DNA of 64,000 bases from Alphaproteobacteria bacterium (GTDB lineage: Bacteria; Pseudomonadota; Alphaproteobacteria; Micropepsales; Micropepsaceae). Below are positions 1 to 64,000 of the stretch, piece by piece. Made by a program: the position numbers and the translations under genes. Every line of letters begins with the position of its first letter. Within the stretch, counting starts at the first letter, position 1. The notes under the pieces are model-generated. The model worked only from the letters and a program-made list of their open reading frames with translations. It made no database searches and was not told the origin of the DNA. The DNA is taken from assembly GCA_947474565.1 (NCBI GenBank), contig CANJIS010000005.1:1-64000 (forward strand), given 5' to 3'.

Positions 1-128
1 CAGGTCGGCTTTTTGTAGTCGGACCGGCGGTAGAGGTAGATCGCCCCATCCCTGAAGGTTTTCGCCTCCAAAACCTTGGCGGATGACCGTTTTTGGGCGG
101 AAGCCCTACCCACTAGATCTATTGGCAT
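1..128 (-). CDS. Probable tyrosine recombinase/integrase, N-terminal fragment (runs off left edge)
   Basis: An uninterrupted frame reads leftwards from an ATG at 128 to the window edge (42 codons seen). A strong ribosome binding site (AGGGGG) lies six bases upstream of the ATG. The visible end reads KTFRDGAIYLYRRSDYKK, which resembles the N-terminal strand region of phage-type integrases (a display of short basic and aromatic strands), but no catalytic residue is in view. It lies just 3' of a tRNA gene and points away from it, the usual position of an island integrase. The family call is inference from context plus weak similarity; it could be another small basic protein. Confidence 0.42.
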   Translation of the reverse strand, partial: MPIDLVGRASAQKRSSAKVLEAKTFRDGAIYLYRRSDYKKPT

Positions 129-138
129 ATACGCCCCC

Positions 139-158
139 TAAACGGGAAAATCCGTTTA
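139..158. promoter_or_regulatory. Inverted repeat upstream of the integrase-like start
   Basis: TAAACGG and CCGTTTA form a seven-base inverted repeat with a six-base spacer, about ten bases upstream of the ATG at 128 and next to its ribosome binding site. It could be an operator for the integrase-like gene. This is only a structural observation. Confidence 0.25.
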
Positions 159-184
159 CGATCCGTATATTACCTTTTTGGGGG

Positions 185-216
185 ATTTAAATAAAGACAA
201 TGACGCTAAGTCATTG
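185..216 (-). terminator. Hairpin and T-rich tail after tRNA-Gly
   Basis: CAATGAC and GTCATTG (198-216) form a perfect seven-base stem with a five-base loop. On the minus strand it is followed by a T-rich stretch (TCTTTATTT). It sits 16 bases beyond the encoded CCA of the tRNA, as expected for a rho-independent terminator of the tRNA transcript. Confidence 0.55.
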
Positions 217-232
217 ATTTTACTTAGAGACT

Positions 233-307
233 TGGAGCGGGCGAACGGATTCGAACCGTCGACCCTAACCTTGGCAAGGTTATGCTCTACCCCTGAGCTA
301 CGCCCGC
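233..307 (-). tRNA. tRNA-Gly (GCC anticodon)
   Basis: The minus strand folds into a complete cloverleaf: a seven-base acceptor stem GCGGGCG/CGCCCGC, a D arm with GCTC/GAGC, an anticodon loop TTGCCAA, a T arm containing GGTTCGAATCC, discriminator U and an encoded CCA at 235-233. The anticodon GCC reads glycine GGC/GGU codons. Its 3' end faces the integrase-like frame, and the gene is intact, as expected when an element inserts at a tRNA 3' end and restores it. Confidence 0.97.
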
Positions 308-319
308 ACTCCAGTCGAA

Positions 320-346
320 GGCGGGGGTTATCGCTCAAGCCCCGCC
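320..346 (-). terminator. GC-rich hairpin downstream of glnE
   Basis: GGCGGGG and CCCCGCC arms with a 13-base loop lie five bases beyond the glnE stop on the minus strand. There is no clear T-tract, so it may slow or stabilise the transcript rather than end it cleanly. Confidence 0.4.
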
Positions 347-351
347 CGACT

Positions 352-3225
352 TCAAGCCTCGCTTACCAGCCGGGTGAAAAAGTCCCTAACCGCGATTTGT
401 GACTCCCGCAGGCGCTGTTCCAGGGCCGTGAAATCCGCGGCCCCGCCGGCACGCGCCAACAGCTCCTTCAAGGCGGGCGTGGCTTCTTCCGCTTTCAAGG
501 TTTCGTCCAGCGCGATGCGCAGGGTCTGGGTCAGCGCCTGCTCCAAACCGGCCGCGCCCCTGAGTAGGGCGGCATCAGCAGGGTTCAGCAGACCCGCTTG
601 TGCCAGCCTGTCCAGCACCGCGATGGTGTTGGTGTCCAGGATCTGCGGCTGTGCATGAGCATGGAGCAATTGCATGGTCTGGGCGATGAATTCGATATCC
701 ATCATCCCGCCCGGCGCATATTTCAGATCCCAGATATTGTGGCCGGGATAGCTTGCTTCCAGCTTGGTGCGCATATCGCGCACATCGGTCAGAATTTTTT
801 TCGGATCCGGTTTGGTGGCAAGACGGCGGCGGATTTCTTCTTCGACACGGCGGCGTAGACCATCCGGTCCCGCCACGGTGCGGGCGCGCGTCAACGCCAT
901 ATGCTCCCAGGTCCAGCTTTCGCTGGCATGGTAATCGGCAAAGGATTTCAGGCTCACCGCCGCCGGGCCCTTGTTGCCGGTGGGGCGCAGCCGCATATCG
1001 ACTTCATACAAAGTACCGGCGCCGGTGGGTGTGGTGAGGGCTGCGATCAGGCGCTGCCCCAGCCGCTGGAAGTAAAGCGACGGCGGCAAGGGTTTGGCGC
1101 CGTCGGAAGCTTCCACGCCGTCCGGCACATCATAGATGAACACCAGATCGAGATCGGAACTGGCGGTCATCTCAAACCCGCCCAGCTTACCCAGGGCGAT
1201 GACGGCAAAGCCGGCGCCCGGCACACGCCCCGACGCAGCCGCCAGTTCATCCTCCACCTTGGGCAGAAGACCGGCGATAATGGCTTCGGCAATATGGGTG
1301 AGTGCGGGCCCCGCTTGATCGGCTGAAGCTGTGCCTTCCACGATCTGCGCACCGACCCGGAAAATCTGCTCCCGGGCAAAGCGCCGCGCCGTATCCAGCA
1401 TGTCTTCATAGCTGCCGGTCAGCCGCTTGGCGAAAGCGTCGTCCAACTGCGCCCGTGAGGGCAGGCTTTCCAGAAACTCGGCATCCAGCAGTGCATCCAG
1501 GGTGGAAGGATTACGTGCCAGATGGACGGACAGGCGCGGCGCCGATCCCAGCACCCGCGCCAGCAGCCCCAAAAATTCCTGCCGCGCCAGGAACAGAGAG
1601 AAAAGCTGCACCCCCGACGGCAGACCGGAAAGAAATCGGTCGAACTGGGCGAAGGCGGCGTCCGGATCGGGCGTCGCCGCCAATGCGCCCAGGATGGCCG
1701 GCATCAGCTTGGTCAGCAATTCACGCGCCCTGGCAGAGCGCATGGGGCGGATACGGCCATGATGCCAGCCGCGAATGGCGCCGGAGGCATGCGACGCGTC
1801 TTTGAATCCCATCGCCGACAAGGTGGAAAGGGTTTCCGGATCGTCCTCGACGCCGGTAAAAACCAGATTGCCGCGCGCGTCGGTCAGTTGCGGTTCGCGC
1901 TCAAACAGCCGGGCATAATGGCCCTGCACAGTTTCCAGCACCGCGACGAATTCCGCCTCGAACGCGTGTCTGTCGTCATAGCCCATGAAGCAAGCGATGT
2001 GGTCCAGGCCTTCGGCGTTTTCGGGCATACGATGGGTTTGCTGGTCGTCCACCATCTGCAGCCGGTGTTCCAACGTGCGCAGATACAGATAGCAACGCCG
2101 CATATCCTCTGCCGCCTGGACCGTGATGATGTCTTGGGCTTGCAAAATCCCCAGTGTCCGCAAAGTTGCCGGACTGCGCAAAAGTGGGTTGCGCCCGCCC
2201 AGGATCAATTGCTGGGTCTGGGCGAAAAACTCGATCTCGCGGATGCCGCCGCGCCCGAGTTTGATGTTGTGACCCGCCACCACGACTTCGGAATGACCGC
2301 CATGGGCATGAATCTGCCGCTTGATGGATTGAATGTCTTCAATCGCCGCGAAGTCCAGATTGCGCCGCCAGATGAAGGGGGCGATGGATTTTATAAAATC
2401 CGCACCGGTCTGGGGATCGCCGGCACAGGGCCGCGCCTTTATCATAGCGGCGCGCTCCCAGTTCTGACCCTGACTTTCGTAATAGTCCAAGGCCGCACCG
2501 ATTGAGATCGCCACTTGCGTCACGCCGGCATCGGGCCGCAGGCGCAAATCCACCCGGAAGACATAGCCGTCGGAGGTGGTTTCGGCGATGAGCTTGACCA
2601 GCCCGCGCACCAGGTCCACCGCTGCACCGCGCGGATCGCCCAACCGCTGAAACGGAAACCGCTCCTCGTCGTAAAACACCACCAAGTCGATATCGCTGGA
2701 ATAGTTGAGCTCATGGGCGCCCCACTTGCCCATGGCCAGAACCGTCAGGCCGGTAGTGGCTTCCAGCTTGGCGCCATCTTTTTCTGGCAAGCCATGCTCA
2801 GCCGCCATGCGCGCCAGCAGGAAACGCAAAGCGCCCTGCACGCAGGCATCGGCAAATTCGCTGAGCGCAGCGGTCACCCGCATCAACTCCCAGCCGCCGA
2901 TATCGGCCAGCGCGATCACCAGCGCGGCGCGGCGTTTGGCGCGGCGGAGCGACGCCATCGCCTCACTCTCATCGGCGAAAGCCGACAGCGCCAAGGCGAG
3001 GACCTCGGTCAAAAGCGTATCGGGACCGGCGGTAAAATAGGCGGCGAGGGTTTCGGTTTCCCGCAGCGCCAGGCGCAGAAGGAACGGGCTGCTGCCGAAA
3101 GCCCCGGCCAGAAGCGCGCGGGCTTGCTCGTCCGGCGGCGTGAAGCCCTTTTCTGCCAACGCTTCAAAGCCGCGGGCGACACGCGCGGCGTCAAACGGCA
3201 GAGGGGGAATGTGGAGGGCTGACAT
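352..3225 (-). CDS. glnE: Bifunctional glutamine synthetase adenylyltransferase/deadenylase
   Basis: This 957-residue protein adds AMP to, or removes it from, a tyrosine of glutamine synthetase, setting nitrogen assimilation in response to PII and glutamine. Both nucleotidyltransferase halves are visible. The first has GKWGAHELNYSSDIDLVVFY near residues 166-185, with the paired aspartates D178 and D180. The second has GKLGGFEMTASSDLDLVFIY near residue 690. In this family the N-terminal half is the deadenylase and the C-terminal half the adenylylase. Length is normal. It follows the sensor kinase by 16 bases and is probably the last gene of the degP-regulator-kinase-glnE run. The order is common in alphaproteobacteria, without a proven functional link. 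Confidence 0.97.
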   Translation of the reverse strand: MSALHIPPLPFDAARVARGFEALAEKGFTPPDEQARALLAGAFGSSPFLLRLALRETETLAAYFTAGPDTLLTEVLALALSAFADESEAMASLRRAKRRAALVIALADIGGWELMRVTAALSEFADACVQGALRFLLARMAAEHGLPEKDGAKLEATTGLTVLAMGKWGAHELNYSSDIDLVVFYDEERFPFQRLGDPRGAAVDLVRGLVKLIAETTSDGYVFRVDLRLRPDAGVTQVAISIGAALDYYESQGQNWERAAMIKARPCAGDPQTGADFIKSIAPFIWRRNLDFAAIEDIQSIKRQIHAHGGHSEVVVAGHNIKLGRGGIREIEFFAQTQQLILGGRNPLLRSPATLRTLGILQAQDIITVQAAEDMRRCYLYLRTLEHRLQMVDDQQTHRMPENAEGLDHIACFMGYDDRHAFEAEFVAVLETVQGHYARLFEREPQLTDARGNLVFTGVEDDPETLSTLSAMGFKDASHASGAIRGWHHGRIRPMRSARARELLTKLMPAILGALAATPDPDAAFAQFDRFLSGLPSGVQLFSLFLARQEFLGLLARVLGSAPRLSVHLARNPSTLDALLDAEFLESLPSRAQLDDAFAKRLTGSYEDMLDTARRFAREQIFRVGAQIVEGTASADQAGPALTHIAEAIIAGLLPKVEDELAAASGRVPGAGFAVIALGKLGGFEMTASSDLDLVFIYDVPDGVEASDGAKPLPPSLYFQRLGQRLIAALTTPTGAGTLYEVDMRLRPTGNKGPAAVSLKSFADYHASESWTWEHMALTRARTVAGPDGLRRRVEEEIRRRLATKPDPKKILTDVRDMRTKLEASYPGHNIWDLKYAPGGMMDIEFIAQTMQLLHAHAQPQILDTNTIAVLDRLAQAGLLNPADAALLRGAAGLEQALTQTLRIALDETLKAEEATPALKELLARAGGAADFTALEQRLRESQIAVRDFFTRLVSEA

Positions 3226-3241
3226 CGCCCAGATTTGTAAT

Positions 3242-4705
3242 CTATTCGGCGGCTGCGCGGGATGTAATTTGCGGCACTTTGTAGGCGCCGGGCGGGGTCA
3301 GGCGCTGCATCGGGCGCGGGAAGCGTAAAATCGCCCGCAACCCCGGCTCATTGTCTTCCAGAATCAATTCCGCATTGTGGAAATGCGCCACCGCCTGAAC
3401 CAGCGACAGGCCCAGGCCCGTGCCGGGGGAATGACGGCTGGCTTCCAGCCGCACAAAGCGTTCCACCACACGCGGCCGTTCCTCGGGTGGAATGCCAGGG
3501 CCGGTATCGGCGACGCAAAGATCGACGCCCTGGAAACTCATGGCCGGCCGCACCGTCACCCGCCCGCCCGGCGGGGTATATTTAAGCGCATTGTCCACCA
3601 GATTGGCCAGCGCCTGGGAAACCAGGCTGCGATTGCCTTCGATCACCGTATCATTGCCATGCAGCCCGAAGGGTGCGGCAAGGGTCAGGCTGACATTCTT
3701 TTCTTCCGCCAGCGGCTCATACAATTCGCAGATGTCGGCGGCTACAGAGGCCAGATCAAGCGGCGACATGGCGCCCCGCGCCGTGCCGGCATCGGTTTCG
3801 GCAATCAGCAAGAGTGCATTGAAGGTGCCAATCAACTGATCGGTTTCGGCGATGGCGCGGTCCATCTCGGTGGTGTCGGCACCGGACGCGGCCAGTCGCG
3901 CCTGGGATTGCTCCAGCCGTTGGCGCAAGCGGTTGAGCGGCGTGCGCAGGTCATGCGCCACAGAATCAGTGACTTCGCGCAGGCCCTTCATCAGCCGTTC
4001 AATACGGTCCAGCATGCGGTTGAGATTTTCCGCCAGCACATCGAATTCATCCTGGGCGCCGGAAACCGGCACCCGGCGGGCAAGGTTGCCGGCCACGATC
4101 TCGCCCGAGGTGCGATTGATCGAGTCCAGCCGCGCCAGCATGTTGCGGCTCATCAGGGCACCGCCCAGCAAACCGAAGGCCAGGATCAGGCCCATGGTCC
4201 ATGGCAGGGTGGTGGTGAACATGCGCTGGGTGAGATCGCGGTCATGCACATCCTCGCCCACCAGCAGATAGAAATCACCCGACGGAGTCTGAAGCGGAAA
4301 AAGCTGGCCACGGGCGCGCCGCGTTTCCGGCATGCCATTCACCCGGCGTTCGTAATCGAATTCCACGAAATTTCCGGTCTCGGGCCGGACCCCGGGCCAG
4401 GAATCCAGATTGCCGGACAAATAGCGGTGCTGGTCGTCGGCCAGGATGTAAAGCGCCTGGCCAGGATGCAGCGAACGGTTGCGTACGCTTTCGTCCAGAC
4501 CACGTATGCCCAGACGCTGATACTGCTCGTTCAGGCCGGTGATCTCGGCTTCGATGATCTGATCGGCCTGGGCATCCATGGTGCGGCGCGTGTTCCAATA
4601 GGTGAAGAACAGCAGCGCGCTCACCGAAAAGGCGAACAGCACGACATAGACAAGCACAATGCGGAACGCCTGGGTGCGAACCAGACGAAGCGTGGCCCGG
4701 GTCAT
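3242..4705 (-). CDS. Membrane sensor histidine kinase, OmpR-partner type
   Basis: The 487-residue kinase has two membrane segments (about 12-36 and 168-186) bracketing a periplasmic sensor of about 130 residues. A HAMP linker follows, then a HisKA domain with the phosphorylated His at 251 in VAHDLRTPLNRL, and an ATPase domain with LVDNALKYTPPG (N box), DTGPGIP (G1) and GTGLGL (G2). A GAGGGG ribosome binding site lies close to the ATG. It starts 19 bases after the response regulator stop, so the two form a pair. The stimulus is unknown. Its place downstream of degP suggests envelope stress, which is inference. Confidence 0.93.
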   Translation of the reverse strand: MTRATLRLVRTQAFRIVLVYVVLFAFSVSALLFFTYWNTRRTMDAQADQIIEAEITGLNEQYQRLGIRGLDESVRNRSLHPGQALYILADDQHRYLSGNLDSWPGVRPETGNFVEFDYERRVNGMPETRRARGQLFPLQTPSGDFYLLVGEDVHDRDLTQRMFTTTLPWTMGLILAFGLLGGALMSRNMLARLDSINRTSGEIVAGNLARRVPVSGAQDEFDVLAENLNRMLDRIERLMKGLREVTDSVAHDLRTPLNRLRQRLEQSQARLAASGADTTEMDRAIAETDQLIGTFNALLLIAETDAGTARGAMSPLDLASVAADICELYEPLAEEKNVSLTLAAPFGLHGNDTVIEGNRSLVSQALANLVDNALKYTPPGGRVTVRPAMSFQGVDLCVADTGPGIPPEERPRVVERFVRLEASRHSPGTGLGLSLVQAVAHFHNAELILEDNEPGLRAILRFPRPMQRLTPPGAYKVPQITSRAAAE

Positions 4706-4724
4706 CCCCTCCCCCGGCCGGCGC

Positions 4725-5399
4725 TCATCGCGCCCGTATCATATAGCCCGCGCCGCGGATCGTATGCAGCAGGGGCGTGTCGAAACCCTTGTCGATCTTG
4801 GCGCGCAGGCGCGAGATATGGACGTCGATCACATTGGTCTGGGGGTCGAAGTGATACTCCCACACGCTTTCCAGCAGCATGGTGCGGGTCACCACCTGGC
4901 CGGCATGGCGCATTAAGTATTCCAGCAGGCGGAATTCGCGCGGCTGAAGATCGATGGTCTGGTCGCCCCGCTTGGCGGCGCGCGTTAACAAATCCAGATG
5001 CAGATCGCCGACCGAAAGCTGGGTCTTCACCGTCACCGGCGAGCGGCGGCGCATCAGGGCATCCACACGCGCCAGCAATTCGACAAAGGCATACGGCTTG
5101 GTGAGATAATCGTCGCCGCCGGCCTTGAGGCCCTTCACCCGGTCATCCACTTCGGAGAGGGCGGAGAGAAAAAGCACCGGGATGGTGTTGCCGTGCTCGC
5201 GCATCTCGGCCACCACGCCCAACCCGTCCATCTTGGGCAACATGCGATCAATGATCGCGACATCGTAAGGACGCGACAGCGCCAGGGAGAGGCCCAGATC
5301 GCCATCCGAGGCATCGTCAACCACATGCCCCGACTCTTTCAGGCCTTGAACCAGATAACGCTGGGCTTCCAGATCGTCCTCAACAACGAGAATGCGCAT
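4725..5399 (-). CDS. OmpR/PhoB-family response regulator
   Basis: A 224-residue two-domain regulator. The receiver domain begins MRILVVEDD and has the phospho-acceptor Asp at 51 in IIDRMLPKMDG and the conserved KPY segment. The C-terminal winged helix carries LQPREFRLLEYLMRH and IDVHISRLRAKID, typical of DNA-binding OmpR regulators. An AGAGGA ribosome binding site precedes the start. It is the cognate partner of the kinase immediately downstream. A 120-base gap separates it from degP, so it may have its own promoter. The target genes are unknown; degP is a reasonable candidate. Confidence 0.95.
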   Translation of the reverse strand: MRILVVEDDLEAQRYLVQGLKESGHVVDDASDGDLGLSLALSRPYDVAIIDRMLPKMDGLGVVAEMREHGNTIPVLFLSALSEVDDRVKGLKAGGDDYLTKPYAFVELLARVDALMRRRSPVTVKTQLSVGDLHLDLLTRAAKRGDQTIDLQPREFRLLEYLMRHAGQVVTRTMLLESVWEYHFDPQTNVIDVHISRLRAKIDKGFDTPLLHTIRGAGYMIRAR

Positions 5400-5519
5400 G
5401 CAGGGGGTCCTCTTTCATCCAAATAGGGTCCGCGCCGGCGGCGAGCTGGGGGGACAGGCTGCACCACCAGCGCGGGGGGCCAGACGGCGGGGATTTTCAC
5501 CCCTCCGCCCGAGAAATCT

Positions 5520-7100
5520 TCACGCACCAATATCAACGGCAACGAAGCGCGAGTTGCCTTGGCTTGCCACCAGCAGCAGCACGCTCTTGCGCCCGCCCTT
5601 GGTGGCTTCGGCCACACCGGCCTGTACATCTTGCGGCGTCTTCACCACACGGCTGCCGACCTTCATCACGACATCGCCGGGAGACAGACCCTTGTCGGCG
5701 GCGTCGCTGGCAGGATCGACCTTGGTAATCAGTACACCGTTGACGGATTCAGGCAGGTTGTAGGTCCTGCGCGCGGTCGGCGTCACCGCAGTGAGACCCA
5801 GGCCCATGGCGGTAGCCGATGCAGACGGAGCGCTGGGCGTGGCGGGCGCGTTGGATGCCACCTTTTCATCGGGGCGCGCACCAATCAGCACCTTGACGGT
5901 TTTGCTCTGGCCCTGGCGTTCAATCGAGAAATCGGCGCTGCTGCCAGCGATGGCGCTGGCGACACGGCGAAACAGATCGCGCGAATCCTCAACCGCCTTG
6001 CCGTCAATCGCGGTGACGACGTCACCCTGCTCAAAGCCCGCCTTGGCGGCCGGGCCATTGGGCACAACATTGGCGACGATGGCGCCCTTGGGCTCTTTCA
6101 GGCCCAGCGAAGAGGCGATCTCGGGCGTGATGCTTTGGATTTCCGCGCCCAGATAACCGCGCGCGACGCGGCCATGCGCCTGAAGCTGCGCCACCACGTC
6201 ATGGATGGTGCTGGCCGGAATGGCGAAGCCGATACCAACGCTGCCGCCAGACGGCGAGAAGATCATCGAGTTCATGCCAATCACCTGACCGCGCAGGTCA
6301 AAGGTCGGGCCGCCCGAATTGCCGCGATTGATCGGCGCATCGATCTGGATGAAGTCGTTATAGTTGCCGGCGCCGATATCGCGGCCGATGGACGAAACGA
6401 TGCCCGCGGTCACCGAATTGGACAGGCCGAAGGGATTGCCGACCGCAACCACCCAGTCGCCAACGCGCAAACCGCGATCATTGCCGAATTCCAACATGGG
6501 CAGCGGTTTGTCGCTGGTGATCTTGATCAGGGCGATGTCGGTGGCGGGATCGGTGCCGATCAGCTTGGCGGTGAAGCTGCGCCCATCGGGCAGCTTGACC
6601 GTGATTTTCTTGCTGGCGTCGATCACATGGTTGTTGGTGACGATCAGTCCAGTCTTGTCGATCAGGAAGCCGGAGCCGGCGCTGATCTCCTTGCGCGGCG
6701 GCTGGTTCTGCTGCTGGCGCTGGAACTGATTGAACAGATCGCGGAACGGCGCCGGCACATTGTCGGGAACGTCGAGGTCATCGCTGTTGCCTCCACCGCC
6801 GGCGCTCATGGTCTCGGAGGTGATGGTCACCACTGCCGGACTGACGCGCTCCACCAGATCGGCGAAGCTGAAGGGTGAGGAATTTTCTAGCATGCGCGGC
6901 GGCGCGGCGCGGCTGGTGGTCTCATTGGCGGCGAGTTCAACCGCCCGGTGATCGGCGATCTGACGCGCGGGCGGCATCAGCGCGAAAGCGCCCAAACCCA
7001 CCACCACGATGGCGGCCGCCGAACTCATGGCCAGCAACCGGCTGTGCCGGCCCGGCTTGCGGGGGCTGGCAGGGGTGTTCTGCGGGTTTTGGGTCTGCAT
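5520..7100 (-). CDS. degP: Periplasmic serine endoprotease of the DegP/Do (HtrA) family
   Basis: This 526-residue protein degrades misfolded envelope proteins. It has an N-terminal membrane anchor or uncleaved signal (about residues 22-43), a trypsin-like domain with the triad His158 (TNNHVID), Asp188 (ATDIAL) and Ser262 (RGNSGGPTFD), and two PDZ domains, the second ending near the C-terminus. The start at 7100 is chosen because AAGGAG lies eight bases upstream; a longer frame to 7139 has no such signal. It sits between ccmH and the two-component pair. The family also includes DegQ and MucD, which cannot be separated by sequence alone. Confidence 0.95.
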   Translation of the reverse strand: MQTQNPQNTPASPRKPGRHSRLLAMSSAAAIVVVGLGAFALMPPARQIADHRAVELAANETTSRAAPPRMLENSSPFSFADLVERVSPAVVTITSETMSAGGGGNSDDLDVPDNVPAPFRDLFNQFQRQQQNQPPRKEISAGSGFLIDKTGLIVTNNHVIDASKKITVKLPDGRSFTAKLIGTDPATDIALIKITSDKPLPMLEFGNDRGLRVGDWVVAVGNPFGLSNSVTAGIVSSIGRDIGAGNYNDFIQIDAPINRGNSGGPTFDLRGQVIGMNSMIFSPSGGSVGIGFAIPASTIHDVVAQLQAHGRVARGYLGAEIQSITPEIASSLGLKEPKGAIVANVVPNGPAAKAGFEQGDVVTAIDGKAVEDSRDLFRRVASAIAGSSADFSIERQGQSKTVKVLIGARPDEKVASNAPATPSAPSASATAMGLGLTAVTPTARRTYNLPESVNGVLITKVDPASDAADKGLSPGDVVMKVGSRVVKTPQDVQAGVAEATKGGRKSVLLLVASQGNSRFVAVDIGA

Positions 7101-7204
7101 GTTCGCTCCTTGTGGTCCCGGATCTGCCCGCCGGACCAAGCCCTGCGAGACGATATATCCGCATCATTGCGGATTTCTATCCAGATTATTAAAAAAATGA
7201 AGTA

Positions 7205-7636
7205 TTACAGCGGGTCGGAAGGCGCCGCTTTGCGTGCCTTGCTTATCACAAAAATGGCGACCCCGCCCGCCACGATCAAGACCAAGAACGGCGCGGCCCA
7301 GAGAAAATAGGTGTCCGCTTCGACGGGCGGCCGCATCAAAATGTAATTGCCGTAGCGGGCCGTAAGGAACTCCTGGATCTGGCGGTCGGAGCGGCCTTCC
7401 ACCATTTGCTGGCGCACCAGCTGACGCAGTTCCTCCGCCAGCGGCGCGTGCGATTCATCGATGCTTTCGCCTTGGCAAACCAGACAACGCAACTGGCGCT
7501 GCAGATTGCGGGCGCGCGCCTCCATCGCTGGATCGGAAAAAGTGCCGGGCGCAGGCGCTGCCCGCGCCGGGATCGGCGCAATGGAAAAAAACGCGGGCGC
7601 GGCAAGCAGCAGCAGAAGAAAGAGGACGCGTTTCAT
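7205..7636 (-). CDS. ccmH: Cytochrome c maturation protein CcmH (CycL)
   Basis: A 143-residue membrane-anchored thiol-disulfide protein that reduces apocytochrome c before heme attachment. It has a signal sequence (about residues 1-26), the signature LRCLVC with redox cysteines 51 and 54, and a C-terminal membrane helix around residues 107-127. The ATG at 7636 overlaps the ccmF stop as ATGA, showing translational coupling; longer upstream starts lie inside ccmF. It is the short alphaproteobacterial form, without the fused CcmI-like TPR domain of E. coli CcmH. Confidence 0.95.
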   Translation of the reverse strand: MKRVLFLLLLLAAPAFFSIAPIPARAAPAPGTFSDPAMEARARNLQRQLRCLVCQGESIDESHAPLAEELRQLVRQQMVEGRSDRQIQEFLTARYGNYILMRPPVEADTYFLWAAPFLVLIVAGGVAIFVISKARKAAPSDPL

Positions 7637-9549
7637 TCGGCCGGCTGCGCAGCGGTGGCCGGCAGCGTGGCGCGCACGCGTAACCGCCCCCACAGGCTGA
7701 GCATGCCACCCAGACCCATCACCAATCCGCCCAGCCAGATGAAGGGCGCCAGCGGACTGACATAGGCGCGAATGGTCCAGCGGCCATCGCCGCGATTGTC
7801 GCCCAGCGCCAGATAAAGATCCTGAAAACCGGTGGTACGGATGGCGGTGACGGAGACATCCTGTCCGTCGGCCGGATAGATGCGCTGTTCCGGCGTCATT
7901 ACGCTCTTCACCTGGTCGCCGCTCATCAGCGCGATATGGGCGCGGCTGGCGCGATAATCAGAACCCTGGCGCTGGGTGACGCCGTCAAAGCGCAACGTAT
8001 AGGGACCGACATGCATCAACTCGCCGGGGCCAACAACCACCAGCGCTTCGCTGCGCCACAAGGTGGTGCCGGCAACACCCATCAGCGTCACGCCCAGACC
8101 GGCATGCGCCAGAGCAGCGGCGAATGCGCTGGCGCGGGCGCCCCTGCGCCTTAGCACATCAAGCAAGCTGGCGCCGATCAGCCAGCCCGCCATGGCGAAG
8201 GCCAGCGCGCCGGTCAGAAAACGCGGAGACGCGACAAGCAGCACCACCAGCGCCGCTATGACCGCAAGCCCGAGGGCCGGCGCCAATGCGCGCAGCACTT
8301 CTTTCAGGTTGCCACGGCGCCAGCCCAGCATCGGACCCAGCGGCACCAGCAAAAGCAGCGCGAAGAAAATCGGCGCGAAGGTCGCGACATAATAAGGCGG
8401 GCCGACGGAAATCTTGTCCCGGCCCATCGCATCCAACACCATCGGATAGAGCGTGCCGACAAACACCGAGGCGCAGGCCGCGACCAGGAAGACATTGTTG
8501 AGCAGCAGCATGGTCTCGCGGCTCACTGCCTCGAAGGCAGCGCCGCCCTGAAGCTTGGGGGCACGCCAGGCGAATAGCGCCAGCGCCCCGCCGATGGCGC
8601 AGAAGATCAACGCCAGAATATAGAGGCCGCGGGTAGGATCGGACGCAAAGGAATGCACCGATGTGGTCAGACCCGAACGCACCAGGAAGGTGCCGATCAG
8701 GCTCATGGAAAAACCGCCAATGGCCAGCAGCAGACTCCATGTGCGGAAGGCGCCGCTTTTTTCTGTCGCCAGCGCGGAATGCAGCAGCGCAGTCGCCACC
8801 AGCCACGGCATCAGCGAGGCATTTTCAACCGGATCCCAGAACCAGAAGCCGCCCCAGCCCAATTCGTAATAGGCCCACCAGCTTCCCAGGGCGATGCCGC
8901 AGGTCAGGAAAATCCACGACAACAGCATCAGCGGCCGCGCGGCGCGGGCCCAGCCTTCTTCGCCCACCATCAAGGCGGCAGCGGCATAAGAGAAAGACGC
9001 CGAAAGCCCGACATAGCCCGCGTAGAGCATGGGCGGATGCATCGCCAGGCCGGGATCCTGCAGCAGCGGATTGAGGCCCGCGCCTTCAAATGGCGCCGGG
9101 TCAATCCGCAAAAACGGATTGGACGTGAACAGGATGAAAAGGATGAAGGCCGCCGCCAGCATTCCCTGCACACCCAGCGCGGCGCTGGTCAGCCGCTCAC
9201 CGCCACGGCCCAGCATCGCCACCAGGCCGGAATAAAGCGACAGAACCAGCACCCATAAAAGCATCGAGCCTTCATGGTTTCCCCAGACGCCGCTGATTCT
9301 GTAGACCAGCGGCTTGAGGGTGTTGGAATTGCTGGCGACGCCGGAAATCGAAAAATCCGACGTCACGAAAGCATATGTCAGCGTTCCGAAAGCCAGCGCC
9401 ACAAACACCAGCATGCCCATGGTGGCGCCATGCGCGATGGCACGGGCGGTAGCCGCCTCGCTGCGCGCGCCGGTAAGCCCGGCGACTGCCATCACCAGCG
9501 ACAGGGCCAAGGCAAAGCAAAGCGCCAGTTGACCCAGCTCGCCGGTCAC
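7633..9549 (-). CDS. ccmF: Cytochrome c heme lyase subunit CcmF (CycK)
   Basis: A 638-residue polytopic membrane protein that accepts heme from CcmE and attaches it to apocytochrome c together with CcmH. The WWD signature is clear (WGGFWFWDPVENAS), and there are many membrane helices plus a large periplasmic segment near the C-terminus. The start is GTG at 9549, overlapping the ccmE stop by four bases. Length is normal. It lies in the order ccmE-ccmF-ccmH; ccmABCD and ccmG are not in this window. Confidence 0.97.
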   Translation of the reverse strand: MTGELGQLALCFALALSLVMAVAGLTGARSEAATARAIAHGATMGMLVFVALAFGTLTYAFVTSDFSISGVASNSNTLKPLVYRISGVWGNHEGSMLLWVLVLSLYSGLVAMLGRGGERLTSAALGVQGMLAAAFILFILFTSNPFLRIDPAPFEGAGLNPLLQDPGLAMHPPMLYAGYVGLSASFSYAAAALMVGEEGWARAARPLMLLSWIFLTCGIALGSWWAYYELGWGGFWFWDPVENASLMPWLVATALLHSALATEKSGAFRTWSLLLAIGGFSMSLIGTFLVRSGLTTSVHSFASDPTRGLYILALIFCAIGGALALFAWRAPKLQGGAAFEAVSRETMLLLNNVFLVAACASVFVGTLYPMVLDAMGRDKISVGPPYYVATFAPIFFALLLLVPLGPMLGWRRGNLKEVLRALAPALGLAVIAALVVLLVASPRFLTGALAFAMAGWLIGASLLDVLRRRGARASAFAAALAHAGLGVTLMGVAGTTLWRSEALVVVGPGELMHVGPYTLRFDGVTQRQGSDYRASRAHIALMSGDQVKSVMTPEQRIYPADGQDVSVTAIRTTGFQDLYLALGDNRGDGRWTIRAYVSPLAPFIWLGGLVMGLGGMLSLWGRLRVRATLPATAAQPAE

Positions 9550-9989
9550 AGGCCGCCTTCCTTCCAGCGGCCACTGCGCTTCAAGGCATCCACCACTTCG
9601 GGCGGCATATATTTCTCGTCATGCTTGGCCAGCACTTCGGTCGCGACAAAGGCCCCGCTGCCGTTGAGCGCGCCCAGCGCCACAATGCCCTGCCCTTCGC
9701 GGAACAACGCCGGTAGCACGCCATTATATTGAACCGGTACGACACCTTTTCCGTCGGTCACGCTGAAGGTGACATCCGCGCCGGCGCCATGATGCACGCT
9801 CTTGTCCACCACCAGCCCGCCCAGGCGGAAAGCGGTTCCGGGCTCGACCATTTTGGCAGTGACATCGCTGGGGCTGCGGAAATATTGGGTGTTCTGTCCC
9901 AGCTCGTAAATAATCGCGCCAGCCAGCACCACGCCGGCCGCAAGCAGGGCGACGGCGAATGCAAGGCGGCGGCGTTTTTTCGGCGTCAT
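9546..9989 (-). CDS. ccmE: Periplasmic heme chaperone CcmE (CycJ)
   Basis: A 147-residue membrane-anchored heme chaperone. It has one N-terminal helix (about residues 8-29), then an OB-fold domain, and the covalent heme-binding signature LAKHDEKYMPP with His123 and Tyr127 in the HxxxY arrangement. It follows the stop of a 116-residue gene without a gap (TGA then ATG) and overlaps ccmF by four bases, so all four genes are probably one transcript. It carries heme from CcmCD to CcmF. Confidence 0.97.
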   Translation of the reverse strand: MTPKKRRRLAFAVALLAAGVVLAGAIIYELGQNTQYFRSPSDVTAKMVEPGTAFRLGGLVVDKSVHHGAGADVTFSVTDGKGVVPVQYNGVLPALFREGQGIVALGALNGSGAFVATEVLAKHDEKYMPPEVVDALKRSGRWKEGGL

Positions 9990-10340
9990 TCAGTGATGTC
10001 CGCCACGATGCAGAATTTCATCGGCGATGCCGGTGTCATAGGCGATGCCCTGCGGCGTCAGGGAAATGCTGCCCGGCCATTCTGCGCGGATCATGCCCTT
10101 GCGGGTGAGCGCGTTCCACACCGTCTCGTTTTCCAGACCGGTGGCGTCACGGCTGGCAACCGTGAAATCGCCCAGATGAAAGTGATCGCCATGGGCGTGG
10201 GGGAATGCGGTGATGGCGATATGGCCATCGGCTTGTGCCTGGCTGGCCTGGGGCAGCTGCGCAAGAACCTGCAGCAAAGTGAGGGTGCGCAGTTGCAGCG
10301 GATTAAGCTTGGCGGGATTGGCTTTGAGCGTCATTTTCAT
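9990..10340 (-). CDS. Conserved hypothetical protein at the head of the ccm operon
   Basis: The 116-residue protein has no signal peptide and no membrane segment. It has a helical N-terminus, a histidine-rich patch (FPHAHGDHFHLGDF, about residues 47-60) and ends with HRGGHH. The later part reads like a small winged-helix or trigger-type domain (NALTRKGMIR...LTPQG), which is a guess. It abuts ccmE directly and so is in the ccm operon, where many alphaproteobacteria instead carry ccmI (cycH). It bears no resemblance to the TPR protein CcmI. The His-rich segment could bind a metal. Function unknown. Confidence 0.75.
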   Translation of the reverse strand: MKMTLKANPAKLNPLQLRTLTLLQVLAQLPQASQAQADGHIAITAFPHAHGDHFHLGDFTVASRDATGLENETVWNALTRKGMIRAEWPGSISLTPQGIAYDTGIADEILHRGGHH

Positions 10341-10349
10341 TCTTCAAAA

Positions 10350-10380
10350 GAAAACGGCCGGACCATACAGGCCCGGCCGT
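10350..10380 (-). terminator. Rho-independent terminator between the 10.4-kb gene and the ccm operon
   Basis: ACGGCCGG and CCGGCCGT arms with an 11-base loop are followed on the minus strand by TTTTCTTTT. It ends the minus-strand gene stopping at 10417. It also lies only about ten bases before the start of the 116-residue gene (10340), so any transcript of the ccm operon from further upstream must pass it. Confidence 0.75.
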
Positions 10381-10416
10381 GCAATGACAAAGTATCCCGA
10401 TTCAAGGGCAGCCACA

Positions 10417-10707
10417 TTACCAGCGGCGGCCGCCACGGCCCCAGCCGCCACCACGACCGCAGCCACCGCGGCCATAACCACCGCCAAAGCCGAAGTTCAG
10501 CCGGACAGACGGTCCGTAGTACGGGGCGCCGTAATAAGGCGACCCGTAATAGGGATACGGGGCGGGATAAGGCGGCGCGTAATAGACGGGCGGCGGAGGC
10601 GGCGGCCCATAGGCATAGGTGCTGGGCTGCGGCGGCGGCAGCTCATTGCCGTCCATGCAGGCATAGTAAGCGTCGCCATAAGCCGCCTGAACATCGGCGG
10701 CGGCCAT
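10417..10707 (-). CDS. Pro/Tyr/Gly-rich low-complexity protein, probably 5'-truncated
   Basis: The frame encodes YGDAYYACMDGNELPPPQP, then a proline/tyrosine-rich stretch with PYYG repeats, and a glycine/arginine-rich tail (FGFGGGYGRGG...RGGRRW). Proteins of this type in alphaproteobacteria are usually small exported envelope proteins with a signal peptide. Here no signal peptide can be found: the ATG at 10707 has no ribosome binding site, and the frame continues upstream to 10842 through sequence that reads better as a plus-strand PepSY tail. A terminator follows the stop. I infer a real gene that has lost its 5' end. Confidence 0.5.
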   Translation of the reverse strand: MAAADVQAAYGDAYYACMDGNELPPPQPSTYAYGPPPPPPVYYAPPYPAPYPYYGSPYYGAPYYGPSVRLNFGFGGGYGRGGCGRGGGWGRGGRRW

Positions 10708-10800
10708 TATGTGGTGAAAAGTTTCAACCGGCGCGGCCGCACCGTCTTCGTGGAAATCAACCCTTACACGGGAGCCTTTCTCGGCGAATTCCGCGTCTAA
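10694..10800 (+). pseudogene. Orphan C-terminal fragment of a PepSY-like domain
   Basis: On the plus strand the last 30 or so codons before a TAA at 10798 read GGGHYVVKSFNRRGRTVFVE followed by INPYTGAFLGEFRV. This matches the closing beta-hairpin of PepSY domains (xYxVxxxNRxGRxxxVxVDxxTGxxL). The frame is open further upstream, but there it is the Arg-rich shadow of the opposite-strand PYYG gene, with no signal peptide or start. A hairpin with six T residues follows on the plus strand. It looks like the 3' end of a once longer gene. Confidence 0.45.
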
Positions 10801-10859
10801 AGCTTGGGCGTAGAGTGGACGGTATGCCCCTCCCCGAACCACTCTAAGCTATCAAGGAA

Positions 10860-10900
10860 AGGCCCGCGCTTCTCCCGAGACGCGGGCCTTTCGCTTTTTT
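10860..10900 (+). terminator. Rho-independent terminator, possibly bidirectional
   Basis: AGGCCCGCG and CGCGGGCCT arms are followed by TTCGCTTTTTT on the plus strand, a good terminator for a plus-strand gene ending at 10800. On the minus strand the stem is followed by TTTCCTT, so it may also end the four-gene YkgJ operon that stops at 10960. Confidence 0.8.
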
Positions 10901-10959
10901 AATGGTCGCGCAGCTTATCCGAAAACCGCTCCACACTTTTCGGGCTGCGCTCCGCAAAC

Positions 10960-11538
10960 CTAACTGCTCACATCGTGGCCATCATGACGCATCACGTATG
11001 GCTTGGTGGGATGAGCGACCAATATCTTCAATATCTCTTCCAGCACCGTCTTCATCTCGGCGCGCGATTTCGCGGCGGCTTGCTGAAGCGGCGGAACGTT
11101 CAGCAACAAGCGCGCCGATTGCATGCCCGGACCGGCGGATAGCATCAGATAAAGCGCGATATTGTTGCGCAGGCTCTTGGCGACGAAATCCAGGAAGTCC
11201 GGCCGCCTGATTGTCTTGAGCGGATTGCCGACCAGATTCAGGGCGGCGCCCAGAGGCTGAAACTGCGGCAGCTCGTTGATCTCCAATATCGCCATGACGC
11301 CCGACCGGTCGGGGCGCCAGTCATCGGGAAAATCCGGCGAGCGCCGCCAGCCGCAGAAAAATGTGCGGCAAGGATCGGGACGGTTTTCATAGATATTGCA
11401 GCCGCCCTGCAGAGAATGAACGCATGGCGAACCGGGTTGCTTCTGTACTTCCGGCTTGTTGATAGCCGGCGCAATGCAGCATTCCTGGCATTCGCCGCAG
11501 GCGCGATCTGCGATCAGCGGGCCCTCGACCTGGCTCAT
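10960..11538 (-). CDS. YkgJ-type cysteine-cluster protein, fourth of four tandem paralogs
   Basis: The 192-residue protein has eight cysteines in a fixed pattern: CGECQECC, 17 residues, C, seven, C, nine, C, four, C, closing with FFCGWRR. This fits the CxxCxxCC family (YkgJ, PF03692), thought to bind zinc or iron. The second half is shared with its paralogs: WRPDRSG, GNPLKTIRRPDFLDF, LYLMLSAGPGMQSARL and a C-terminal GHDVSS. No signal peptide or membrane segment. Its ATG overlaps the previous stop as ATGA. Function of the family is unknown. Confidence 0.85.
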   Translation of the reverse strand: MSQVEGPLIADRACGECQECCIAPAINKPEVQKQPGSPCVHSLQGGCNIYENRPDPCRTFFCGWRRSPDFPDDWRPDRSGVMAILEINELPQFQPLGAALNLVGNPLKTIRRPDFLDFVAKSLRNNIALYLMLSAGPGMQSARLLLNVPPLQQAAAKSRAEMKTVLEEILKILVAHPTKPYVMRHDGHDVSS

Positions 11539-12119
11539 GTGCTGAAATCTTGGCCACTGTATTCCATCACATAGGGCTCTGGCGGCAGGGCCTGATGTGT
11601 CTTGAGCGATTGCTCCAGCACGGTTTTCACATCGCTGCGCGAGCGCGCGCCGGCCAGTGCCGGATTGAGCTGCAAGCGCGCCGATTTCATTCTTTCGCCT
11701 CCCGGCAGCATCAGATAGAGCGCAACCTTATTCCGGATATTGTGGAGGACAAAATCCAGAAAATCCGGCCGTCTTATGGTCTTCAGTGGATTTCCGGTGA
11801 GAAACAGGGATAGCGCCACCGGCCGGAACTGCGGCTGCTCGTTGGATTCACCGATGATCAGAATGCCGGAACGGTCAGGACGCCAATCGGCGGGCACGTC
11901 CGTCAGCCGCCGCCAGCCGCAAAAAAACACCCGGCAGACCTCCGGGCGATTTTCATAAACGCCGCAGCCGCCCTGAAGACTGTGGCGGCAGGCCGAGCCC
12001 GGCATCTTCTGGATGGACGGTTTGTCTATGGTGAGCGCGATGCAGCATTCCTGGCATTCGCCGCATGCGCGTGCCGGCACCATCGGCCCGGACGGCGGCG
12101 ATTCAGGTGCTGACGTCAT
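11535..12119 (-). CDS. YkgJ-type cysteine-cluster protein, third of four tandem paralogs
   Basis: A 194-residue paralog with CGECQECC near residue 20, the same spacing of the remaining four cysteines, and FFCGWRR. The shared second half includes WRPDRSG, GNPLKTIRRPDFLDF, LYLMLPGGERMKSARLQLN and a C-terminal GQDFST. The start at 12119 (MTSAPESPPSG) matches the paralogs' length and overlaps the preceding gene by 17 bases; a longer frame to 12191 would overlap it much more. Probably cytoplasmic and translated together with its neighbours. Confidence 0.85.
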   Translation of the reverse strand: MTSAPESPPSGPMVPARACGECQECCIALTIDKPSIQKMPGSACRHSLQGGCGVYENRPEVCRVFFCGWRRLTDVPADWRPDRSGILIIGESNEQPQFRPVALSLFLTGNPLKTIRRPDFLDFVLHNIRNKVALYLMLPGGERMKSARLQLNPALAGARSRSDVKTVLEQSLKTHQALPPEPYVMEYSGQDFST

Positions 12120-12702
12120 GGCCGCGATAATCCATGGCATGCGGGGTGGGTGGATGCGCCGGCAGCCGCTGCACCAGACCTTCCAGCACATCGCCCACTT
12201 CGGTATGGGAGCGGGCAGCAGCTTCCGTCATGAGCGGATTGTTGAGCGAGAGGCGCGGCGACTGCATGCCCTTGGGGCCCGGCAGAATCAAATAGAGCGC
12301 GACCTTGTTGCCGAGGTTGCGAACCACAAAATCGATGAACGCTGAATCTCTGACGGTAACAAAGGGATCGGCCAGCAGCGTCAGTGCCACCGCCAAGGGA
12401 CCGAATTGCGGATCGCTGTTGGCTTCCAGCACGGCGAAGATACCGGACGTATCGGGCCGCCAGTTTTCGGGAAAGGCTGCGGATCGGCGCCAGCCGCAAA
12501 AAAACGCACGGCATACCGGCGGGCGGCTTTCATAGATATCGCAACCGCCGCCCAGACTGTAACGGCACGGCGATGCGGCCAGCTTTTGAATCTCAGGCGT
12601 ATCGATGGAAAGCGTGACGCAGCAGACTTTGCATTCGCCGCATTCGCGTCCGGGCACCAGCCGCTGGGGAGTGTCCTGCATGACGTCAGCCCGGGCCATC
12701 AT
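12103..12702 (-). CDS. YkgJ-type cysteine-cluster protein, second of four tandem paralogs
   Basis: A 199-residue paralog with CGECKVCC, all eight cluster cysteines, and FFCGWRR. The C-terminal half is the most divergent of the four (LLADPFVTVRDSAFIDF replaces GNPLKTIRRPDFLDF), but LYLILPGPKGMQSPRLSLN and the terminal GHDVST are kept. The ATG at 12702 overlaps the first paralog's stop as ATGA; a second ATG is the next codon. The conservation of every cysteine argues that the copy is functional. Confidence 0.85.
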   Translation of the reverse strand: MMARADVMQDTPQRLVPGRECGECKVCCVTLSIDTPEIQKLAASPCRYSLGGGCDIYESRPPVCRAFFCGWRRSAAFPENWRPDTSGIFAVLEANSDPQFGPLAVALTLLADPFVTVRDSAFIDFVVRNLGNKVALYLILPGPKGMQSPRLSLNNPLMTEAAARSHTEVGDVLEGLVQRLPAHPPTPHAMDYRGHDVST

Positions 12703-13280
12703 GTGCTCGTGTCTTGGCCGCTATTTTCCATCTGATACGAAATGAAGGTGTGCCCCTGCAGCCGCTTCAGAATTTTCTCCATGGCCGTCCTGAGTTCGGC
12801 GCGCGACTGGGTGGCGGCCTCGACCACCTCGCTATTGTTGAGCGGCAGCCGGGCAGCTTGCTTCCCTTTCGGACCGGGTATGCCCAAGAATAACGCGACC
12901 TTGCTGCGGACATTGCGGGCGACGAAATCGATAAAGTCCGGCTGGCGGATGCTTTTGAGCGGATTGCCGACCAGCATGATGGAAATACCCATGGACTGAA
13001 ATGGCGGCGGCTGGCCGGCTTCCAACTCAAAGAACAGTCCCGACCGGTCCGGACGCCATGAGTCGGGGAACAGGTCCATGCGCCGCCAGCCGCAGTAATA
13101 CTCGCGGCAGACCGGCGGACGGCTCTCATAGATATCGCAGCCGCCGCACAGGCTGTGGCGGCAGGGCGAATTGGCCATTTTCTGGATTTCCGGCTTGTCG
13201 ATTGCCGTCACGATGCAGCACGCCTGGCATTCGCCGCATTCGCGGTTCGGGACCAGATCATCCTTGTGCCAAGCTTGCAT
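12699..13280 (-). CDS. YkgJ-type cysteine-cluster protein, first of four tandem paralogs
   Basis: A 193-residue paralog and the promoter-proximal gene of the array. It has CGECQACC (Cys15, 18, 21, 22), a ninth cysteine within RHSLCGGC, and YYCGWRR. The shared C-terminal half has GNPLKSIRQPDFIDF, LFLGIPGPKGKQAARLPLN and the terminal GQDTST. The start at 13280 (MQAWHKDD) is chosen because the frame further upstream is unrelated to the paralogs and runs into the divergent PBP gene; its ribosome binding site is weak. About 110 bases separate it from the divergent PBP start. Confidence 0.83.
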   Translation of the reverse strand: MQAWHKDDLVPNRECGECQACCIVTAIDKPEIQKMANSPCRHSLCGGCDIYESRPPVCREYYCGWRRMDLFPDSWRPDRSGLFFELEAGQPPPFQSMGISIMLVGNPLKSIRQPDFIDFVARNVRSKVALFLGIPGPKGKQAARLPLNNSEVVEAATQSRAELRTAMEKILKRLQGHTFISYQMENSGQDTST

Positions 13281-13392
13281 GAAACCAACCAACCCGTTCT
13301 GCGCTGTTCTATAACATCGGCACTTGTATATATTAAGTGCGCCCGCAGCCCGAGCCTTGAAACCGCCGCAAAATTCGGTGAGCAATCCCACG

Positions 13393-15465
13393 ATGCCGCC
13401 ACCCCCCGATAGCTTCGAGGATCGCCTCCGCCTCTGGGAGCGCCACGCCAGACGCTGGGCGCCGCTTTTTGCCATCATCGTCACGGCTTTCACGGTTCCG
13501 GCCGCGATCCTGTACCTGCTGCCCTCCACGCTGGGGCTGTTTGCGGCGCCGCCGGATCCGCATATCGACCTCTATGCGGTCAACCGCCCGCAGGGCTTTA
13601 CCTTCATGGATTTGAACGGCGAAGAAGTCGGTCATCGCGGCGCAGTGGTGGGCGAGCGGCTGAAGCTGGAAGCCATGCCCGCTTACTTGCCGGCCGCCTT
13701 CATCGCCATGGAAGACCGCCGCTTCTATACCCATGACGGCGTCGATCCGGTTGGGCTTGGCCGCGCCCTGGTGCAGGACCTGCGCGCCGGTCATGCCGTC
13801 GCCGGCGGCTCCACCATCAGCCAGCAGACCGCCAAGATCATTTACACCCAGCAGGAACGCACCGTTTCGCGCAAATTTACCGAGTTGATGGGCGCCGCCG
13901 GTCTGGAGAAAGCCCTCACCAAGAAACAGATCCTCGAGCTTTATCTCAACCGCATCTATCTGGGCTCGGCGGCTTATGGCGTGGACGGCGCGGCGCGCGT
14001 CTATTTCGGCATCTCGGCGCGCAACCTCACGTTGGCCCAGGCGGCGATGCTGGCGACGCTGACGCGGGCGCCGTCGGTCTTCTCGCCGCGCCGCGATCTG
14101 GCCCGCGCCCAGGCGCGCGCCGACACGGTGCTGGATGCCATGGTGGACACCGGCGCGATCACGCAAGCGCAGGCCAAGGCGGCCAAGGCCAGTCCCGCCA
14201 TTGTGGTGGACAATGCCAGCATCGATTCGCGCAATTTCTTTTTCGACACTGCCGCCGACCAGGCCAAAGATCTGGTGTCGCAGAATGGCGGCTCGCTCAA
14301 CACCGACCTGATCGTGCACACCACGCTGGAACCGGCGCTGCAGGAAGCTGCGCGCCAGTCGGCCCTGGATGTGATCAACAAATATTCCAAGCGCAACCGC
14401 GTCCATCAGGCCGCCGTGGTGATCATGAAGCCGGACGGCGCAGTATCAGCCATGATCGGCGGCGTGGATTACGATGTCTCTGTGTTCAACCGCGCCACCC
14501 AGGCGCGCCGCCAGCCCGGTTCTTCCTTCAAGCCTTTTGTCTATCTGGCGGCGCTGGAAGCGGGCATTTCACCCGGGGATCAGCGTGACGATGAGCCGGT
14601 GGACATTAACGGCTACCAGCCCACCAATTTCGGCAACAATGAATATGGCACGCTGACATTGGCGGATGCCCTGGCCCATTCGGTCAACACCATCACCGTC
14701 AACCTGGCCCAGGAAGTCGGCATCAAAAAAGTGATTGATGCCGCGCGCCGGCTGGGCATCACCGCACCGCTGACGCCCACGCCGTCTCTTGCACTGGGCA
14801 CCAGTGAAGTGACGCCACTGGAATTGACCGGCGCCTATGCCGCCTTCGCCAATGGCGGTTATCGCGTCAATCCGTATTTGATCACCGAAGTGAATCAACC
14901 CGATGGCAAGGTGCTGTATCAGCGCCAGGAGCCCAAACCGCAGCGGGTGATTGATGCCCAAGTGAACCGCGACATGCTGGCGATGATGTGGAATGTGGTT
15001 GCCACCGGCACCGGCGGCGGCGCCTCGCTGGCGCCACGCGAAGCGGCCGGCAAGACCGGCACCACCCAGAATTCCCAGGACGCTTGGTTCGTGGGCTTCA
15101 CCACCGATTATGTCGCCGGTGTTTGGGTCGGCAATGATGACAACAGCCCCACCCGCAATGTCACCGGCGGCACCCTGCCCGCGATGATTTGGAAGAGTTC
15201 CATGCGCGCCGCGGAAAAAGGCCTGAAGCTGAAGCCGCTGGAACGTTCGCCGCCGCAGGAAGCCAATGATCCGGGCTTCTTCGCCCAGATGTTTGGGTCA
15301 AACAGCGTCCAGGCCAGGGCGCCGCGTGATGATGAAGCGACCTTTGCGCGGGATGAGCGCCTTCCCGACCTGCCGCCGCCCGAACCGCGGCGCAGCCGCA
15401 GCGGCATCCTGGGCTGGCTGTTCGGCGGGGATGATGAACCGGAGCCGCCGCCCCGCGACCGTTAG
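13393..15465 (+). CDS. Bifunctional class A penicillin-binding protein (PBP1A family)
   Basis: The 690-residue protein polymerises glycan strands and cross-links peptidoglycan. After a membrane anchor (about 23-50) comes a glycosyltransferase domain with the catalytic Glu107 in MEDRRFYTHDGVDP and GGSTISQQTAK. The transpeptidase domain has SSFK (Ser377, Lys380), SVN (430-432) and KTGTTQ (554-559). The C-terminus is charged and proline-rich. The start at 13393 (MPPPPDSFED) precedes the cytoplasmic tail; a GTG at 13378 is possible. All catalytic motifs are intact. It is transcribed divergently from the YkgJ array. Confidence 0.93.
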   Translation: MPPPPDSFEDRLRLWERHARRWAPLFAIIVTAFTVPAAILYLLPSTLGLFAAPPDPHIDLYAVNRPQGFTFMDLNGEEVGHRGAVVGERLKLEAMPAYLPAAFIAMEDRRFYTHDGVDPVGLGRALVQDLRAGHAVAGGSTISQQTAKIIYTQQERTVSRKFTELMGAAGLEKALTKKQILELYLNRIYLGSAAYGVDGAARVYFGISARNLTLAQAAMLATLTRAPSVFSPRRDLARAQARADTVLDAMVDTGAITQAQAKAAKASPAIVVDNASIDSRNFFFDTAADQAKDLVSQNGGSLNTDLIVHTTLEPALQEAARQSALDVINKYSKRNRVHQAAVVIMKPDGAVSAMIGGVDYDVSVFNRATQARRQPGSSFKPFVYLAALEAGISPGDQRDDEPVDINGYQPTNFGNNEYGTLTLADALAHSVNTITVNLAQEVGIKKVIDAARRLGITAPLTPTPSLALGTSEVTPLELTGAYAAFANGGYRVNPYLITEVNQPDGKVLYQRQEPKPQRVIDAQVNRDMLAMMWNVVATGTGGGASLAPREAAGKTGTTQNSQDAWFVGFTTDYVAGVWVGNDDNSPTRNVTGGTLPAMIWKSSMRAAEKGLKLKPLERSPPQEANDPGFFAQMFGSNSVQARAPRDDEATFARDERLPDLPPPEPRRSRSGILGWLFGGDDEPEPPPRDR

Positions 15466-15503
15466 TGTCTTCGCTGCCGGACGCTGCGTGCTATAAAGCC
15501 CGC

Positions 15504-16508
15504 ATGCGGATTCTTGCGGCCCTTTTCCTGGTTCTTGCGGCGCCCATTTTCCTGACCGGGGCAACCCAGGCCCAGGCCGCGCCGCCCATCCACATTGTCT
15601 TTGTCACCGACTGGAAAGCCCAGGCCGAGCATGGCGGCTTTTATCAGGCCGTGGCCGAAGGCCTGTATGCCAAGCGCGGACTTGATGTGGTGATCCGCGA
15701 AGGCGGGCCGGATGTGAATGTGCCCCAATTGCTGGCGGGCGGCGCCGCAGACTTCGGCATCGGCTCCAACGCTTTTGTCGTGATGAACCTGGTGCAGCAG
15801 AAAGTGCCGATCCGGGCGATGATGGCGATCTTCCAGAAAGACCCGCAGGTCCTGATCAGCCATCCGCGCCGCGATATCAATTCCCTGGCCGACATGAAGG
15901 GCAAGCCGGTCCTGATTTCGGCCGCCACCATGACCAGCTTCTGGCCCTGGCTGCGCGCCAAATACGGTTTCAAGGACAGTCAGATCCGCAAATACACCAA
16001 CAATCTGGCGCCCTTCCTGGTCGATCCCAATGCGATCCAGGAGGGCTATCTGACCAGCGAGCCATATACGATTCAGCAGGAGGCGCATTTCACGCCCAAG
16101 GTCTTCCTGCTCTCCGATGCCGGCTATCCCGGTTACGCCAATATGGTGCTGACCACGCAGAAATGGCTCGATACCAATCCCAAGGCGGTGCAGGCCTTCT
16201 TCAACGCCACCAAGGAAGGCTGGATGCACTATCTGGACGGCGATCCCACGCCGGGCAATCGCCTGATCAAGCGCGACAACCCGGACATGACCGACGCCAT
16301 CATCGCCCAGGCCATCGCCAAGATGAAACAACATGAAATGATGACGGGTGGTGATGCACCGGCCTTTGGCATCGGCACCATGACCGACAAACGCTGGAAG
16401 CAATTCTACGACACCATGGCGAGTCAGGGTCTCTATCCCAAGGAGATGGATATCAAGAAGGCATACGACCTGCGCTTCCAGCGCCATACGCCCCAGAATT
16501 TCCAATGA
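15504..16508 (+). CDS. ABC transporter periplasmic substrate-binding protein (NMT1/SsuA-like)
   Basis: A 334-residue exported protein with a signal peptide (MRILAALFLVLAAPIFL up to AQA, about residue 26), followed by FVTDWKAQAEHGGFYQAVAEGLYAKRG. This is typical of the NMT1/THI5-like family that binds pyrimidine thiamine precursors, taurine, sulfonates or riboflavin. GGAADFGIGSN is the usual first-lobe segment. The stop overlaps the ATPase start as ATGA, so the three genes form one operon. The ligand cannot be read from the sequence; no TPP riboswitch is visible upstream. Confidence 0.88.
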   Translation: MRILAALFLVLAAPIFLTGATQAQAAPPIHIVFVTDWKAQAEHGGFYQAVAEGLYAKRGLDVVIREGGPDVNVPQLLAGGAADFGIGSNAFVVMNLVQQKVPIRAMMAIFQKDPQVLISHPRRDINSLADMKGKPVLISAATMTSFWPWLRAKYGFKDSQIRKYTNNLAPFLVDPNAIQEGYLTSEPYTIQQEAHFTPKVFLLSDAGYPGYANMVLTTQKWLDTNPKAVQAFFNATKEGWMHYLDGDPTPGNRLIKRDNPDMTDAIIAQAIAKMKQHEMMTGGDAPAFGIGTMTDKRWKQFYDTMASQGLYPKEMDIKKAYDLRFQRHTPQNFQ

Positions 16509-17227
16509 GCCTGCTGACGCTTCGCCAAGTGGGCAAGCGCTTCGACAATGGCACCGAGGCGCTGTCGGGTCTCAGCTTCAGCGTCGATCAAGGCGACTTT
16601 GTTTCCCTGCTGGGCCCCAGCGGTTGCGGCAAATCCACGGCCCTGCGCCTGATCGCTGGGTTGATCGCACCGGATTACGGCGACGTGGTATGGCAGACGG
16701 AGCGGCCGGAAACGGGCTTTGTCTTTCAGGAACCCACACTGATGCCCTGGGCCGATGCGCTGACCAATGCGCGCCTGCCGCTGGATTTGAAACATGTGCC
16801 GCGCGGTGAAGGAAATGACCGCGCTGCTGCCGCACTGGCCCGCATGGGCTTGAGCGGTTTTGAATCCGCTTATCCTCGCGAATTGTCCGGCGGTATGAAG
16901 ATGCGCGTTTCCATCGCCCGAGCCCTGGCGTCCAAACCCAAGCTGTTGTTGATGGATGAACCCTTCGCCGCGCTGGATGAAATCACCCGCGCCGGGCTGA
17001 ATGACGATCTTCTGGCGCTGGCGCGGGAAGACGGCATCACCGTGATCTTCGTCACCCATAGCGTGATGGAGAGCGCGTATCTGTCCAGCCGGGTGCTGGT
17101 GATGAGCCCTCGCCCCGGCCGCATCACCGCCGAGATCGCCCTGACGCCGGGACCACACGACCGGCTGTCGCAAGAATTTGCCCAAGCTCAGGCCCGCGTT
17201 GCCGCCGCCTTGCTGGAGGCGGCATGA
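16505..17227 (+). CDS. ABC transporter ATP-binding protein (SsuB/TauB-like)
   Basis: A 240-residue cytoplasmic ATPase with Walker A GPSGCGKST, Q-loop FVFQEPTLMPW, signature LSGGMKMRVSIARAL, Walker B LLLMDEPFAALD and the switch histidine in VTHS. It energises import through the permease encoded next; both junctions are four-base ATGA overlaps. The signature reads GGMKMR rather than GGMRQR, a minor variation found in this subfamily. Confidence 0.95.
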   Translation: MSLLTLRQVGKRFDNGTEALSGLSFSVDQGDFVSLLGPSGCGKSTALRLIAGLIAPDYGDVVWQTERPETGFVFQEPTLMPWADALTNARLPLDLKHVPRGEGNDRAAAALARMGLSGFESAYPRELSGGMKMRVSIARALASKPKLLLMDEPFAALDEITRAGLNDDLLALAREDGITVIFVTHSVMESAYLSSRVLVMSPRPGRITAEIALTPGPHDRLSQEFAQAQARVAAALLEAA

Positions 17228-18009
17228 AAAAGGGCTTCGATTTTCTATTTCCAGCACTGCTGGGTTTGGCGCTGCTGGGCTTGTGGGAATGGATCGTGGC
17301 GGCGCGGCAAATTCCGGTTTACGTCCTGCCCGCGCCCAGCGCGATTGCGGCGGCGTTCGCCGATAACTTTACCTCGCTGATGCTTTCGCTCTTGGCCACG
17401 CTGCAGGTGACCGTCATCGCTTTCATCGCTGCGCTGACAGCAGGCGTGGCGATGGCGATCCTGTTCAGTCAAAGCCGGTTGGCCGAGCGCACGCTTTATC
17501 CCTATGCCGTCATCCTGCAAGTGACACCGGTGGTGGCGATTGCGCCTTTGATTTTGATCTGGGTGGGATTCGACCGGGTTGAAACCGCCTTGGTGCTGAT
17601 CGCGGCGCTGGTGGCGTTCTTTCCCATTCTCTCCAACACCACGCTGGGTTTGAAATCCGCGGACTTTAATCTGCTCGAACTGATGCGCCTCTATGGCGCG
17701 TCGCGCTGGCAGATTCTGTGGCGGCTGCAATTGCCCACCGCCATTCCGTATTTGCTGGGCGCCTTGAAAATCGCGGGCGGACTGGCGCTGATCGGGGCCG
17801 TGGTGGCGGAGTTCGTCGCCGGCAGCGGCACCGCCACGGGCCTCGCCTGGCGCATCATCGAAGCCGGCAACCGCTTGCAGATCGCCACCATGTTCGCGGC
17901 GCTGATGCTGCTGGCCGTTCTGGGGGTGACGATTTTCGCTGCCCTGTCGGCGCTGGAATATTTTCTCCTGCGCCATTGGCACGAAAGCGTGCTCAAGCCC
18001 GGGCGCTAG
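17224..18009 (+). CDS. ABC transporter permease (SsuC/TauC-like)
   Basis: A 261-residue inner-membrane protein with about six hydrophobic segments. The cytoplasmic coupling segment (ELMRLYGASRWQILWRLQLPTAIPYLLGALKIAGGLALIGAVVAEF, around residues 155-200) is the EAA loop of binding-protein-dependent permeases. It is last in the three-gene importer operon. Its 3' end overlaps the convergent MFS gene by 17 bases, so the two transcripts must run into each other. Confidence 0.94.
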   Translation: MKKGFDFLFPALLGLALLGLWEWIVAARQIPVYVLPAPSAIAAAFADNFTSLMLSLLATLQVTVIAFIAALTAGVAMAILFSQSRLAERTLYPYAVILQVTPVVAIAPLILIWVGFDRVETALVLIAALVAFFPILSNTTLGLKSADFNLLELMRLYGASRWQILWRLQLPTAIPYLLGALKIAGGLALIGAVVAEFVAGSGTATGLAWRIIEAGNRLQIATMFAALMLLAVLGVTIFAALSALEYFLLRHWHESVLKPGR

Positions 18010-19219
18010 GCAAGCACCACCGGGCGATCATGCCGATCACCAGCACGCCCGACATATAAAAGCCCGGCGCAAGCGCGGAATGCATCGCACCCGTCAGCCA
18101 GGCGACCACAAATTGCGCGCTGCCGCCGAAGATGGAAATCGCCAGGGCATAGACGATGGCGATGCCGCCGGAGCGGGACGCGGGCGGCAACCCTTCCGAC
18201 AAGTTCACCAGCACCGACGGCGTACCCAGCGCCAACAGCGTGGCCAATATCGCGGCGCCGGCATAAAGCGCCGCGGCTGTTTTGAGTGTCGCCATGAAAA
18301 GGAAGACCGGCACCGTCGCGATCAGGAGTGCGGGCATCGCCAGCAGGATTACGCGCCGCGCGCCGAACTTGTCCGCCAGCATGCCGCCCACCGGATTGAA
18401 GAGACTGCCGCACAAGCCGGTTGCCACCGTCGCGCCGAAGGCCAGGCCCGGCTCCAGCCCCAATGTGCGGGTGCCGAAGGTGACCATGTAATTCATCACA
18501 TAGGTTGAGACGGTGATGGTGGCGAGCATCAGGATGGACAACAGCGCCAAGACCAACTGTGCACGACTGAGACGCGGCAGGAGCGCACCGCTTGGCGTAT
18601 GCAATGTTTCCGGCAAGGACCGGCGCAACATCAATCCCAAGGGCAGGATGATCACGCCGATCAGCATGGCGATGCGCCAGCCCCACTCCACCAGCATGAC
18701 GGGACTCATGAGGCGCGACAGCAGCAAACCGACCAGCCCGGCGCAAAGCGTGGAGAATTGCTGGGTGGAAAATTGCACGGAAATATAGAGGCCGCGTCTG
18801 TTCGGTGGCGCCACTTCCATCAGGTAGGCGGTGGAAGGTCCCACTTCGCCGCCCAGCGCGAAGCCCTGCAGCAGGCGGAAGAAAACGGCCAGCAGCGGCG
18901 CGGTCATGCAGATGCTGGCGTAAGAGGGCGTCAGCGCCAACCCGACGATGGAGAAGCCCATCAGTCCGAATGACATCAGCATCGCCGGACGGCGTCCCAG
19001 CCTGTCGCCCAACCCGCCAATCACCACGCCGCCCAAGGGCCGGGTGAGAAATCCAACGCCGAACGTTGCGAGCGTCAGCAGCAGCCCGGTATCCGCATCC
19101 GTCTTTGGAAAAAATGCCTGGCCGATCTGGACGGCGAAAAAACCGAAGATCAGGAAGTCATAGAATTCCAGGGCATTGCCTGCGGCCACAGCCGCGAGAC
19201 GGCGGAAAGAAGTCTGCAT
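17993..19219 (-). CDS. MFS transporter of the metabolite:H+ symporter (MHS) type
   Basis: The 408-residue protein has about twelve membrane segments. The opening NALEFYDFLIFGFFAVQIGQAFFP and the loop 2-3 motif GGLGDRLGRRPAML are typical of MHS carriers such as citrate, alpha-ketoglutarate or proline/betaine symporters. The substrate cannot be predicted. It converges on the ABC importer (17-base overlap) and is divergent from the sulfite reductase operon, with about 110 bases between the starts. Confidence 0.9.
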   Translation of the reverse strand: MQTSFRRLAAVAAGNALEFYDFLIFGFFAVQIGQAFFPKTDADTGLLLTLATFGVGFLTRPLGGVVIGGLGDRLGRRPAMLMSFGLMGFSIVGLALTPSYASICMTAPLLAVFFRLLQGFALGGEVGPSTAYLMEVAPPNRRGLYISVQFSTQQFSTLCAGLVGLLLSRLMSPVMLVEWGWRIAMLIGVIILPLGLMLRRSLPETLHTPSGALLPRLSRAQLVLALLSILMLATITVSTYVMNYMVTFGTRTLGLEPGLAFGATVATGLCGSLFNPVGGMLADKFGARRVILLAMPALLIATVPVFLFMATLKTAAALYAGAAILATLLALGTPSVLVNLSEGLPPASRSGGIAIVYALAISIFGGSAQFVVAWLTGAMHSALAPGFYMSGVLVIGMIARWCLPSARA

Positions 19220-19332
19220 CTGGTGAGCCCCCGCCCAGAAAACACATTAGGAAAACTGTTATATGGGAAATACTACATCGGTATCGTGTTAAAGTCTTGA
19301 TTTCTGCACCCTGGCATGAGACGACGCCCGCC

Positions 19333-19650
19333 ATGGCCCACCCCCCCGCAACCCGTCCGCAAATGCTGACCGCGAACAATTTGCGGCGCGGCGAAGTATT
19401 GTACTGGAAGAGCGGCGACTGGGTGATGGAATTGGACCAGGGCGACGTCTTTGCCGATCCAAAGGATGCCGATGCCGCCCTGGCGGCGGCCCAGTCGTTT
19501 GTCGCCGGCCACAAGGTGGTGGCGCCCTATCTGTTTGAAGTGACGCGCCAGCCCGATGGCGGCATCCGTCCCGTGAAAGAGCGCGAAATCATCCGTGGCA
19601 AGGGCCCCAGCGTCGAGCCCTACACCGGAAAGCAAACAAGCCATGGATAG
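19333..19650 (+). CDS. DUF2849 protein of the sulfite reductase operon
   Basis: A 105-residue soluble protein with the DUF2849 pattern: TANNLRRGEVLYW...GDWVMELDQGDVFAD...VVAPYLFEV. In many alphaproteobacteria it lies directly before the nitrite/sulfite reductase gene, and it does here, overlapping that gene by eight bases. An accessory role in reductase assembly or electron supply has been supposed, but no function is established. The start at 19333 is chosen because the frame upstream is unrelated and passes into the MFS gene. Confidence 0.87.
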   Translation: MAHPPATRPQMLTANNLRRGEVLYWKSGDWVMELDQGDVFADPKDADAALAAAQSFVAGHKVVAPYLFEVTRQPDGGIRPVKEREIIRGKGPSVEPYTGKQTSHG

Positions 19651-21340
19651 ACCAGAGTCCGAACCGCGCTATCCCAATATGTACCGCTATGACGAATTCG
19701 ACGCCCGCTTCGTGTCGGAACGGGTCGAGCAGTTTCGCGGCCAGGTGGGGCGCCGCCTGACGGGCGAATTGACCGAAGACCAGTTCAAGCCGCTGCGGTT
19801 GATGAATGGCCTTTATCTGCAGCTGCACGCATACATGCTGCGCATAGCGGTGCCGTACGGCACGCTGGCGTCGCGCCAGATGCGCAAGCTGGCCCACATC
19901 GCCCGCAAATACGACCGAGGGTTCGGTCACTTCACCACCCGCACCAATCTCCAGTTCAACTGGATCAAGCTGGTGGAAGTGCCCGACATTCTTGCCGAGC
20001 TGGCCAGTGTCGAGATGCATTGCATCCAGACCAGCGGCAACTGCGTGCGCAACGTCACCGCCGACCAATTCGCCGGCGCCACACCCGATGAAATCGAAGA
20101 CCCGCGCCCGCTGTGCGAGATCATCCGGCAATGGTCCAGCCTGCATCCGGAATTTGTTTTCCTGGCGCGCAAATTCAAGATCGCGGTGATCGCGTCCGAC
20201 AATGACCGCGCCGCCATTCAGTGGCACGACATGGCGGTACAGATCGTCAAGAATGCCCAGGGCCGCGTCGGTTACAAAGTCATCGCCGGCGGCGGCATGG
20301 GCCGCACGCCCTACATCGCCCAGGTCATGAGCGAATTCGAGGAGCGCGAAGACATTCTCGCCTATTTGGAAGCGGTGCTGCGCGTCTACAACATGGAAAG
20401 CCGCCGCGACAATATTCACAAGCAGCGCATCAAGATCCTGATCAATGCCATCGGCGTGGAAGAAATGCGCCAGCGGGTGGACCGGGAATTCCAGGAAATC
20501 AAGCAGACCGGATCCCTGCAGTTGCCGCAGGAAGAACTGGACCGCATCACCGCCTATTTCGCGCCGCCGGCTTTTGAAACCCTGCCCGACGCCATTCCGT
20601 CAGGCGATGCCGATTTCGAGAACTGGAAGAAAGCCAGCCTCCACAAGCATCGCCAGCCCGGTTATGCCATCGCCACCATCTCGCTGAAGGAGCCGGGCAA
20701 AGTGCCGGGCGACGCGTCGGCCGATCAGATGGATGCCATTGCCGACATGATGGACGAATTCAGCGTCGGCGAGATCCGCGTCACCCATGAGCAGAATCTG
20801 GTGCTGCCGCATGTCCGCCAGCGCGACCTGCCGGCCATTTATGCGCGGTTGAAAGCCATTGCACTTGCCACCGCCAATGCCGGCCTGATTACCGACATCA
20901 TCTGCTGCCCCGGCCTGGATTATTGCGATCTGGCCAACGCCCGCTCCATTCCCATCGCCCAGACTCTGGCGCTGCGTTTCTCCGATCTGGAGCGCCAGCA
21001 CGATATCGGCGAGCTCAAGATCAAGATGTCGGGCTGCATCAATGCCTGCGGCCACCACCATGCCGGCCATATCGGCATTCTGGGCGTGGACAAGAAGGGC
21101 GTGGAATTCTACCAGCTCCAGCTGGGCGGCTCGGGCGCGGAAGACGCCAGCATCGGCGATATTATGGGCCCCGGCTTCAGCGAGCATGAGATCGCCGATG
21201 CGGTAGAGCGCGTGGTGGACCAGTATCTGCAATTGCGCAACAAGGGCGAGCGCTTCCTCGATACCTATCGCCGGGTGGGCATGGAGCCGTTCAAGAAAGC
21301 CGCTTACCAGGATCAGGGGCATGCCGCTCATAACGGGTGA
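19643..21340 (+). CDS. cysI: Nitrite/sulfite reductase hemoprotein (assimilatory sulfite reductase, CysI-like)
   Basis: A 565-residue cytoplasmic enzyme that reduces sulfite to sulfide with six electrons, using siroheme bridged to a [4Fe-4S] cluster. The two ferredoxin-like half-domains are present, with GFGHFTTRTNLQFNW in the first. The cluster ligands are CPGLDYC and, about 100 bases on, CINACGHHH (C-x5-C and C-x3-C). The start overlaps the DUF2849 stop by eight bases, and the stop overlaps the DUF934 gene by 20 bases. The context DUF2849-reductase-DUF934 points to sulfite rather than nitrite. No flavoprotein partner, cysH or cysDN is within the window. Confidence 0.93.
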   Translation: MDRPESEPRYPNMYRYDEFDARFVSERVEQFRGQVGRRLTGELTEDQFKPLRLMNGLYLQLHAYMLRIAVPYGTLASRQMRKLAHIARKYDRGFGHFTTRTNLQFNWIKLVEVPDILAELASVEMHCIQTSGNCVRNVTADQFAGATPDEIEDPRPLCEIIRQWSSLHPEFVFLARKFKIAVIASDNDRAAIQWHDMAVQIVKNAQGRVGYKVIAGGGMGRTPYIAQVMSEFEEREDILAYLEAVLRVYNMESRRDNIHKQRIKILINAIGVEEMRQRVDREFQEIKQTGSLQLPQEELDRITAYFAPPAFETLPDAIPSGDADFENWKKASLHKHRQPGYAIATISLKEPGKVPGDASADQMDAIADMMDEFSVGEIRVTHEQNLVLPHVRQRDLPAIYARLKAIALATANAGLITDIICCPGLDYCDLANARSIPIAQTLALRFSDLERQHDIGELKIKMSGCINACGHHHAGHIGILGVDKKGVEFYQLQLGGSGAEDASIGDIMGPGFSEHEIADAVERVVDQYLQLRNKGERFLDTYRRVGMEPFKKAAYQDQGHAAHNG

Positions 21341-21815
21341 CGCAATCGTCACCGATACTTTCACCGCCGTGGTCGATGACGCGCCGCTGCCGGAAAGCGG
21401 CGGCGCTCTCGTATCGCTGCAGCGTTTTCAAAAAGACCGCGACACGCTGCTGGCGCGCAACGCGCCTATCGGCGTTCTGCTGAAGTCCAGCGAGAATCCG
21501 GAAGTGCTGGGCGAGGATCTGCATCGCCTTTCGGTGGTGGCGCTTGATTTTCCCACCTTCCGCGATGGCCGCGCTTTTTCCTGGGCCCGAATTCTGCGCA
21601 CCAGGCTTGGCTACACCGGCCAGGTACGCGCGGTTGGGAAATTCATCTATGACCAGATGAACTATCAGCGCCGCGTGGGCTTCGATGCCTGGGATGTGCC
21701 GGAAGGCTTTACGCTGGAGCAATTCCACCGCGCGTGCGGGGAAATGACTGATGTTTATCAGCCCAGCGCAGACGGCAAGAAGACCATCTTCCAGCTGCGC
21801 AACGAACGCCGCTGA
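21321..21815 (+). CDS. DUF934 protein of the sulfite reductase operon
   Basis: A 164-residue cytoplasmic protein with the DUF934 core (VVALDFPTFRDGRAFSWARILRTRLGYTGQVRAVG...DQMNYQRRVGFDAW, about residues 72-124). It is regularly found downstream of alphaproteobacterial sulfite reductase and is proposed to help sulfur assimilation, without a defined reaction. Its start overlaps the reductase by 20 bases. No cysH follows: the next gene is unrelated, and the operon seems to end here. Confidence 0.9.
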   Translation: MPLITGDAIVTDTFTAVVDDAPLPESGGALVSLQRFQKDRDTLLARNAPIGVLLKSSENPEVLGEDLHRLSVVALDFPTFRDGRAFSWARILRTRLGYTGQVRAVGKFIYDQMNYQRRVGFDAWDVPEGFTLEQFHRACGEMTDVYQPSADGKKTIFQLRNERR

Positions 21816-21908
21816 ACGCGGCGAACATTACAATCCTGACATTCATATCGGGTTCAGGTCCCAGGGGCCAAGAGTGGCGGACATTGTCCCCCAAGGAGCA
21901 TTTCCCCG

Positions 21909-22577
21909 ATGCGAAAAAGCCTATTGCCCATGCTTGCCTCACTGGCGCTGAGTGGCGCCGCCATTACCGCACTGGTGGTTTCAACCGCCCACGCCCAACC
22001 CGAAGCGCGCAATCCATCCGTGATGCCGCCGGTACAAATCGCCCAGAACGATCCGCGGCCCGGGCCTCAGCGCGATCTGCGCCGCCGCGATCCCGCAGAA
22101 CTTGCCGCGCGCATGAAGCAGATGTGTCAGGACCGCTATGCCCACGCCACCGGCGAAATCACCTATCTGCAAACCAAGCTGGAGTTGACGGCTTCGCAGC
22201 AATCGGCGTTTCAGCGCTGGAGCCAGGCCAAACTCGGCATCGCCAAGCGCCAGGCTGACACCTGCGCCCAGCGCCCCTTGCCGGTGCGCAACCGCGCCCA
22301 GGATCAACGGCCCGGACCGAGCGAGATGATGGGCCGGGAAGAAGACCGGTTGAAGCAGCGTCTGGCCGATATCCAGACCGAACGCCCGGTGCTGGAAGCC
22401 TTGTACAATACGCTGTCGCCGCTGCAGCGGGTTGAGCTGGTCCGCGCTGGCCGCCATGACCGTGGCGGACAGCGCCGTTTCGCTGACGCCCGGGGCCCGC
22501 GTGGTCCAATGGGCGGTCAGATGGGGCGGCCGTCTTTCGGCCCTGCGGATGGCCCGCCGCCGCCTGCCCAGCGCTAG
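21909..22577 (+). CDS. Secreted Spy/CpxP-like LTxxQ-motif protein
   Basis: The 222-residue protein has a signal peptide (about residues 1-29, ending AHA), a helical core with the LTxxQ-type motifs LELTASQQSAFQRW and LSPLQRVEL, a pair of cysteines (in KQMCQDR and ADTCAQR) and a Gly/Pro/Arg-rich tail. Spy and CpxP are periplasmic chaperones or stress sensors; this is a longer relative. A strong AAGGAG ribosome binding site lies ten or so bases before the ATG, and a terminator follows. It probably acts in the periplasm. Confidence 0.82.
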   Translation: MRKSLLPMLASLALSGAAITALVVSTAHAQPEARNPSVMPPVQIAQNDPRPGPQRDLRRRDPAELAARMKQMCQDRYAHATGEITYLQTKLELTASQQSAFQRWSQAKLGIAKRQADTCAQRPLPVRNRAQDQRPGPSEMMGREEDRLKQRLADIQTERPVLEALYNTLSPLQRVELVRAGRHDRGGQRRFADARGPRGPMGGQMGRPSFGPADGPPPPAQR

Positions 22578-22598
22578 GCGTCACGGAACTGTGAAGGA

Positions 22599-22627
22599 AG
22601 GCGGTCCTGTTGGACCGCCTTTTTTTA
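22599..22627 (+). terminator. Rho-independent terminator after the Spy-like gene
   Basis: AGGCGGTCC and GGACCGCCT arms with a four-base loop are followed by TTTTTT. It lies 22 bases after the stop and before the decarboxylase gene, which therefore needs its own promoter in 22628-22726. Confidence 0.92.
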
Positions 22628-22726
22628 TTTGTCGCGCGGCCTGCGGAAAACCACGAGGCAGCACTTTTCCGGGCGGCCGCTCCCATTTTTCTTGCGTGCC
22701 CGGTCTGCTTGCCTCAAAAAGCCGCC

Positions 22727-23899
22727 ATGAACGCGCCTTCCCGCACCGATCCCATGCCGCGCTTTGCCACGCCGCTCAAGGCGATCGAAGGCCTGAAGCC
22801 GAACGAGCCGCTGTACCTGGTGCAGCCCGAAAAATTCGCCAGCGCGGCGCGCAGTTTCCTCACCGGTTTTCCCGGTGACGTTCTGTATGCGGTGAAAGCC
22901 AATCCGCACCCCATCGCCATCCAGAATTTGTGGACGGCGGGCGTCCGCCATTTCGACACCGCCTCGCTGGGCGAAATTGAAACCGTCAAGAATCTTTATC
23001 CCGCCGCCATCTGCCATTTCATGGCGCCGGTGCGTCTTCCGGGTCAGGCCAAGCTGGCGTTTGAACGCCATGGCGTCACCGACTTTGTGGTGGATAGCCA
23101 GAGCGAGCTGGACAAGCTGCTGAGTGAAATTCCCGACGCCGGCAAGATTCGTATTTTCGTGCGGCTGGTGGCGCAGCTGGGTGGCGCGCTGCTGGAAATG
23201 TCCAGCAAGTTCGGCTGCGGACCCGAAGATGCCGCCAAGCTGCTCAAGCGGGTCAAGGCCTCTGGCGCTGCGCCCTGCCTGACATTCCATGTCGGCTCAC
23301 AGTGCCTGTCGCCATTTTCCTATGCCCAGGCAATCGAGATCGCCCAGCGCACCATCAACCTGTCGGGCGTCACCATTGCGGCCTTGGATATCGGCGGCGG
23401 CTTTCCCACCTCCTATGCCGGGGAAGAAGCGCCGCCCTATCACTGGTATTTCGACATGATCAAGGAAGCGCTGGCCAATTTCAGCATTCCGAATCTGCCG
23501 GTGATGTGCGAGCCGGGCCGCGCCCTGGTGGCGCAAGGCATTTCGCTGGTGACCCAGGTGCTGATGCGCCGTGGCGACCGGCTTTATATCAATGACGGCA
23601 TTTATGGCAGCTTCGACGAACAGCGCTTTGCCGGGTTCGATGAAAATTATCCGCCGACCGGCATCAGCCTGGATGCCAAAGGCAAAGCCAAACCGCTCAG
23701 CGGCGAGAAGCAACCCTTCCGGGTCTATGGCCCGACCTGCGATTCCGCCGATGTGCTGCCACGGCCCCAAATGCTGCCCAGCAATATCGACAAGGGCGAT
23801 TTCATCCTGTTCGACGCCATGGGCGCCTATACCGTATCGTCGCGCTCCAGCTTCAACGGCTTTTATCCGGATAGCTGGGCTTTGATTGCTGAGGGTTAA
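22727..23899 (+). CDS. PLP-dependent ornithine/lysine-type decarboxylase (alanine racemase fold)
   Basis: The 390-residue fold-III enzyme probably decarboxylates ornithine to putrescine. PLP-binding Lys57 lies in YAVKANP. Other family motifs are FHVGSQ, DIGGGFP, CEPGRALVA (phosphate binding) and CDSADVLP, whose cysteine belongs to the second subunit's active site. The start at 22727 (MNAPSRTDPMPRF) is chosen because the longer frame crosses the preceding terminator. Alphaproteobacterial relatives include enzymes acting on both lysine and ornithine, so substrate is open. It is a single-gene unit. Confidence 0.9.
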   Translation: MNAPSRTDPMPRFATPLKAIEGLKPNEPLYLVQPEKFASAARSFLTGFPGDVLYAVKANPHPIAIQNLWTAGVRHFDTASLGEIETVKNLYPAAICHFMAPVRLPGQAKLAFERHGVTDFVVDSQSELDKLLSEIPDAGKIRIFVRLVAQLGGALLEMSSKFGCGPEDAAKLLKRVKASGAAPCLTFHVGSQCLSPFSYAQAIEIAQRTINLSGVTIAALDIGGGFPTSYAGEEAPPYHWYFDMIKEALANFSIPNLPVMCEPGRALVAQGISLVTQVLMRRGDRLYINDGIYGSFDEQRFAGFDENYPPTGISLDAKGKAKPLSGEKQPFRVYGPTCDSADVLPRPQMLPSNIDKGDFILFDAMGAYTVSSRSSFNGFYPDSWALIAEG

Positions 23900-23979
23900 T
23901 CCCGGCAACGTCAGTCCGGCATTGCAGCCAGCCCCCTGCTTCGCATAGCTTCCCGCGGCACTGGGGAATAATAAAAATA

Positions 23980-25269
23980 ATGCGTATCAAGTCGCGCGCA
24001 GGTTGGCTGGCAGCTGCCTTGGCTGCCGCAATGGCATCATCACATCCGGCGCAAGCTCAGACAGCGCCCGCTGCTGAAATCGGCTTTACCTACGAATTTC
24101 ACGGCACCGTGCAGTATGACATGGCCAGCTATATGCAGTCGGCCAGCGCCCGCGCTTTGCCGATTGGCGCCAATCTCTCCGATCGTGGCGTATGGCGCCG
24201 TCTTTGGGCCCGCGTTGTGGGCAACATGTCCCACGACTGGCTCTATCTGTTCGAGGTGCAGGGCAACACCAGCGGTACCATCCCGGTATCGATACGCCAG
24301 GCTTATGTCGAATATGACGGCTGGGCGCCGGTGGCACTTCGCATCGGCGCCTATGTCGGCTCTACCGGCATGGAAGGATCCACTCCTGTTGCCTCGGCCA
24401 TATTGATGGAGCGCTCTTCGGTCAGCACCCTGCAACGTTCCATGGGCGGCGGTCCGCTCACGGGCGCGGCCCTGCTCTATACCGGGCGTGATTTTTACGC
24501 ATCCCTGGCGCTGGGCGCCGGTGTTCTTGCCGACACACCCTTGGATTGGGACAGGCATAGCACCTTCGCGGCGCGAGTAGCCGACGTCGTATACCGGGAC
24601 AGCGACACGGCGGTAGCAGTGGCCGCGAGCAGCACAGGCATTTTGCGCGTCGCGGATTCTCCGCCGGGCTCGCCAACGCGCAGGCTGCAATTGAACGGCA
24701 ACACCGAATTGGGCGTGGACGCCACGGCGCTGGTTTCCAGCGGCGCCCTGAATGCGGAAAGTGCCTGGAGCTGGGCGCTGGAAAGCGCAGGCACATGGCG
24801 CAGCTTTTTCGCACAGGCCGGCTATGCCCGCTTCGGGGTGAACCGGCGGCAAACGCTGACCGATATCGGACGCAACTATCAGGGCTTCTATCTGGGCGCG
24901 TCCTGGATTGTGACGGGCGAACGCCGCCGCTGGTCGCCGGGCAACGGCGCTTTTATCGGTCCTGCACCCAGCCAACCTTTGGACAAGGGCGGGCTTGGCG
25001 CGTTTGAAGTGGCGGTGCGTTACAGCGATCTGGATTTCAACGACAATCCCGGACAGGCTGGCGCTGCCGTGCCGCTGGGCGGTTCGCGCGGCGGCGATCA
25101 GCGCATTCTTGGACTGGGACTGAATTGGTCGCCCACAGACCAGTTCCGCTTCATGCTGCAGTTCCAGAATGTCGAGATAGAGCGGATCGGCGCGCTGGGC
25201 GCCAATCCCAATGCCGATATCAGCCAGACTTATCAGAGCATTGCCCTGCGTTCGCAGTTCACATTCTGA
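23980..25269 (+). CDS. Outer-membrane porin of the OprO/OprP (phosphate-selective) family
   Basis: The 429-residue protein has a signal peptide (about residues 1-27) and alternating amphipathic strands of a beta-barrel, ending in a terminal phenylalanine (SQFTF), the outer-membrane sorting signal. The stretch GAFEVAVRYSDLDFNDNPGQ, then GGDQRILGLGLNWSPTDQFRF, is typical of the Porin_O_P family. That family also contains general or polyphosphate porins, so phosphate selectivity is not proven. No Pho-regulated partner is nearby. Confidence 0.85.
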   Translation: MRIKSRAGWLAAALAAAMASSHPAQAQTAPAAEIGFTYEFHGTVQYDMASYMQSASARALPIGANLSDRGVWRRLWARVVGNMSHDWLYLFEVQGNTSGTIPVSIRQAYVEYDGWAPVALRIGAYVGSTGMEGSTPVASAILMERSSVSTLQRSMGGGPLTGAALLYTGRDFYASLALGAGVLADTPLDWDRHSTFAARVADVVYRDSDTAVAVAASSTGILRVADSPPGSPTRRLQLNGNTELGVDATALVSSGALNAESAWSWALESAGTWRSFFAQAGYARFGVNRRQTLTDIGRNYQGFYLGASWIVTGERRRWSPGNGAFIGPAPSQPLDKGGLGAFEVAVRYSDLDFNDNPGQAGAAVPLGGSRGGDQRILGLGLNWSPTDQFRFMLQFQNVEIERIGALGANPNADISQTYQSIALRSQFTF

Positions 25270-25273
25270 GCGA

Positions 25274-25288
25274 TTAACCACTCGTTAG
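25274..25288 (+). promoter_or_regulatory. Near-consensus CtrA-like site
   Basis: TTAA, seven bases, TTAG differs by one base from the CtrA box TTAA-N7-TTAA. It sits about 75 bases upstream of the DUF2336-like start and just after the porin stop. CtrA control is inference. Confidence 0.25.
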
Positions 25289-25359
25289 GCGTGGCTCCCA
25301 GGCGAGCCGCCAAAATCGTCGCAAACGAAGCGTTAAACTTGCGCGGACATGCTGACGTC

Positions 25360-25917
25360 ATGTCTGGCACCGAACGTCTTCTGAAACTTCTCTCTCTGGC
25401 CGATCAAGGTCCTGTGATGCGCGCCGCATTGGCGGAGGAAGTCGCCGAGCTTCTCACCGACTGGCCCGCTGATTGCCCCATGGAAATGCGCGGCGCGTGT
25501 GAAGCGCTGCTGGCGCGTGCCGCCCGCGAAGTGGACGATGCCTCCCGCGCCCGGTTGCGCATCCGGCTTTTTGCCGACCCCGCACTCTGTACCCGCGTGC
25601 TGCCGCGCGAAGGTCAGGACAAGGCGCTGGTCGATGTCGCCCGCGCCGGCGAGCCGCTTGTGCCGCGCATGGCGCGCAGCCTGGGCGTCTGCGAAAACCT
25701 GGCGAATGATATTCTGCAGGATGTGAGCGGCCATGCCTTGGCGGTCGCCGCCAAAGCCATGGGCCTGAACCGCGCCGCCCTCTCCACTCTGGCGTTGTTG
25801 GCCCAGCCCCGCGGCGATCTCAAAGCTTGCTACGAAAGGCTGGATGCCTTCGACGCCATCTCGGCGGCGGAAGCGTCTCGCGAAATGCGCCGCTGGAGCG
25901 ATCAGCAAGCCGCTTAG
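25360..25917 (+). CDS. DUF2336-like alphaproteobacterial protein
   Basis: A 185-residue all-helical soluble protein. Patterns such as RLLKLLSLADQGPVMRAALAEEVAELL and ARLRIRLFADPALCTRVLPREGQDKALVDVARAGEPLVPRMA recall HEAT-like helical DUF2336 proteins of alphaproteobacteria; the match is only approximate. The start at 25360 is chosen over a longer frame to 25291. A CtrA-like site (25274-25288) lies upstream. Function unknown. Confidence 0.6.
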   Translation: MSGTERLLKLLSLADQGPVMRAALAEEVAELLTDWPADCPMEMRGACEALLARAAREVDDASRARLRIRLFADPALCTRVLPREGQDKALVDVARAGEPLVPRMARSLGVCENLANDILQDVSGHALAVAAKAMGLNRAALSTLALLAQPRGDLKACYERLDAFDAISAAEASREMRRWSDQQAA

Positions 25918-25945
25918 GCCTGCACCTCATGGTGGTGAGGTCCGA

Positions 25946-26041
25946 CCGTGCGCTTCGCGCACGGAGAATTTGGCCCGTCGCTAGCGGCAGCGTCGTGCGA
26001 CGACCAAATTCAGGGCCGAACGCGCGGGCCTAAGCCCGCGC
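25946..26041. repeat. Three consecutive hairpins between convergent genes
   Basis: Three inverted repeats stand in a row. The first is CCGTGCGC/GCGCACGG with a three-base loop (25946-25964). The second is GAATTTGG plus CGTCGC paired with GCGACG plus CCAAATTC (25966-26011). The third is GCGCGGGC/GCCCGCGC with loop CTAA (26022-26041). They fill the gap between the DUF2336-like gene and prfC, which converge. They could act as a bidirectional terminator or be a dispersed palindromic element; none has a T-tract. Confidence 0.75.
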
Positions 26042-26049
26042 CGCGGAAA

Positions 26050-27591
26050 CTAACTCGCCTGATTGACCTCGTGGCGCTCACGAGTCTTTAGCATACGCAC
26101 TTTCGGAAATTTGTCGGTCACATAGCCCAGTTCCCAGGCACTTTTCGACAGGAACACCGGCGCGCCATCGCGGTCGGTCGCCATGCCGCCGCGATTACCC
26201 TCTGAGAATTTCTCGATCTCGGCTTCCGACCCCTGCAGCCAGCGGGCGCTGTCATAGGGTGAGGCTTCCAGTTCGGCGTCCAGGCCATACTCAGCCACCA
26301 GCCGCGACTTCAGAACGTCCAGCTGCAGCATCCCCACCACGCCCACAATCCATTGCGAGCCGATAACGGGTTTGAACAATTGCGTCACGCCCTCTTCGGC
26401 CAGGCTTTCCAGCGCGCGCGCCAAATGCTTCTGCTTCATGGGATCCGACAGGCGCACGCGGCGCAGGATTTCGGGCGCAAAATTGGGAATGCCGGTGAAG
26501 ATGACGTTGCCCGATTCCGACAGCGTGTCGCCGACGCGCAGCGTGCCGTGATTGGGAATGCCGATAATGTCGCCCGGCCAGGCTTCGTCCACGGTTTCGC
26601 GCTCACTGGCGAAGAACAGGATCGGATTGTGCACGCCGATGCTCTTACCCGTGCCGGACTGCTTCAATTTCATGTTGCGGCGGAATTCACCTGACGCCAG
26701 GCGCAGGAAAGCCACCCGGTCGCGATGGTTGGGGTCCATATTGGCCTGGACCTTGAAGACAAAGCCTGTGACTTCGCTATCGGCCGGCTTTATTTCCTTG
26801 CCGACGGCGGTTTGAGAACGCGGCGGCGGCGCAAACTCGGCCAGCGCGCCCAAAAGTTCGGCGACGCCAAAATTCTTCAAGGCCGACCCGAAGTAAACCG
26901 GCGACAGATGGCCTTCACGATAGGTCGCAAGATCGAATTTGGGCAGGCCTTCGCGCGCCAGCATCGTGTCTTCGTCCAGCTTGGCTTTCAACGCGCTGTC
27001 CAGGACCGCGCCGTTGAAAGAGATGAACTTGTCATCGGCAAGACTGCGCACACCTTTGAAATTCTGCCCCATGCCGGCGGGCCACATCATCGGCGCAGTT
27101 TCAATCTGCAGCTGATCAGAAATCTCGTCCAGAAGTTCGAACGGATCGCGCGCTTCCCGGTCCATCTTGTTGACGAAGGTCATGATCGGAATGTTGCGCA
27201 AGCGGCAGACTTCGAACAGTTTGCGCGTCTGGGCTTCGATGCCCTTGGCGGCGTCGATCACCATCACGGCGCTGTCGGCGGCGGTCAGGGTGCGATAGGT
27301 ATCTTCCGAAAAATCTTCGTGGCCCGGCGTGTCCAGCAGATTGAACACGGCATTTTGATATTCGAAGGTCATCACGGCCGAAGTGACCGAGATGCCGCGT
27401 TCCTGCTCAATCTTCATCCAGTCCGACTTGGCGCGGCGCGCATCACCGCGCGCCTTGACCCGGCCGGCGGCGTGAATCGCACCGCCCAGCAGCAACAGAT
27501 GCTCAGTGAGCGTCGTCTTGCCGGCGTCAGGATGGGAAATGATCGCGAAAGTCCGCCGTCTCGCGGCTTCGCTGGCAGGGGTCTGAGTCAT
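26050..27591 (-). CDS. prfC: Peptide chain release factor 3
   Basis: The 513-residue translational GTPase recycles class I release factors after termination. It has G1 SHPDAGKTTLTEHLLL, G2 within RGISVTSAVMTFEY, G3 DTPGHEDFSEDTYRTL, G4 NKMDREARDP, and a C-terminal domain with DGAPVFLSKSAWELGYV. The start at 27591 (MTQTPASEAARR) fits the family length; the frame upstream to 27636 has no family resemblance. It is a single-gene unit convergent with the DUF2336-like gene. Confidence 0.97.
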   Translation of the reverse strand: MTQTPASEAARRRTFAIISHPDAGKTTLTEHLLLLGGAIHAAGRVKARGDARRAKSDWMKIEQERGISVTSAVMTFEYQNAVFNLLDTPGHEDFSEDTYRTLTAADSAVMVIDAAKGIEAQTRKLFEVCRLRNIPIMTFVNKMDREARDPFELLDEISDQLQIETAPMMWPAGMGQNFKGVRSLADDKFISFNGAVLDSALKAKLDEDTMLAREGLPKFDLATYREGHLSPVYFGSALKNFGVAELLGALAEFAPPPRSQTAVGKEIKPADSEVTGFVFKVQANMDPNHRDRVAFLRLASGEFRRNMKLKQSGTGKSIGVHNPILFFASERETVDEAWPGDIIGIPNHGTLRVGDTLSESGNVIFTGIPNFAPEILRRVRLSDPMKQKHLARALESLAEEGVTQLFKPVIGSQWIVGVVGMLQLDVLKSRLVAEYGLDAELEASPYDSARWLQGSEAEIEKFSEGNRGGMATDRDGAPVFLSKSAWELGYVTDKFPKVRMLKTRERHEVNQAS

Positions 27592-27682
27592 GGGCAGGGG
27601 GTAGCAGCCGGGCGCTTTTCCGGCAACCGGAATCACGGCGCGGCTTGCCCTTCGGTGCGAAACACCTGGAAGGCAGAGGGGG

Positions 27683-28183
27683 TTACTTTGACGGCGCCTG
27701 CAGCAGTTTTTGGGCGCGCAGATAGATTTCCAGCCCCCGGGCCGAGAACAGAAACGCGCTGAAGATGATGGAAATATCCGTGATCGCGGCCACGTTCAGA
27801 TGCATCGCGCCGCCTTCCGCACCAATTCCGGCACGGATGCCATAGCGGAACATCACCAGGGCAATCAGCACCGCCACCCCGGCCTGAGAGTCGGTGGACA
27901 TCACGGTGCCGTCCTCGGGATGGAGATGAAGCCGGTTGAGCTTGCCCCAATACCAGCCGATGCCGGCGCCCAGCACGGCGGCCAGCGCAAACCAGATATA
28001 ATAATCGCGGGGCGGCGGCGACGCGGCTATCAGCGTAATCGCCACCACGATGATCAGCGCCGGCCGGATCAGCAGCCTTTTGGGCTTGAGCGGTTGCGGC
28101 TTCACGGCTTTGCGCATCCGGAAATAAAGGATGGGCAGAATGATCAGAATGGGAAGAATGATCTGGATGAGGTGAGCATCCAT
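27683..28183 (-). CDS. CcdC-like (DUF1453) membrane protein
   Basis: A 166-residue protein with about five hydrophobic segments, starting IQIILPILIILPILYFRMRKAVKPQPL. The basic loop after the first helix, followed by LLIRPALIIV, resembles the CcdC/DUF1453 family of unknown function. It begins three bases after the DUF1491 stop and is the last gene of the kinase-DUF1491-CcdC run. Confidence 0.7.
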   Translation of the reverse strand: MDAHLIQIILPILIILPILYFRMRKAVKPQPLKPKRLLIRPALIIVVAITLIAASPPPRDYYIWFALAAVLGAGIGWYWGKLNRLHLHPEDGTVMSTDSQAGVAVLIALVMFRYGIRAGIGAEGGAMHLNVAAITDISIIFSAFLFSARGLEIYLRAQKLLQAPSK

Positions 28184-28186
28184 AAT

Positions 28187-28525
28187 TTAAACGATGCTCT
28201 CATCGACAAACGCGCGGCCTTCGCGGTCTTCGATTTCCACGATCCAGATATCGGGATCGAACTTGATCTGCTTTTCAAACCAGAGATGGGCCCGCGGCTC
28301 CTCGCCCCAATCACCCAGTGGCCGGGCCCAGACCAACTCGCCCTTGCCGTCGCGCGCTTGATTCAGCACCAGGCAATTGCCGTCCAGCTTGGAGAGTTTC
28401 AGGATTATGCTGCCCGCTTCCTCATTGCCCTTGCGGACGATGAAGGCGGAAGCACCACCCACTTCAGCACGGCGAATGAGCGCGCGCACAAAAATTCCGG
28501 CTTTCAGGCGCGGGGGTGCTTCCAT
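28187..28525 (-). CDS. DUF1491 protein
   Basis: A 112-residue soluble protein matching the alphaproteobacterial DUF1491 family: LKAGIFVRALIRRAEVGGASAFIVRKGNEEAGSIILKL, then WARPLGDWGEE and DPDIWIVEIEDREGRAFVDE. The family has no assigned function. It starts 38 bases after the sensor kinase stop and is probably cotranscribed with it. Confidence 0.88.
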   Translation of the reverse strand: MEAPPRLKAGIFVRALIRRAEVGGASAFIVRKGNEEAGSIILKLSKLDGNCLVLNQARDGKGELVWARPLGDWGEEPRAHLWFEKQIKFDPDIWIVEIEDREGRAFVDESIV

Positions 28526-28563
28526 AGGCCAATCTTAAAGGATCAGCAGGCGCCGCGACCAGT

Positions 28564-30261
28564 CTAAGCAGCACGAAAAGACAGTATCGTAGCGTTCTTG
28601 ACCCTGGTTCCGTCGCTGGCCGCCACGGCATAAGGCAAATGGACCGACACGGTGGTGCCGATTCCCAGCGCGGATTCCAGCGTCATCCCGCCCCCATGCA
28701 TGGCGGCCAGGGAGCGCACCAGCGCCAGGCCCAGCCCGGTGCCTTCCTTGGCGCGGGTTTGGGCCCCTTCCACCTGCTCAAAGGGGCGGCCAAGCTTCTC
28801 AAGGTCTTTTTTGGCAATGCCGGTGCCGGTGTCCGATACCGCAATCGTAAGTCCGTTGCTGCCCACGGTTGCCGCCAATCGCACTTCGCCGCCGCGCGGT
28901 GTGAATTTCACGCCGTTGTTGACGAGGTTGATCAGCATCTGCTTGACCGCGCGGCGGTCGGCGAAAATCTGCTCCGCGCCCGGCGCCACCGATACCTTCA
29001 ACGCAACCCCGGCGCGCTCCGCCGCCTGGGCGACAAACCGGATCGCCGATGACGCAGCTTCATTCAAATCGAACAATTCTTCATGCAGTTCGAACTTGCC
29101 CGCCTCGATCTTGGACATGTCCAGCACGCTGTTGATCAGTTCCAGCAGATGGCCGCCGGATTCATGAATCAGCTTGATGTATTCGTGATAGCGCGCATTG
29201 CCGACCGGGCCAAAAATCTCCTGTGTCATCACTTCGGAAAAACCAATGATGGCGTTCAGCGGCGTGCGCAACTCATGGCTCATATTGGCCAGGAAGGCGC
29301 TCTTGGCGCGGGACGCGCCTTCGGCGGCATCGCGCGCTTCGATCAGGGCGCGCTCATGCGCCCGGCGTTCGGAAATGTCGCGTGTCACCGCCACAATATC
29401 GCCGGGACCAGAACCGTCGGCGGGACGACAGCGTATTTCCGTCCAGACATAGGAATTGTCGTGGCGGCGCAACCGCACTTCTGCGGTGCCCACGCGCCCG
29501 AAATATCCCGCGCCCATAAAGGCCGCCTGGATGGCCGACAGATCTCCGGGATGCACCAGCGCCGGCGGCGCTTGACCTTCCAGCTCCGGCGGCGAAAGAC
29601 CCAACAAGGACCGCGATGATGGGCTGGCATAGCGAATGCGGCCATCCGGAGAATGACGCGTGACAAGGTCCATGGCGTTGTCGGCCAGAAAACGATACAT
29701 CGCCGCGCCTTCGGCGGCAGCCAGGTCGGCGGCGCGCTGGCGATCCTGCGCCGCTATCGCCATCAATACCGCCTGCATCAAAGCGGCCAGCACGGAGACC
29801 GCGTAGATTTCCCACACCGGCAACGTCAAGCGGGTTGGCGGCAACAGTTCGGCGGCCTGAATGCTGGCCACCACCAGAAACGCCACACCCGCGGCAAAGC
29901 CTGCGCGCACCACTTGAGCACGCCCGCCCGCCAACGCCGCTTCCGCCGGCACCAGCGCAAACCACACGATCAGCGGCGACACCACACCGCCGGTGAGAAT
30001 CGCCAGATAACCGATCAGGCTGGCGAATAGAATCAGTCCGGCCTGCTCCAGCCGTTCCAGCGCAATGGGGGTAAAGGCCAGCAGCGCCAACACCGCCGGA
30101 GCCAACAAACCCGCCAGCGCTACCCACTCCGCCGGTTCCGGATGGCCGGCCAGAGCGGCAAAGCCAAGGCCCAGCGCCGCTCCCATCCCGGCCTTGGCGA
30201 CCTGGACCAGGACGAACCGGCGCCGAAGCGCCTTGGCACTGGAAGACATCTTAATAGCCAT
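28564..30261 (-). CDS. Membrane sensor histidine kinase with PAS domain (DivJ/PleC-like)
   Basis: The 565-residue kinase has about six membrane helices (residues 20-170), a PAS domain (about 185-300, NAMDLVTRHSPDGRIRYASPS), then HisKA with FLANMSHELRTPLNAIIGFSEVM and an ATPase domain with LINLVNNGVKFTPRGG, SDTGTGIAKKD and GTGLGLALV. The HisKA and the following KIEAGKFEL segment resemble the cell-cycle kinases DivJ and PleC; DivJ also has a multi-helix N-terminus. The exact role is not provable here. An alternative ATG lies four codons in (30249). It is divergent from a second PAS kinase. Confidence 0.85.
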   Translation of the reverse strand: MAIKMSSSAKALRRRFVLVQVAKAGMGAALGLGFAALAGHPEPAEWVALAGLLAPAVLALLAFTPIALERLEQAGLILFASLIGYLAILTGGVVSPLIVWFALVPAEAALAGGRAQVVRAGFAAGVAFLVVASIQAAELLPPTRLTLPVWEIYAVSVLAALMQAVLMAIAAQDRQRAADLAAAEGAAMYRFLADNAMDLVTRHSPDGRIRYASPSSRSLLGLSPPELEGQAPPALVHPGDLSAIQAAFMGAGYFGRVGTAEVRLRRHDNSYVWTEIRCRPADGSGPGDIVAVTRDISERRAHERALIEARDAAEGASRAKSAFLANMSHELRTPLNAIIGFSEVMTQEIFGPVGNARYHEYIKLIHESGGHLLELINSVLDMSKIEAGKFELHEELFDLNEAASSAIRFVAQAAERAGVALKVSVAPGAEQIFADRRAVKQMLINLVNNGVKFTPRGGEVRLAATVGSNGLTIAVSDTGTGIAKKDLEKLGRPFEQVEGAQTRAKEGTGLGLALVRSLAAMHGGGMTLESALGIGTTVSVHLPYAVAASDGTRVKNATILSFRAA

Positions 30262-30486
30262 TAACCGCCAATTCCTGAGATTCCCGGTTTATGCATGGGA
30301 GTTTCGCGCCACAAACTTTAACGAAACTTGAAGAATGGGCGCCGCTCTTAGCCAATCCACAACTAATGGCCCAATCAAACCGCGACCGGCCCCGGCATGC
30401 CGTTCCGGTGGCTGTTGCGTGAAATGTTCTAACCATTCCGCAACCCCCGGAATGGCAAACTTGCGGCGATTATTCGGGCAAAAAGC

Positions 30487-32058
30487 TTGCAGAGCGCTCA
30501 AGCACAAAATGTGTGCGTGTCGTCGGATCCCGTCCAGTTGCTGGATGGGCTGCATGCTTTGCGCGTGGCCGTCACCACGTTCGATGCCCAGGCCCGGCTG
30601 ACCTTCGCAAATGCCCATCTCAACCATCTCTACAGACTGCTGCCGCCCTATCACCAGTTGATCGGCCACACCTATGACGAGATCATCCGGATGGAGCTGC
30701 CGGAGATTGCGCCGGCTTCGCTGAAAGACGGCATCGAGGCGTTTGTCGATCTTCGCATGGGCCAGTTGGCGCCACGCGCCTGGGCGCCGCTGGATGTGCG
30801 GCTGCTGGACGGACGAATTCTGGAAATCAAGGCGCGGCGCGACGGCCATGGCGGCGCCATCCTGCTATGGACGGACGTCACCCATGAGCGGCACCAATTT
30901 TCGCGCCTGGAAGAAGCGATCCGGCTTTCCGCCGACGCTTTTGCTTTTTACGACAACAGAGACTGCTTCGTCACCGGCAACGACCTGTACGCCGTACTGG
31001 CAGGCACGCCGCTGGTGGCGCTGCGCGGGCGCAGCTTTGAGAGCATCATCACCGAGATCGTGCATAGCGGGCGGCTGACGATCGACGTTGCGCCGGAAGA
31101 CTGGATTGCGCGGCGCTTGCGCGGCCATCGCCAGCAAAGCTCAGCCGATACGCTTTTGACCGTTGACGGCAAGGCTTTCCTGGTGCGTGACTGCGCTACC
31201 CCCGATGGCGGCCGCGCGGTGGTCTTCACCGACATTACCGAAAAGACCCGCGCTGAAGATGCGCTGGCCAAGACACAGAGGGCGCTGGAACACACGCGCC
31301 ATGAAGCCGCCCGCCAAACCGGTTATCTGTCCGACCTCACCATGCGCCTGGACCAGGCTTCGGCCGAAGCGGACAACGCCAAGACCATGCTTCTGCGCAC
31401 CATGAGCCATGAGCTCAAGACGCCGCTGAACGCCATTCTGGGCTTTTCCGATCTGATGGCCACCCTGGCCGACAATATGGGCCCGGATCAGATCCGCGAA
31501 TATGCCGGCCTGATTCATCAGGGCGGGACCAACCTGTTCAAGATGCTCAACCAGATCATGGATCTCACCAAGATCTCGGCGGGCCGCTATGACCTGAAGA
31601 AATTGCCGCTCGATGCCGGCAGCATGTTGTGGCTGGCGCGGGAAAATTATGTGACCAAGGCCAGCGCCAAGCACATCATCATCGACGCCGACGCCTGCCC
31701 CGTCGGATTGATGGCGATGGCAGATGAAAGTGTGCTGTCGGCAATGGTCAACGCCCTGATCGACAATGCCGTGACCTTCACCCAGCGCGGCGGCCGCGTC
31801 GAATTGGCCGCCGCGTCCACGAACGGCATGGTGACGCTTACCGTCAGCGACAATGGTCCTGGCGTTGCGGCATCCGACCTTTCCCGTATCCTTCAGCCTT
31901 TCGAACATGCCGGCAAAGTCGCTGATCATGCCAAGGGCGCCGGTCTTGGCCTGACGCTGGTGCGGGCCTTTGCGGAACTGCATGGTGGCCAGTTCGAGGT
32001 CGAAAGCGTTGCCGGCGAAGGCTTCAAGGCCGTCATCACGCTGCCGGCGGCATCGTAA
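30487..32058 (+). CDS. Cytoplasmic PAS-type sensor histidine kinase
   Basis: A soluble kinase of about 515 residues with no membrane segment. Two PAS-like regions (about 15-130 and 140-260; LRVAVTTFDAQARLTFANAHL opens the first) are followed by a short coiled coil, HisKA with TMSHELKTPLNAILGFSDLM, and an ATPase domain with ALIDNAVTFTQRGG, SDNGPGV and GAGLGLTLVRAF. The start is uncertain: TTG at 30487, GTG at 30511 and GTG at 30517 are in frame and none has a good ribosome binding site. It is divergent from the DivJ/PleC-like kinase, sharing a 225-base promoter region. Confidence 0.82.
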   Translation: MQSAQAQNVCVSSDPVQLLDGLHALRVAVTTFDAQARLTFANAHLNHLYRLLPPYHQLIGHTYDEIIRMELPEIAPASLKDGIEAFVDLRMGQLAPRAWAPLDVRLLDGRILEIKARRDGHGGAILLWTDVTHERHQFSRLEEAIRLSADAFAFYDNRDCFVTGNDLYAVLAGTPLVALRGRSFESIITEIVHSGRLTIDVAPEDWIARRLRGHRQQSSADTLLTVDGKAFLVRDCATPDGGRAVVFTDITEKTRAEDALAKTQRALEHTRHEAARQTGYLSDLTMRLDQASAEADNAKTMLLRTMSHELKTPLNAILGFSDLMATLADNMGPDQIREYAGLIHQGGTNLFKMLNQIMDLTKISAGRYDLKKLPLDAGSMLWLARENYVTKASAKHIIIDADACPVGLMAMADESVLSAMVNALIDNAVTFTQRGGRVELAAASTNGMVTLTVSDNGPGVAASDLSRILQPFEHAGKVADHAKGAGLGLTLVRAFAELHGGQFEVESVAGEGFKAVITLPAAS

Positions 32059-32070
32059 ACAACCGTTTAC
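32055..32070. promoter_or_regulatory. Inverted repeat GTAAAC-N4-GTTTAC
   Basis: A perfect six-base inverted repeat spans the kinase stop codon. It resembles a dimeric repressor operator and lies about 150 bases upstream of a small ORF. Function is not known. Confidence 0.25.
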
Positions 32071-32110
32071 ATCAAAGACCCTTGTGAGGCGCTGCTGTGG
32101 CCGCGCGCCG

Positions 32111-32131
32111 TAAAATTCAAATTGAATTTTA
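32111..32131. promoter_or_regulatory. AT-rich 21-base palindrome
   Basis: TAAAATTCA, a three-base centre, and TGAATTTTA form a near-perfect palindrome in otherwise GC-rich DNA. Two further interleaved inverted repeats follow: GATTCAA...TTGAATC (32141-32167) and GATCCGC...GCGGATC (32152-32177). All precede the small ORF at 32221, so they could be regulator sites for it. Confidence 0.4.
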
Positions 32132-32220
32132 GGCAATAACGATTCAATCCCGATCCGCATTTGAATCGAAGCGGATCGTTGCCGGAAAACTCGCGTTTCC
32201 TTCAACGAGAGGAAGCCGCA

Positions 32221-32319
32221 ATGCAAGGCCAGTTAGTTTCAAATTTAGCGAAAGATTTCAGGCGGGGGCAAAACCCATCGCGCATCATCCTCGCGTCTCC
32301 ACGAGCAAAGGCGCAGTGA
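32221..32319 (+). CDS. Small ORF of 32 codons coupled to the next gene
   Basis: An ATG with a strong AGGAAG ribosome binding site (five-base spacer) opens a 32-residue frame beginning MQGQLVSNLAKDFRRGQNPS. Its stop overlaps the next gene's ATG as TGATG, which suggests translational coupling. The peptide is basic, with no signal peptide. It may be a small protein or a leader that regulates the following gene; no homolog is recognised. Confidence 0.4.
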   Translation: MQGQLVSNLAKDFRRGQNPSRIILASPRAKAQ

Positions 32320-32627
32320 TGATTTTCCGGGCCATATTCTGGGTTGGGCTTGTGTCGTTGTTGACGCCGCACGAGCCCAATCTCGGCCTGGGACGCCCGG
32401 GCGCCGGCATACCGTTACCTGCCATGTTGAAAAGCTGGGGCGTTATTGGTCTCTCGCCCCCGGCTTGTGACAGTGAAGCGTGTGCCGGCGGCCTCGGCCT
32501 TGATCAATGGCGCGCTGCCGCCGGAAAGAACTTGACCGACATCCGGATGGAGATCGATGCCAGCGTCAAAGTCCGCAATGCGGCGGCGGGTGACAGCTCC
32601 CAGGAGCGTAAGTCCGATCCCGCCTAG
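32319..32627 (+). CDS. Small hypothetical protein with N-terminal membrane segment or signal
   Basis: A 102-residue protein starting MIFRAIFWVGLVSLLTPHEPNLGLGRPGAG. The hydrophobic opening fits a membrane anchor or signal peptide; two cysteines follow (ACDSEAC, about residues 50-54). Similar short proteins opening with a hydrophobic FW-GLV helix and a PHEP-like segment occur in alphaproteobacteria, but I know no function. Its start overlaps the upstream small ORF; its TAG overlaps the stop of a convergent small ORF. Confidence 0.55.
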   Translation: MIFRAIFWVGLVSLLTPHEPNLGLGRPGAGIPLPAMLKSWGVIGLSPPACDSEACAGGLGLDQWRAAAGKNLTDIRMEIDASVKVRNAAAGDSSQERKSDPA

Positions 32628-32728
32628 GGACGGTGCCGCAGAAAGGCGATCAGCCGCTTCAGCCAGCCCGGCGCGCCCGTATTGCTTGTAACGGGCGTGC
32701 GGCCGTTGGATACAAGATGTCCCAGCAT
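32624..32728 (-). CDS. Small ORF of 34 codons downstream of a CtrA-like box
   Basis: On the minus strand TTGGAG precedes an ATG by six bases and opens a 34-residue frame: it starts MLGHLVSNGR and ends WLKRLIAFLRHRP. The C-terminus is a basic amphipathic helix. A perfect CtrA-type box lies 52 bases upstream of the start. The stop shares bases with the convergent 102-residue gene. No homolog is recognised; support is the ribosome binding site, the promoter-like site and the plausible peptide. Confidence 0.35.
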   Translation of the reverse strand: MLGHLVSNGRTPVTSNTGAPGWLKRLIAFLRHRP

Positions 32729-32779
32729 GGCGAACTCCAAGGACCGTACACGGATGATCCTCAGCCTGCGCGCGGGTGG

Positions 32780-32794
32780 TTAACAGGGTCTTAA
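32780..32794 (-). promoter_or_regulatory. CtrA-type box TTAA-N7-TTAA
   Basis: TTAA, seven bases, TTAA matches the cell-cycle regulator CtrA consensus exactly. It lies 52 bases upstream of the 34-codon minus-strand ORF and overlaps the stop of the lipoprotein gene. CtrA binding is inference from the motif and the alphaproteobacterial context. Confidence 0.4.
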
Positions 32795-33099
32795 GGCGTC
32801 ACGCCCATGGGGCCCATGCTGTAAGGGGCGGCGCCCGGCGATGTCTGCGGCCTGTTCATGGCGCGGCAGGCACCGAAGCCCCTGCCCCAGCCGGAGCGAT
32901 ATTCCTTGTTGCCGCGATAGGCGGCCTCATCCCGGATAAGGCCGCTGTCTTCCCGTTTATTGGCCCCGCCTTCGGTATTGGCCGAAGCGCAGCCATCGGA
33001 ATAGCCGGCTTTGAAGTCCGGAGAGTCGGGTTTGCGGCCGCCGCAAGCCGACAGCAGCAGAAACAGTGGCAGAACCAGGATCAGCGCGGGAATTCGCAT
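32791..33099 (-). CDS. Small lipoprotein
   Basis: A 102-residue protein with a lipoprotein signal (MRIPALILVLPLFLLLSAC, lipobox LLSAC-G, lipidated Cys19). The mature part is hydrophilic with YSDGCASA and RSGWGRGFGACRA, giving two more cysteines, and ends in a Pro/Gly/Met-rich tail. It is probably anchored in the outer membrane facing the periplasm. Function unknown. Confidence 0.8.
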   Translation of the reverse strand: MRIPALILVLPLFLLLSACGGRKPDSPDFKAGYSDGCASANTEGGANKREDSGLIRDEAAYRGNKEYRSGWGRGFGACRAMNRPQTSPGAAPYSMGPMGVTP

Positions 33100-33183
33100 G
33101 GGTTTGCTCGCAAAGTTTGGCCCGCCATTTTACCGCGGATTAAGGGGAAAACGGCACTATGCGCCCCGGGGAAGAGGTGCACC

Positions 33184-33708
33184 ATGCCGCTTGAAAGTCT
33201 TTCGGATGTCCGCGTTCTGCTGGTCGCGCACAAAGCCGCGGGCACCCAGGTCCTGCGCACGGTTTTCACGTTGGCAGGGGTGAACAAACTTACCCTGACC
33301 GATGAGCCGCGCCGGGCGCTTGAGCTGCTCTGTATCGAGAATTTCCATGCCGTGTTTGTCGAAGGGGCGCTGGAACATGACGACATGCCCTTCGCCATTG
33401 CGGCACGCCGCATTCCGGCTTTGCTCAATCCCATGATCGCGATCTTCGCGGTGTTCCCCGAAGCGCGCAAGCAAGACGTGGAACAGGCCCGCGATCTGGG
33501 CGTGCATGACGTGATCTGCCGGCCGGTCAGCGCAAAGACCGTTGCGGCGAAGATGCGGGGCGTGTTGGCCCAGCCCCAGCCCTTTATCGCTGCGCCCAGC
33601 TTTTTCGGTCCCGACCGCCGCTCCAAAGACCGTGCAGGCGCGTCTCCGAACCAGGAGCGCCGCACCCGCGCTGCTAAAAAGACCAAAGTGTCCGTCGCGA
33701 TAGTCTGA
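33184..33708 (+). CDS. CheY-like receiver protein with degenerate phosphorylation site
   Basis: The 174-residue protein has a receiver fold (VRVLLVAHKAAGTQVLRTVFTLAG; HDVICRPVSAKTVAAKM), but its active site is altered. The acidic pair after the first strand is Ala-His. The phospho-acceptor Asp after the third strand is Glu60 (VFVEGALE). The conserved Lys is Arg (ICRP). The tail has FFGPDRRSKDR and is basic, a feature of an alphaproteobacterial family of stand-alone receivers. It is probably not phosphorylated and may work as a fixed-state or scaffold protein. It converges on sodB with one base between the stops. Confidence 0.75.
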   Translation: MPLESLSDVRVLLVAHKAAGTQVLRTVFTLAGVNKLTLTDEPRRALELLCIENFHAVFVEGALEHDDMPFAIAARRIPALLNPMIAIFAVFPEARKQDVEQARDLGVHDVICRPVSAKTVAAKMRGVLAQPQPFIAAPSFFGPDRRSKDRAGASPNQERRTRAAKKTKVSVAIV

Positions 33709-33709
33709 G

Positions 33710-34345
33710 CTACTCCGCCGCTGCCCGTACCGCCTGGTCTTCCTTGGCCAGGTTTTTGCCGGCGTATTCCCAGTTCAGGATCTTGCCCAGTACCGCTTCC
33801 AGATATTTGGGGCGGGCATTCTGGTAATCCAGATAATAAGCATGCTCCCAGACATCAACGGTGAGCAGGCAGTTGACGCCTTTGGCCATCGGGGTTTCGG
33901 CGTTTGCGGTCTTTTCTATCGCCAGCTTGCCGTTCTTTGACACCAGCCAGGCCCAGCCCGATCCGAACTGGGTCTTGCCCGCTTCCGCCAGTTCGGCGAT
34001 CAGCGCCGCGGTATCGCCAAACGACGCGGCGATGGCGCTGGCCAGCTTGCCCTCAGGTTCGGTTTTGTTGGGGTTCAGGCTGCGCCAGTAAAAATCATGA
34101 TTCCACACCTGACCGGCATTGTTGAAAATCTTCTTGTCGCCGGCATCGGACGCGCCCGCAGTCGCGCGCACAATCTCTTCCAGCTTCATATCCGCGTACT
34201 TGGTCTTCTCAACCAGGGTGTTGAGCGTGTCCACATAGGTTTGGTGGTGCTTGTGATAATGGAAGGAAATAGTCTTGGCCGAAATCACCGGCTCCAAAGC
34301 TTTTTCATCCCATGGCAGCGGTGCAAGCGTGAAAGAGCCGGTCAT
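33710..34345 (-). CDS. sodB: Iron (or cambialistic) superoxide dismutase
   Basis: The 211-residue enzyme converts superoxide to hydrogen peroxide and oxygen. The metal ligands are His29 (SFHYHKHHQTYV), His83 (WNHDFYW), Asp164 and His168 (VDVWEHAYYLDY). The HYHKHH segment has His where HYGKHH is usual. There is no signal peptide, so it is cytosolic. The start at 34345 is supported by GGAG six bases upstream; longer frames exist. FNNAGQVWNHDFYW favours iron, though Fe/Mn preference cannot be settled by sequence alone. Confidence 0.95.
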   Translation of the reverse strand: MTGSFTLAPLPWDEKALEPVISAKTISFHYHKHHQTYVDTLNTLVEKTKYADMKLEEIVRATAGASDAGDKKIFNNAGQVWNHDFYWRSLNPNKTEPEGKLASAIAASFGDTAALIAELAEAGKTQFGSGWAWLVSKNGKLAIEKTANAETPMAKGVNCLLTVDVWEHAYYLDYQNARPKYLEAVLGKILNWEYAGKNLAKEDQAVRAAAE

Positions 34346-34565
34346 TGAAATCTCCATGCAAAGCGTGGGGGGGGCAAGGTGCTGATCCGGCAACGCGGGA
34401 GATAGGAAAATGATCCCAATTCCACACTGAAACGTCCTGCATTCCTCTCCGGGACAAATTGCGGGAATTCGTGATCTTCAGAAACTCTTTGTCACTCGAC
34501 TTTCGCATGGCCGTCGCGAAAACTGGGAATACGCGGGGTAGACGACGTCAAACAGGGAGACTGCA

Positions 34566-34781
34566 ATGCCCGCCTATGAAATCTGCTATCTCAATGCCGA
34601 AGGCGCCCTGGCGTATAAATTCGCCGCCGATTGCGATGACGACAGCCGCGCCAAAGTCCTGGCGCATGCCATGAAGCTGCCAAACGCCAAACGTCTGGAA
34701 GTGTGGAGTGGCGAAACTCTGATCTATGCTCGCCCGTCCGACGCGCATCCCCTGCGGGAGCAGGCTTTACGAGCAAGCTAA
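34566..34781 (+). CDS. Small conserved hypothetical protein
   Basis: The 71-residue soluble protein opens MPAYEICYLNAEGALAYKF and continues with CDDDSRAKVLAHAMKLPNAKRLEVW. The pattern resembles small alphaproteobacterial proteins with a beta-alpha-beta layout. GGGAGA seven bases before the ATG is a good ribosome binding site. The stop overlaps the convergent aminotransferase stop by four bases. Function unknown. Confidence 0.72.
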   Translation: MPAYEICYLNAEGALAYKFAADCDDDSRAKVLAHAMKLPNAKRLEVWSGETLIYARPSDAHPLREQALRAS

Positions 34782-36157
34782 ATCAGTTTTTCGGCTTTGA
34801 CCCAGTTGAGCAGCTTTGCCAGGGCGCGTTCGAGGCGGTCGAACAATTCGCCTATTTCCGCTTCGCTGATGATCAGCGGCGGACATATGGCGAAGCGGTC
34901 GGACGGCAGCGCGCGCAGGATCAAACCTTCCTCTTCGGCAAAGCCCCAAAGCTTCAGGGCCACGCCCTTAGCGGGATCGAAGGAAGCTTTGCTCGCCTTG
35001 TCGGCCACAAGCTCGACACCGGCGATCAGGCCTACGCCCTTGGCCTCGCCCACCAGCGGATGACTGGCGACGCGCGCCAGCCGCTCCAGGAAGACCGGCT
35101 CGACATGGCGGACATGCCCGACCACATCGCGCTTCTGGTAGATTTCAATGGTCTTCAGCGCCACCGCGCAGGACACCGGATGGCCGCCATAGGTAAAGCC
35201 GTGGCCCAACACACCGATACGATGCGATTCCGCGTCCAGGACCTCGGTCATTTCCGGTGACAGCAGCACGGCGGAAAGCGGCAGATAGGCCGATGTCAGG
35301 GCTTTGGCGACAGTCATGGTGTCAGGCTCGAAGCCATATTTGGCGCAGCCGAACCATTCACCGGTGCGGCCAAAGCCCGTGATCACTTCATCATCGACCA
35401 GCGTAATGGAATATTTATCCAGCACCTTGGTGATAGCGTCGAAATACCCCTCGGGCGGCGTCATCGCCCCGCCCGCACCCATCACGGGTTCAACAAACAT
35501 CGCCGCCACCGTGTCGGGGCCCTCCTTCTGAATCAGCGCGTCCAGGTTTTGCGCCAGGCGGGCGGAGAATTGCACTTCGCTCTCGCCCGGCTGCGCGAAG
35601 CGGTAGAAATGCGCGCAATCGGTATGGCGCGCGAAATCCAGCGGCAGGCCGAAGCTGGTATGCACCGGGGTCAGGCCGGTAAGACTGCCTGAGGCGATCG
35701 TGACGCCATGATAAGCGCGCTGGCGGGCGATGATTTTCTTCTTCGTCTTCTGGCCCCGTGCATTGGCGGCGTACCAGAGAAATTTGATCTGGGTATCGTT
35801 GGCCTCTGAACCGGAGCAGGCGAAGAAAACCTTGCCCACCGGAAACGGCGCAATCTCTTTGAGCTTTTCCGCCAACGCAATGGCCGGCTCATGGGTCTTG
35901 CCGGCAAAGACATGACCATAGGAAAGCTTGCGCATCTGTTCGGCGGCGGCTTCCGCCAATTCATTTTCACCCCAGCCCAGCGCGGTGGACCACAGACCGG
36001 ACATCGCCTCGATGTAATCCTTGCCCTTGCTGTCATAGACAAAGATGCCCTTGCCCCGCTCCAGGATCATCGGACCGTTCTGGTCGAGCAGCTTCAAAGG
36101 CGCAAAAGGATGCAACAGTGCTTGCATGTCGCGGGTCTGCTCATTGGATAGCGGCAT
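34778..36157 (-). CDS. Class III aminotransferase (omega-amino acid:pyruvate type)
   Basis: The 459-residue PLP enzyme of fold I transfers amino groups from omega-amino acids, beta-alanine, GABA or polyamines to a keto acid. Conserved features are CSGSEANDTQIK, RAYHGVT, the PLP-nitrogen Asp256 in VDDEVITGFGRTG, and the PLP-lysine 285 in TVAKALTSAYLP. The start at 36157 (MPLSNEQTRD) has AAGGGA upstream; a longer frame reaches 36190. The closest subgroup is aminotransferases annotated as putrescine or beta-alanine:pyruvate; the donor is not certain. It is divergent from the acyl-CoA ligase. Confidence 0.9.
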   Translation of the reverse strand: MPLSNEQTRDMQALLHPFAPLKLLDQNGPMILERGKGIFVYDSKGKDYIEAMSGLWSTALGWGENELAEAAAEQMRKLSYGHVFAGKTHEPAIALAEKLKEIAPFPVGKVFFACSGSEANDTQIKFLWYAANARGQKTKKKIIARQRAYHGVTIASGSLTGLTPVHTSFGLPLDFARHTDCAHFYRFAQPGESEVQFSARLAQNLDALIQKEGPDTVAAMFVEPVMGAGGAMTPPEGYFDAITKVLDKYSITLVDDEVITGFGRTGEWFGCAKYGFEPDTMTVAKALTSAYLPLSAVLLSPEMTEVLDAESHRIGVLGHGFTYGGHPVSCAVALKTIEIYQKRDVVGHVRHVEPVFLERLARVASHPLVGEAKGVGLIAGVELVADKASKASFDPAKGVALKLWGFAEEEGLILRALPSDRFAICPPLIISEAEIGELFDRLERALAKLLNWVKAEKLI

Positions 36158-36265
36158 GGCGGATCCCTTGTTTTGGGTGCTTGCGGACAATGAGGCTTTT
36201 GCCCCTCATCCGCCAGATTTTATGCTATGCGGACATCAAATATCTGACCGTCAGGAAAGTATGTC

Positions 36266-37885
36266 ATGCGGGGCTTGATGCAGGACTGGCCGATGCTGGT
36301 CCATCGCTTTATTGACCATGCCGCGCGCAATCACAAAGGTGCGGAGGTGGTGAGCCGCACCATCGAAGGCGGCGTCCACCGCACCGGCTATGGCCAGATA
36401 CAGACCCGCGCCAAAGCCCTGGCCCGGGCGCTGAAACGAAAAGGCATCCGGCCGGGCGACCGGATCGCGACCCTGGCCTGGAACACCCATCGCCATCTGG
36501 AATGCTGGTACGGCATTGCCGGGATGGGCGCGGTCTATCACACCCTCAATCCCAGACTTCATGCGGATCAGATTGCCTGGATCGCCAATCATGGCGGGGC
36601 GCGGGCACTGTTCTATGACAATTGCTTCGCACCCATCGTGGAAGCAATCGCGCCGAAATTGAAGCATGTGGAATTCTTTGTGGCGCTGGGCGACGAGGTT
36701 TCCCCCATCAAGACAGGAAAGAAAGTCCTGCCTTACGAGAAACTGATTGCGGGAAAAGGTAATTTCAACTGGGAAGCACTTGATGAAAATTCCGCCTGCG
36801 GGCTTTGCTACACCTCGGGCACCACCGGCGATCCCAAGGGCGTACTCTATTCCCAGCGCAGCAATGTGCTGACCGCGCTGATCGCGGGCCAATCTTCCAG
36901 CCTGCATATGGGGCCCAGGGATCGCATGATGCCCGCGGTGCCGATGTTTCACGCCAATGGCTGGGCGATTCCCTATCTGGCCCCCATGACCGGCGCCAGC
37001 CTGGTGTTGCCGGGCGCCAAGCTGGATGGCGCTTCACTTTACGAAATGCTGGAGGCGGAAGGGGTCACCATCACTGCGGGCGTGCCCACCGTGTGGCTGA
37101 ACCTGTTGCAACATATGGATCAGAACCGGCTCAAGCTTTCTCATCTCAAGCGCGTCTGCATCGGCGGCGCGGCTGTGCCGCGCGCCATGGTCGAGCGCTT
37201 TGAAGATGATTATGGCGTGGAGGTTACCCATGCCTGGGGTATGACCGAGATGAGTCCCATCGGCGCCAGAAGCTCGATCAAGCCGCCGTTGGACAAGCTG
37301 TCGCGCGAGCGTCAACTGGACTTCAAGGTCAAGCAGGGCTTTCCCCATTTCGGTGTCGAAATGAAAATCACCGACGACAAGGGCAAGGAACGCCCACATG
37401 ACGGCAAAAGCTTTGGCCGCCTGAAGGTAAAAGGCCCCAATGTGGCGCGGGCCTATTTCAAGGGCATGGGCAAAGAGGCCTTCGAGAAAGACGGCTGGTT
37501 CGACACCGGTGATGTCGCCACCATGGACACGCACAGCTTCATGCAGATCACGGACCGTTCCAAGGATGTGATCAAGTCTGGCGGGGAATGGATTTCCACT
37601 ATCCAGATCGAAAACCTGGCGATGGGCCATCCGGCGGTGGCCGAGGCGGCGGCGATCGGCATCGCCCATCCCAAATGGGATGAAAGGCCGCTTTTGATCG
37701 TGGTGCTGAAACCGGGCGCCACGGCGGACAAGGAAATGCTCCTGGCCCATCTGGCGGGAAAAGTGGCGAAATGGTGGCTGCCCGACGCGGTGGCTTTTGT
37801 TGACGAAATACCGCACACCGCTACGGGCAAAATCCGCAAAACCGAATTGCGCCGCCGCTTCGCGGATTTTAAATTCACGGCCTGA
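36266..37885 (+). CDS. Acyl-CoA synthetase (medium/long-chain or 3-methylthiopropionyl-CoA ligase type)
   Basis: The 539-residue enzyme of the ANL superfamily activates a carboxylic acid with ATP and CoA. It has the AMP-binding P-loop CYTSGTTGDPKGV (residues 181-193), HAWGMTEMSP, the hinge region WFDTGDVATMD and the C-terminal catalytic Lys in TATGKIRKTELR. The opening MRGLMQDWPMLVHRFIDHAA is shared with alphaproteobacterial proteins annotated as AlkK-like or DmdB-like ligases. Substrate chain length cannot be predicted. AGGAAA lies upstream of the ATG. DUF1499 follows ten bases later. Confidence 0.9.
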   Translation: MRGLMQDWPMLVHRFIDHAARNHKGAEVVSRTIEGGVHRTGYGQIQTRAKALARALKRKGIRPGDRIATLAWNTHRHLECWYGIAGMGAVYHTLNPRLHADQIAWIANHGGARALFYDNCFAPIVEAIAPKLKHVEFFVALGDEVSPIKTGKKVLPYEKLIAGKGNFNWEALDENSACGLCYTSGTTGDPKGVLYSQRSNVLTALIAGQSSSLHMGPRDRMMPAVPMFHANGWAIPYLAPMTGASLVLPGAKLDGASLYEMLEAEGVTITAGVPTVWLNLLQHMDQNRLKLSHLKRVCIGGAAVPRAMVERFEDDYGVEVTHAWGMTEMSPIGARSSIKPPLDKLSRERQLDFKVKQGFPHFGVEMKITDDKGKERPHDGKSFGRLKVKGPNVARAYFKGMGKEAFEKDGWFDTGDVATMDTHSFMQITDRSKDVIKSGGEWISTIQIENLAMGHPAVAEAAAIGIAHPKWDERPLLIVVLKPGATADKEMLLAHLAGKVAKWWLPDAVAFVDEIPHTATGKIRKTELRRRFADFKFTA

Positions 37886-37894
37886 GGGTCTCGC

Positions 37895-38653
37895 ATGCGT
37901 TTTCAGCTTCTTTGCGCCCGTTTGGCGCTGGCCGCGCTGCTGCTGGCGGTTCTGACCGCCGGCATTGCGATCGGCACTGTGCGGCTCGGCGCGTTTCCGT
38001 TTGAGAGCGGCCTCACCATCATGGCGGGCGCCACCGCACTGGGGCTGATCGCGCTGCTGCTGGCGCTGGTCTGGATGCTGCGCGCCTTCAATGCCAACCA
38101 GGGCGCCGGCAAGCGCCCTGGCTTTGTCGCGTTACTTGGCAGCCTGCTGTTTCTCTATACGCCGCTGCACACGCTCTATCTGGGGCTGACGTCACCTGCG
38201 ATTCACGACGCCACCACCAACCCGGAAGATCCGCCGGAGTTTGTCGCCCTGGCCAAGCGCGCGCCGGGCATGAATGCCCCGGTCTATGACGGCAGCGAAC
38301 AAATCCGCTTTCGCGGCGAGACCAACACCGCCAATTATATGCTGCACACCTATTACGCCGACCTGACTCATCCCCAGGGCCGGCTGCTGACCACCAAGGC
38401 CAAGCTATTCTGGCATGAGTTCGAAGCCGTCAAACACATGGGCTGGCACATCGCGGACTTCAACGAACAACAGGGCCACATCGAAGCCACCGCCACATCA
38501 TTCTGGTTTGGACAGAAGGCTGATGTCGTGATCCGGGTGCGCGAAGCCGGCGCCATAGGTGCGATCGCCGATATCCGGTCGCAAAGCCAAACCGGCACAC
38601 GGGATTTCGGCGCCAACATCGAGCGCCTGAAGGCCTATCTCAACGCGCAATAG
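37895..38653 (+). CDS. DUF1499 membrane protein
   Basis: The 252-residue protein has three membrane helices (about 10-30, 42-64, 80-98) followed by the DUF1499 domain (YDGSEQIRFRGETNTANYML...LLTTKAKLFWHEFEAVKHMGWHIADF...IEATATSFWFGQKADVVIRV). The family is widespread with unknown role. It starts ten bases after the acyl-CoA ligase and is probably cotranscribed. Its end overlaps the convergent metallo-hydrolase gene by 14 bases. Confidence 0.87.
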   Translation: MRFQLLCARLALAALLLAVLTAGIAIGTVRLGAFPFESGLTIMAGATALGLIALLLALVWMLRAFNANQGAGKRPGFVALLGSLLFLYTPLHTLYLGLTSPAIHDATTNPEDPPEFVALAKRAPGMNAPVYDGSEQIRFRGETNTANYMLHTYYADLTHPQGRLLTTKAKLFWHEFEAVKHMGWHIADFNEQQGHIEATATSFWFGQKADVVIRVREAGAIGAIADIRSQSQTGTRDFGANIERLKAYLNAQ

Positions 38654-39509
38654 GCAGGTAGTGATCGCCTTGGCGCGACACCTTCCTGTTTTCCATCAGA
38701 TGTTCCAGATGTGCCTGCACGGTCAGCGCCGCCGCGGTGGCAAGCGCAGGACTTAAGCCGGCATAAAGCTTGGCGACGATATCGGGAATGGTTTCGTAGC
38801 CCCCCGTTACACAGGCCGCGACCTGCGCTTCGCGCATCCGCCGGTGTGCCAGAGTGGCGTGCAGGAAATTGTCCGGCGCGGGTATGGGCGCACCATGCGT
38901 GGGATAGAGCGTGACGTCGTCGCGCCCGATCAGTTTTTCCAGGCTGCGCAGATAGTCGCCCATGTTGCCATCAGGTGGCGCGATCACCGTGGTGGACCAG
39001 CCCATGACATGATCGCCGGTGAACAACGCCTTTTCTTCCGCCAAGGCGTAGCAGATATGACCTGTCGTGTGCCCGGGCGTGTGCAGGGCTGTGAAGGTAA
39101 AACCTTCGCCCGCAATAGCCACGCCATCGATTACTTTCACATCCGGCACAAACAATCCGGCGCCGCCCTCTTCCACTTCATCGGTCTGGGCATGCGCACC
39201 GAAGCCGTAAATCGGCGCGCCGCTCCACGCCGCCAGCGGCCGTGCGGCAGGGGAATGATCGCTGTGGGTGTGCGTGATAAGGATATGACTGACGGTGCGG
39301 CCGGTGAGCGCCTGCTTCAGGGCTTCGATATGATCCGCCAGATCGGGGCCAGGATCGATCACGGCAACGCTGTTGCCCGCGCCCACGATATAGACGCCGG
39401 TGCCGTGAAACGTGAACGGCCCTGGATTGGGCGCCATCAAGCGCTGGATAAGAGGACTGACCTGCTCGGCCACGCCATAACGCGGCGCCGGCGAAAGATC
39501 GAAATCCAT
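38640..39509 (-). CDS. Metallo-beta-lactamase-fold hydrolase (LACTB2/RNase-type)
   Basis: A 289-residue soluble enzyme with the binuclear zinc motif HTHSDHS (His80, His82, Asp84, His85), LHTPGHTTGHICY, FTGDHVMG and a C-terminal winged-helix-like tail (LTVQAHLEHLMENRKV). It resembles LACTB2-type hydrolases, which have been linked to nuclease or thioester-type activities; the substrate is open. The ATG at 39509 overlaps the upstream stop (TGATG), so the two genes are coupled. Upstream sequence in the same frame belongs to the other gene. Confidence 0.88.
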   Translation of the reverse strand: MDFDLSPAPRYGVAEQVSPLIQRLMAPNPGPFTFHGTGVYIVGAGNSVAVIDPGPDLADHIEALKQALTGRTVSHILITHTHSDHSPAARPLAAWSGAPIYGFGAHAQTDEVEEGGAGLFVPDVKVIDGVAIAGEGFTFTALHTPGHTTGHICYALAEEKALFTGDHVMGWSTTVIAPPDGNMGDYLRSLEKLIGRDDVTLYPTHGAPIPAPDNFLHATLAHRRMREAQVAACVTGGYETIPDIVAKLYAGLSPALATAAALTVQAHLEHLMENRKVSRQGDHYLPIAR

Positions 39510-39955
39510 CAAAAACCCTTGTCGTCCAGCGCCCGCACAAAACCAGCAAGCAGGCGCCAGTAATACCAGATCACCAGGGCGAACGATAAAAGCCCCAACA
39601 GCGGCATCAGCATCGCCCAGCCAAAGCCCACCATGGCGCCAGGCCAGAATGGCCAGCCCGGACTGAAAGGCCAGAACAGCGCCGCCAACGAATAGCCCGC
39701 GCCAATCGTCACCAGCGCCGCCACCGCCAGGACATACACCAGCATGGTCCAGAACACCCGGATCAAGTTGCGGTAATGGCTTTCCAGCCAACTGCCGGTC
39801 GTGTGCCGGACGCGGACATGGGCCATGATGATTGCGATCAGGGCGGTAATGCCGCCCATGGCCGGGGCCACCAGCAGCAGGCCATAGGCCAGCAGAACCA
39901 TCAGCCTTTCAGAGTCGCCGGGGACACCGCTATTTTGGGAAGTCTCTATCTCCAT
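39509..39955 (-). CDS. Small integral membrane protein, DUF4870/Tic20-like
   Basis: A 148-residue protein with about four membrane helices. The pattern MVLLAYGLLLVAPAMGGITALIAIIMAHVR, then a hydrophilic loop with SHYRNLIRVFWTMLVYVL, resembles the DUF4870/Tic20-like fold. The start at 39955 (MEIETSQNSG) is preferred over 39985. It is coupled to the metallo-hydrolase gene (TGATG). Function unknown. Confidence 0.65.
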   Translation of the reverse strand: MEIETSQNSGVPGDSERLMVLLAYGLLLVAPAMGGITALIAIIMAHVRVRHTTGSWLESHYRNLIRVFWTMLVYVLAVAALVTIGAGYSLAALFWPFSPGWPFWPGAMVGFGWAMLMPLLGLLSFALVIWYYWRLLAGFVRALDDKGF

Positions 39956-40042
39956 GGCGGGAAGAATACCCGATTGGTAAGGCAATTTTCACCCTCTGGA
40001 GGCAATATCGCGTTTTAATTTTCTAGTAATTTTCAGCACGAT

Positions 40043-41197
40043 TTGGTGATTGCAGTGTCCAGTGACCGCACAGTTCGATTTCTCCACGCTCTGGGCGGGG
40101 CGTCCACCAGCCGGGTTCTGAATTTGGGCCAGATCGCCCGCAACCACCGGGACGATCCGGACCATGCGGCCATGCCCATGTTCAAGTCCCCCACCATCAA
40201 CACCGCCTTCTTTCTGAAGCACCGTATGCGGTCGGATGAGACCTATCTGTTCAATTCGGTCCGCTCCGTGGCAACCAAAGTTATCGTGCCATTCGACCTG
40301 GACGATTTGCGCGCGGGCGGCCGCTCCATCTTCATCGAACAGCGCGGCTTCATCGATTCCCTGCGCTCGGCCGGCCACTACAATCCGGAAAATCTGGAAC
40401 GCGACCTGACTGTGTTGCGCCTGATGAACACCCTGCCCTCACTGGACCCGTTCCTGCTGCGCGAGCAATTACGTAACAGTGAGATCGAGGTCGCGCCCTG
40501 CTATTTCGAAATCTCGGCCGGCGACCAGAAACGCATGCATGAGTTCGTGTCCGCCGAATTGTCCAAGCTGATTCAACTCGCCAGCAGCGGCAGCAACACC
40601 GATGGTTCGACCAACCGCATGGTGAGCGCGCTTCTGTCCAACAAGGTGGACGAGAAGCTGGAGCCCCTGCGCATGACGCTCGGCCTGACCGGCAATGATT
40701 TCCGCGAAGGCGTCTTCAGCTGGCGCGGTTTCCTTTATTACAAATGGTCCATGGACAAGTTCTGGCCCGATGTGATGCGCATTCTGCGCGAGGTCAAAGA
40801 GATACAGCCGCACGGTCCGGTCACCACCAATCAACGCGCCTTTCTCACCGGCGCCCGGCGCAGCATCATCGAAATGGTGCGCGATCATGGCAAGGATGTG
40901 GACAAGGTATTGACGGTCTATAATGATTCCTTCCGCGACCTGACGGTGCGCCAAACCCCCAAGACCTTCCGCGACTTCCTTCTGTCGGCACCTTACATGT
41001 TCCTGGAGTTGGGCGAGAAAATGGGCGCCATTTCGCACATCGTCAGCTTCTGGTGCTATCGCTTCCCGCCCGGCGGCCCCAAGCATATCGATGCCGAAGA
41101 ACTGGCCATTATTTTCCAGGACTTTATCGGCGGATTTGCCGAGCGCGCCAAAGATGACGTGATGTCTTTCCAGCGGCCGCATGTGATCGAAGCTTGA
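40043..41197 (+). CDS. Conserved hypothetical protein (about 380 residues)
   Basis: A soluble, mixed alpha protein with no signal peptide and no domain I can name. Notable stretches are FLKHRMRSDETYLFNSVRSVATKVIVPFD near the N-terminus and HIVSFWCYRFPPGGPKHIDAEELAIIFQDFIGGF near the C-terminus. No nucleotide-binding motif is seen. The start is uncertain: TTG 40043, GTG 40046 or GTG 40055 (MSSDRTVRFLHALGG). It stands alone between a divergent membrane gene and a SYLF gene. Codon use looks native. Confidence 0.75.
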   Translation: MVIAVSSDRTVRFLHALGGASTSRVLNLGQIARNHRDDPDHAAMPMFKSPTINTAFFLKHRMRSDETYLFNSVRSVATKVIVPFDLDDLRAGGRSIFIEQRGFIDSLRSAGHYNPENLERDLTVLRLMNTLPSLDPFLLREQLRNSEIEVAPCYFEISAGDQKRMHEFVSAELSKLIQLASSGSNTDGSTNRMVSALLSNKVDEKLEPLRMTLGLTGNDFREGVFSWRGFLYYKWSMDKFWPDVMRILREVKEIQPHGPVTTNQRAFLTGARRSIIEMVRDHGKDVDKVLTVYNDSFRDLTVRQTPKTFRDFLLSAPYMFLELGEKMGAISHIVSFWCYRFPPGGPKHIDAEELAIIFQDFIGGFAERAKDDVMSFQRPHVIEA

Positions 41198-41261
41198 TTG
41201 TCATGGAACTTTAACGCGGCTGGCGCGTTTTTCCGGCATCCCCATTTTGAAGGATGTCTCC

Positions 41262-41891
41262 ATGAAAACCTCATTTCCCAAGCTTCTTGCGGCCGCCGCT
41301 TTGACGGCGATTGCTTTTGCCGCCCCCGCCCAGGCCGCCTCTGACAAGGTCGAACTGCTGCGCGACGCCAACAAGGCGGTCAGCGATCTGCGCCGCGACC
41401 CAGCCTTCGCTACTGCCCGCGCCATGCTGGACAATGCCCGCGCCATCTACATCGTGCCCAAGCTGATCAAGGGCGGTTTCATCTTCGGCGCTGAAGGCGG
41501 CGAAGGCGTGCTGCTGCGCCGTACCGGCGGCGGCTGGAGCGAACCGCGCTTTTACGACATGGGCTCGGCTTCTTTCGGCCTGCAGGCCGGCCTGCAACAG
41601 GCAGAGCTGATCTTCATCATCAACAGCGACCAGGCTCTTGCCGGCATTGAAAAGGGCAACTTCAAGCTCGGTGCTGGCGGCGGTGTGACCCTTGTCAACC
41701 TGTCCTCCGGCGCTGAGGGCGCCACCACCTCGCGTGGCGGCGATATCGTGGTCTGGACCTCGGGTTCGGGCGCTTATGCGGGCCTGACCTTCAATGGCTC
41801 GGTCATCACCCCGGACAAGGACATGAACGCCACCCCAACCACCGGTCCGGAAGCGACCGCGCTGCGCCGCAATCTTAGCAGCCTCAAGTAG
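41262..41891 (+). CDS. Secreted SYLF (YSC84/DUF500) domain protein
   Basis: The 209-residue protein has a signal peptide (about residues 1-25, ending AQA), then a SYLF domain: FATARAMLDNARAIYIVPKLIKGGFIFGAEGGEGVLLRR...WSEPRFYDMGSASFGLQAGLQ...FKLGAGG. SYLF domains bind lipids in eukaryotes; bacterial exported forms are of unknown role and probably act at the envelope. AAGGA precedes the ATG at 41262 by ten bases. A strong terminator follows. Confidence 0.88.
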   Translation: MKTSFPKLLAAAALTAIAFAAPAQAASDKVELLRDANKAVSDLRRDPAFATARAMLDNARAIYIVPKLIKGGFIFGAEGGEGVLLRRTGGGWSEPRFYDMGSASFGLQAGLQQAELIFIINSDQALAGIEKGNFKLGAGGGVTLVNLSSGAEGATTSRGGDIVVWTSGSGAYAGLTFNGSVITPDKDMNATPTTGPEATALRRNLSSLK

Positions 41892-41913
41892 TCCTCACGT
41901 TAAGTAGTCCTCA
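41886..41913. repeat. 12-base direct repeat over the SYLF stop codon
   Basis: AAGTAGTCCTCA occurs at 41886-41897 and 41902-41913, spaced 16 bases apart. The first copy contains the TAG stop. It looks like a recent short tandem duplication. Confidence 0.7.
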
Positions 41914-41934
41914 AGGGCCAAATCGGCTATAGAA

Positions 41935-41969
41935 GGGCGCCGCGGAAAACCGCGGCGCCCTTTCTTTTT
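41935..41969 (+). terminator. Strong rho-independent terminator
   Basis: GGGCGCCGCGG and CCGCGGCGCCC form an eleven-base stem with an AAAA loop, followed by TTTCTTTTT. It ends the SYLF transcript, 15 bases before the next gene's ATG. Confidence 0.93.
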
Positions 41970-41983
41970 AGAGGAAGCCCCCA

Positions 41984-42364
41984 ATGAAGAAGTTTTTGAT
42001 CGCCTCTTGCGTGGCGCTGGCGTTGCCCACCGCCGCCTTCGCGGATGTCGCCGCACAATTGACTGTCGCCGAGCAGCATGCCGGTTTCGCCGCCAAGGCG
42101 GGAAATACTATCGACCAGGTGCATATGCATCTGCACCACGTCTTGAACTGCCTGGTCGGCCCCAGCGGCGCCGGCTTTGATGCCGCGCCCGGCAATCCTT
42201 GCGCCAAGGCCGGCACCGGCGCGGTTCCTGAAGCCGATGCCGCCGTGAAGGCCAAGCTGACGCCGGCCGTGGCTGCCGCCACTGCAGGTATCGCCGCCAC
42301 CGACGTGGCTGCTGCCCAAGCCGAAGCAGGCAAGGCCGCCACCGCGATTGCAGCTGCCAAGTAG
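41984..42364 (+). CDS. Small exported protein with His- and Cys-containing core
   Basis: The 126-residue protein has a signal peptide (about residues 1-20, ending AFA). The core reads AEQHAGFAAKAG, then VHMHLHHVLNCLVGP and GNPCAKAG, with five histidines and two cysteines in about 50 residues. The tail is Ala-rich and helical. GAGGAA lies before the ATG. The His/Cys set suggests metal or heme binding in the periplasm, which is inference; I recognise no named family. Confidence 0.78.
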   Translation: MKKFLIASCVALALPTAAFADVAAQLTVAEQHAGFAAKAGNTIDQVHMHLHHVLNCLVGPSGAGFDAAPGNPCAKAGTGAVPEADAAVKAKLTPAVAAATAGIAATDVAAAQAEAGKAATAIAAAK

Positions 42365-42373
42365 TTTATACGA

Positions 42374-44440
42374 TCAAACGGCGAAGCTCTGCGGGGCTTC
42401 GCCGTTCATTCTCAACCCCTGCATTTTTTCATAAGCCGCCTCGATCTGGCGGGTGGTGCGGGCGGTATCGAACAAAGGTGCGCGACTGCGGTTTTCCGCC
42501 AGACGCTGCCGGACATTTCTCAACAGATCCGGATCGCGCGCCAGCTTCAACGCCAGCGCTTCGTATTCCTGCAGATTACCCGCCACCAATTCCAGCAGGC
42601 CGATGGCCTTGAGCAGGCTGGCGGCGACGCGGCCCTGGAAAGCGCCGCCATACACGGTGATCAGCGGCAACCCCGCCCATAGCGCATCACTGGCGGTGGT
42701 ATGGGCATTGGAAAACAGGCTGTCGAGAAACAGGTCGCCCAGCGCCAGCCGCGCCATGTGGGCCTCAAGCGCAAGCGGCGGCGCGAACACCAGCCGCGCG
42801 GTATCAATGCGCGCCTTCACAGCTTCGGCGATAAGATTTTCCTGGAACAAGGGATCGCCCGCCAACAGCCATAACAGGCTGCCCGGAACCTGCTGCAGCA
42901 ACCGCATCCAGCAGGCGAACAGATCAGGCGTGATCTTGTAGCCGTAATTGAAATGACAAAAGACGAAAGCATCGTTCGGCAAACCATGTTCGGCCCGCGT
43001 GGTTTTATCCAGCTTCGCACGCTTGGAATCATTGATCTGATAACAGTCCGGCAGGGTGACGACTTTCTCCCGGTAGAACTTGTGTTCGATGGCCGGGATC
43101 ACCGTCGCATCGGCGATGATGTAGTCCATATAATTTGCGCCCAGCGTGCCGGGAAAGCCCAGATAATTGACCTGGATGGGCGCGGGCCTTGTTGCAAACA
43201 GATTCATGCGCATGCCGCCGAAATAGCCGTTCACATTGACCAGAATGTCGACATCTTCCGCCGCCACGGCTTGCGCCGCTTCGCGGTCGGATAAAGACGC
43301 GATGGAGATGAATTTGTCGAAACCCGCCACCACGCGTTTGCGCATGGCGCTGCAATCATCGCCGCCATTGTCGAATGCCAGAACTTCAAACCGCGAACGG
43401 TCATGGCTCTCAAACAAGCCCGCCATCAGATACATGGTGGCCTGGGCGCGGAATTCGCCGCAGACATACCCCACGCGGATGGGTCCGGGCTTGCGCGTTG
43501 CGGCACGGGCGACGGGCGTCTGGGCCGGGAAGAAATGATTGGCGTAGGTGGTGGCGCAGGCCAGCATGTCCGGCGCGTAGTCCGATAGTCCTTGATAGAC
43601 AAACGGCCTGGCGGCTTCGATCCCACAGCGCACCTGGGCGCCCAGTTCAATATTGGCCTGTTCAAAGCCGTTCCAATCACCGGCATGCATTTTGAGATGC
43701 AGCAGATCACCCGGCACATAAGGATGGTCGGGCGCAACGCGCACCAGGCGCTCCAGATCGGCAATGGCGGGCGCCAATGCGCGCTTGCGCGTCCAGAGCA
43801 GATTGGCGCGGCCTTCCAGCGCTTCGGGCAGGTCGGAATTGCGCGCCAGCTCCCGGCTATAATTTTCCAGCGCCTCATCGATACGGTCCAGTCGCCACAA
43901 GGCGGCGGCGCGATTCATGAAAACCCCGGGGCGATCGGGCTGCAGCTGCAGCAGCCGGTCGAAATCGCTGAGCGCTTCGGCGTAGCGGTGCAGCGATTGG
44001 AATATCAGACCGCGATTGTTCAGCGCGTCGGTGTTCCTGGCATCGAGCGCGATGGCGCGGTCGAAATCCGCCAGCGCCTCGTCCGTCCGCTTGAGCTTGC
44101 TTTTGATGCCGCCGCGATTGCTGAAGGCCCTGCTGTCGCCCGGCCGCGCCGCCACCACCTGATCCAGGGCGGCAAGCGCTTCTTCGTGGCGGGTCATCGC
44201 CGACAGCACCAGGGCGAGATTGGCCAGCGTGTCGGGCGCGCCGGGTTGCGCTGTCAGCGCCTGCTCCATCAACGCCAGCGCTTCGGGCAGCCGGCCCTGT
44301 TGCAGCCTCAGCATGCCCATCAGGTGCAAGCCGGGGTAACTGCCAGGGGCTGCGGTCAGCGCCTGGGCGTAAAGCCGCTCGGCGTCATCGAGGCGGCCCG
44401 CCTGATGCAGCGCCATGGCCTGCTGGAGCAATTGGTTCAT
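42374..44440 (-). CDS. TPR protein with SPINDLY/OGT-like (GT41) glycosyltransferase domain
   Basis: The 688-residue protein has about seven N-terminal tetratricopeptide repeats (residues 1-245; LLQQAMALHQAGRLDDAERLYAQAL opens them). A C-terminal catalytic region follows: PIRVGYVCGEFRAQATMYLMAGLFE, QVNYLGFPGTLGANYMDYIIAD, HFNYGYKITPDLFACWMRLLQQVPGSLLWLL and TASDALWAGLPLITVYGGAFQGRVAASLL. This matches bacterial proteins related to O-GlcNAc transferases. The donor sugar and target are unknown. The start at 44440 (MNQLLQQAM) is chosen over a TTG at 44473. It is divergent from uvrB. Confidence 0.88.
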   Translation of the reverse strand: MNQLLQQAMALHQAGRLDDAERLYAQALTAAPGSYPGLHLMGMLRLQQGRLPEALALMEQALTAQPGAPDTLANLALVLSAMTRHEEALAALDQVVAARPGDSRAFSNRGGIKSKLKRTDEALADFDRAIALDARNTDALNNRGLIFQSLHRYAEALSDFDRLLQLQPDRPGVFMNRAAALWRLDRIDEALENYSRELARNSDLPEALEGRANLLWTRKRALAPAIADLERLVRVAPDHPYVPGDLLHLKMHAGDWNGFEQANIELGAQVRCGIEAARPFVYQGLSDYAPDMLACATTYANHFFPAQTPVARAATRKPGPIRVGYVCGEFRAQATMYLMAGLFESHDRSRFEVLAFDNGGDDCSAMRKRVVAGFDKFISIASLSDREAAQAVAAEDVDILVNVNGYFGGMRMNLFATRPAPIQVNYLGFPGTLGANYMDYIIADATVIPAIEHKFYREKVVTLPDCYQINDSKRAKLDKTTRAEHGLPNDAFVFCHFNYGYKITPDLFACWMRLLQQVPGSLLWLLAGDPLFQENLIAEAVKARIDTARLVFAPPLALEAHMARLALGDLFLDSLFSNAHTTASDALWAGLPLITVYGGAFQGRVAASLLKAIGLLELVAGNLQEYEALALKLARDPDLLRNVRQRLAENRSRAPLFDTARTTRQIEAAYEKMQGLRMNGEAPQSFAV

Positions 44441-44532
44441 GTTCCGGTATTGTTCTTGCCGCTGCGTGGGCAAGGCTATAGCATCTTTCGGCAGGGCTTG
44501 GACCCAAAGCCCGCCATTCCTATTTAGAGAAC

Positions 44533-46929
44533 ATGGCCCACAACAACGGCATGATCCCTCGCGCGGGCAAGCGCGGCAAATCCCGTATGGAAAAGACGGC
44601 GTCGGACAATGCCGCCAAGTTCCAGGCGGCGGTGGATGCCACCCCCGGCATCGTGCAGGACGCGCGTATAGACCCCGCCTATCTGGCCATGCCCCTGGCG
44701 GGCATTACCGCAGAGGCCGCGAAATTCATTCCCCACCGCCCGGCGCGGCCGGAAAAATCCGAAGGCGGCAAGAAGTTCAAGCTGGTGTCGGAATACAGCC
44801 CGGCCGGCGACCAGCCCACGGCCATCGCCGAACTGGTCAAAGGCGTGCTGGCGGAGGAGCGTGACCAGGTGCTGCTGGGCGTCACCGGATCGGGCAAGAC
44901 CTACACCATGGCCCAGGTGATCGAGCGCACCCAGCGCCCGGCCCTGATCCTGGCGCCCAACAAGACCTTGGCGGCGCAGCTTTACAGCGAGTTCAAGCAG
45001 TTCTTTCCCGAAAACGCGGTGGAGTATTTCGTCAGCTATTACGATTACTACCAGCCGGAAGCCTATATCCCGCGCACCGACACCTATATCGAAAAAGACT
45101 CGTCCATCAATGAAGAGATCGACCGCATGCGCCATTCGGCGACGCGGGCGATTCTGGAACGCGACGATGTGATCATCGTCGCTTCGGTGTCGTGCATTTA
45201 CGGCATCGGTTCGGTTGAGACGTATTCGGGCACCGCCGTCTCCATCGCCAAGGGCGACAAGATCGACCGCCAGGCCGCCATCGGCGCGCTGGTGGCACTG
45301 CAATACCGGCGCAACGACGACAATTTCGCCCGCGGCGCTTTCCGCGTGCGCGGCGACACCATCGATATTTTCCCGGCGCATTATGAAGATCGCGCCTGGC
45401 GTGTCGAATTGTTCGGCGATGTGGTGGATAGCATCACCGAGTTCGATCCCCTCACCGGCCACAAGGCGGGCGAGCTGGAAAACATCAAGGTCTATGCCAA
45501 CTCACACTATGTGACGCCGCGCCCGACCCTGCAGCAGGCGATGAAAGGCATCAAAGCGGAATTGATCCAGCGGCTGAAGGAATTCCGCGAACAGGGCAAG
45601 CTGCTGGAAGCGCAGCGGCTGGAACAGCGCACCACCTTCGACCTGGAGATGATCGAGGCCACCGGTTCCTGCGCCGGCATCGAAAATTATTCCCGCTGGC
45701 TGACCGGCCGCCAGCCGGGCGAGCCGCCGCCGACCCTGTTCGAGTATCTGCCCGACAACGCCCTGGTCTTTGCCGACGAAAGCCATGTGACGGTGCCGCA
45801 GATCGGCGCCATGTACAAAGGCGACTATCGCCGCAAATTTACGCTTTCCGACTATGGCTTCCGCCTGCCCAGTTGCATCGACAACCGCCCGCTGAAGTTC
45901 GAGGAGTGGGATATGATGCGGCCGCAATCCATGTTCGTGTCGGCGACGCCGGGCAACTGGGAGATGGAGCGCACCGGCGGCGTGTTTGCGGAACAGGTTA
46001 TCCGTCCCACCGGGCTGATCGATCCGCCGGTGGAAATTCGCCCCGTGGAAACGCAAGTGGACGATTTGATCGCCGAATGCCGGGAGGTGGCGGCAAAGGG
46101 GTATCGCACACTGGTCACCACCCTGACCAAGAAGATGGCGGAAGACCTCACCGAATATATGCACGAACAGGGCATCCGCGTGCGCTACATGCACAGCGAT
46201 GTTGAGACGCTGGAGCGGATCGAGATTATCCGAGACCTGCGGCTGGGCGCTTTCGATGTGCTGATCGGTATCAATCTGTTGCGCGAAGGGTTGGATATTC
46301 CCGAATGCGCCCTGGTTGCGATTTTGGACGCCGACAAGGAAGGCTTTCTGCGCAGCGAAACCAGCCTGATACAGACGATAGGACGCGCCGCCCGCAATGT
46401 GGACGGCAAGGTGGTTCTTTACGCCGACCGGATAACCGGCTCGATGGAGCGCGCCATGGCGGAAACCAACCGCCGCCGCGCCAAGCAGGAAGAATACAAC
46501 AAGGAACACGGCATCACGCCGCTCAGCATCAAGAAGAACATCTCCGACATCATGGGGTCCATGTACGAAAAGGACCATGTGATGGTGGACACGGGCCTGC
46601 TGGAAGCCGCCGAAGGCGGGCGCGAATTTGTCGGCCACAATATCAAGGCCATCATCGCCGACCTGGAAAAGAAGATGCGCGCCGCCGCCGCCGATCTGGA
46701 ATTCGAAACCGCAGCCCGCCTGCGCGACGAACTCAAGCGGCTGCAAAGCGCCGCCCTGACCATTGCCGACGATCCTTTCGCCCGGCAATCGGATGTGGAA
46801 CGTGCGGCGTTCGATGCCGAGATTTCCCTGTCGGATGAAAGCAAGCCGTCCAAACCTGCGGGCCGCACAAAGATGAAGCGCGCCGGAAGGCCCAATGCGC
46901 CGAAGACTTTCGGCAGCCGAGCGCGTTAA
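44533..46929 (+). CDS. uvrB: Excinuclease ABC subunit B
   Basis: The 798-residue damage-recognition helicase of nucleotide excision repair. It has Walker A GVTGSGKT (116-123), the beta-hairpin [12 protein letters not shown], the DEAD-type box DESH ([14 protein letters not shown]), helicase motif [11 protein letters not shown], and a C-terminal UVR domain ([27 protein letters not shown]) that contacts UvrC. Compared with E. coli it has about 80 extra N-terminal residues, rich in charged residues, and a C-terminal basic tail. Such extensions occur in alphaproteobacteria. Its upstream ribosome binding site is weak. Confidence 0.97.
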
Positions 46930-46941
46930 CTCCCATGTCTT

Positions 46942-46985
46942 CCCCGCGAAAGCGGGGATCCAGCGTCCTCGCTGAAAGCGAGGAC
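46942..46985. repeat. Pair of short hairpins of the dispersed GC palindrome type
   Basis: CCCCGC-GAAA-GCGGGG (46942-46957) is followed by GTCCTCGCT-GAA-AGCGAGGAC (46965-46985), between uvrB and the Gre factor. The first resembles the palindromes at 50.8 and 52.9 kb. It may protect or end the uvrB transcript. Confidence 0.75.
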
Positions 46986-47002
46986 CAACAAAGAAGCCAG
47001 TA

Positions 47003-47452
47003 ATGTCCCGAGCTTTCGTCAAGGAAACAGCAGAGTCCGCCGCGCCGCCTGAACGGATGGTGGAAGAAGGCCCGAACCCTGTCACGCCGGAAGGCATGCA
47101 GCAGATTGACGGTCACATCACCCGGCTGGAAGCGGCCATGCGGGACGAAAGCAATGTCCTGCTGCGCGAAACATTGGCCCGCGACCTGCGCTACTGGACC
47201 ATCCGCAAATCCACCGCGGAAATCGCGCAGCCGATAGCGGACGGCACCGTGGCCTTCGGCTCAACCGTCACCGTTGAACGCAAGGGCCGCAAGCAGATCT
47301 TCCGCATTGTTGGCGTAGACGAAGCCGATGCTGCCAAAGGTATGATCAGCTTCCACGCCCCGCTGGCCAAAGCTGTGATGGGCGCGAAGACGGGCGACAT
47401 CATCGAAGCCGATGAACCGCTGGGCGAAATGGAAGTGACCGAAGTCCGCTAG
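47003..47452 (+). CDS. GreA/GreB-family transcription elongation factor
   Basis: The 149-residue protein has a short helical N-terminal region (VTPEGMQQIDGHITRLEAAMRDE) and a C-terminal FKBP-like Gre domain (VAFGSTVTVERKGRKQIFRIVGVDEADAAKGMISFHAPLAKAVMGAKTGD). The opening MSRAFVKE is like GreB. It rescues backtracked RNA polymerase or binds in the secondary channel. Its TAG stop is part of the CTAG target duplicated by the adjacent insertion sequence, so the gene remains whole. Confidence 0.88.
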   Translation: MSRAFVKETAESAAPPERMVEEGPNPVTPEGMQQIDGHITRLEAAMRDESNVLLRETLARDLRYWTIRKSTAEIAQPIADGTVAFGSTVTVERKGRKQIFRIVGVDEADAAKGMISFHAPLAKAVMGAKTGDIIEADEPLGEMEVTEVR

Positions 47453-47465
47453 GCTGAATCGACAT

Positions 47466-47873
47466 TCATCGCATCCATAAGATGGCTGCGGCGAGGTGTA
47501 TGAAGGCCAGGAAGTAGATGGCCCTTCGGTCGTAGCGCGTTGCAATCCTACGGAAGTGCTTGAGCTTGTTGAAGCAGCGCTCGATGCGGTTGCGCGCCTT
47601 GTAGCGGCGCCGGTCCAGACGGAACGGGTGCTTGCGGGTTGGGTTTGAAGGGATGACTGGCGTGGCGCCGGAAGCCTCGATGGCTTCTCGGAAGGCCCTG
47701 CTGTCATAAGCGGTATCGGCCAAAACAGACCGGGCTTTGAAGCCTTCTATCATCGCCGGAGCTTGAACGACGTCGCCTTCCTGCCCGGGTGCCAGCTTGA
47801 AGCGCAAGGGTCGTCCCAACGTATCGACCAACATGTGGATTTTGGTGGTCAGTCCTCCTCGCGAACGCCCCAA
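47466..47873 (-). CDS. IS5-family transposase, C-terminal part (orfB)
   Basis: The 135-residue frame reads GRSRGGLTTKIHMLVDTLGRPLRF, with the second catalytic Asp in VLADTAYDSRAF and the catalytic Glu in RNRIERCFNKLKHFRRIATRYD, completing the DDE set begun in orfA. The frame is open upstream through the G8 run (…DQALGRSRGG), so it is probably made as an orfA-orfB fusion by frameshifting rather than from the TTG at 47873. Confidence 0.9.
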   Translation of the reverse strand: MGRSRGGLTTKIHMLVDTLGRPLRFKLAPGQEGDVVQAPAMIEGFKARSVLADTAYDSRAFREAIEASGATPVIPSNPTRKHPFRLDRRRYKARNRIERCFNKLKHFRRIATRYDRRAIYFLAFIHLAAAILWMR

Positions 47874-47880
47874 AGCCTGG

Positions 47881-48219
47881 TCACGCCCCCCCCTTTCCGG
47901 TCGCCGCCTGCTGATGGGCGCGCACCAAAGTCGTGTCGAGCATCAGATATTCGTTTCTTCGATCCGCAGTCAGCAGCTTGAAAACCCGTTCCCAGATCCC
48001 GGCCTTGGCCCATCGCGTGAAGCGTTTATGAGCGGTTTTGTATTTGCCATACCGTTCCGGCAGATCGCTCCACCGCGCTCCCGACCGCAGCACCCACAAA
48101 ACCGCATCCACAAACAGCCGGTTGTCCCGCCCGCTGCGCCCTGGATCGCTGGATTTCCCGGGTAAAACCTCACAAATCCGGTTCCACTGCGTGTCCGTCA
48201 ATTCGTATCGCTTGACCAT
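47881..48219 (-). CDS. IS5-family transposase, N-terminal part (orfA)
   Basis: The 112-residue frame begins MVKRYELTDTQWNRICEVLPGK and has the helical DNA-binding region and LRSGARWSDLPERYG typical of IS5/IS427 transposases. The first catalytic Asp is in MLDTTLVRAHQQAA. The frame ends just after a run of eight G residues on the coding strand, the likely slippage site for entry into the orfB frame. Confidence 0.9.
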   Translation of the reverse strand: MVKRYELTDTQWNRICEVLPGKSSDPGRSGRDNRLFVDAVLWVLRSGARWSDLPERYGKYKTAHKRFTRWAKAGIWERVFKLLTADRRNEYLMLDTTLVRAHQQAATGKGGA

Positions 48220-48370
48220 TCCTGCCGCTCCGAATCACTCGACCCGGAGCAAACTGAATCAGCCAAAGCCTCTCTTGAGAATCCTGAATGTCGATTGGAC
48301 CTAGGACTTTTGCCTCTACACGGCTAAAAGCGAGGGGCCGAGTTGAGAGATATAAATAAGGGAGTCTTTT

Positions 48371-48727
48371 GTGCGCCGTCTTGTTTTGGGCCTGACACTG
48401 GCCGCCATTCCGCTGTTTTTCTCCGCCGACTCTATGGCCCAGGCCAAGCCGAAAGCCGCCCCTGCCAAAGCCGCTGCTGCACCTGCGAAGGCCGCTCCCG
48501 GCAAAGACAAGTATCCCCTGCTTCCGGCCGGCGAAGGCCGGGCCACCGTCATCAAGGTTTGCGGCCAGTGCCACACCCCGGAACGGCCCGCGACTCAGCG
48601 CCATGACAAGGCGGGCTGGAACGCCATCATTGATACGATGATGCAGAACGGCGCCGTCGCCTCCGATGAGGATTTCGACACGGTCGTGGCGTATCTGGTC
48701 AAGAACTTCCCGCCTGGGAAGAAGTAA
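48371..48727 (+). CDS. Small exported c-type cytochrome
   Basis: The 118-residue protein has a signal peptide (about residues 1-24), a Lys/Ala/Pro linker and one heme-binding CGQCH motif (Cys64, Cys67, His68); a Met in the DTMMQNG region may be the sixth ligand. The start is GTG with GGGAG upstream. It is matured by the Ccm system and would carry electrons in the periplasm, possibly for the neighbouring dehydrogenases, which is inference. A 15-base-pair hairpin overlaps its stop. Confidence 0.85.
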   Translation: MRRLVLGLTLAAIPLFFSADSMAQAKPKAAPAKAAAAPAKAAPGKDKYPLLPAGEGRATVIKVCGQCHTPERPATQRHDKAGWNAIIDTMMQNGAVASDEDFDTVVAYLVKNFPPGKK

Positions 48728-48754
48728 GCAAGTCCAAGCGGACTTGCTTACTTC
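48721..48754 (+). terminator. Long perfect hairpin over the cytochrome stop codon
   Basis: GAAGTAAGCAAGTCC and GGACTTGCTTACTTC form a perfect fifteen-base stem with loop AAGC. It covers the last codons of the cytochrome gene. There is no T-tract, only TTGCC after it. It may stabilise the transcript or terminate weakly between convergent genes. Confidence 0.6.
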
Positions 48755-48808
48755 TTGCCAAGCCGGCCCGCGCGACAGAGTCTTAAGGGCCGGCGCGGCA
48801 GGACACAG

Positions 48809-49498
48809 CTAATAATCGAGTTTGGGATACCATTTGGCATCACGCCCAGCGGGCGTGATGTCGAGAATATTCCATAACGGCGCCATGTCGGGTGCACCGC
48901 GCCCGTCCTGGTTTGGGTCTGCCATCTCGCCCAATATTTCGCCCGCCCAGAACAGGCGCACCGTGTCGCCATCACGGCGGAAGACGACCAGCGAGGGGAA
49001 TTCGCCGTCTGGCGTCAGCAAGCCCTGGTCGCCCGCGTAATCGTCGCCGACCGTCTGCAGGAATTCCAGCGCAGCCCACCCGCGCTCGCGCGCGAATTCC
49101 AGTTGCCGCGCGACAGGCGAGCGGCCCAACACCTTCAACGCCACCTTCTGCATGATGTCGTTGGCGTCCAGCGGCCCCAGGAAATTGGTGCACATGGGAC
49201 ATGGCCGTTTGCGCTCGGGCCCATACATCCAGAAATAGGTCACCAGCGTGTCGTGCGGCCCGAACAGATCGATAAGCTTCAGCTCCGCACCCTTGGCATC
49301 CAGGAAGCGATAGTCTTTTTCTATCACCGGGCCGGGCGGCAGGGCGCCGCGCTGATCCGCCACCCGCGAAAGATGACGGCGCACTTCGATCTCTTCTGCC
49401 AGAAGCGCCTGGCGCGCCCTGGCATAGTCTGCGCTTTCGCCGGCAAAAAGCGGGCGGCGTTTGGCGGCCAGATCCGGCGCGGGTATCAGCTTGTCCAT
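48809..49498 (-). CDS. DUF899 (thioredoxin-like) protein
   Basis: The 229-residue protein matches DUF899: EVRRHLSRVADQRGALPPG...YRFLDAKGAELKLIDLFGPHDTLVTYFWMYGPERKRPCPMCTNFLG, with a CxxC pair at Cys100 and Cys103, and GEFPSLVVFRRDGDTVRLFWAGE. The fold is thioredoxin-like. It has no signal peptide. The start at 49498 is chosen for its AAAGGA ribosome binding site. Reaction unknown. Confidence 0.87.
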   Translation of the reverse strand: MDKLIPAPDLAAKRRPLFAGESADYARARQALLAEEIEVRRHLSRVADQRGALPPGPVIEKDYRFLDAKGAELKLIDLFGPHDTLVTYFWMYGPERKRPCPMCTNFLGPLDANDIMQKVALKVLGRSPVARQLEFARERGWAALEFLQTVGDDYAGDQGLLTPDGEFPSLVVFRRDGDTVRLFWAGEILGEMADPNQDGRGAPDMAPLWNILDITPAGRDAKWYPKLDY

Positions 49499-49599
49499 GG
49501 CGTTTCCTTTTGGGGCCCGCAAGGGAAATTCAAGACCGCCGCGCCCGTTCCGTCAATCGCGTGCTATATATAAGTAAATAAGAAGACGGGGAGCCATCC

Positions 49600-50736
49600 A
49601 TGTCCGATCATCTTTCGCGCCGCGCGCTTTTGGGCGGATTGAGCGGCACTGCGCTTTTTGCGCCCTCCGCATTCGGTCAAGGCGGCTGCCGCGACGGTTA
49701 TGCGCTGACAGGTAATGCGCGCTGCCCGCTGCCGGTGGATCAGGCGACCAAGCCGATCCCCGAAGTGTTCGCGTCCACGGGGTGGAAAACCACCGCGCTG
49801 GAATCCTTCACCATCGATGTGGTGGATTACAAAAAGGAAGCCGCCTTCTACGCCGCGCTGATGGGCTGGCGCTTGCGCGAAGACGACGGCAAACAAGCCA
49901 TCATGGATGTGGGCAACTGGGGCAGCTGCATCTTCCGCGCGGCGCCCGCCTCATCCTTCACCCCCGCCGCCAATGGCCAGCTGCCGCGTTCGGCGGTGAA
50001 GGCTTTCGCCTGGGTGATTGATAAATGGGATGCGCGCGCTGTCGCCGCCGCCTTGAGCAAACGCGGCATGACGCCGGTGGCCGACAACAATGGCGCCTTC
50101 CAAAGCTTCCGCGTGCATGACCGCGACGGCTGGGACCTGCAAATCTGCAACGACAAGGGCTTGTCGGCTGCGCGCAAACGCAAGCCCATAGCGCAAATCG
50201 GCGCCCCGCCCTTCGCCGCCACCGGCTGGGACACGGTGTGGCTGGATCACTTCTCGTTCCGGGTCAGCAATTATAAGGAGAGCGCTTCTTATTACGCCAA
50301 CCTCTTGGGCTGGCGGCGCACCTATGACGAAGGCACGCAGAACGAGTTGGAAGCCGGCGATATCGGCGAAGTGCTGTGCCGTGGGGGCAACCCGTTTGTG
50401 GCGGCCCAGGCGGGTACGCCGAAGGGCGCGGTGATCGATCACATCTCGCTGGGCATTTCGCCCTGGGATGTGGAAGAGGTGCGCACCGCGCTGGAATCGC
50501 GCGGGCTCAAAGCGCAGATCGATACCTCGGCGGCGCATGTGGGGCCGGACGGCAAGATCATCTCCGACGATATCTACCAGGCCGCGTTCCAGAGCTATCA
50601 CACCGACACACCCAACGGCTTTAACCTGCAGATCAGCTGGAACACGCTCGACAAACGCCTGGCCCTGGCCAATGCGGTGAAACCCAAGGCGCTGCGCAAA
50701 TATCAGACGCCGGGGCAGCAGCCGCTCAGCCCATAA
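49600..50736 (+). CDS. Tat-exported protein with two VOC (glyoxalase-like) domains
   Basis: The 378-residue protein begins MSDHLSRRALLGGLSGTALF, a twin-arginine signal, followed by a Cys-containing linker. Two vicinal-oxygen-chelate domains follow (about 58-175 and 205-345). Each opens with ESFTIDVVDYKKEAAFYAALMGW or DHFSFRVSNYKESASYYANLLGW. Metal-ligand candidates are His/Glu residues such as H in DHISLGIS. Most VOC proteins are cytoplasmic, so an exported tandem form is unusual. Substrate unknown. It is convergent with the NHL protein gene. Confidence 0.87.
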   Translation: MSDHLSRRALLGGLSGTALFAPSAFGQGGCRDGYALTGNARCPLPVDQATKPIPEVFASTGWKTTALESFTIDVVDYKKEAAFYAALMGWRLREDDGKQAIMDVGNWGSCIFRAAPASSFTPAANGQLPRSAVKAFAWVIDKWDARAVAAALSKRGMTPVADNNGAFQSFRVHDRDGWDLQICNDKGLSAARKRKPIAQIGAPPFAATGWDTVWLDHFSFRVSNYKESASYYANLLGWRRTYDEGTQNELEAGDIGEVLCRGGNPFVAAQAGTPKGAVIDHISLGISPWDVEEVRTALESRGLKAQIDTSAAHVGPDGKIISDDIYQAAFQSYHTDTPNGFNLQISWNTLDKRLALANAVKPKALRKYQTPGQQPLSP

Positions 50737-50744
50737 ATACGCGC

Positions 50745-50850
50745 TGTCATGGCCCGCGAATGCGGGCCATCCAGGTGATGCCGCTCTGTGGATCACCTCA
50801 ACAAGTTTCCGTAGGCCGGGCTGGATTCCCGCTTTCGCGGGAATGACAGG
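50745..50850. repeat. Paired palindrome element (BIME-like), copy 1
   Basis: TGTCATGGCCCGCGAATGCG then GGCCATCCAGG (50746-50774) and the inverted partner CTGGATTCCCGCTTTCGCGG then GAATGACAGG (50821-50850) each fold into a hairpin. The outer ends TGTCAT/ATGACA are inverted repeats. The same architecture occurs at 52854-52943. It lies between the convergent VOC and NHL genes. Confidence 0.85.
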
Positions 50851-50886
50851 AAAGAAAAAGCCCGCCCCTCGTGAGAGGAGCGGGCT
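50851..50886 (-). terminator. Rho-independent terminator of the NHL gene
   Basis: AGCCCGCTCC and GGGGCGGGCT (minus strand) form the stem, followed by TTTTCTTT. It lies 25 bases after the NHL gene stop and directly next to the palindrome element. Confidence 0.88.
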
Positions 50887-50910
50887 CTTTGTTACGTGAT
50901 GCCAGTCCGT

Positions 50911-52206
50911 TTACGGATTGATGACCGAACCGCCAACGACCTTGGCCTTGATCAGGCTGCTCAGCGGCACCAGACCCTTATAGTTGAACTTCTGCACGCG
51001 CTGACCGCGATAGGTCTCGGTCGTGTAGATGTTGCCCTTCGAGTCCGTGACGATCGAGTGCACGGCATAGAACTGGCCGGGCATGCGGCCGCCGCCGCCG
51101 AAGCGATACAGCTCGGTCAGCGTTGCGCGGTCGAACACGTGAATCAGTTCAGACGCGCCGTCCGACATGTACATGTACTTCTGCGCCTTGTCGGTGGAGA
51201 AGGCCACTTCCCACACCGCGCCTTCGCCCTTGGTGTTCGGCGAAACGGCGATCTGCTTGATGTAGGTGCCGTCATACTTGAACAGCTGCAGACGGTTGTT
51301 GGTGCGGTCGCAGACATACAGGATCATTTCGTTCGACGGCTGGGCGCAATGCACCGGATTGCCGAACTGCGGCGAGTTCACATCGTAATGCGGGATGGGA
51401 TCATCGCTCGGCGGCTTGCCGTAAGCGCCGAAGATCTTGGTGTTCTTGCCCGTCTTGGGGTCCCACATCGAAACGCGATGGCCGCCATAACCGTCGGCCG
51501 CAACCAGCGTGCCATCGGGCAGGAAGCGAATCTGGGCCGTGCCGCGAACGTTCACGGGGTCCAGGCTGCCGGTGCTGCCATTGGCCTTGCCGATTTCGCT
51601 GATGAACTTACCGTCCACCGTGAAATGCAGCAGGAAGCTGTCGTGATAACGGCCAGTTTCGCCGCCGCCTTCACCCGGGCCTGCACCGCCGCGGGCAAAT
51701 TGCTGCGCGCTGCCGGGCTTGTAAGCCGGGGGCTGGCCGGGGCCGTTGCCGCCGATCCAGATGGTGCCGTCCGGCGCAACCGTCACGCCGTGGTTGGAAA
51801 CAGGCCAGTCACCGCTCGGCACCGTCTTGGCGGCGTCGTCGCGGCCCCAGGAATGGATCACATTGCCGGCCTGGTTGAAGGCCAGAACGTCCGGCGCCGC
51901 GGTGCAGCATTCCGACTCGTTGCGGGTCAGGCGCGATTCCTGATTTTCCAGCGTGCCGGGGCGATGAACGATCCAGACGTTATCCTGCTTGTCGACATCA
52001 AGGCCGATGGTGGCGCCAATCACCCAATGATTCGGGTAGGGCTTGGGCCACAGCGGATCGACTTCAAAGCGCGGCACCATCGGGTCATTGCCCTGGGCCT
52101 GCGCCGTACCGCTAAAGCCCAGCATGGACGGGCTAACGGCAAGGCCGGTGATCAGCCCGGCGATTGCCGTGCCGACGAGAATATTGCGCAACAGGTGACG
52201 CTTCAT
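50911..52206 (-). CDS. Exported NHL-type beta-propeller protein
   Basis: The 431-residue protein has a signal peptide (about residues 1-37, ending AQA) and six-bladed propeller repeats: GLDVDKQDNVWIVHRPG, NHGVTVAPDGTIWIGGNG, AQIRFLPDGTLVAADGYGGHRV, NRLQLFKYDGTYIKQI and HSIVTDSKGNIYTTETYRGQRVQKF. It resembles NHL/6-bladed proteins annotated as peptidylamidoglycolate lyase-like; no activity can be assigned. A cysteine pair (ESECCTAA) is near residue 100. Probably periplasmic. Confidence 0.85.
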   Translation of the reverse strand: MKRHLLRNILVGTAIAGLITGLAVSPSMLGFSGTAQAQGNDPMVPRFEVDPLWPKPYPNHWVIGATIGLDVDKQDNVWIVHRPGTLENQESRLTRNESECCTAAPDVLAFNQAGNVIHSWGRDDAAKTVPSGDWPVSNHGVTVAPDGTIWIGGNGPGQPPAYKPGSAQQFARGGAGPGEGGGETGRYHDSFLLHFTVDGKFISEIGKANGSTGSLDPVNVRGTAQIRFLPDGTLVAADGYGGHRVSMWDPKTGKNTKIFGAYGKPPSDDPIPHYDVNSPQFGNPVHCAQPSNEMILYVCDRTNNRLQLFKYDGTYIKQIAVSPNTKGEGAVWEVAFSTDKAQKYMYMSDGASELIHVFDRATLTELYRFGGGGRMPGQFYAVHSIVTDSKGNIYTTETYRGQRVQKFNYKGLVPLSSLIKAKVVGGSVINP

Positions 52207-52318
52207 GGATCCTCTCCCAGGGCGATTCTTTTATGTGCGGACGGTACACCCATTGCGAAAAGGCGCAAGCGGTGGTCTTATTGTGCAGTGCCGAGAATGG
52301 ATTGGCAGCGGGTTCGAT

Positions 52319-52849
52319 ATGCTGAGGAATATCGCAGTTGCAGCAGGACTGGTCGGGGCGCTCGCCGTCTCCGGCGCCTTCCTGGTGGCCCAGGCCAAGC
52401 CCGAAACCGCCACAAAAGCTTCACCCGGCCTCCAGTCCAAAGCCGCCGGCGCCAAGACCTTCGACGCCACCTGCAGTTCAGGCGAAGCGATTGATACCCG
52501 CATCGATCCGGCATGGGTCGGCCAAAGCTTCGCCAAGGATGGCTGTGTTGCGCCGGTGTTGCCCGCGTCGATCGATGGCTACAGCGCCACCCGCAAGCAG
52601 ATAGACGCCAGCACGGCGGCGCAAAAGAAGTATGCCGCGGCCGCCGATGCCTATCAGCAATGCATCATTCAATTTGTCACCGCCCGCCGGACCAAAGCCG
52701 AGGCGCAGAACAAGACGCTCGATGTGGCGCTGGTGGTGATCGAAAACCATCGCGTTACCGCCAGCGAAGCGAGCAAGGCCAAATCCAAAGCCCTGCTCAA
52801 CAACACCATCCGCGCGTTCAACGAAGCGGGCAGCGAAGACTGTAAGTAA
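52319..52849 (+). CDS. Exported hypothetical protein
   Basis: A 176-residue protein with a signal peptide or anchor (MLRNIAVAAGLVGALAVSGAFLVAQA), then a region with paired cysteines (ATCSSGEA and KDGCVAPVLPASIDGYSATRKQ) and a helical coiled C-terminus with QQCIIQFVTARRTKAEAQN and a final EDCK. The start at 52319 gives a clean signal sequence. No family recognised. A palindrome element follows its stop. Confidence 0.68.
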   Translation: MLRNIAVAAGLVGALAVSGAFLVAQAKPETATKASPGLQSKAAGAKTFDATCSSGEAIDTRIDPAWVGQSFAKDGCVAPVLPASIDGYSATRKQIDASTAAQKKYAAAADAYQQCIIQFVTARRTKAEAQNKTLDVALVVIENHRVTASEASKAKSKALLNNTIRAFNEAGSEDCK

Positions 52850-52853
52850 CCAT

Positions 52854-52943
52854 TGTCATGCCCGCGTAGGCGGGCATCCAGCGCGCCCGCATTGCGGGCG
52901 CAAATTAAGTCACTTCTGGATTCCCGCTTGCGCGGGAATGACA
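52854..52943. repeat. Paired palindrome element (BIME-like), copy 2
   Basis: TGTCATGCCCGCGTAGGCGG then GCATCCAG (52855-52881), a middle hairpin GCGCCCGCATTGCGGGCGC (52882-52901), and the inverted partner CTGGATTCCCGCTTGCGCGG then GAATGACA (52916-52943). It matches the element at 50745-50850 in ends and layout, and adds a third hairpin. It occupies the upstream region of the cupin gene. Confidence 0.88.
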
Positions 52944-52960
52944 AAAAGAGGGGGCATTCC

Positions 52961-53353
52961 ATGACATTCAGGATTCTCGCCGCGCTGATGCTGATGAGCA
53001 CGGCTGCTTTTGCGCAAGCGCCAGCCGCCGCGCCCGCGCCGCCGCTGCTCAGCAAAGACCTGATCCCCGGCCCCGGCAAAGAAGTGCGGATGAGCGTGTT
53101 GAGGTCTGCGCCGGGCGCAGCCTCGCCGGTGCATCGTCATAACGGCCAGGTGTTCGTCTATATCCTGTCCGGCAATATGGAGATGCAGGTGAAGGGTCAG
53201 TCCCCGGTCCAGCTTGGTCCGGGCCAGACCTTTTATGAATCGCCCGATGACATCCATGTCGCCAGCCGCAATCTCTCCAAGACCGAGCCTGCGAAATTCC
53301 TGGTGGTGATGGTGGTCAACAAGGGCGCGCCCACCACCGTGCCGGTGAAGTAG
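52961..53353 (+). CDS. Exported cupin-domain protein
   Basis: The 130-residue protein has a signal peptide (MTFRILAALMLMSTAAFA) and one cupin barrel. Motif 1 is SPVHRHNGQVFVYILSG (His and His metal ligands) and motif 2 is GPGQTFYESPDDIHVASRN. GAGGGGG precedes the ATG at 52961; a longer frame runs through the palindrome element and is spurious. Small exported cupins of this kind have unknown substrates. Confidence 0.86.
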   Translation: MTFRILAALMLMSTAAFAQAPAAAPAPPLLSKDLIPGPGKEVRMSVLRSAPGAASPVHRHNGQVFVYILSGNMEMQVKGQSPVQLGPGQTFYESPDDIHVASRNLSKTEPAKFLVVMVVNKGAPTTVPVK

Positions 53354-53492
53354 CCCGCCAAGCTTCAGGCAATCTGAACGATATAAAGCCTTTGCTCTCA
53401 CGCCCCGCTCATGACGGTCAGAAAATTCTTCATGGACGCCCCCCAAAGGCAAATCAGCAGTTGGTGATGGTAACCGTCACAACCTGGTCTAC
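53354..53492. other. 139-base gap between convergent genes
   Basis: Only very short frames (11 codons minus, 18 codons plus) and no clear terminator are seen between the cupin gene and the IorB-like gene. Confidence 0.5.
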
Positions 53493-55718
53493 CTAGAGCC
53501 GCGCCTGCTGGGTTGGGCCGGTAAGCTTGAGGTTCTTGAGCGGAAGCGAACGGATGCGCTGCCCCGTGGCCGCGAAAATCGCATTGGCTATGGCCGCCGC
53601 AATGGGCGCGGTCGAACATTCGCCCACCCCGCCCCATTTGGGCTTGCCCTTCTCGTCCACGCCCCCGGTGAGGGCCAGGGCGCAAACCATCTCCGGCGCA
53701 TCATTGATGCGCGCCACGCGATAGTCGTTGAAATTGCCCTGGGCAGCGGCGCCGTTCTTGATGTTGATCTCGCCATACATCATGGCGCTGAGGCCGAAGA
53801 CCACGCCGCCTTCGATCTGGGCATCCACCAGATTGGGATTGACCACATGATAGGCATCGGTGGCGGCGAACACCCGGTCGACATGCACCTCGCCGGTGGC
53901 CTTGACCGTCACTTCGGCGATCTGGCCGCCCACAGCGGCATGATTTTCCACCAGCGAAATGCCGCGTCCGCGCCCGGCGGGCAGCGGCTTGTGCCAGTCG
54001 CTCATCTCTTCCAGCTTTTTCAGCACCGCCAGGCTATCCACCCGGTCGGTCAGGCTGCGGCGGAATTCCAGCGGGTCCTTGCCCGCCGCATGCGCCAGCT
54101 CGTCGATGAAGCTTTCCAGATAGAAGCTGTTCTGCGAGCCGCCCACCGAACGCCAATAGCCAACCGGCACATGCGTGTTCTTGAGCATCTGGCCCGTGTA
54201 CCAGTTGGGCACCAGATTATACGGCACAGATTGCGCGATACCTTCCAGGGACGTGGGATCAAGCCCCGTCGCCACCGGATTGCCGGTGGAACGCTGGATC
54301 GAACCACACACGCTTTGAATGAACAAGGCTTCCAGCTTGCCGTCCGCCGTCAGCGCGCCCTTGAAGCGGATCGCCGATTGCGGGCGATAACGGTCGGCGC
54401 GCATATCCTGTTCGCGCGACCATAGAAGCTGCAACGGCACGGTGATGTTCGCGGCCTTGGCGATGCGGATAGCCTGGCGCATTTCGTCGCCGAAGGTGCG
54501 GCGGCCAAAACCGCCGCCCAGATACAGCTGATGGAAATGCACCTGCTCCGGCTTCAGGCCGGTTTCCTCGGCGCCCATTTTGGCGTTGGCGAGCGGCGAC
54601 TGCGAACCCATCCACACATCCAGCCGATCCTTCTGCAAATGGATGGTGGCGTTGCAGGGCTCCATGGTGGCATGGGCCAGAAGCGGGGTTTCATACACCG
54701 CTTCGATCACATGCTTGGTTTTGGCGATGGCGGTTTTGGCGTCGCCGTCTTCCTTGGCCGTCACCATCGGGCCATCCAGCGCTTCGCGATATTCGCGGGC
54801 GAACTGGGCGCTGTCGGTCTTGGCGTCGGCGCCGCCATCCCATTTGATCTTCAGCTTCTTCAGCGCCTGATTGGCGCGCCAGTAATTGTCGGCGACCACG
54901 GCCACCGCATCATCCAGCTTGACGACGTGGCTGATACCGCGCGCCCCTTGAATGGCGCTGTCATCCACCGACACCAGCTTGCCGCCGAACACGGGCGAAG
55001 AAATGATGGAGGCGTAAAGCTGGCCTTCCTGGCGTACATCAATCCCGTATTGCGCCTTGCCGGTGGATTTGATTTTGGAATCCAGGCGCGGCTGGCGCGT
55101 GCCCACCAGCTTGAACGCTTCCGGCGGCTTGATGCCGGGCTCGGCGGCCAGTTTCACTTTCGCGGCAGCTTTGGCCAACTCGCCATAGCGCAGGACACGT
55201 CCGCTGGCCTTGTGAAAGACTTTGCTCTCGCGCGCTTCGCATTGCGACGCCGGCACACTCCATTTTGCGGCGGCGGCCGCTACCAGGCGCGCCCTTGCCG
55301 AAGCGCCGGCCTGCTGAACGTATGGCCAGGTGGTGCGGATGCCGCGGCTGCCCGCCGCCACCATGTCGCCATACAAAGTCTTTTCACGGATGTTGCGATT
55401 GACCGAAGCGAACTCGACTTTGATGTTGTCCCAGCGGCATTCCAGTTCTTCGGCCAGCAGCATGGGAATGCCCGACGCGGTGCCCTGCCCCATCTCGGCC
55501 ATCGGGCAGCGCAAGGTGATGGTGTCATCGGGCTCGATCACGATCCAGGCATTCACTTCATTCAAAGCGGCGGCGTCTTGCGTCTCGCCGCCCAATTCCA
55601 GCGCGGGGACAGCAGCCTTGGCGTTGCCGGGCATGAAAAGCCCCAGCGCCATGCCGCCGGACAGAGTGGCGCCGGCGACTAGGATCTGACGGCGCGAATG
55701 GTCGAAGGGCTTGTTCAT
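53493..55718 (-). CDS. Tat-exported molybdopterin-binding subunit of an isoquinoline 1-oxidoreductase (IorB)-like dehydrogenase
   Basis: The 741-residue large subunit of a xanthine oxidase-family hydroxylase. It begins MNKPFDHSRRQILVAGATLS, a twin-arginine signal. Family segments include PMAEMGQGTASGIPMLLAEEL, FHQLYLGGGFGRRTFGDE, VPVGYWRSVGGSQNSF and the C-terminal GGVGECSTAPIAAAIANAIF, which keeps the active-site Glu and has Cys-Ser where Pro-Gly is usual. It pairs with the [2Fe-2S] subunit encoded four bases upstream. Such enzymes oxidise N-heterocycles or aldehydes in the periplasm; substrate unknown. No dedicated cofactor-assembly gene is seen nearby. Confidence 0.93.
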   Translation of the reverse strand: MNKPFDHSRRQILVAGATLSGGMALGLFMPGNAKAAVPALELGGETQDAAALNEVNAWIVIEPDDTITLRCPMAEMGQGTASGIPMLLAEELECRWDNIKVEFASVNRNIREKTLYGDMVAAGSRGIRTTWPYVQQAGASARARLVAAAAAKWSVPASQCEARESKVFHKASGRVLRYGELAKAAAKVKLAAEPGIKPPEAFKLVGTRQPRLDSKIKSTGKAQYGIDVRQEGQLYASIISSPVFGGKLVSVDDSAIQGARGISHVVKLDDAVAVVADNYWRANQALKKLKIKWDGGADAKTDSAQFAREYREALDGPMVTAKEDGDAKTAIAKTKHVIEAVYETPLLAHATMEPCNATIHLQKDRLDVWMGSQSPLANAKMGAEETGLKPEQVHFHQLYLGGGFGRRTFGDEMRQAIRIAKAANITVPLQLLWSREQDMRADRYRPQSAIRFKGALTADGKLEALFIQSVCGSIQRSTGNPVATGLDPTSLEGIAQSVPYNLVPNWYTGQMLKNTHVPVGYWRSVGGSQNSFYLESFIDELAHAAGKDPLEFRRSLTDRVDSLAVLKKLEEMSDWHKPLPAGRGRGISLVENHAAVGGQIAEVTVKATGEVHVDRVFAATDAYHVVNPNLVDAQIEGGVVFGLSAMMYGEINIKNGAAAQGNFNDYRVARINDAPEMVCALALTGGVDEKGKPKWGGVGECSTAPIAAAIANAIFAATGQRIRSLPLKNLKLTGPTQQARL

Positions 55719-55722
55719 GGCA

Positions 55723-56196
55723 TCAAACCTTGTCTTTGCCGAGAGGCGATGCCGCAGCGCGCTTGATGGCGCGGCGAATGCGGACATAGGTGCCGCAGCG
55801 GCAGATGTTGCCCGCCATGGCGGCGTCGATATCGGAATCATCGGGATTGGGTGTGTGATTCAACAGCGCCGTGGCCGACATGATCTGGCCGGACTGGCAG
55901 TAGCCGCATTGCGGCACATCTTCTGCGACCCAGGCGGCCTGCACCTTGCTCAAGGTGCCGTCCTTCTCCAGCGCTTCGATGGTGGTGATCTGCTTTCCTT
56001 CCGCCGCGCCCGATCCCATCATGCAGGAACGCACCGGCTTGCCGTCGATCAGCACGGTGCAGGCGCCGCATTGGGCGATGCCGCAGCCATACTTGGTGCC
56101 GGTCAGGCCGATCTCGTTGCGGATGGCCCACAACAGCGGCATGTCGGGTTCAATATCCAGGTCATGGCTTTTGCCGTTGACGATCAGCCTGGGCAT
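55723..56196 (-). CDS. [2Fe-2S] subunit of the IorA-like dehydrogenase
   Basis: The 157-residue small subunit has a plant-type ferredoxin cluster ([20 protein letters not shown]...RSC) and a C-terminal helical cluster domain ([10 protein letters not shown]...GNICRCGTY). It passes electrons from the molybdenum centre to an acceptor, in this family usually a membrane cytochrome c. It has no own signal and would be exported bound to the Tat-bearing large subunit. It is the first gene of the two-gene operon. Confidence 0.95.
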
Positions 56197-56439
56197 GCGG
56201 GGCCTCCGGGGTAGTTGCGCCGCTTCCTTTTAACACACCCGGGCCGCCTTTGGTTATGTCAAAGAAAACATAACGCCTTCAAAAAGCAGCGAAATCCTCA
56301 CTCCGTGCGGAGCGTGGGCCCGGAAAAGTGTTCTCGCGGTTTTCCGCGAGGCCGCGCGACCATCATAAACGTCATCGTTCGGTAACCAAATCACCGCTAG
56401 GGTTCGCCCCGGAAAACCGCTGCTTTGGAAAGTCCCCCC

Positions 56440-56664
56440 ATGAAGAAATTTATCGCCGCCACGGCCCTCATCTCCATCGTCGCCACCAGCGCCATTGCCG
56501 CTGAAGGCGCGCTGCCGTCGGGCAAGCCCGCTGGCACGAAAGAAGCGCAGGGTCTTCTGAACAACACGCCGCTGCTGGTTCTGGGCGGCATTGGCCTGAT
56601 CGTGGGCCTGGTGCTTGCCACCCAGGATTCCACGGCCTCGACCGCGCCGGTCACCACCGGCTGA
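56440..56664 (+). CDS. Small exported or membrane protein
   Basis: The 74-residue protein has a signal peptide (MKKFIAATALISIVATSAIAA) and a second hydrophobic segment (LLVLGGIGLIVGLVLAT, about residues 44-60), with a short Ser/Thr tail. A ribosome binding site-like GGAAAG lies upstream and a strong terminator downstream. Function unknown. Confidence 0.75.
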   Translation: MKKFIAATALISIVATSAIAAEGALPSGKPAGTKEAQGLLNNTPLLVLGGIGLIVGLVLATQDSTASTAPVTTG

Positions 56665-56687
56665 TACGGTCCAACAGGACAAATGAA

Positions 56688-56726
56688 AACGGCGGGCCCT
56701 CCACGAGGACCCGCCGTTTTCTTTTT
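56688..56726 (+). terminator. Bidirectional rho-independent terminator
   Basis: AACGGCGGG and CCCGCCGTT arms are followed by TTCTTTTTC on the plus strand and by TTTTCATTT on the minus strand. It serves the convergent small membrane protein and PQQ dehydrogenase genes. Confidence 0.9.
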
Positions 56727-56735
56727 CAAGCCTGA

Positions 56736-58868
56736 CTATTGCGGCAAGGCATAGGCGAGATAATCGCCCGAACTGTTGCCGCCCGATGCGGCGACAATGA
56801 TGAACTGCCGTCCGTCCACGCTATAGGTCATGGGCGAACCGGATTGCGGCGCGGGCATATAGACCGCACCCACTTCCTGGCCGTTCTTCTGGTCGAAAGC
56901 GCGCAGATAGGCGCCGCGCGGACGGCCCGGCTTGGTGACATATTCGCCGTCACCCTGGATCACCAGCGTCTTGGTCACCACTTCGCCGACATTGGCGGAA
57001 TGGCCGGTGCGTTCGGGAACACTCACGCCCTTGAGCACCGGATTGTTCTTGATCGAGTCGGGCGTGTCGCCATTGGGCACCTGCCAGACATGCTCGCCGG
57101 TGTTGACATTGATGGCGGTGAGCAGGCCATAGGGCGGCTTCACCAAAGGCAGGCCGCTCACATCGCGCGGCGGCGGCGGGCCGTTCGACTTCTGCGGATG
57201 GGCAGCCAGCGCCGCAGCCAGCTTCTGGTCGTCCAGAGAAACCTTGGGCGCGCCGGGAGCATCGCCGAAGCCCGCCGCACCGGAGATGCGGAACACCTGG
57301 CCGGCAACGCCCTGATCATATTTCAGGTCCGACAAGCCTTCGGGCAGAGGCACCAGGCCGAGTCCGGAGACGCCGTCATTCACGGCGGGCGCAAACACGG
57401 TCTGGGTTTCCGGATTGAAGCCGGAACCGGGCCAGTTGGTGCCGCCGCCGGCATAACCGATCAACAGCGTGCCCTTAGGCGGGCCGTTGGGATTGCCCAC
57501 GACCGGCGGCCCGAACAGCGGCGCCATCTTGTAATTGTCCTTGATGATCTGCTGCGCCTTGGCTTTCAGCTCGGGCGTATAGTCGATCAGGTTGTCATTG
57601 TTGACTTCCTGGCGGCAATACGGCGCCGGCTTGCTCGGGAAAGGCTGGGTCTTGGAAGTCTTCTCGCCCGGCACATCGGTCTGCGGCACGGCCTTTTCAT
57701 TGATCGGCCACACCGGCTTACCGGTGATGCGATCGAAGGTGTAGAGGAAGCAGATCTTGGACGGCACGGCGACCGCCTTGATCGGCTTGCCGCCGACATT
57801 GATATCCATCAGCAACGGCGGCGAGGACATATCAATGTCCCAGATCGGGTGATGCACGACCTGATAATACCATTTCATCTTGCCGTCGTTCAGGCCCAGC
57901 GCCACGACGCTGTCGCCGAACAGATCGTTGCCGGTGCGGCCGCCGCCATAATAATCGTCGGTCGGGTCTTCGATGCCGGCATAAACGAGGCCCGCTTCGG
58001 GATCGACGGTCATGCCGGTCCAGGTGCCGGTGTTGCCGTTGAAGTCGGCGCCGTTCTTGTCCCAGCTCTCGTAACCGAACTCACCCTTTTGCGGGATGTT
58101 GTGGAAGGTCCAGATCAGCTTGCCGGTCTTGGCGTCAAAGGCGCGGGTCAGACCCTTGGTGTTGTTCTGTTCCAGCGGCTGGCTGCCTTCCTTGAAGGAA
58201 GAACCCACCAGCACGGTGTCGCCCACCACGGTCGGCGTGGAATGAAGGCCGATTTCGCCGGTGGTCAGATCGATCTGCTGATAGACGCCGGGCTTGCCCA
58301 TCACGCCGGTGTAAGCGCCGACTTTCAAATCGACCACGCCATGTTCGCCGAAGCTTTCGACCGGCTGACCGGTCTTGGCGTTCAGCTCCACCAGCCGATA
58401 ACCGGTGGTGACGTACAGAATGCGGTCATCGCCCTTGCCGTCCGTCCAATAGGACACGCCACGGCCGGAAAGCTGGCGCGGCGCGATGGCGGCGCGCAGA
58501 CCTTCATTCATGGAATAGACCCACTTCAGTTCGCCGGTCTTGGCGTCCAGCGCGATGACGGCGCGGCGCGAACCGCCGGTGGTGTAGATGGTGCCGTTCA
58601 CTTCCAGCGGCGTGCCTTCCAGCTTGTATTCCGGATGGTTGCCCAGCGAGTCGGTCTTGAAGTGCCAGGCCAGTTCCAGCTTGTTGAAGTTGGAAGCATT
58701 GATCTGGTCTTGCGGCGAATAGCGCGATCCGCTCGGATCGGCGAAATACATCGGCCAGTCGCCCTTGGCGGTCGAGGGCGTGTAACCCTGCGCTTGAACG
58801 GCACCAGCAAGAAGGAACGGCGCCAGCGCGATGGCGGCAGCCGAAGACAGGCGAGTTGAGAGTTTCAT
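56736..58868 (-). CDS. Exported PQQ-dependent dehydrogenase (quinoprotein, glucose/alcohol type)
   Basis: The 710-residue protein has a signal peptide (about residues 1-26, ending VQA) and an eight-bladed quinoprotein propeller. It opens GDWPMYFADPSGSRYSPQDQIN, with tryptophan-docking motifs such as ALDAKTGELKWVYSMNEG and AFDAKTGKLIWTF. It has no membrane helices, so it is a soluble form related to membrane-bound glucose/quinate dehydrogenases. No heme motif is present. No pqq biosynthesis genes are in the window. Substrate unknown. Confidence 0.9.
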   Translation of the reverse strand: MKLSTRLSSAAAIALAPFLLAGAVQAQGYTPSTAKGDWPMYFADPSGSRYSPQDQINASNFNKLELAWHFKTDSLGNHPEYKLEGTPLEVNGTIYTTGGSRRAVIALDAKTGELKWVYSMNEGLRAAIAPRQLSGRGVSYWTDGKGDDRILYVTTGYRLVELNAKTGQPVESFGEHGVVDLKVGAYTGVMGKPGVYQQIDLTTGEIGLHSTPTVVGDTVLVGSSFKEGSQPLEQNNTKGLTRAFDAKTGKLIWTFHNIPQKGEFGYESWDKNGADFNGNTGTWTGMTVDPEAGLVYAGIEDPTDDYYGGGRTGNDLFGDSVVALGLNDGKMKWYYQVVHHPIWDIDMSSPPLLMDINVGGKPIKAVAVPSKICFLYTFDRITGKPVWPINEKAVPQTDVPGEKTSKTQPFPSKPAPYCRQEVNNDNLIDYTPELKAKAQQIIKDNYKMAPLFGPPVVGNPNGPPKGTLLIGYAGGGTNWPGSGFNPETQTVFAPAVNDGVSGLGLVPLPEGLSDLKYDQGVAGQVFRISGAAGFGDAPGAPKVSLDDQKLAAALAAHPQKSNGPPPPRDVSGLPLVKPPYGLLTAINVNTGEHVWQVPNGDTPDSIKNNPVLKGVSVPERTGHSANVGEVVTKTLVIQGDGEYVTKPGRPRGAYLRAFDQKNGQEVGAVYMPAPQSGSPMTYSVDGRQFIIVAASGGNSSGDYLAYALPQ

Positions 58869-58986
58869 GCGCTTCCCCAGATGAAGGTCCCGCTGAATCG
58901 GAACCTGACGAATTATCGGGGAAAATCTCCCATCTTTGGCGAGCGTTTACAACGGCAGCTTTATGCTGCGACTGCGTCGTAAAACT

Positions 58987-60366
58987 TCAGGGGACGGTGA
59001 AGGACGGCTTCTTGTTGCAGAACATGATCTTCTGCCGCACATCGGCCGGGGGGCAGAAGTCAGCCAGCGCCGTCTTGATCACCGAACCCTCGCCGCCATT
59101 CAGCACCGTGGTCATATAACCGTCGGCCACCGTCTCGCGGGCGCTGAGCTGCAGCCCCGAACCGGCTTTCAGCGAAAAACAATGGTGCTGGAAATCGCCC
59201 GCCGCGATATCGCCGAACAGGGCGTCGTCATAACGGCCGCCATTGATGGTGACATTCTCGCCCAGACGGATGCAGCCGGAAATCGCCGCATTGGGATCGG
59301 ACGCATCAGCGGTGGCGCTGAAGGTGCGCATCGTCAGGCCGGTCTTCTGCTCGATCCTGCCGGTATTGCCGTCCAGCGGAATCGCCAGTCCGACGAAATT
59401 GTCGGACGCGGTGGAGGGGAATTGCACATTCATGATGATATGCGGCGAGGTGTACATCACCGCGCCCTGCCATTGCGGCTGCAGCAGATCGATGCGGCTC
59501 ATCGCCTGTTTCATGGAATCGACTTGAAGCGCCTGACGGGCCTCCGGCAGTTCAAAGCCCTTGCCGCTGAGCCAATCCAGCAGCAGCTGAACGCGGACAA
59601 AGCCGCGCCGCCGCGCCACGGCGTCGTATTTGGTGTTGATGAAGCCGTCTATGCCATCGACCTTGGTGAACTTCGCCGCCCAGGTGGGGCGGTAATAACA
59701 AGCCAGCTCCAGCTTGCCGCACAAGGCGGCGAGATAAAGATTGGCAAAATTGGCGCTGCGGATTTGCGCCTGGGGTTCGGCCCCTTGCAGGAATTCCAGC
59801 ACCATCACCCGCACCACGGCGGCGGCGGACGCAACATCCTTGGGACTGCCCAGCAGATTCTGATCGCGCGCGGCGCGCGTCATCAGGATGGCGGTGGTTT
59901 CGCCATCCATCGGCTTGGCGACGATGAAAGCCATCTGGCTCGGATCAATGCCGCTGAAATCCGCGGTCGAAGGAATGCCCACCGAAAAACTGGGATGGGT
60001 GTGCATTTGCGCCACGGTCGGCAACTTGGCGGGATTGTCGCAATGAAGCGAGATGCCCATCTGGCCGCCGGAGAATTGCGACTGCGCCTGCAGCGATGTG
60101 CCCAGCTTGATGTCGGTCTTGGCTTCAGATTTGGCGAAGCAGAAACCGAACTCGCGGTCGTTCATCAAGGTCTGGGCGGCGGCAACGCGCAGCGCCGAGG
60201 TGATGCCGTAACCCATGCTGATTTCGGGCGGCGCCGAATGGGCGTCGGCGGGCATCACGCCAGCGGTCAGGATGTCATCAAGGGCTTGCGCCTTTGAAGG
60301 CGCGGACCAGGGCAGGCAAAGGCCCAGGCCGATAACTGCAGCAATGAGGGAATGATGTGAAATCAC
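58987..60366 (-). CDS. Exported protein with a JAMM/MPN-like metalloprotease motif
   Basis: The 459-residue protein has a signal peptide (about residues 1-27, ending SKAQA). Residues 122-137 read HTHPSFSVGIPSTADF, matching the zinc signature HxHPx(6-7)SxxD of JAMM/JAB peptidases with one extra residue in the loop; Glu81 is a candidate for the upstream catalytic Glu. After it come a helical region (160-300) and a beta-rich C-terminus with several cysteines. JAMM domains usually act inside the cell; exported forms are rare. It precedes the PQQ dehydrogenase by 118 bases on the same strand. Confidence 0.65.
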   Translation of the reverse strand: MISHHSLIAAVIGLGLCLPWSAPSKAQALDDILTAGVMPADAHSAPPEISMGYGITSALRVAAAQTLMNDREFGFCFAKSEAKTDIKLGTSLQAQSQFSGGQMGISLHCDNPAKLPTVAQMHTHPSFSVGIPSTADFSGIDPSQMAFIVAKPMDGETTAILMTRAARDQNLLGSPKDVASAAAVVRVMVLEFLQGAEPQAQIRSANFANLYLAALCGKLELACYYRPTWAAKFTKVDGIDGFINTKYDAVARRRGFVRVQLLLDWLSGKGFELPEARQALQVDSMKQAMSRIDLLQPQWQGAVMYTSPHIIMNVQFPSTASDNFVGLAIPLDGNTGRIEQKTGLTMRTFSATADASDPNAAISGCIRLGENVTINGGRYDDALFGDIAAGDFQHHCFSLKAGSGLQLSARETVADGYMTTVLNGGEGSVIKTALADFCPPADVRQKIMFCNKKPSFTVP

Positions 60367-60438
60367 CTATCCGCCTCAAAAATCAGTATTGCCTCCGCTA
60401 TACCATGGAGGCGCTCTGGTCGCTAATCATTATGTGCA

Positions 60439-60645
60439 ATGCACAAGACGCATAAAAGTTCGGCACAAGGAATAATTTCAGGCAGAGCAAAAGCCGGGAT
60501 TGCCGCCCTGTCGCTCGGCGGCGTTCTGTTTTTGGGCAGTTTGCCGCCCGCCGCCGCCGGCCCCTACCCTGTACCCGGCGACGACAATGATCCGAATCAT
60601 TGCAGCAGCCGTAACGGCCAGCCCATCCTGTACCGCTTCATCTAA
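60439..60645 (+). CDS. Small exported protein, uncertain
   Basis: The 68-residue frame has a basic N-terminus (MHKTHKSSAQGIISGRAK), a hydrophobic segment (AGIAALSLGGVLFLGSLPPAAAG) and a short mature part with one cysteine (PNHCSSRNGQPILYRFI). It looks like a secreted peptide. The ribosome binding site is poor, and it is the only supporting feature missing. It ends just before the convergent kinase. Confidence 0.42.
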   Translation: MHKTHKSSAQGIISGRAKAGIAALSLGGVLFLGSLPPAAAGPYPVPGDDNDPNHCSSRNGQPILYRFI

Positions 60646-60666
60646 GTCGCGCGGCCTCTCGGATGC

Positions 60667-62010
60667 CTAGAGACGCGACAGAGGCGCAACGATGGAAATC
60701 TCCAATCCATCGGGCCGCCAGTCATAGGCAAGCGTGCCGCCGAACTGGCTTTCCACGCTGCGCCGGAGCAGCACGCTGCCGAAGCCCTGGGTTTGCGGCT
60801 GCGTCTGCCTGGGCGAGCAACCGCTTTCGCGCCAGCGCAAATCCAGCATGCCGCCCTCGGTGTGCCAGGTGATGGCGATTTTTCCTGTCGTCCCGCGCAG
60901 CGCGCCATATTTGGCGGCATTGGTCACAAGCTCATGGAAAATCAGCGCCATGCCGGTGACCGCACCTTCCGACAAGCCGATGCGCGGCCCGGCGATTTGC
61001 AGCCGCTCGTCCAGATGCGAGGCATCGTAGGGCGCGAAAATCTGGCCGATCAGCCCGGCAAGATCGGCGCCTGCATGGGAGCGCCCCGGCCGCAATCCCG
61101 GCTGGATCAGTTCATGCGCACGCGACAAGGCGCTGAGGCGGCCATGCAGGACGGCCGCCAATTCCTTGGGCGATGTGGCATTCCTGGCGCTGAGAGAAAT
61201 GATGTCGCTGACCAGGGCGAACAGGTTTTTGACGCGGTGATTGAGTTCGTTCAGCAGCAGCACGCGCTGCTCGTCCGCCTGTTTGCGTTCGGAAATATCG
61301 TTGAAATTGCAGACCGCCCCTGTCAGCACGCCGTCGCGATAAAGCCCGCGCACCCAATATTCGACCGCCACCGGGGTGCCGTCTTTGCGAAAATAAATTT
61401 CATCCGGGACATAGGCCTCGGTGCCGGTCTGGGCGCAGACAAGAACGGGGCAATCCTCTTTGGGATAGGGACTGCCATCGGGATGGGTGTGGTGGATGGT
61501 GTCGTGAAGGGTTTTGCCGATCACCTCCGAAGCCTCATCGAAACCCAGGATGCGCAGAAATTCGGCGTTGCAGGAGGTGGCGGTTCCGTCCGCCGCCACG
61601 CTGTAAAATGCGCTGGCGGTGGAATTCAGCAGGGTGCTCAGCTCGCTTTGCGCCTCGCTGAGTCGCAGCCGGACCTGGCGCTCGTCTTCGATGTCGGTAT
61701 TGGTGCCGATCCAGCGAACGACATTGCCGAATTCATCCAGGAGCGGGACGGCGCGGGCGATGTGCCAGCGGTAAGCACCATCCGCACCCTGCAGGCGAAA
61801 CTCCGCTTCGTAGATCTGGCCGCTGGCCAGCGCCCGGGCCCAGCGGCTTGCCGCTTCCGGCAAGTCGTCAGGATGAACAATCGCCGCCCAGCCATTGCCG
61901 TTCAGGGCGCCGTGTTTGGCGCCGCTATATTCGTAAACCCGCTGATTGAACCAATCGAGTTCGCCGCTGGCCGGCGCGGTCCAGACATGGTGCGGCATGG
62001 CCTGGGCCAT
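60667..62010 (-). CDS. Sensor kinase, C-terminal part: PAS-PAS-HWE histidine kinase (split by an amber codon)
   Basis: The 447-residue downstream part begins at MAQAMPHHVWTAPASGELDW. It has two PAS domains (about 1-110 and 120-245) and an HWE-family kinase core with the phosphorylated His in LLLNELNHRVKNLFALVSDI and the ATPase part FHELVTNAAKYGALRG. The sequence in the same frame upstream is TTT CGC ACC then this ATG, preceded by TAG. The joined reading DSEA-stop-FRTMAQAMPHHVW is exactly the linker-to-PAS transition of such proteins, so this was one gene. It could be re-initiated at 62010, but no ribosome binding site is seen. Confidence 0.8.
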   Translation of the reverse strand: MAQAMPHHVWTAPASGELDWFNQRVYEYSGAKHGALNGNGWAAIVHPDDLPEAASRWARALASGQIYEAEFRLQGADGAYRWHIARAVPLLDEFGNVVRWIGTNTDIEDERQVRLRLSEAQSELSTLLNSTASAFYSVAADGTATSCNAEFLRILGFDEASEVIGKTLHDTIHHTHPDGSPYPKEDCPVLVCAQTGTEAYVPDEIYFRKDGTPVAVEYWVRGLYRDGVLTGAVCNFNDISERKQADEQRVLLLNELNHRVKNLFALVSDIISLSARNATSPKELAAVLHGRLSALSRAHELIQPGLRPGRSHAGADLAGLIGQIFAPYDASHLDERLQIAGPRIGLSEGAVTGMALIFHELVTNAAKYGALRGTTGKIAITWHTEGGMLDLRWRESGCSPRQTQPQTQGFGSVLLRRSVESQFGGTLAYDWRPDGLEISIVAPLSRL

Positions 62011-62019
62011 GGTGCGAAA

Positions 62020-63186
62020 CTACGCTTCGCTGTCTTTCAGGGCGCGGTCCGCCGTGACGTCGCGCGCCGTGCAATAGAGAAATCCATGCTCCGGCACCGC
62101 CACCCAGGACAGCACGCGGGTCTCCCCGTTTTTGGTGAGGTAGCGGTTTTCGAAATTCAGCGCCGCTTCGCCGCCTTGCACATGCTCCCAGGCTTCCTGC
62201 GTCATGTCCCGGTCATCGGGATGGAAAAAATCATAGAATGGCTTTCCCACCAGCTCGTCTTCGCTCCATCCCATGGCGGCGGTCCAGCCCGGATTGACGC
62301 GGGAGAAGCACCCCGTCTCCAGATTGATGACCGACAGAAGATGGGGACTGAGCTGCCATGTCGTGCCGCGCTCGGAAGACCGCTCCACCACCTGGCGTTC
62401 CAGATCGGCATTCAGCAGCCGCAGCTTTTCTTCCGTCGCCTTGCGCGAAGTGATGTCGAAACTGACGCCGGGAAACCGCGATGGCGTGTTGTCGGCGTCA
62501 TAGACGCAGCGGCCGACCGCCAGAACCCAGCGCAGCGTGCCGTCGGCTTGCACCAGCCGATAGTCCTCGCGTAATTCCGTGCCGGTGGCGATGGCCTTTT
62601 CCACCGCAGCCTGCACCCTGGCGCTGTAATCGCCATGGATATGGCCGAAGAATTCCGCCAGCGGCGCGCCATCCCGGGCCCGCGCAACGTCCACGCCATA
62701 CAGGCGGGCGAATTGTTCGTTCGCCGTGACCAGGCCAGAGGCGATGTCCAGGTCCCAGGCGCCGACACCGCCGCCAGCCGACAGCGCCATCTGCAAACGG
62801 TTTTCGCTGTCGCGTTGCCGGTCGAAGGCGGCGAACATGGCGTTCATCAGCACGATGATGATGGTGGCGGTCAGGGCGTAGAATCCCAGCGCGATCCAGC
62901 CGGCCGCGCCGGTCTCGGCAAAAGAGTTGATCGGCTCAATCAGATAATATTGCGCCAGCAAGCCGCCCAGGATGGCGGCGGTGATACCCGCCATCCGTCC
63001 GCCCAGAAACGCCGCCAGGGTGATGGCGGGAAAAAATGTCAGGAATGGAAATCCCGTCAGCGCATCGCCGATCAGCAGGCGAACGCCGATGGCCGCGAGC
63101 GAAAGCAGAATAGCGAGCAATTGGCCCAGCATGACGCTGGACTGGATGAACTCCAGCCGGTTCGCGGCGGTATGAATAGTCGTCAC
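62020..63186 (-). pseudogene. Sensor kinase, N-terminal part: membrane domain and two PAS domains, ended by an in-frame TAG
   Basis: The upstream part has a DUF4118-like four-helix membrane region (about residues 15-120; LLSLAAIGVRLLIGDALTGFPFLTFFPAITLAAFLGG), two PAS domains (about 130-255 and 280-385) and ends in VTADRALKDSEA. TAG at 62022-62020 stops it, and the same frame continues into the kinase part. The start is probably GTG at 63186 (GGGGA six bases before); ATG 63210 and 63237 are alternatives. Without the kinase half it could only sense. Sequencing error, recent nonsense mutation or amber read-through remain possible. Confidence 0.75.
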
Positions 63187-63273
63187 GGCAATCCCCGCCC
63201 TATTCCGCATTAGAGCATCTGCGGTTCCCGAGTGCAAAAACCGCCAATTACGGTGCGGTTTGGTACGGGGAGA

Positions 63274-63633
63274 TTATTTTTTAGATGCCGCAGCCAGCGC
63301 CGAAACCAAAGCGGTGCGGACGCCATAGCTGGTGACGGTAGCGGTTGAGACCATGTGGATCGCCACACCCTGCGCCGAAATGATTTCGCTTTTCAGGCGC
63401 GGCTGGACGAATTCGGTGATCTCGACCGAACGCGGCCGGTCATCGGGCATCTTCAGGAAAAGCACATCGACGATCTTGCCGCCCTGGATCACCACCTTGA
63501 TCGAAACCTGGCCCCATTCGATCTCGGTGTCGCCGGTATAGGTGCCGTCTTTATACTTGGGCTGGGCGCAAGCCGGTGCGCCCGCCAGGAAAAGCGCCAG
63601 CACGGCCAGAACAGAGATGCGGTGGTTCAACAT
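63274..63633 (-). CDS. Exported FMN-binding domain protein
   Basis: The 119-residue protein has a signal peptide (about residues 1-23, ending CA) and one FMN_bind domain: YKDGTYTGDTEIEWGQVSIKVVIQGGKIVDVLFLKMP...SAQGVAIHMVSTATVTSYGV. In RnfG/NqrC and urocanate reductase, FMN is attached to the Thr of an SGATxT motif. Here the segment is STATVTS, so Ser/Thr are kept but Gly is replaced; covalent FMN is therefore uncertain. No ApbE is nearby. Confidence 0.85.
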   Translation of the reverse strand: MLNHRISVLAVLALFLAGAPACAQPKYKDGTYTGDTEIEWGQVSIKVVIQGGKIVDVLFLKMPDDRPRSVEITEFVQPRLKSEIISAQGVAIHMVSTATVTSYGVRTALVSALAAASKK

Positions 63634-63769
63634 GGGGTGGAATTTTCTCGAAACGTCCCGGCCTGTCCAGAGGAAGTTATGCTTTTTTGTAACATACCGT
63701 CCTGACGCCCGCCGCTATCAAAAGGGCCCAAACCGGCTAAAGTAAGGCCGATACCGAGTGGGGGCTCCA

Positions 63770-64000
63770 ATGACGTTCAAGGTTTTGCTTTTGGCCGCAT
63801 GCGCGGCTGTGTTCACCAATGGGGCAATGGCCCAGGAGACGGACGGCATCAAGCTGCCGGCTGGCTTTCACGCCACCGTGGTGGCCGACAAGCTGGGTGT
63901 GCTGCGCCACATCGCCTTCCGCGACAATGACAACCTGTATGTCTCCACCCAGTGGAGCGCCACCGGCGCCGCCGGCGACGTGATCGCCATTCATCTCGAC
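63770..64000 (+). CDS. Exported glucose/sorbosone-type sugar dehydrogenase, N-terminal fragment (runs off right edge)
   Basis: The frame starts at ATG 63770 and is open to the window end (77 codons). It has a signal peptide (MTFKVLLLAACAAVFTNGAMAQ) and IKLPAGFHATVVADKLGVLRHIAFRDNDNLYVST, the opening blade of soluble PQQ-type or sorbosone dehydrogenase propellers (lpxGFx..va...-RhiAf..-g.lyvs). It would be the second exported propeller dehydrogenase of the region. It is divergent from the FMN-binding gene. Confidence 0.75.
   Translation, partial: MTFKVLLLAACAAVFTNGAMAQETDGIKLPAGFHATVVADKLGVLRHIAFRDNDNLYVSTQWSATGAAGDVIAIHLD

Follow-up and report, generated by a model that had tools for sequence, protein, structure and literature searches.

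The four tandem genes at positions 10960 to 13280 of the window, the whole stretch of 64,000 nucleotides that was analysed, are on balance best explained as copies of an accessory gene from a gene transfer agent (GTA), a domesticated phage, that selection kept after the GTA was lost and that was amplified fourfold. The window alone cannot reveal this link, since the genome that it comes from contains no GTA.

RESULTS

Anatomy of the array

The array and the elements within and just below it are as follows.

12699..13280, minus strand: gene A, a 193-aa eight-cysteine protein; the first gene of the array
12699..12702, minus strand: A/B junction, a 4-base overlap ATGA within AGCACATGA
12103..12702, minus strand: gene B, a 199-aa copy
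12103..12119, minus strand: B/C junction, a 17-base overlap; the start of C lies within the codons for the C-terminal HDVST of B
11535..12119, minus strand: gene C, a 194-aa copy, with its ATG at 12119
11535..11538, minus strand: C/D junction, a 4-base overlap ATGA within AGCACATGA
10960..11538, minus strand: gene D, a 192-aa copy; the last gene of the array
10861..10888: terminator-like G+C-rich inverted repeat, then a T-run (plus strand), downstream of D; read by eye

The open reading frame coordinates bear out an earlier note on this DNA, which had described four consecutive, coupled genes of 192-199 codons joined by 4- or 17-base overlaps. At the A/B and C/D junctions the terminal S-T-stop of the upstream gene is also the start of the next gene. 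The same note had reported a shared CGECxxCC motif, cysteine spacing, CGWRR and C-terminal G(Q/H)DxS(S/T), and alignment of the four proteins agrees: the eight cysteines, CGECxxCC, (F/Y)(F/Y)CGWRR, WRPD and the C-terminal G(Q/H)DxS(S/T) are aligned in all four, and the cysteine half is gapless, with cysteine spacings of 17, 7, 9 and 4. Identity to A is 52% for B, 52% for C and 53% for D. In a whole-genome search with a four-row profile built from A-D themselves, the similarity of the four (E 1.6e-109 to 1.6e-107) is far beyond chance. This profile gave nine family matches in the 2.18-Mb genome: A-D, a full-length fifth relative on the same contig, 58 kb from the array, and four weaker ones.

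An assembly artefact arising from near-identical repeats was rejected, because the copies share 60-65% of their nucleotides and have no identical run longer than 26 bases. Horizontal import of the array was also rejected; its G+C content of 60-61% is within the range of the flanks (60-65%). An Rfam search of the window for RNA elements returned only a tRNA, PADLOC gave no defence system match for A-D, and no promoter consensus site was found near the array, a result that is uninformative with 0.9 expected. A pattern scan recovered part of the terminator-like repeat, at 10882-10894.

Relationship to known protein families

The array proteins had previously been called YkgJ-type proteins of PF03692, a designation that stands for a distant relative but not for a member of the family. 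Genes A-D scored 10.5, 13.1, 15.8 and 16.1 bits against PF03692, all below the curated gathering cut-off of 23, and no NCBIfam family matched any of the four at E<=10; the gene C query was three bases short of its start in both comparisons. Among 56 aligned family members, 27 match PF03692 at E<=1, the best at 0.00095. When the family was compared by hhalign with PF03692-type proteins, represented by 16 out of a set of 27 PF03692-matching proteins read from the genus, the probability was 93.1 (E 3.1e-7, 59 columns). The PF03692 CxxCxxCC family ('putative zinc- or iron-chelating domain') has in common with A-D a CxxCxxCC start and a C-x-IY-x-RP-x-x-CR pattern, whereas the C-terminal half of the array proteins is unaligned. 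Judged from these alignments, A-D are related to PF03692 through the cysteine half only, as distant relatives. One true PF03692 gene is located elsewhere in the genome.

The N-terminal ~75 residues of the array proteins also match a phage family, phrog_9155 (E 4.5e-13 to 3.7e-15), in an alignment likewise confined to the cysteine half. Gene B had 39 matches at E<=0.01 among phage records, 37 of which are named Synechococcus phage or cyanophage. The alignment of 56 members has 13 invariant columns, including the 8 cysteines, and A-D keep all 13; its non-cysteine half includes invariant or near-invariant W-R-P-D, S and N residues.

In the predicted structure the non-cysteine half is well structured, with block means mostly above 90. 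Mean pLDDT over the C-terminal G(N/Q/H)D is 92-96, and positions 190 and 192 are assigned to a strand or bridge. This motif is present in 33 of 43 other members of the main clade, mostly single genes, and in none of 24 distant members. Thus, the conserved C-terminus is a real motif, as had been noted, but the suggestion that it is a docking tail outside the core does not hold up: it seems to belong to the fold, being packed in the model, rather than to form an array-specific tail. A PDB sequence search found no relative of the array proteins, and a PDB fold search gave no significant match (best Foldseek E 0.44, first model). The missing fold match is no proof of a new fold.

Age of the copies

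Among A-D, dS is 1.06-1.54 and dN 0.31-0.42 (dN/dS ~0.2-0.4), and all four frames are intact. With synonymous sites near saturation and dN well below dS, the copies arose by serial duplication long ago and have been kept by purifying selection. The near-saturation also rules out a recent local duplication, which the earlier note had raised as the alternative. A check for gene conversion found no stretch in which two copies are unusually alike.

Genes A-D form one clade (100/87), in which A branches first in both trees that were built; the order A, then B, then C/D is the gene order. The first tree had 71 rows, and its bootstrap was not fully settled (0.988); for the second, 23 distant rows of the 71 were removed and 39 rows above 100 bits were added. 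In the second tree the array clade joins a clade of five, all of them GTA-embedded (support 95/81). L095, the next nearest outside the GTA sister, and L061, inside it, are not at the site of the array.

The four-gene array is not conserved in related genomes: it was present in only 1 of 96 family genomes, many of which are fragmented assemblies. Coupled pairs (4-base overlap) from another subfamily occur in five congeners, and a two-gene tandem made up of two orthologous sets is found in GTA contigs L175, L195 and L196/L197 and in genome G103. In a search of other classes, 14 of 289 genomes matched at E<=1e-12, four of them from the genus itself; no GTA head gene was found within 1.5 kb on either side of the non-genus matches. 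Many family members are at unrelated places, and therefore GTA clusters are just one of several settings for the gene.

The gene inside GTA clusters of relatives

In nine genomes of the genus, which is probably GTDB Rhizomicrobium, the family gene lies inside a GTA cluster, between the portal gene and g3.5 and beside the same penicillin-binding protein (PBP) gene that borders the array. There were 32 genus genomes with a portal gene, nine of which had the gene in this slot. Among 37 IMG/VR loci, 28 carry GTA genes, a proportion that overstates the frequency of the gene in GTAs because IMG/VR is selected for virus-like contigs. The family gene was between portal and g3.5 in all 27 loci in which the portal was seen. 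The 28 GTA contigs represent ~22 distinct ones (L169/L170, L178/L179/L180, L196/L197, L199/L201 and L177/L202 are near-identical). IMG/VR contigs bear no organism, and the GTA link is seen only there and in the genus. The clusters were identified as GTAs by Terminase_6, Phage_tail_2, GTA-gp10, tape measure, DUF2460, phiJL001_Gp84-type hub and NlpC/P60 models and further by portal, head protease and major head protein models.

Between portal and g3.5 these clusters have an accessory slot of variable content, of which the ~190-aa eight-cysteine gene is a common occupant. In some species this gene is translationally coupled to g3.5, and the nine-base AGCACATGA found in the array recurs at the junction of the family gene and g3.5 in genomes G030 and G017. 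The relatives of the array sit in a cluster like that of RcGTA-type GTAs, whereas the source genome has no GTA. We take the likely RcGTA counterpart of g3.5 to be Rcc01685. In excerpts from PMC7296036, Rcc01685 is described as a predicted long helix in the RcGTA head locus, and these excerpts mention no eight-cysteine gene.

Absence of the GTA and the site of the array

No portal gene was found in this genome, which is 99.84% complete, with a search that matches 40 of 96 genomes. Searches that match 4 of 7 genomes found no capsid and no terminase gene, and there is no GTA remnant near the array. The following features define its site.

13324..15465, plus strand: bifunctional PBP gene, transglycosylase plus transpeptidase (PF00912 and PF00905), with an alternative in-frame ATG at 13393
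10702..10797, plus strand: C-terminal remnant of small gene c12, ~32 codons, 78% identical
10417..10842, minus strand: open frame, its middle and end weakly similar to the C-terminal region of flank gene c8 (low-complexity sequence, best E 2.5e-6)
7633..9989, minus strand: ccmF- and ccmE-type genes, named by reading the sequence

The PBP gene is the divergent right-hand neighbor of the array, and by synteny it is the gene that the GTA cluster adjoins in relatives. On the left, c12 borders the site in relatives, and the ccm-type genes are the synteny anchor in both GTA-positive and GTA-less relatives. The c12 remnant and the c8-like frame are likely a deletion scar.

Twelve other portal-less genomes have the gene at the same site without a GTA, and the chromosomal flanks are the same in relatives with and without the GTA. 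In the best tree, GTA losses that left the gene behind form 7 groups (median over bootstrap trees 7, range 4-9), in a count that uses a gene tree in place of a species tree, assumes that a lost GTA never returns and leaves out the IMG/VR rows L203, L204 and L205, which carry no GTA gene. Because two copies from G103 were counted separately, the estimate is about six, rather than 7, separate losses that would have left the gene in place.

DISCUSSION

The ancestral state would have been a GTA cluster beside the PBP gene, with the eight-cysteine gene in the portal-g3.5 slot. GTA clusters would then have been lost several times, with the passenger gene staying at the site. That the gene persists after such losses would point to a role under selection and independent of the GTA. 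Here, with the GTA also gone, the passenger would have multiplied serially, A first, then B, then C/D, into four coupled genes. The chemistry of the array proteins is probably Fe-S or metal binding. By analogy with the flagellin lysine methylase FliB, the CxxCxxCC half of each would hold a [4Fe-4S] cluster or some other metal. The proteins would act as small Fe-S dependent enzymes or as redox or metal proteins on host targets, and the four copies would supply isoforms of one activity from one mRNA. We tentatively suggest that alphaproteobacterial GTA clusters may carry accessory genes in the portal-g3.5 slot and that this one may encode a novel class of Fe-S enzyme, with a host function strong enough for the gene to outlast repeated GTA loss and to be amplified fourfold here, a passenger re-domesticated by the cell.

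Another role, which we regard as possible but doubtful, is that of a metal buffer or Fe-S carrier, with amplification supplying a species of small genome with more of a small metal-binding protein. Eight invariant cysteines in 190 aa would suit such a protein, as would four coupled copies and five other members in a genome of this size. However, a structured non-cysteine half with invariant residues exceeds the needs of a buffer, and the ~52% identity between copies is not required by selection for dose alone.

FliB itself provides another model. According to PMC8598068, FliB has, like the array proteins, a cysteine-rich N-terminus with eight conserved cysteines, and its CX4CX3CC motif binds [4Fe-4S], as established by mutation and spectroscopy. 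A FliB-like [4Fe-4S] methylase would also fit a gene that adjoins portal and capsid genes in relatives; its targets would be lysines on a self-assembling protein, in the original setting a component of the GTA head or tail. We nevertheless consider such an enzyme unlikely. The NCBIfam comparison, which gave no match at E<=10, included the FliB model (NF038110), and this model has 373 positions compared with ~190 aa in the array proteins. Furthermore, the gene persists after GTA loss. NF038110 had no match in this genome, 1 of 96 class genomes matches it, and 14 named control genomes were silent.

Even less probable, in our assessment, is the hetero-oligomer suggested in the earlier note, in which the four coupled products form one fixed complex. 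The ATGA coupling at two of the three junctions and the coupled pairs of another subfamily in five congeners are consistent with a complex, and the two-gene tandem conserved inside GTA clusters is the best support for one. Yet the four-gene set occurs in one of the 96 family genomes, and most members are single genes whose products have to function on their own. Every copy retains all of the invariant residues, and therefore nothing hints at a split between active and structural subunits. In the model, the C-terminus proposed as a docking tail is packed.

We rate two further alternatives lowest. A recent tandem duplication that drifts neutrally, without joint function, could account for one clade of copies with no such array in the other 95 family genomes, but is highly improbable given the near-saturated synonymous sites, dN/dS of ~0.2-0.4 and intact frames and invariant residues. 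We likewise give scant credence to a cysteine-stapled relative of PD-(D/E)XK nucleases that once acted in GTA DNA packaging. Several nuclease chains with this overall fold, including tRNA-splicing endonucleases, RecU and Hjc, are among the best VIA-align rows for the first model (Z 2.1-3.3), and the second model, a distant family member (pLDDT 85.0), gave a Cas4 chain and Rai1, presumably a member of the same fold, each at E 7.5 among 38 rows, with Rai1 also at Z 2.1 among 8 rows; however, all of these values are at noise level, with unrelated folds among them, and no conserved E-x-K type motif is seen by eye in the 56-member alignment.

Among open-licence PubMed Central articles, none was found that mentions GTAs together with YkgJ, with a cysteine cluster protein or with zinc or iron chelation, or together with Micropepsaceae; GTA and Rhizomicrobium co-occur only as single unconnected words. 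The family is well modelled and has a clear metal-binding signature, with no solved relative found in the PDB searches. A fixed accessory slot in the GTA head operon, if true, would imply that GTAs resemble prophages in carrying cargo, with the occupant of the slot differing between species and the eight-cysteine gene recurring in many of them. The repeated survival of this gene after GTA loss would provide a natural series for probing the role of the cargo.

Four overlapping genes and their relatives

The four consecutive overlapping genes with a common cysteine pattern proposed in the earlier note were confirmed from coordinates and alignment. These genes, collectively the array, are as follows:

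12699-13280, minus strand, gene A, 193 codons
12103-12702, minus strand, gene B, 199 codons
11535-12119, minus strand, gene C, 194 codons
10960-11538, minus strand, gene D, 192 codons

The A/B, B/C, and C/D overlaps are 4, 17, and 4 bases, respectively. B, C, and D have 52-53% identity to A, and the eight cysteines and the motifs singled out in that note, such as CGECxxCC, align in all four genes. The upstream divergent neighbor of the array encodes a penicillin-binding protein (PBP) that has both a transglycosylase and a transpeptidase domain. The YkgJ-type (PF03692) label previously given to the four proteins held in part. In a profile comparison of the family with 16 PF03692-matching proteins of the genus the cysteine halves aligned with a probability of 93.1, but none of the four array proteins reached the PF03692 cut-off. 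None of them matched an NCBIfam model at E<=10.

The array genes form one clade (100/87) in a tree of 71 members, in which A diverges first, B second, and C and D last, matching the gene order, and a second tree of 87 rows gave the same result (99/88). Because dS among the four genes is 1.06-1.54 and dN is 0.31-0.42 (Nei-Gojobori), the duplications behind the array are old and the proteins are maintained by purifying selection. All 13 columns that are invariant among 56 members are intact in A, B, C, and D.

The window's genome (2.18 Mb, 39 contigs) has nine family members at E<=0.01: the array four, a member at C5:71384-71938 with full-length similarity, and four weaker ones. Matches at E<=1e-10 were present in 54 of 96 Micropepsaceae genomes. 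Conservation of the array in related genomes was not borne out: four genes in a row were found in the window's genome alone, 1 of these 96, many of which are assembled in hundreds of contigs, so that arrays could escape. Pairs of family genes occur in G017 and G103. A second eight-cysteine subfamily forms coupled pairs with a 4-base overlap in five congeners (L110:8071-9248, L111, L112, L113, and L114), next to an acyltransferase-like gene and, in some, also a ribonucleotide reductase-like gene. Each of two IMG/VR contigs (L184 and L185, 48 and 79 kb) contains a pair of short cysteine-half relatives separated by 3 kb (5036-5383 and 8001-8342); GTA (gene transfer agent) genes were found on neither contig.

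A GTA cluster at the PBP site

In relatives without a GTA the recurrent order is ccmF, ccmE, small genes, a two-component pair, flank genes c11 and c12, the family gene, and PBP. In G016 the left flank (c8, c4, two-component pair, c11, c12) is followed, after about 11 kb, by a phage-like cluster that extends from g15 to terminase and encloses the family gene, and then by PBP. G030 has an unchanged PBP gene and an unchanged flank as far as c12, and terminase to g13 plus the family gene lie in between. The cluster proteins match Terminase_6, portal, head protease, major head protein, Phage_tail_2, GTA-gp10, tape measure, DUF2460, phiJL001_Gp84, and NlpC/P60 models. The G030 GTA may have changed at its tail end, because its g13-type hub gene lies within a 672-codon open frame (L081:661-2679) and g14 and g15 were not found in its cluster. 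The GTA at the PBP site seems to predate insertion of the family gene, since in G070, of another genus, a terminase-portal-protease-capsid cluster without the family gene adjoins the same PBP gene.

Portal genes were found in 40 of the 96 genomes, 32 of them in the genus. Of those 32, 9 carry the family gene in the interval from portal to g3.5: G016 (one extra gene between portal and family gene), G012 (two contigs), G030, G017 (two genes), G008, G007, G076, G032, and G019. This slot is almost empty at L123, L138, L131, and L119, with 16 to 143 bp between matches; elsewhere it holds a DUF559 protein, a PAS_5-like protein (slightly below cut-off, opposite strand), or proteins that match no Pfam model. 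In G007 and G019 the neighbors of the family gene on the g3.5 side are a DUF4258 gene and a helix-turn-helix gene (below its cut-off; L122:4554-5374 and L134:3924-4745), and we read this duo as a toxin-antitoxin-like pair. IMG/VR has 37 distinct loci with a relative, 28 of them with GTA genes, a fraction that is biased because IMG/VR favors virus-like contigs. Slot position is not subject to this bias, and the family gene was between portal and g3.5 in all 27 loci where portal was visible. Tandem pairs occur in four of the IMG/VR GTA loci (L175, L195, L196, and L197).

Probable retention of the gene after GTA loss

Thirteen genomes that carry the gene at the PBP site lack portal (G105, G001, G100, G081, G094, G018, G107, G015, G035, G101, G103, G009, and the window's genome). 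When 14 GTA proteins were searched at E<=0.5 against 17 loci, including all 13 portal-less ones, clear matches were restricted to the G012 loci, on two contigs, and to part of g3.5 in G103; the window gave two matches (E 0.31 and 0.42). Capsid and terminase had no match in the whole genomes of G000 (the window's), G009, and G101, and matched in all four GTA-positive genomes searched alongside. G012 shows GTA decay in progress: its protease match is split in two, and of the capsid a 71-residue stretch (first part only) is left, next to c11 (L087:1342-2636). If a lost GTA is assumed never to return, 7 losses are required on the best tree (bootstrap 4-9), and two of these correspond to the two gene copies of a single genome. 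The array clade, to which members from G009 and G100 also belong, groups (95/81) with five members, all in GTA clusters.

The left flank is shortened in the window: c4, c10, and c11 have no match at the site, and about 32 codons of c12 are left. The open frame before this remnant (10417-10842) weakly resembles the end of c8. The left edge of the array is thus probably a deletion scar, as if from one deletion running from c8 to c12. In relatives, c8 and c12 flank a two-component system on either side.

C terminus and possible function

The conserved C terminus had been proposed as a docking tail. However, G-(N/Q/H)-D is also present in 33 of 43 non-array main-clade rows (0 of 24 distant rows), and it is well packed in the predicted model of A (pLDDT 92.7, pTM 0.87). 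The last bases of the family gene in both G030 and G017 are AGCACATGA, where S-T-stop overlaps the ATG of g3.5. The A/B and C/D junctions share nine identical bases with this junction, and the conserved C terminus may therefore be partly a product of coupling. Beyond the gene coupling itself, we found no support for a hetero-oligomer whose subunits carry a docking tail, as had been proposed.

No convincing solved relative was found by sequence or by fold, and the fold matches at E<=0.001 were four viral proteins without named function. Passages of a study of FliB, a flagellin lysine methylase, liken its cysteine-rich N terminus to PF03692 and describe its [4Fe-4S] cluster as required for lysine methylation (PMC8598068). 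Because of this likeness and the alignment of the cysteine halves with PF03692 proteins, the family protein is likely to have an Fe-S or other metal site. A FliB-type methylase gene lies near a gene resembling a flagellar one in the alphaproteobacterium G127 (L235:706-1917), which alone among 96 genomes of the class matched NF038110. Persistence of the gene in genomes that lack the GTA makes an enzyme or redox protein with a host target a better guess than a part of the GTA. What is new is the connection with the GTA, together with the finding that a passenger gene of the GTA survived and was amplified.
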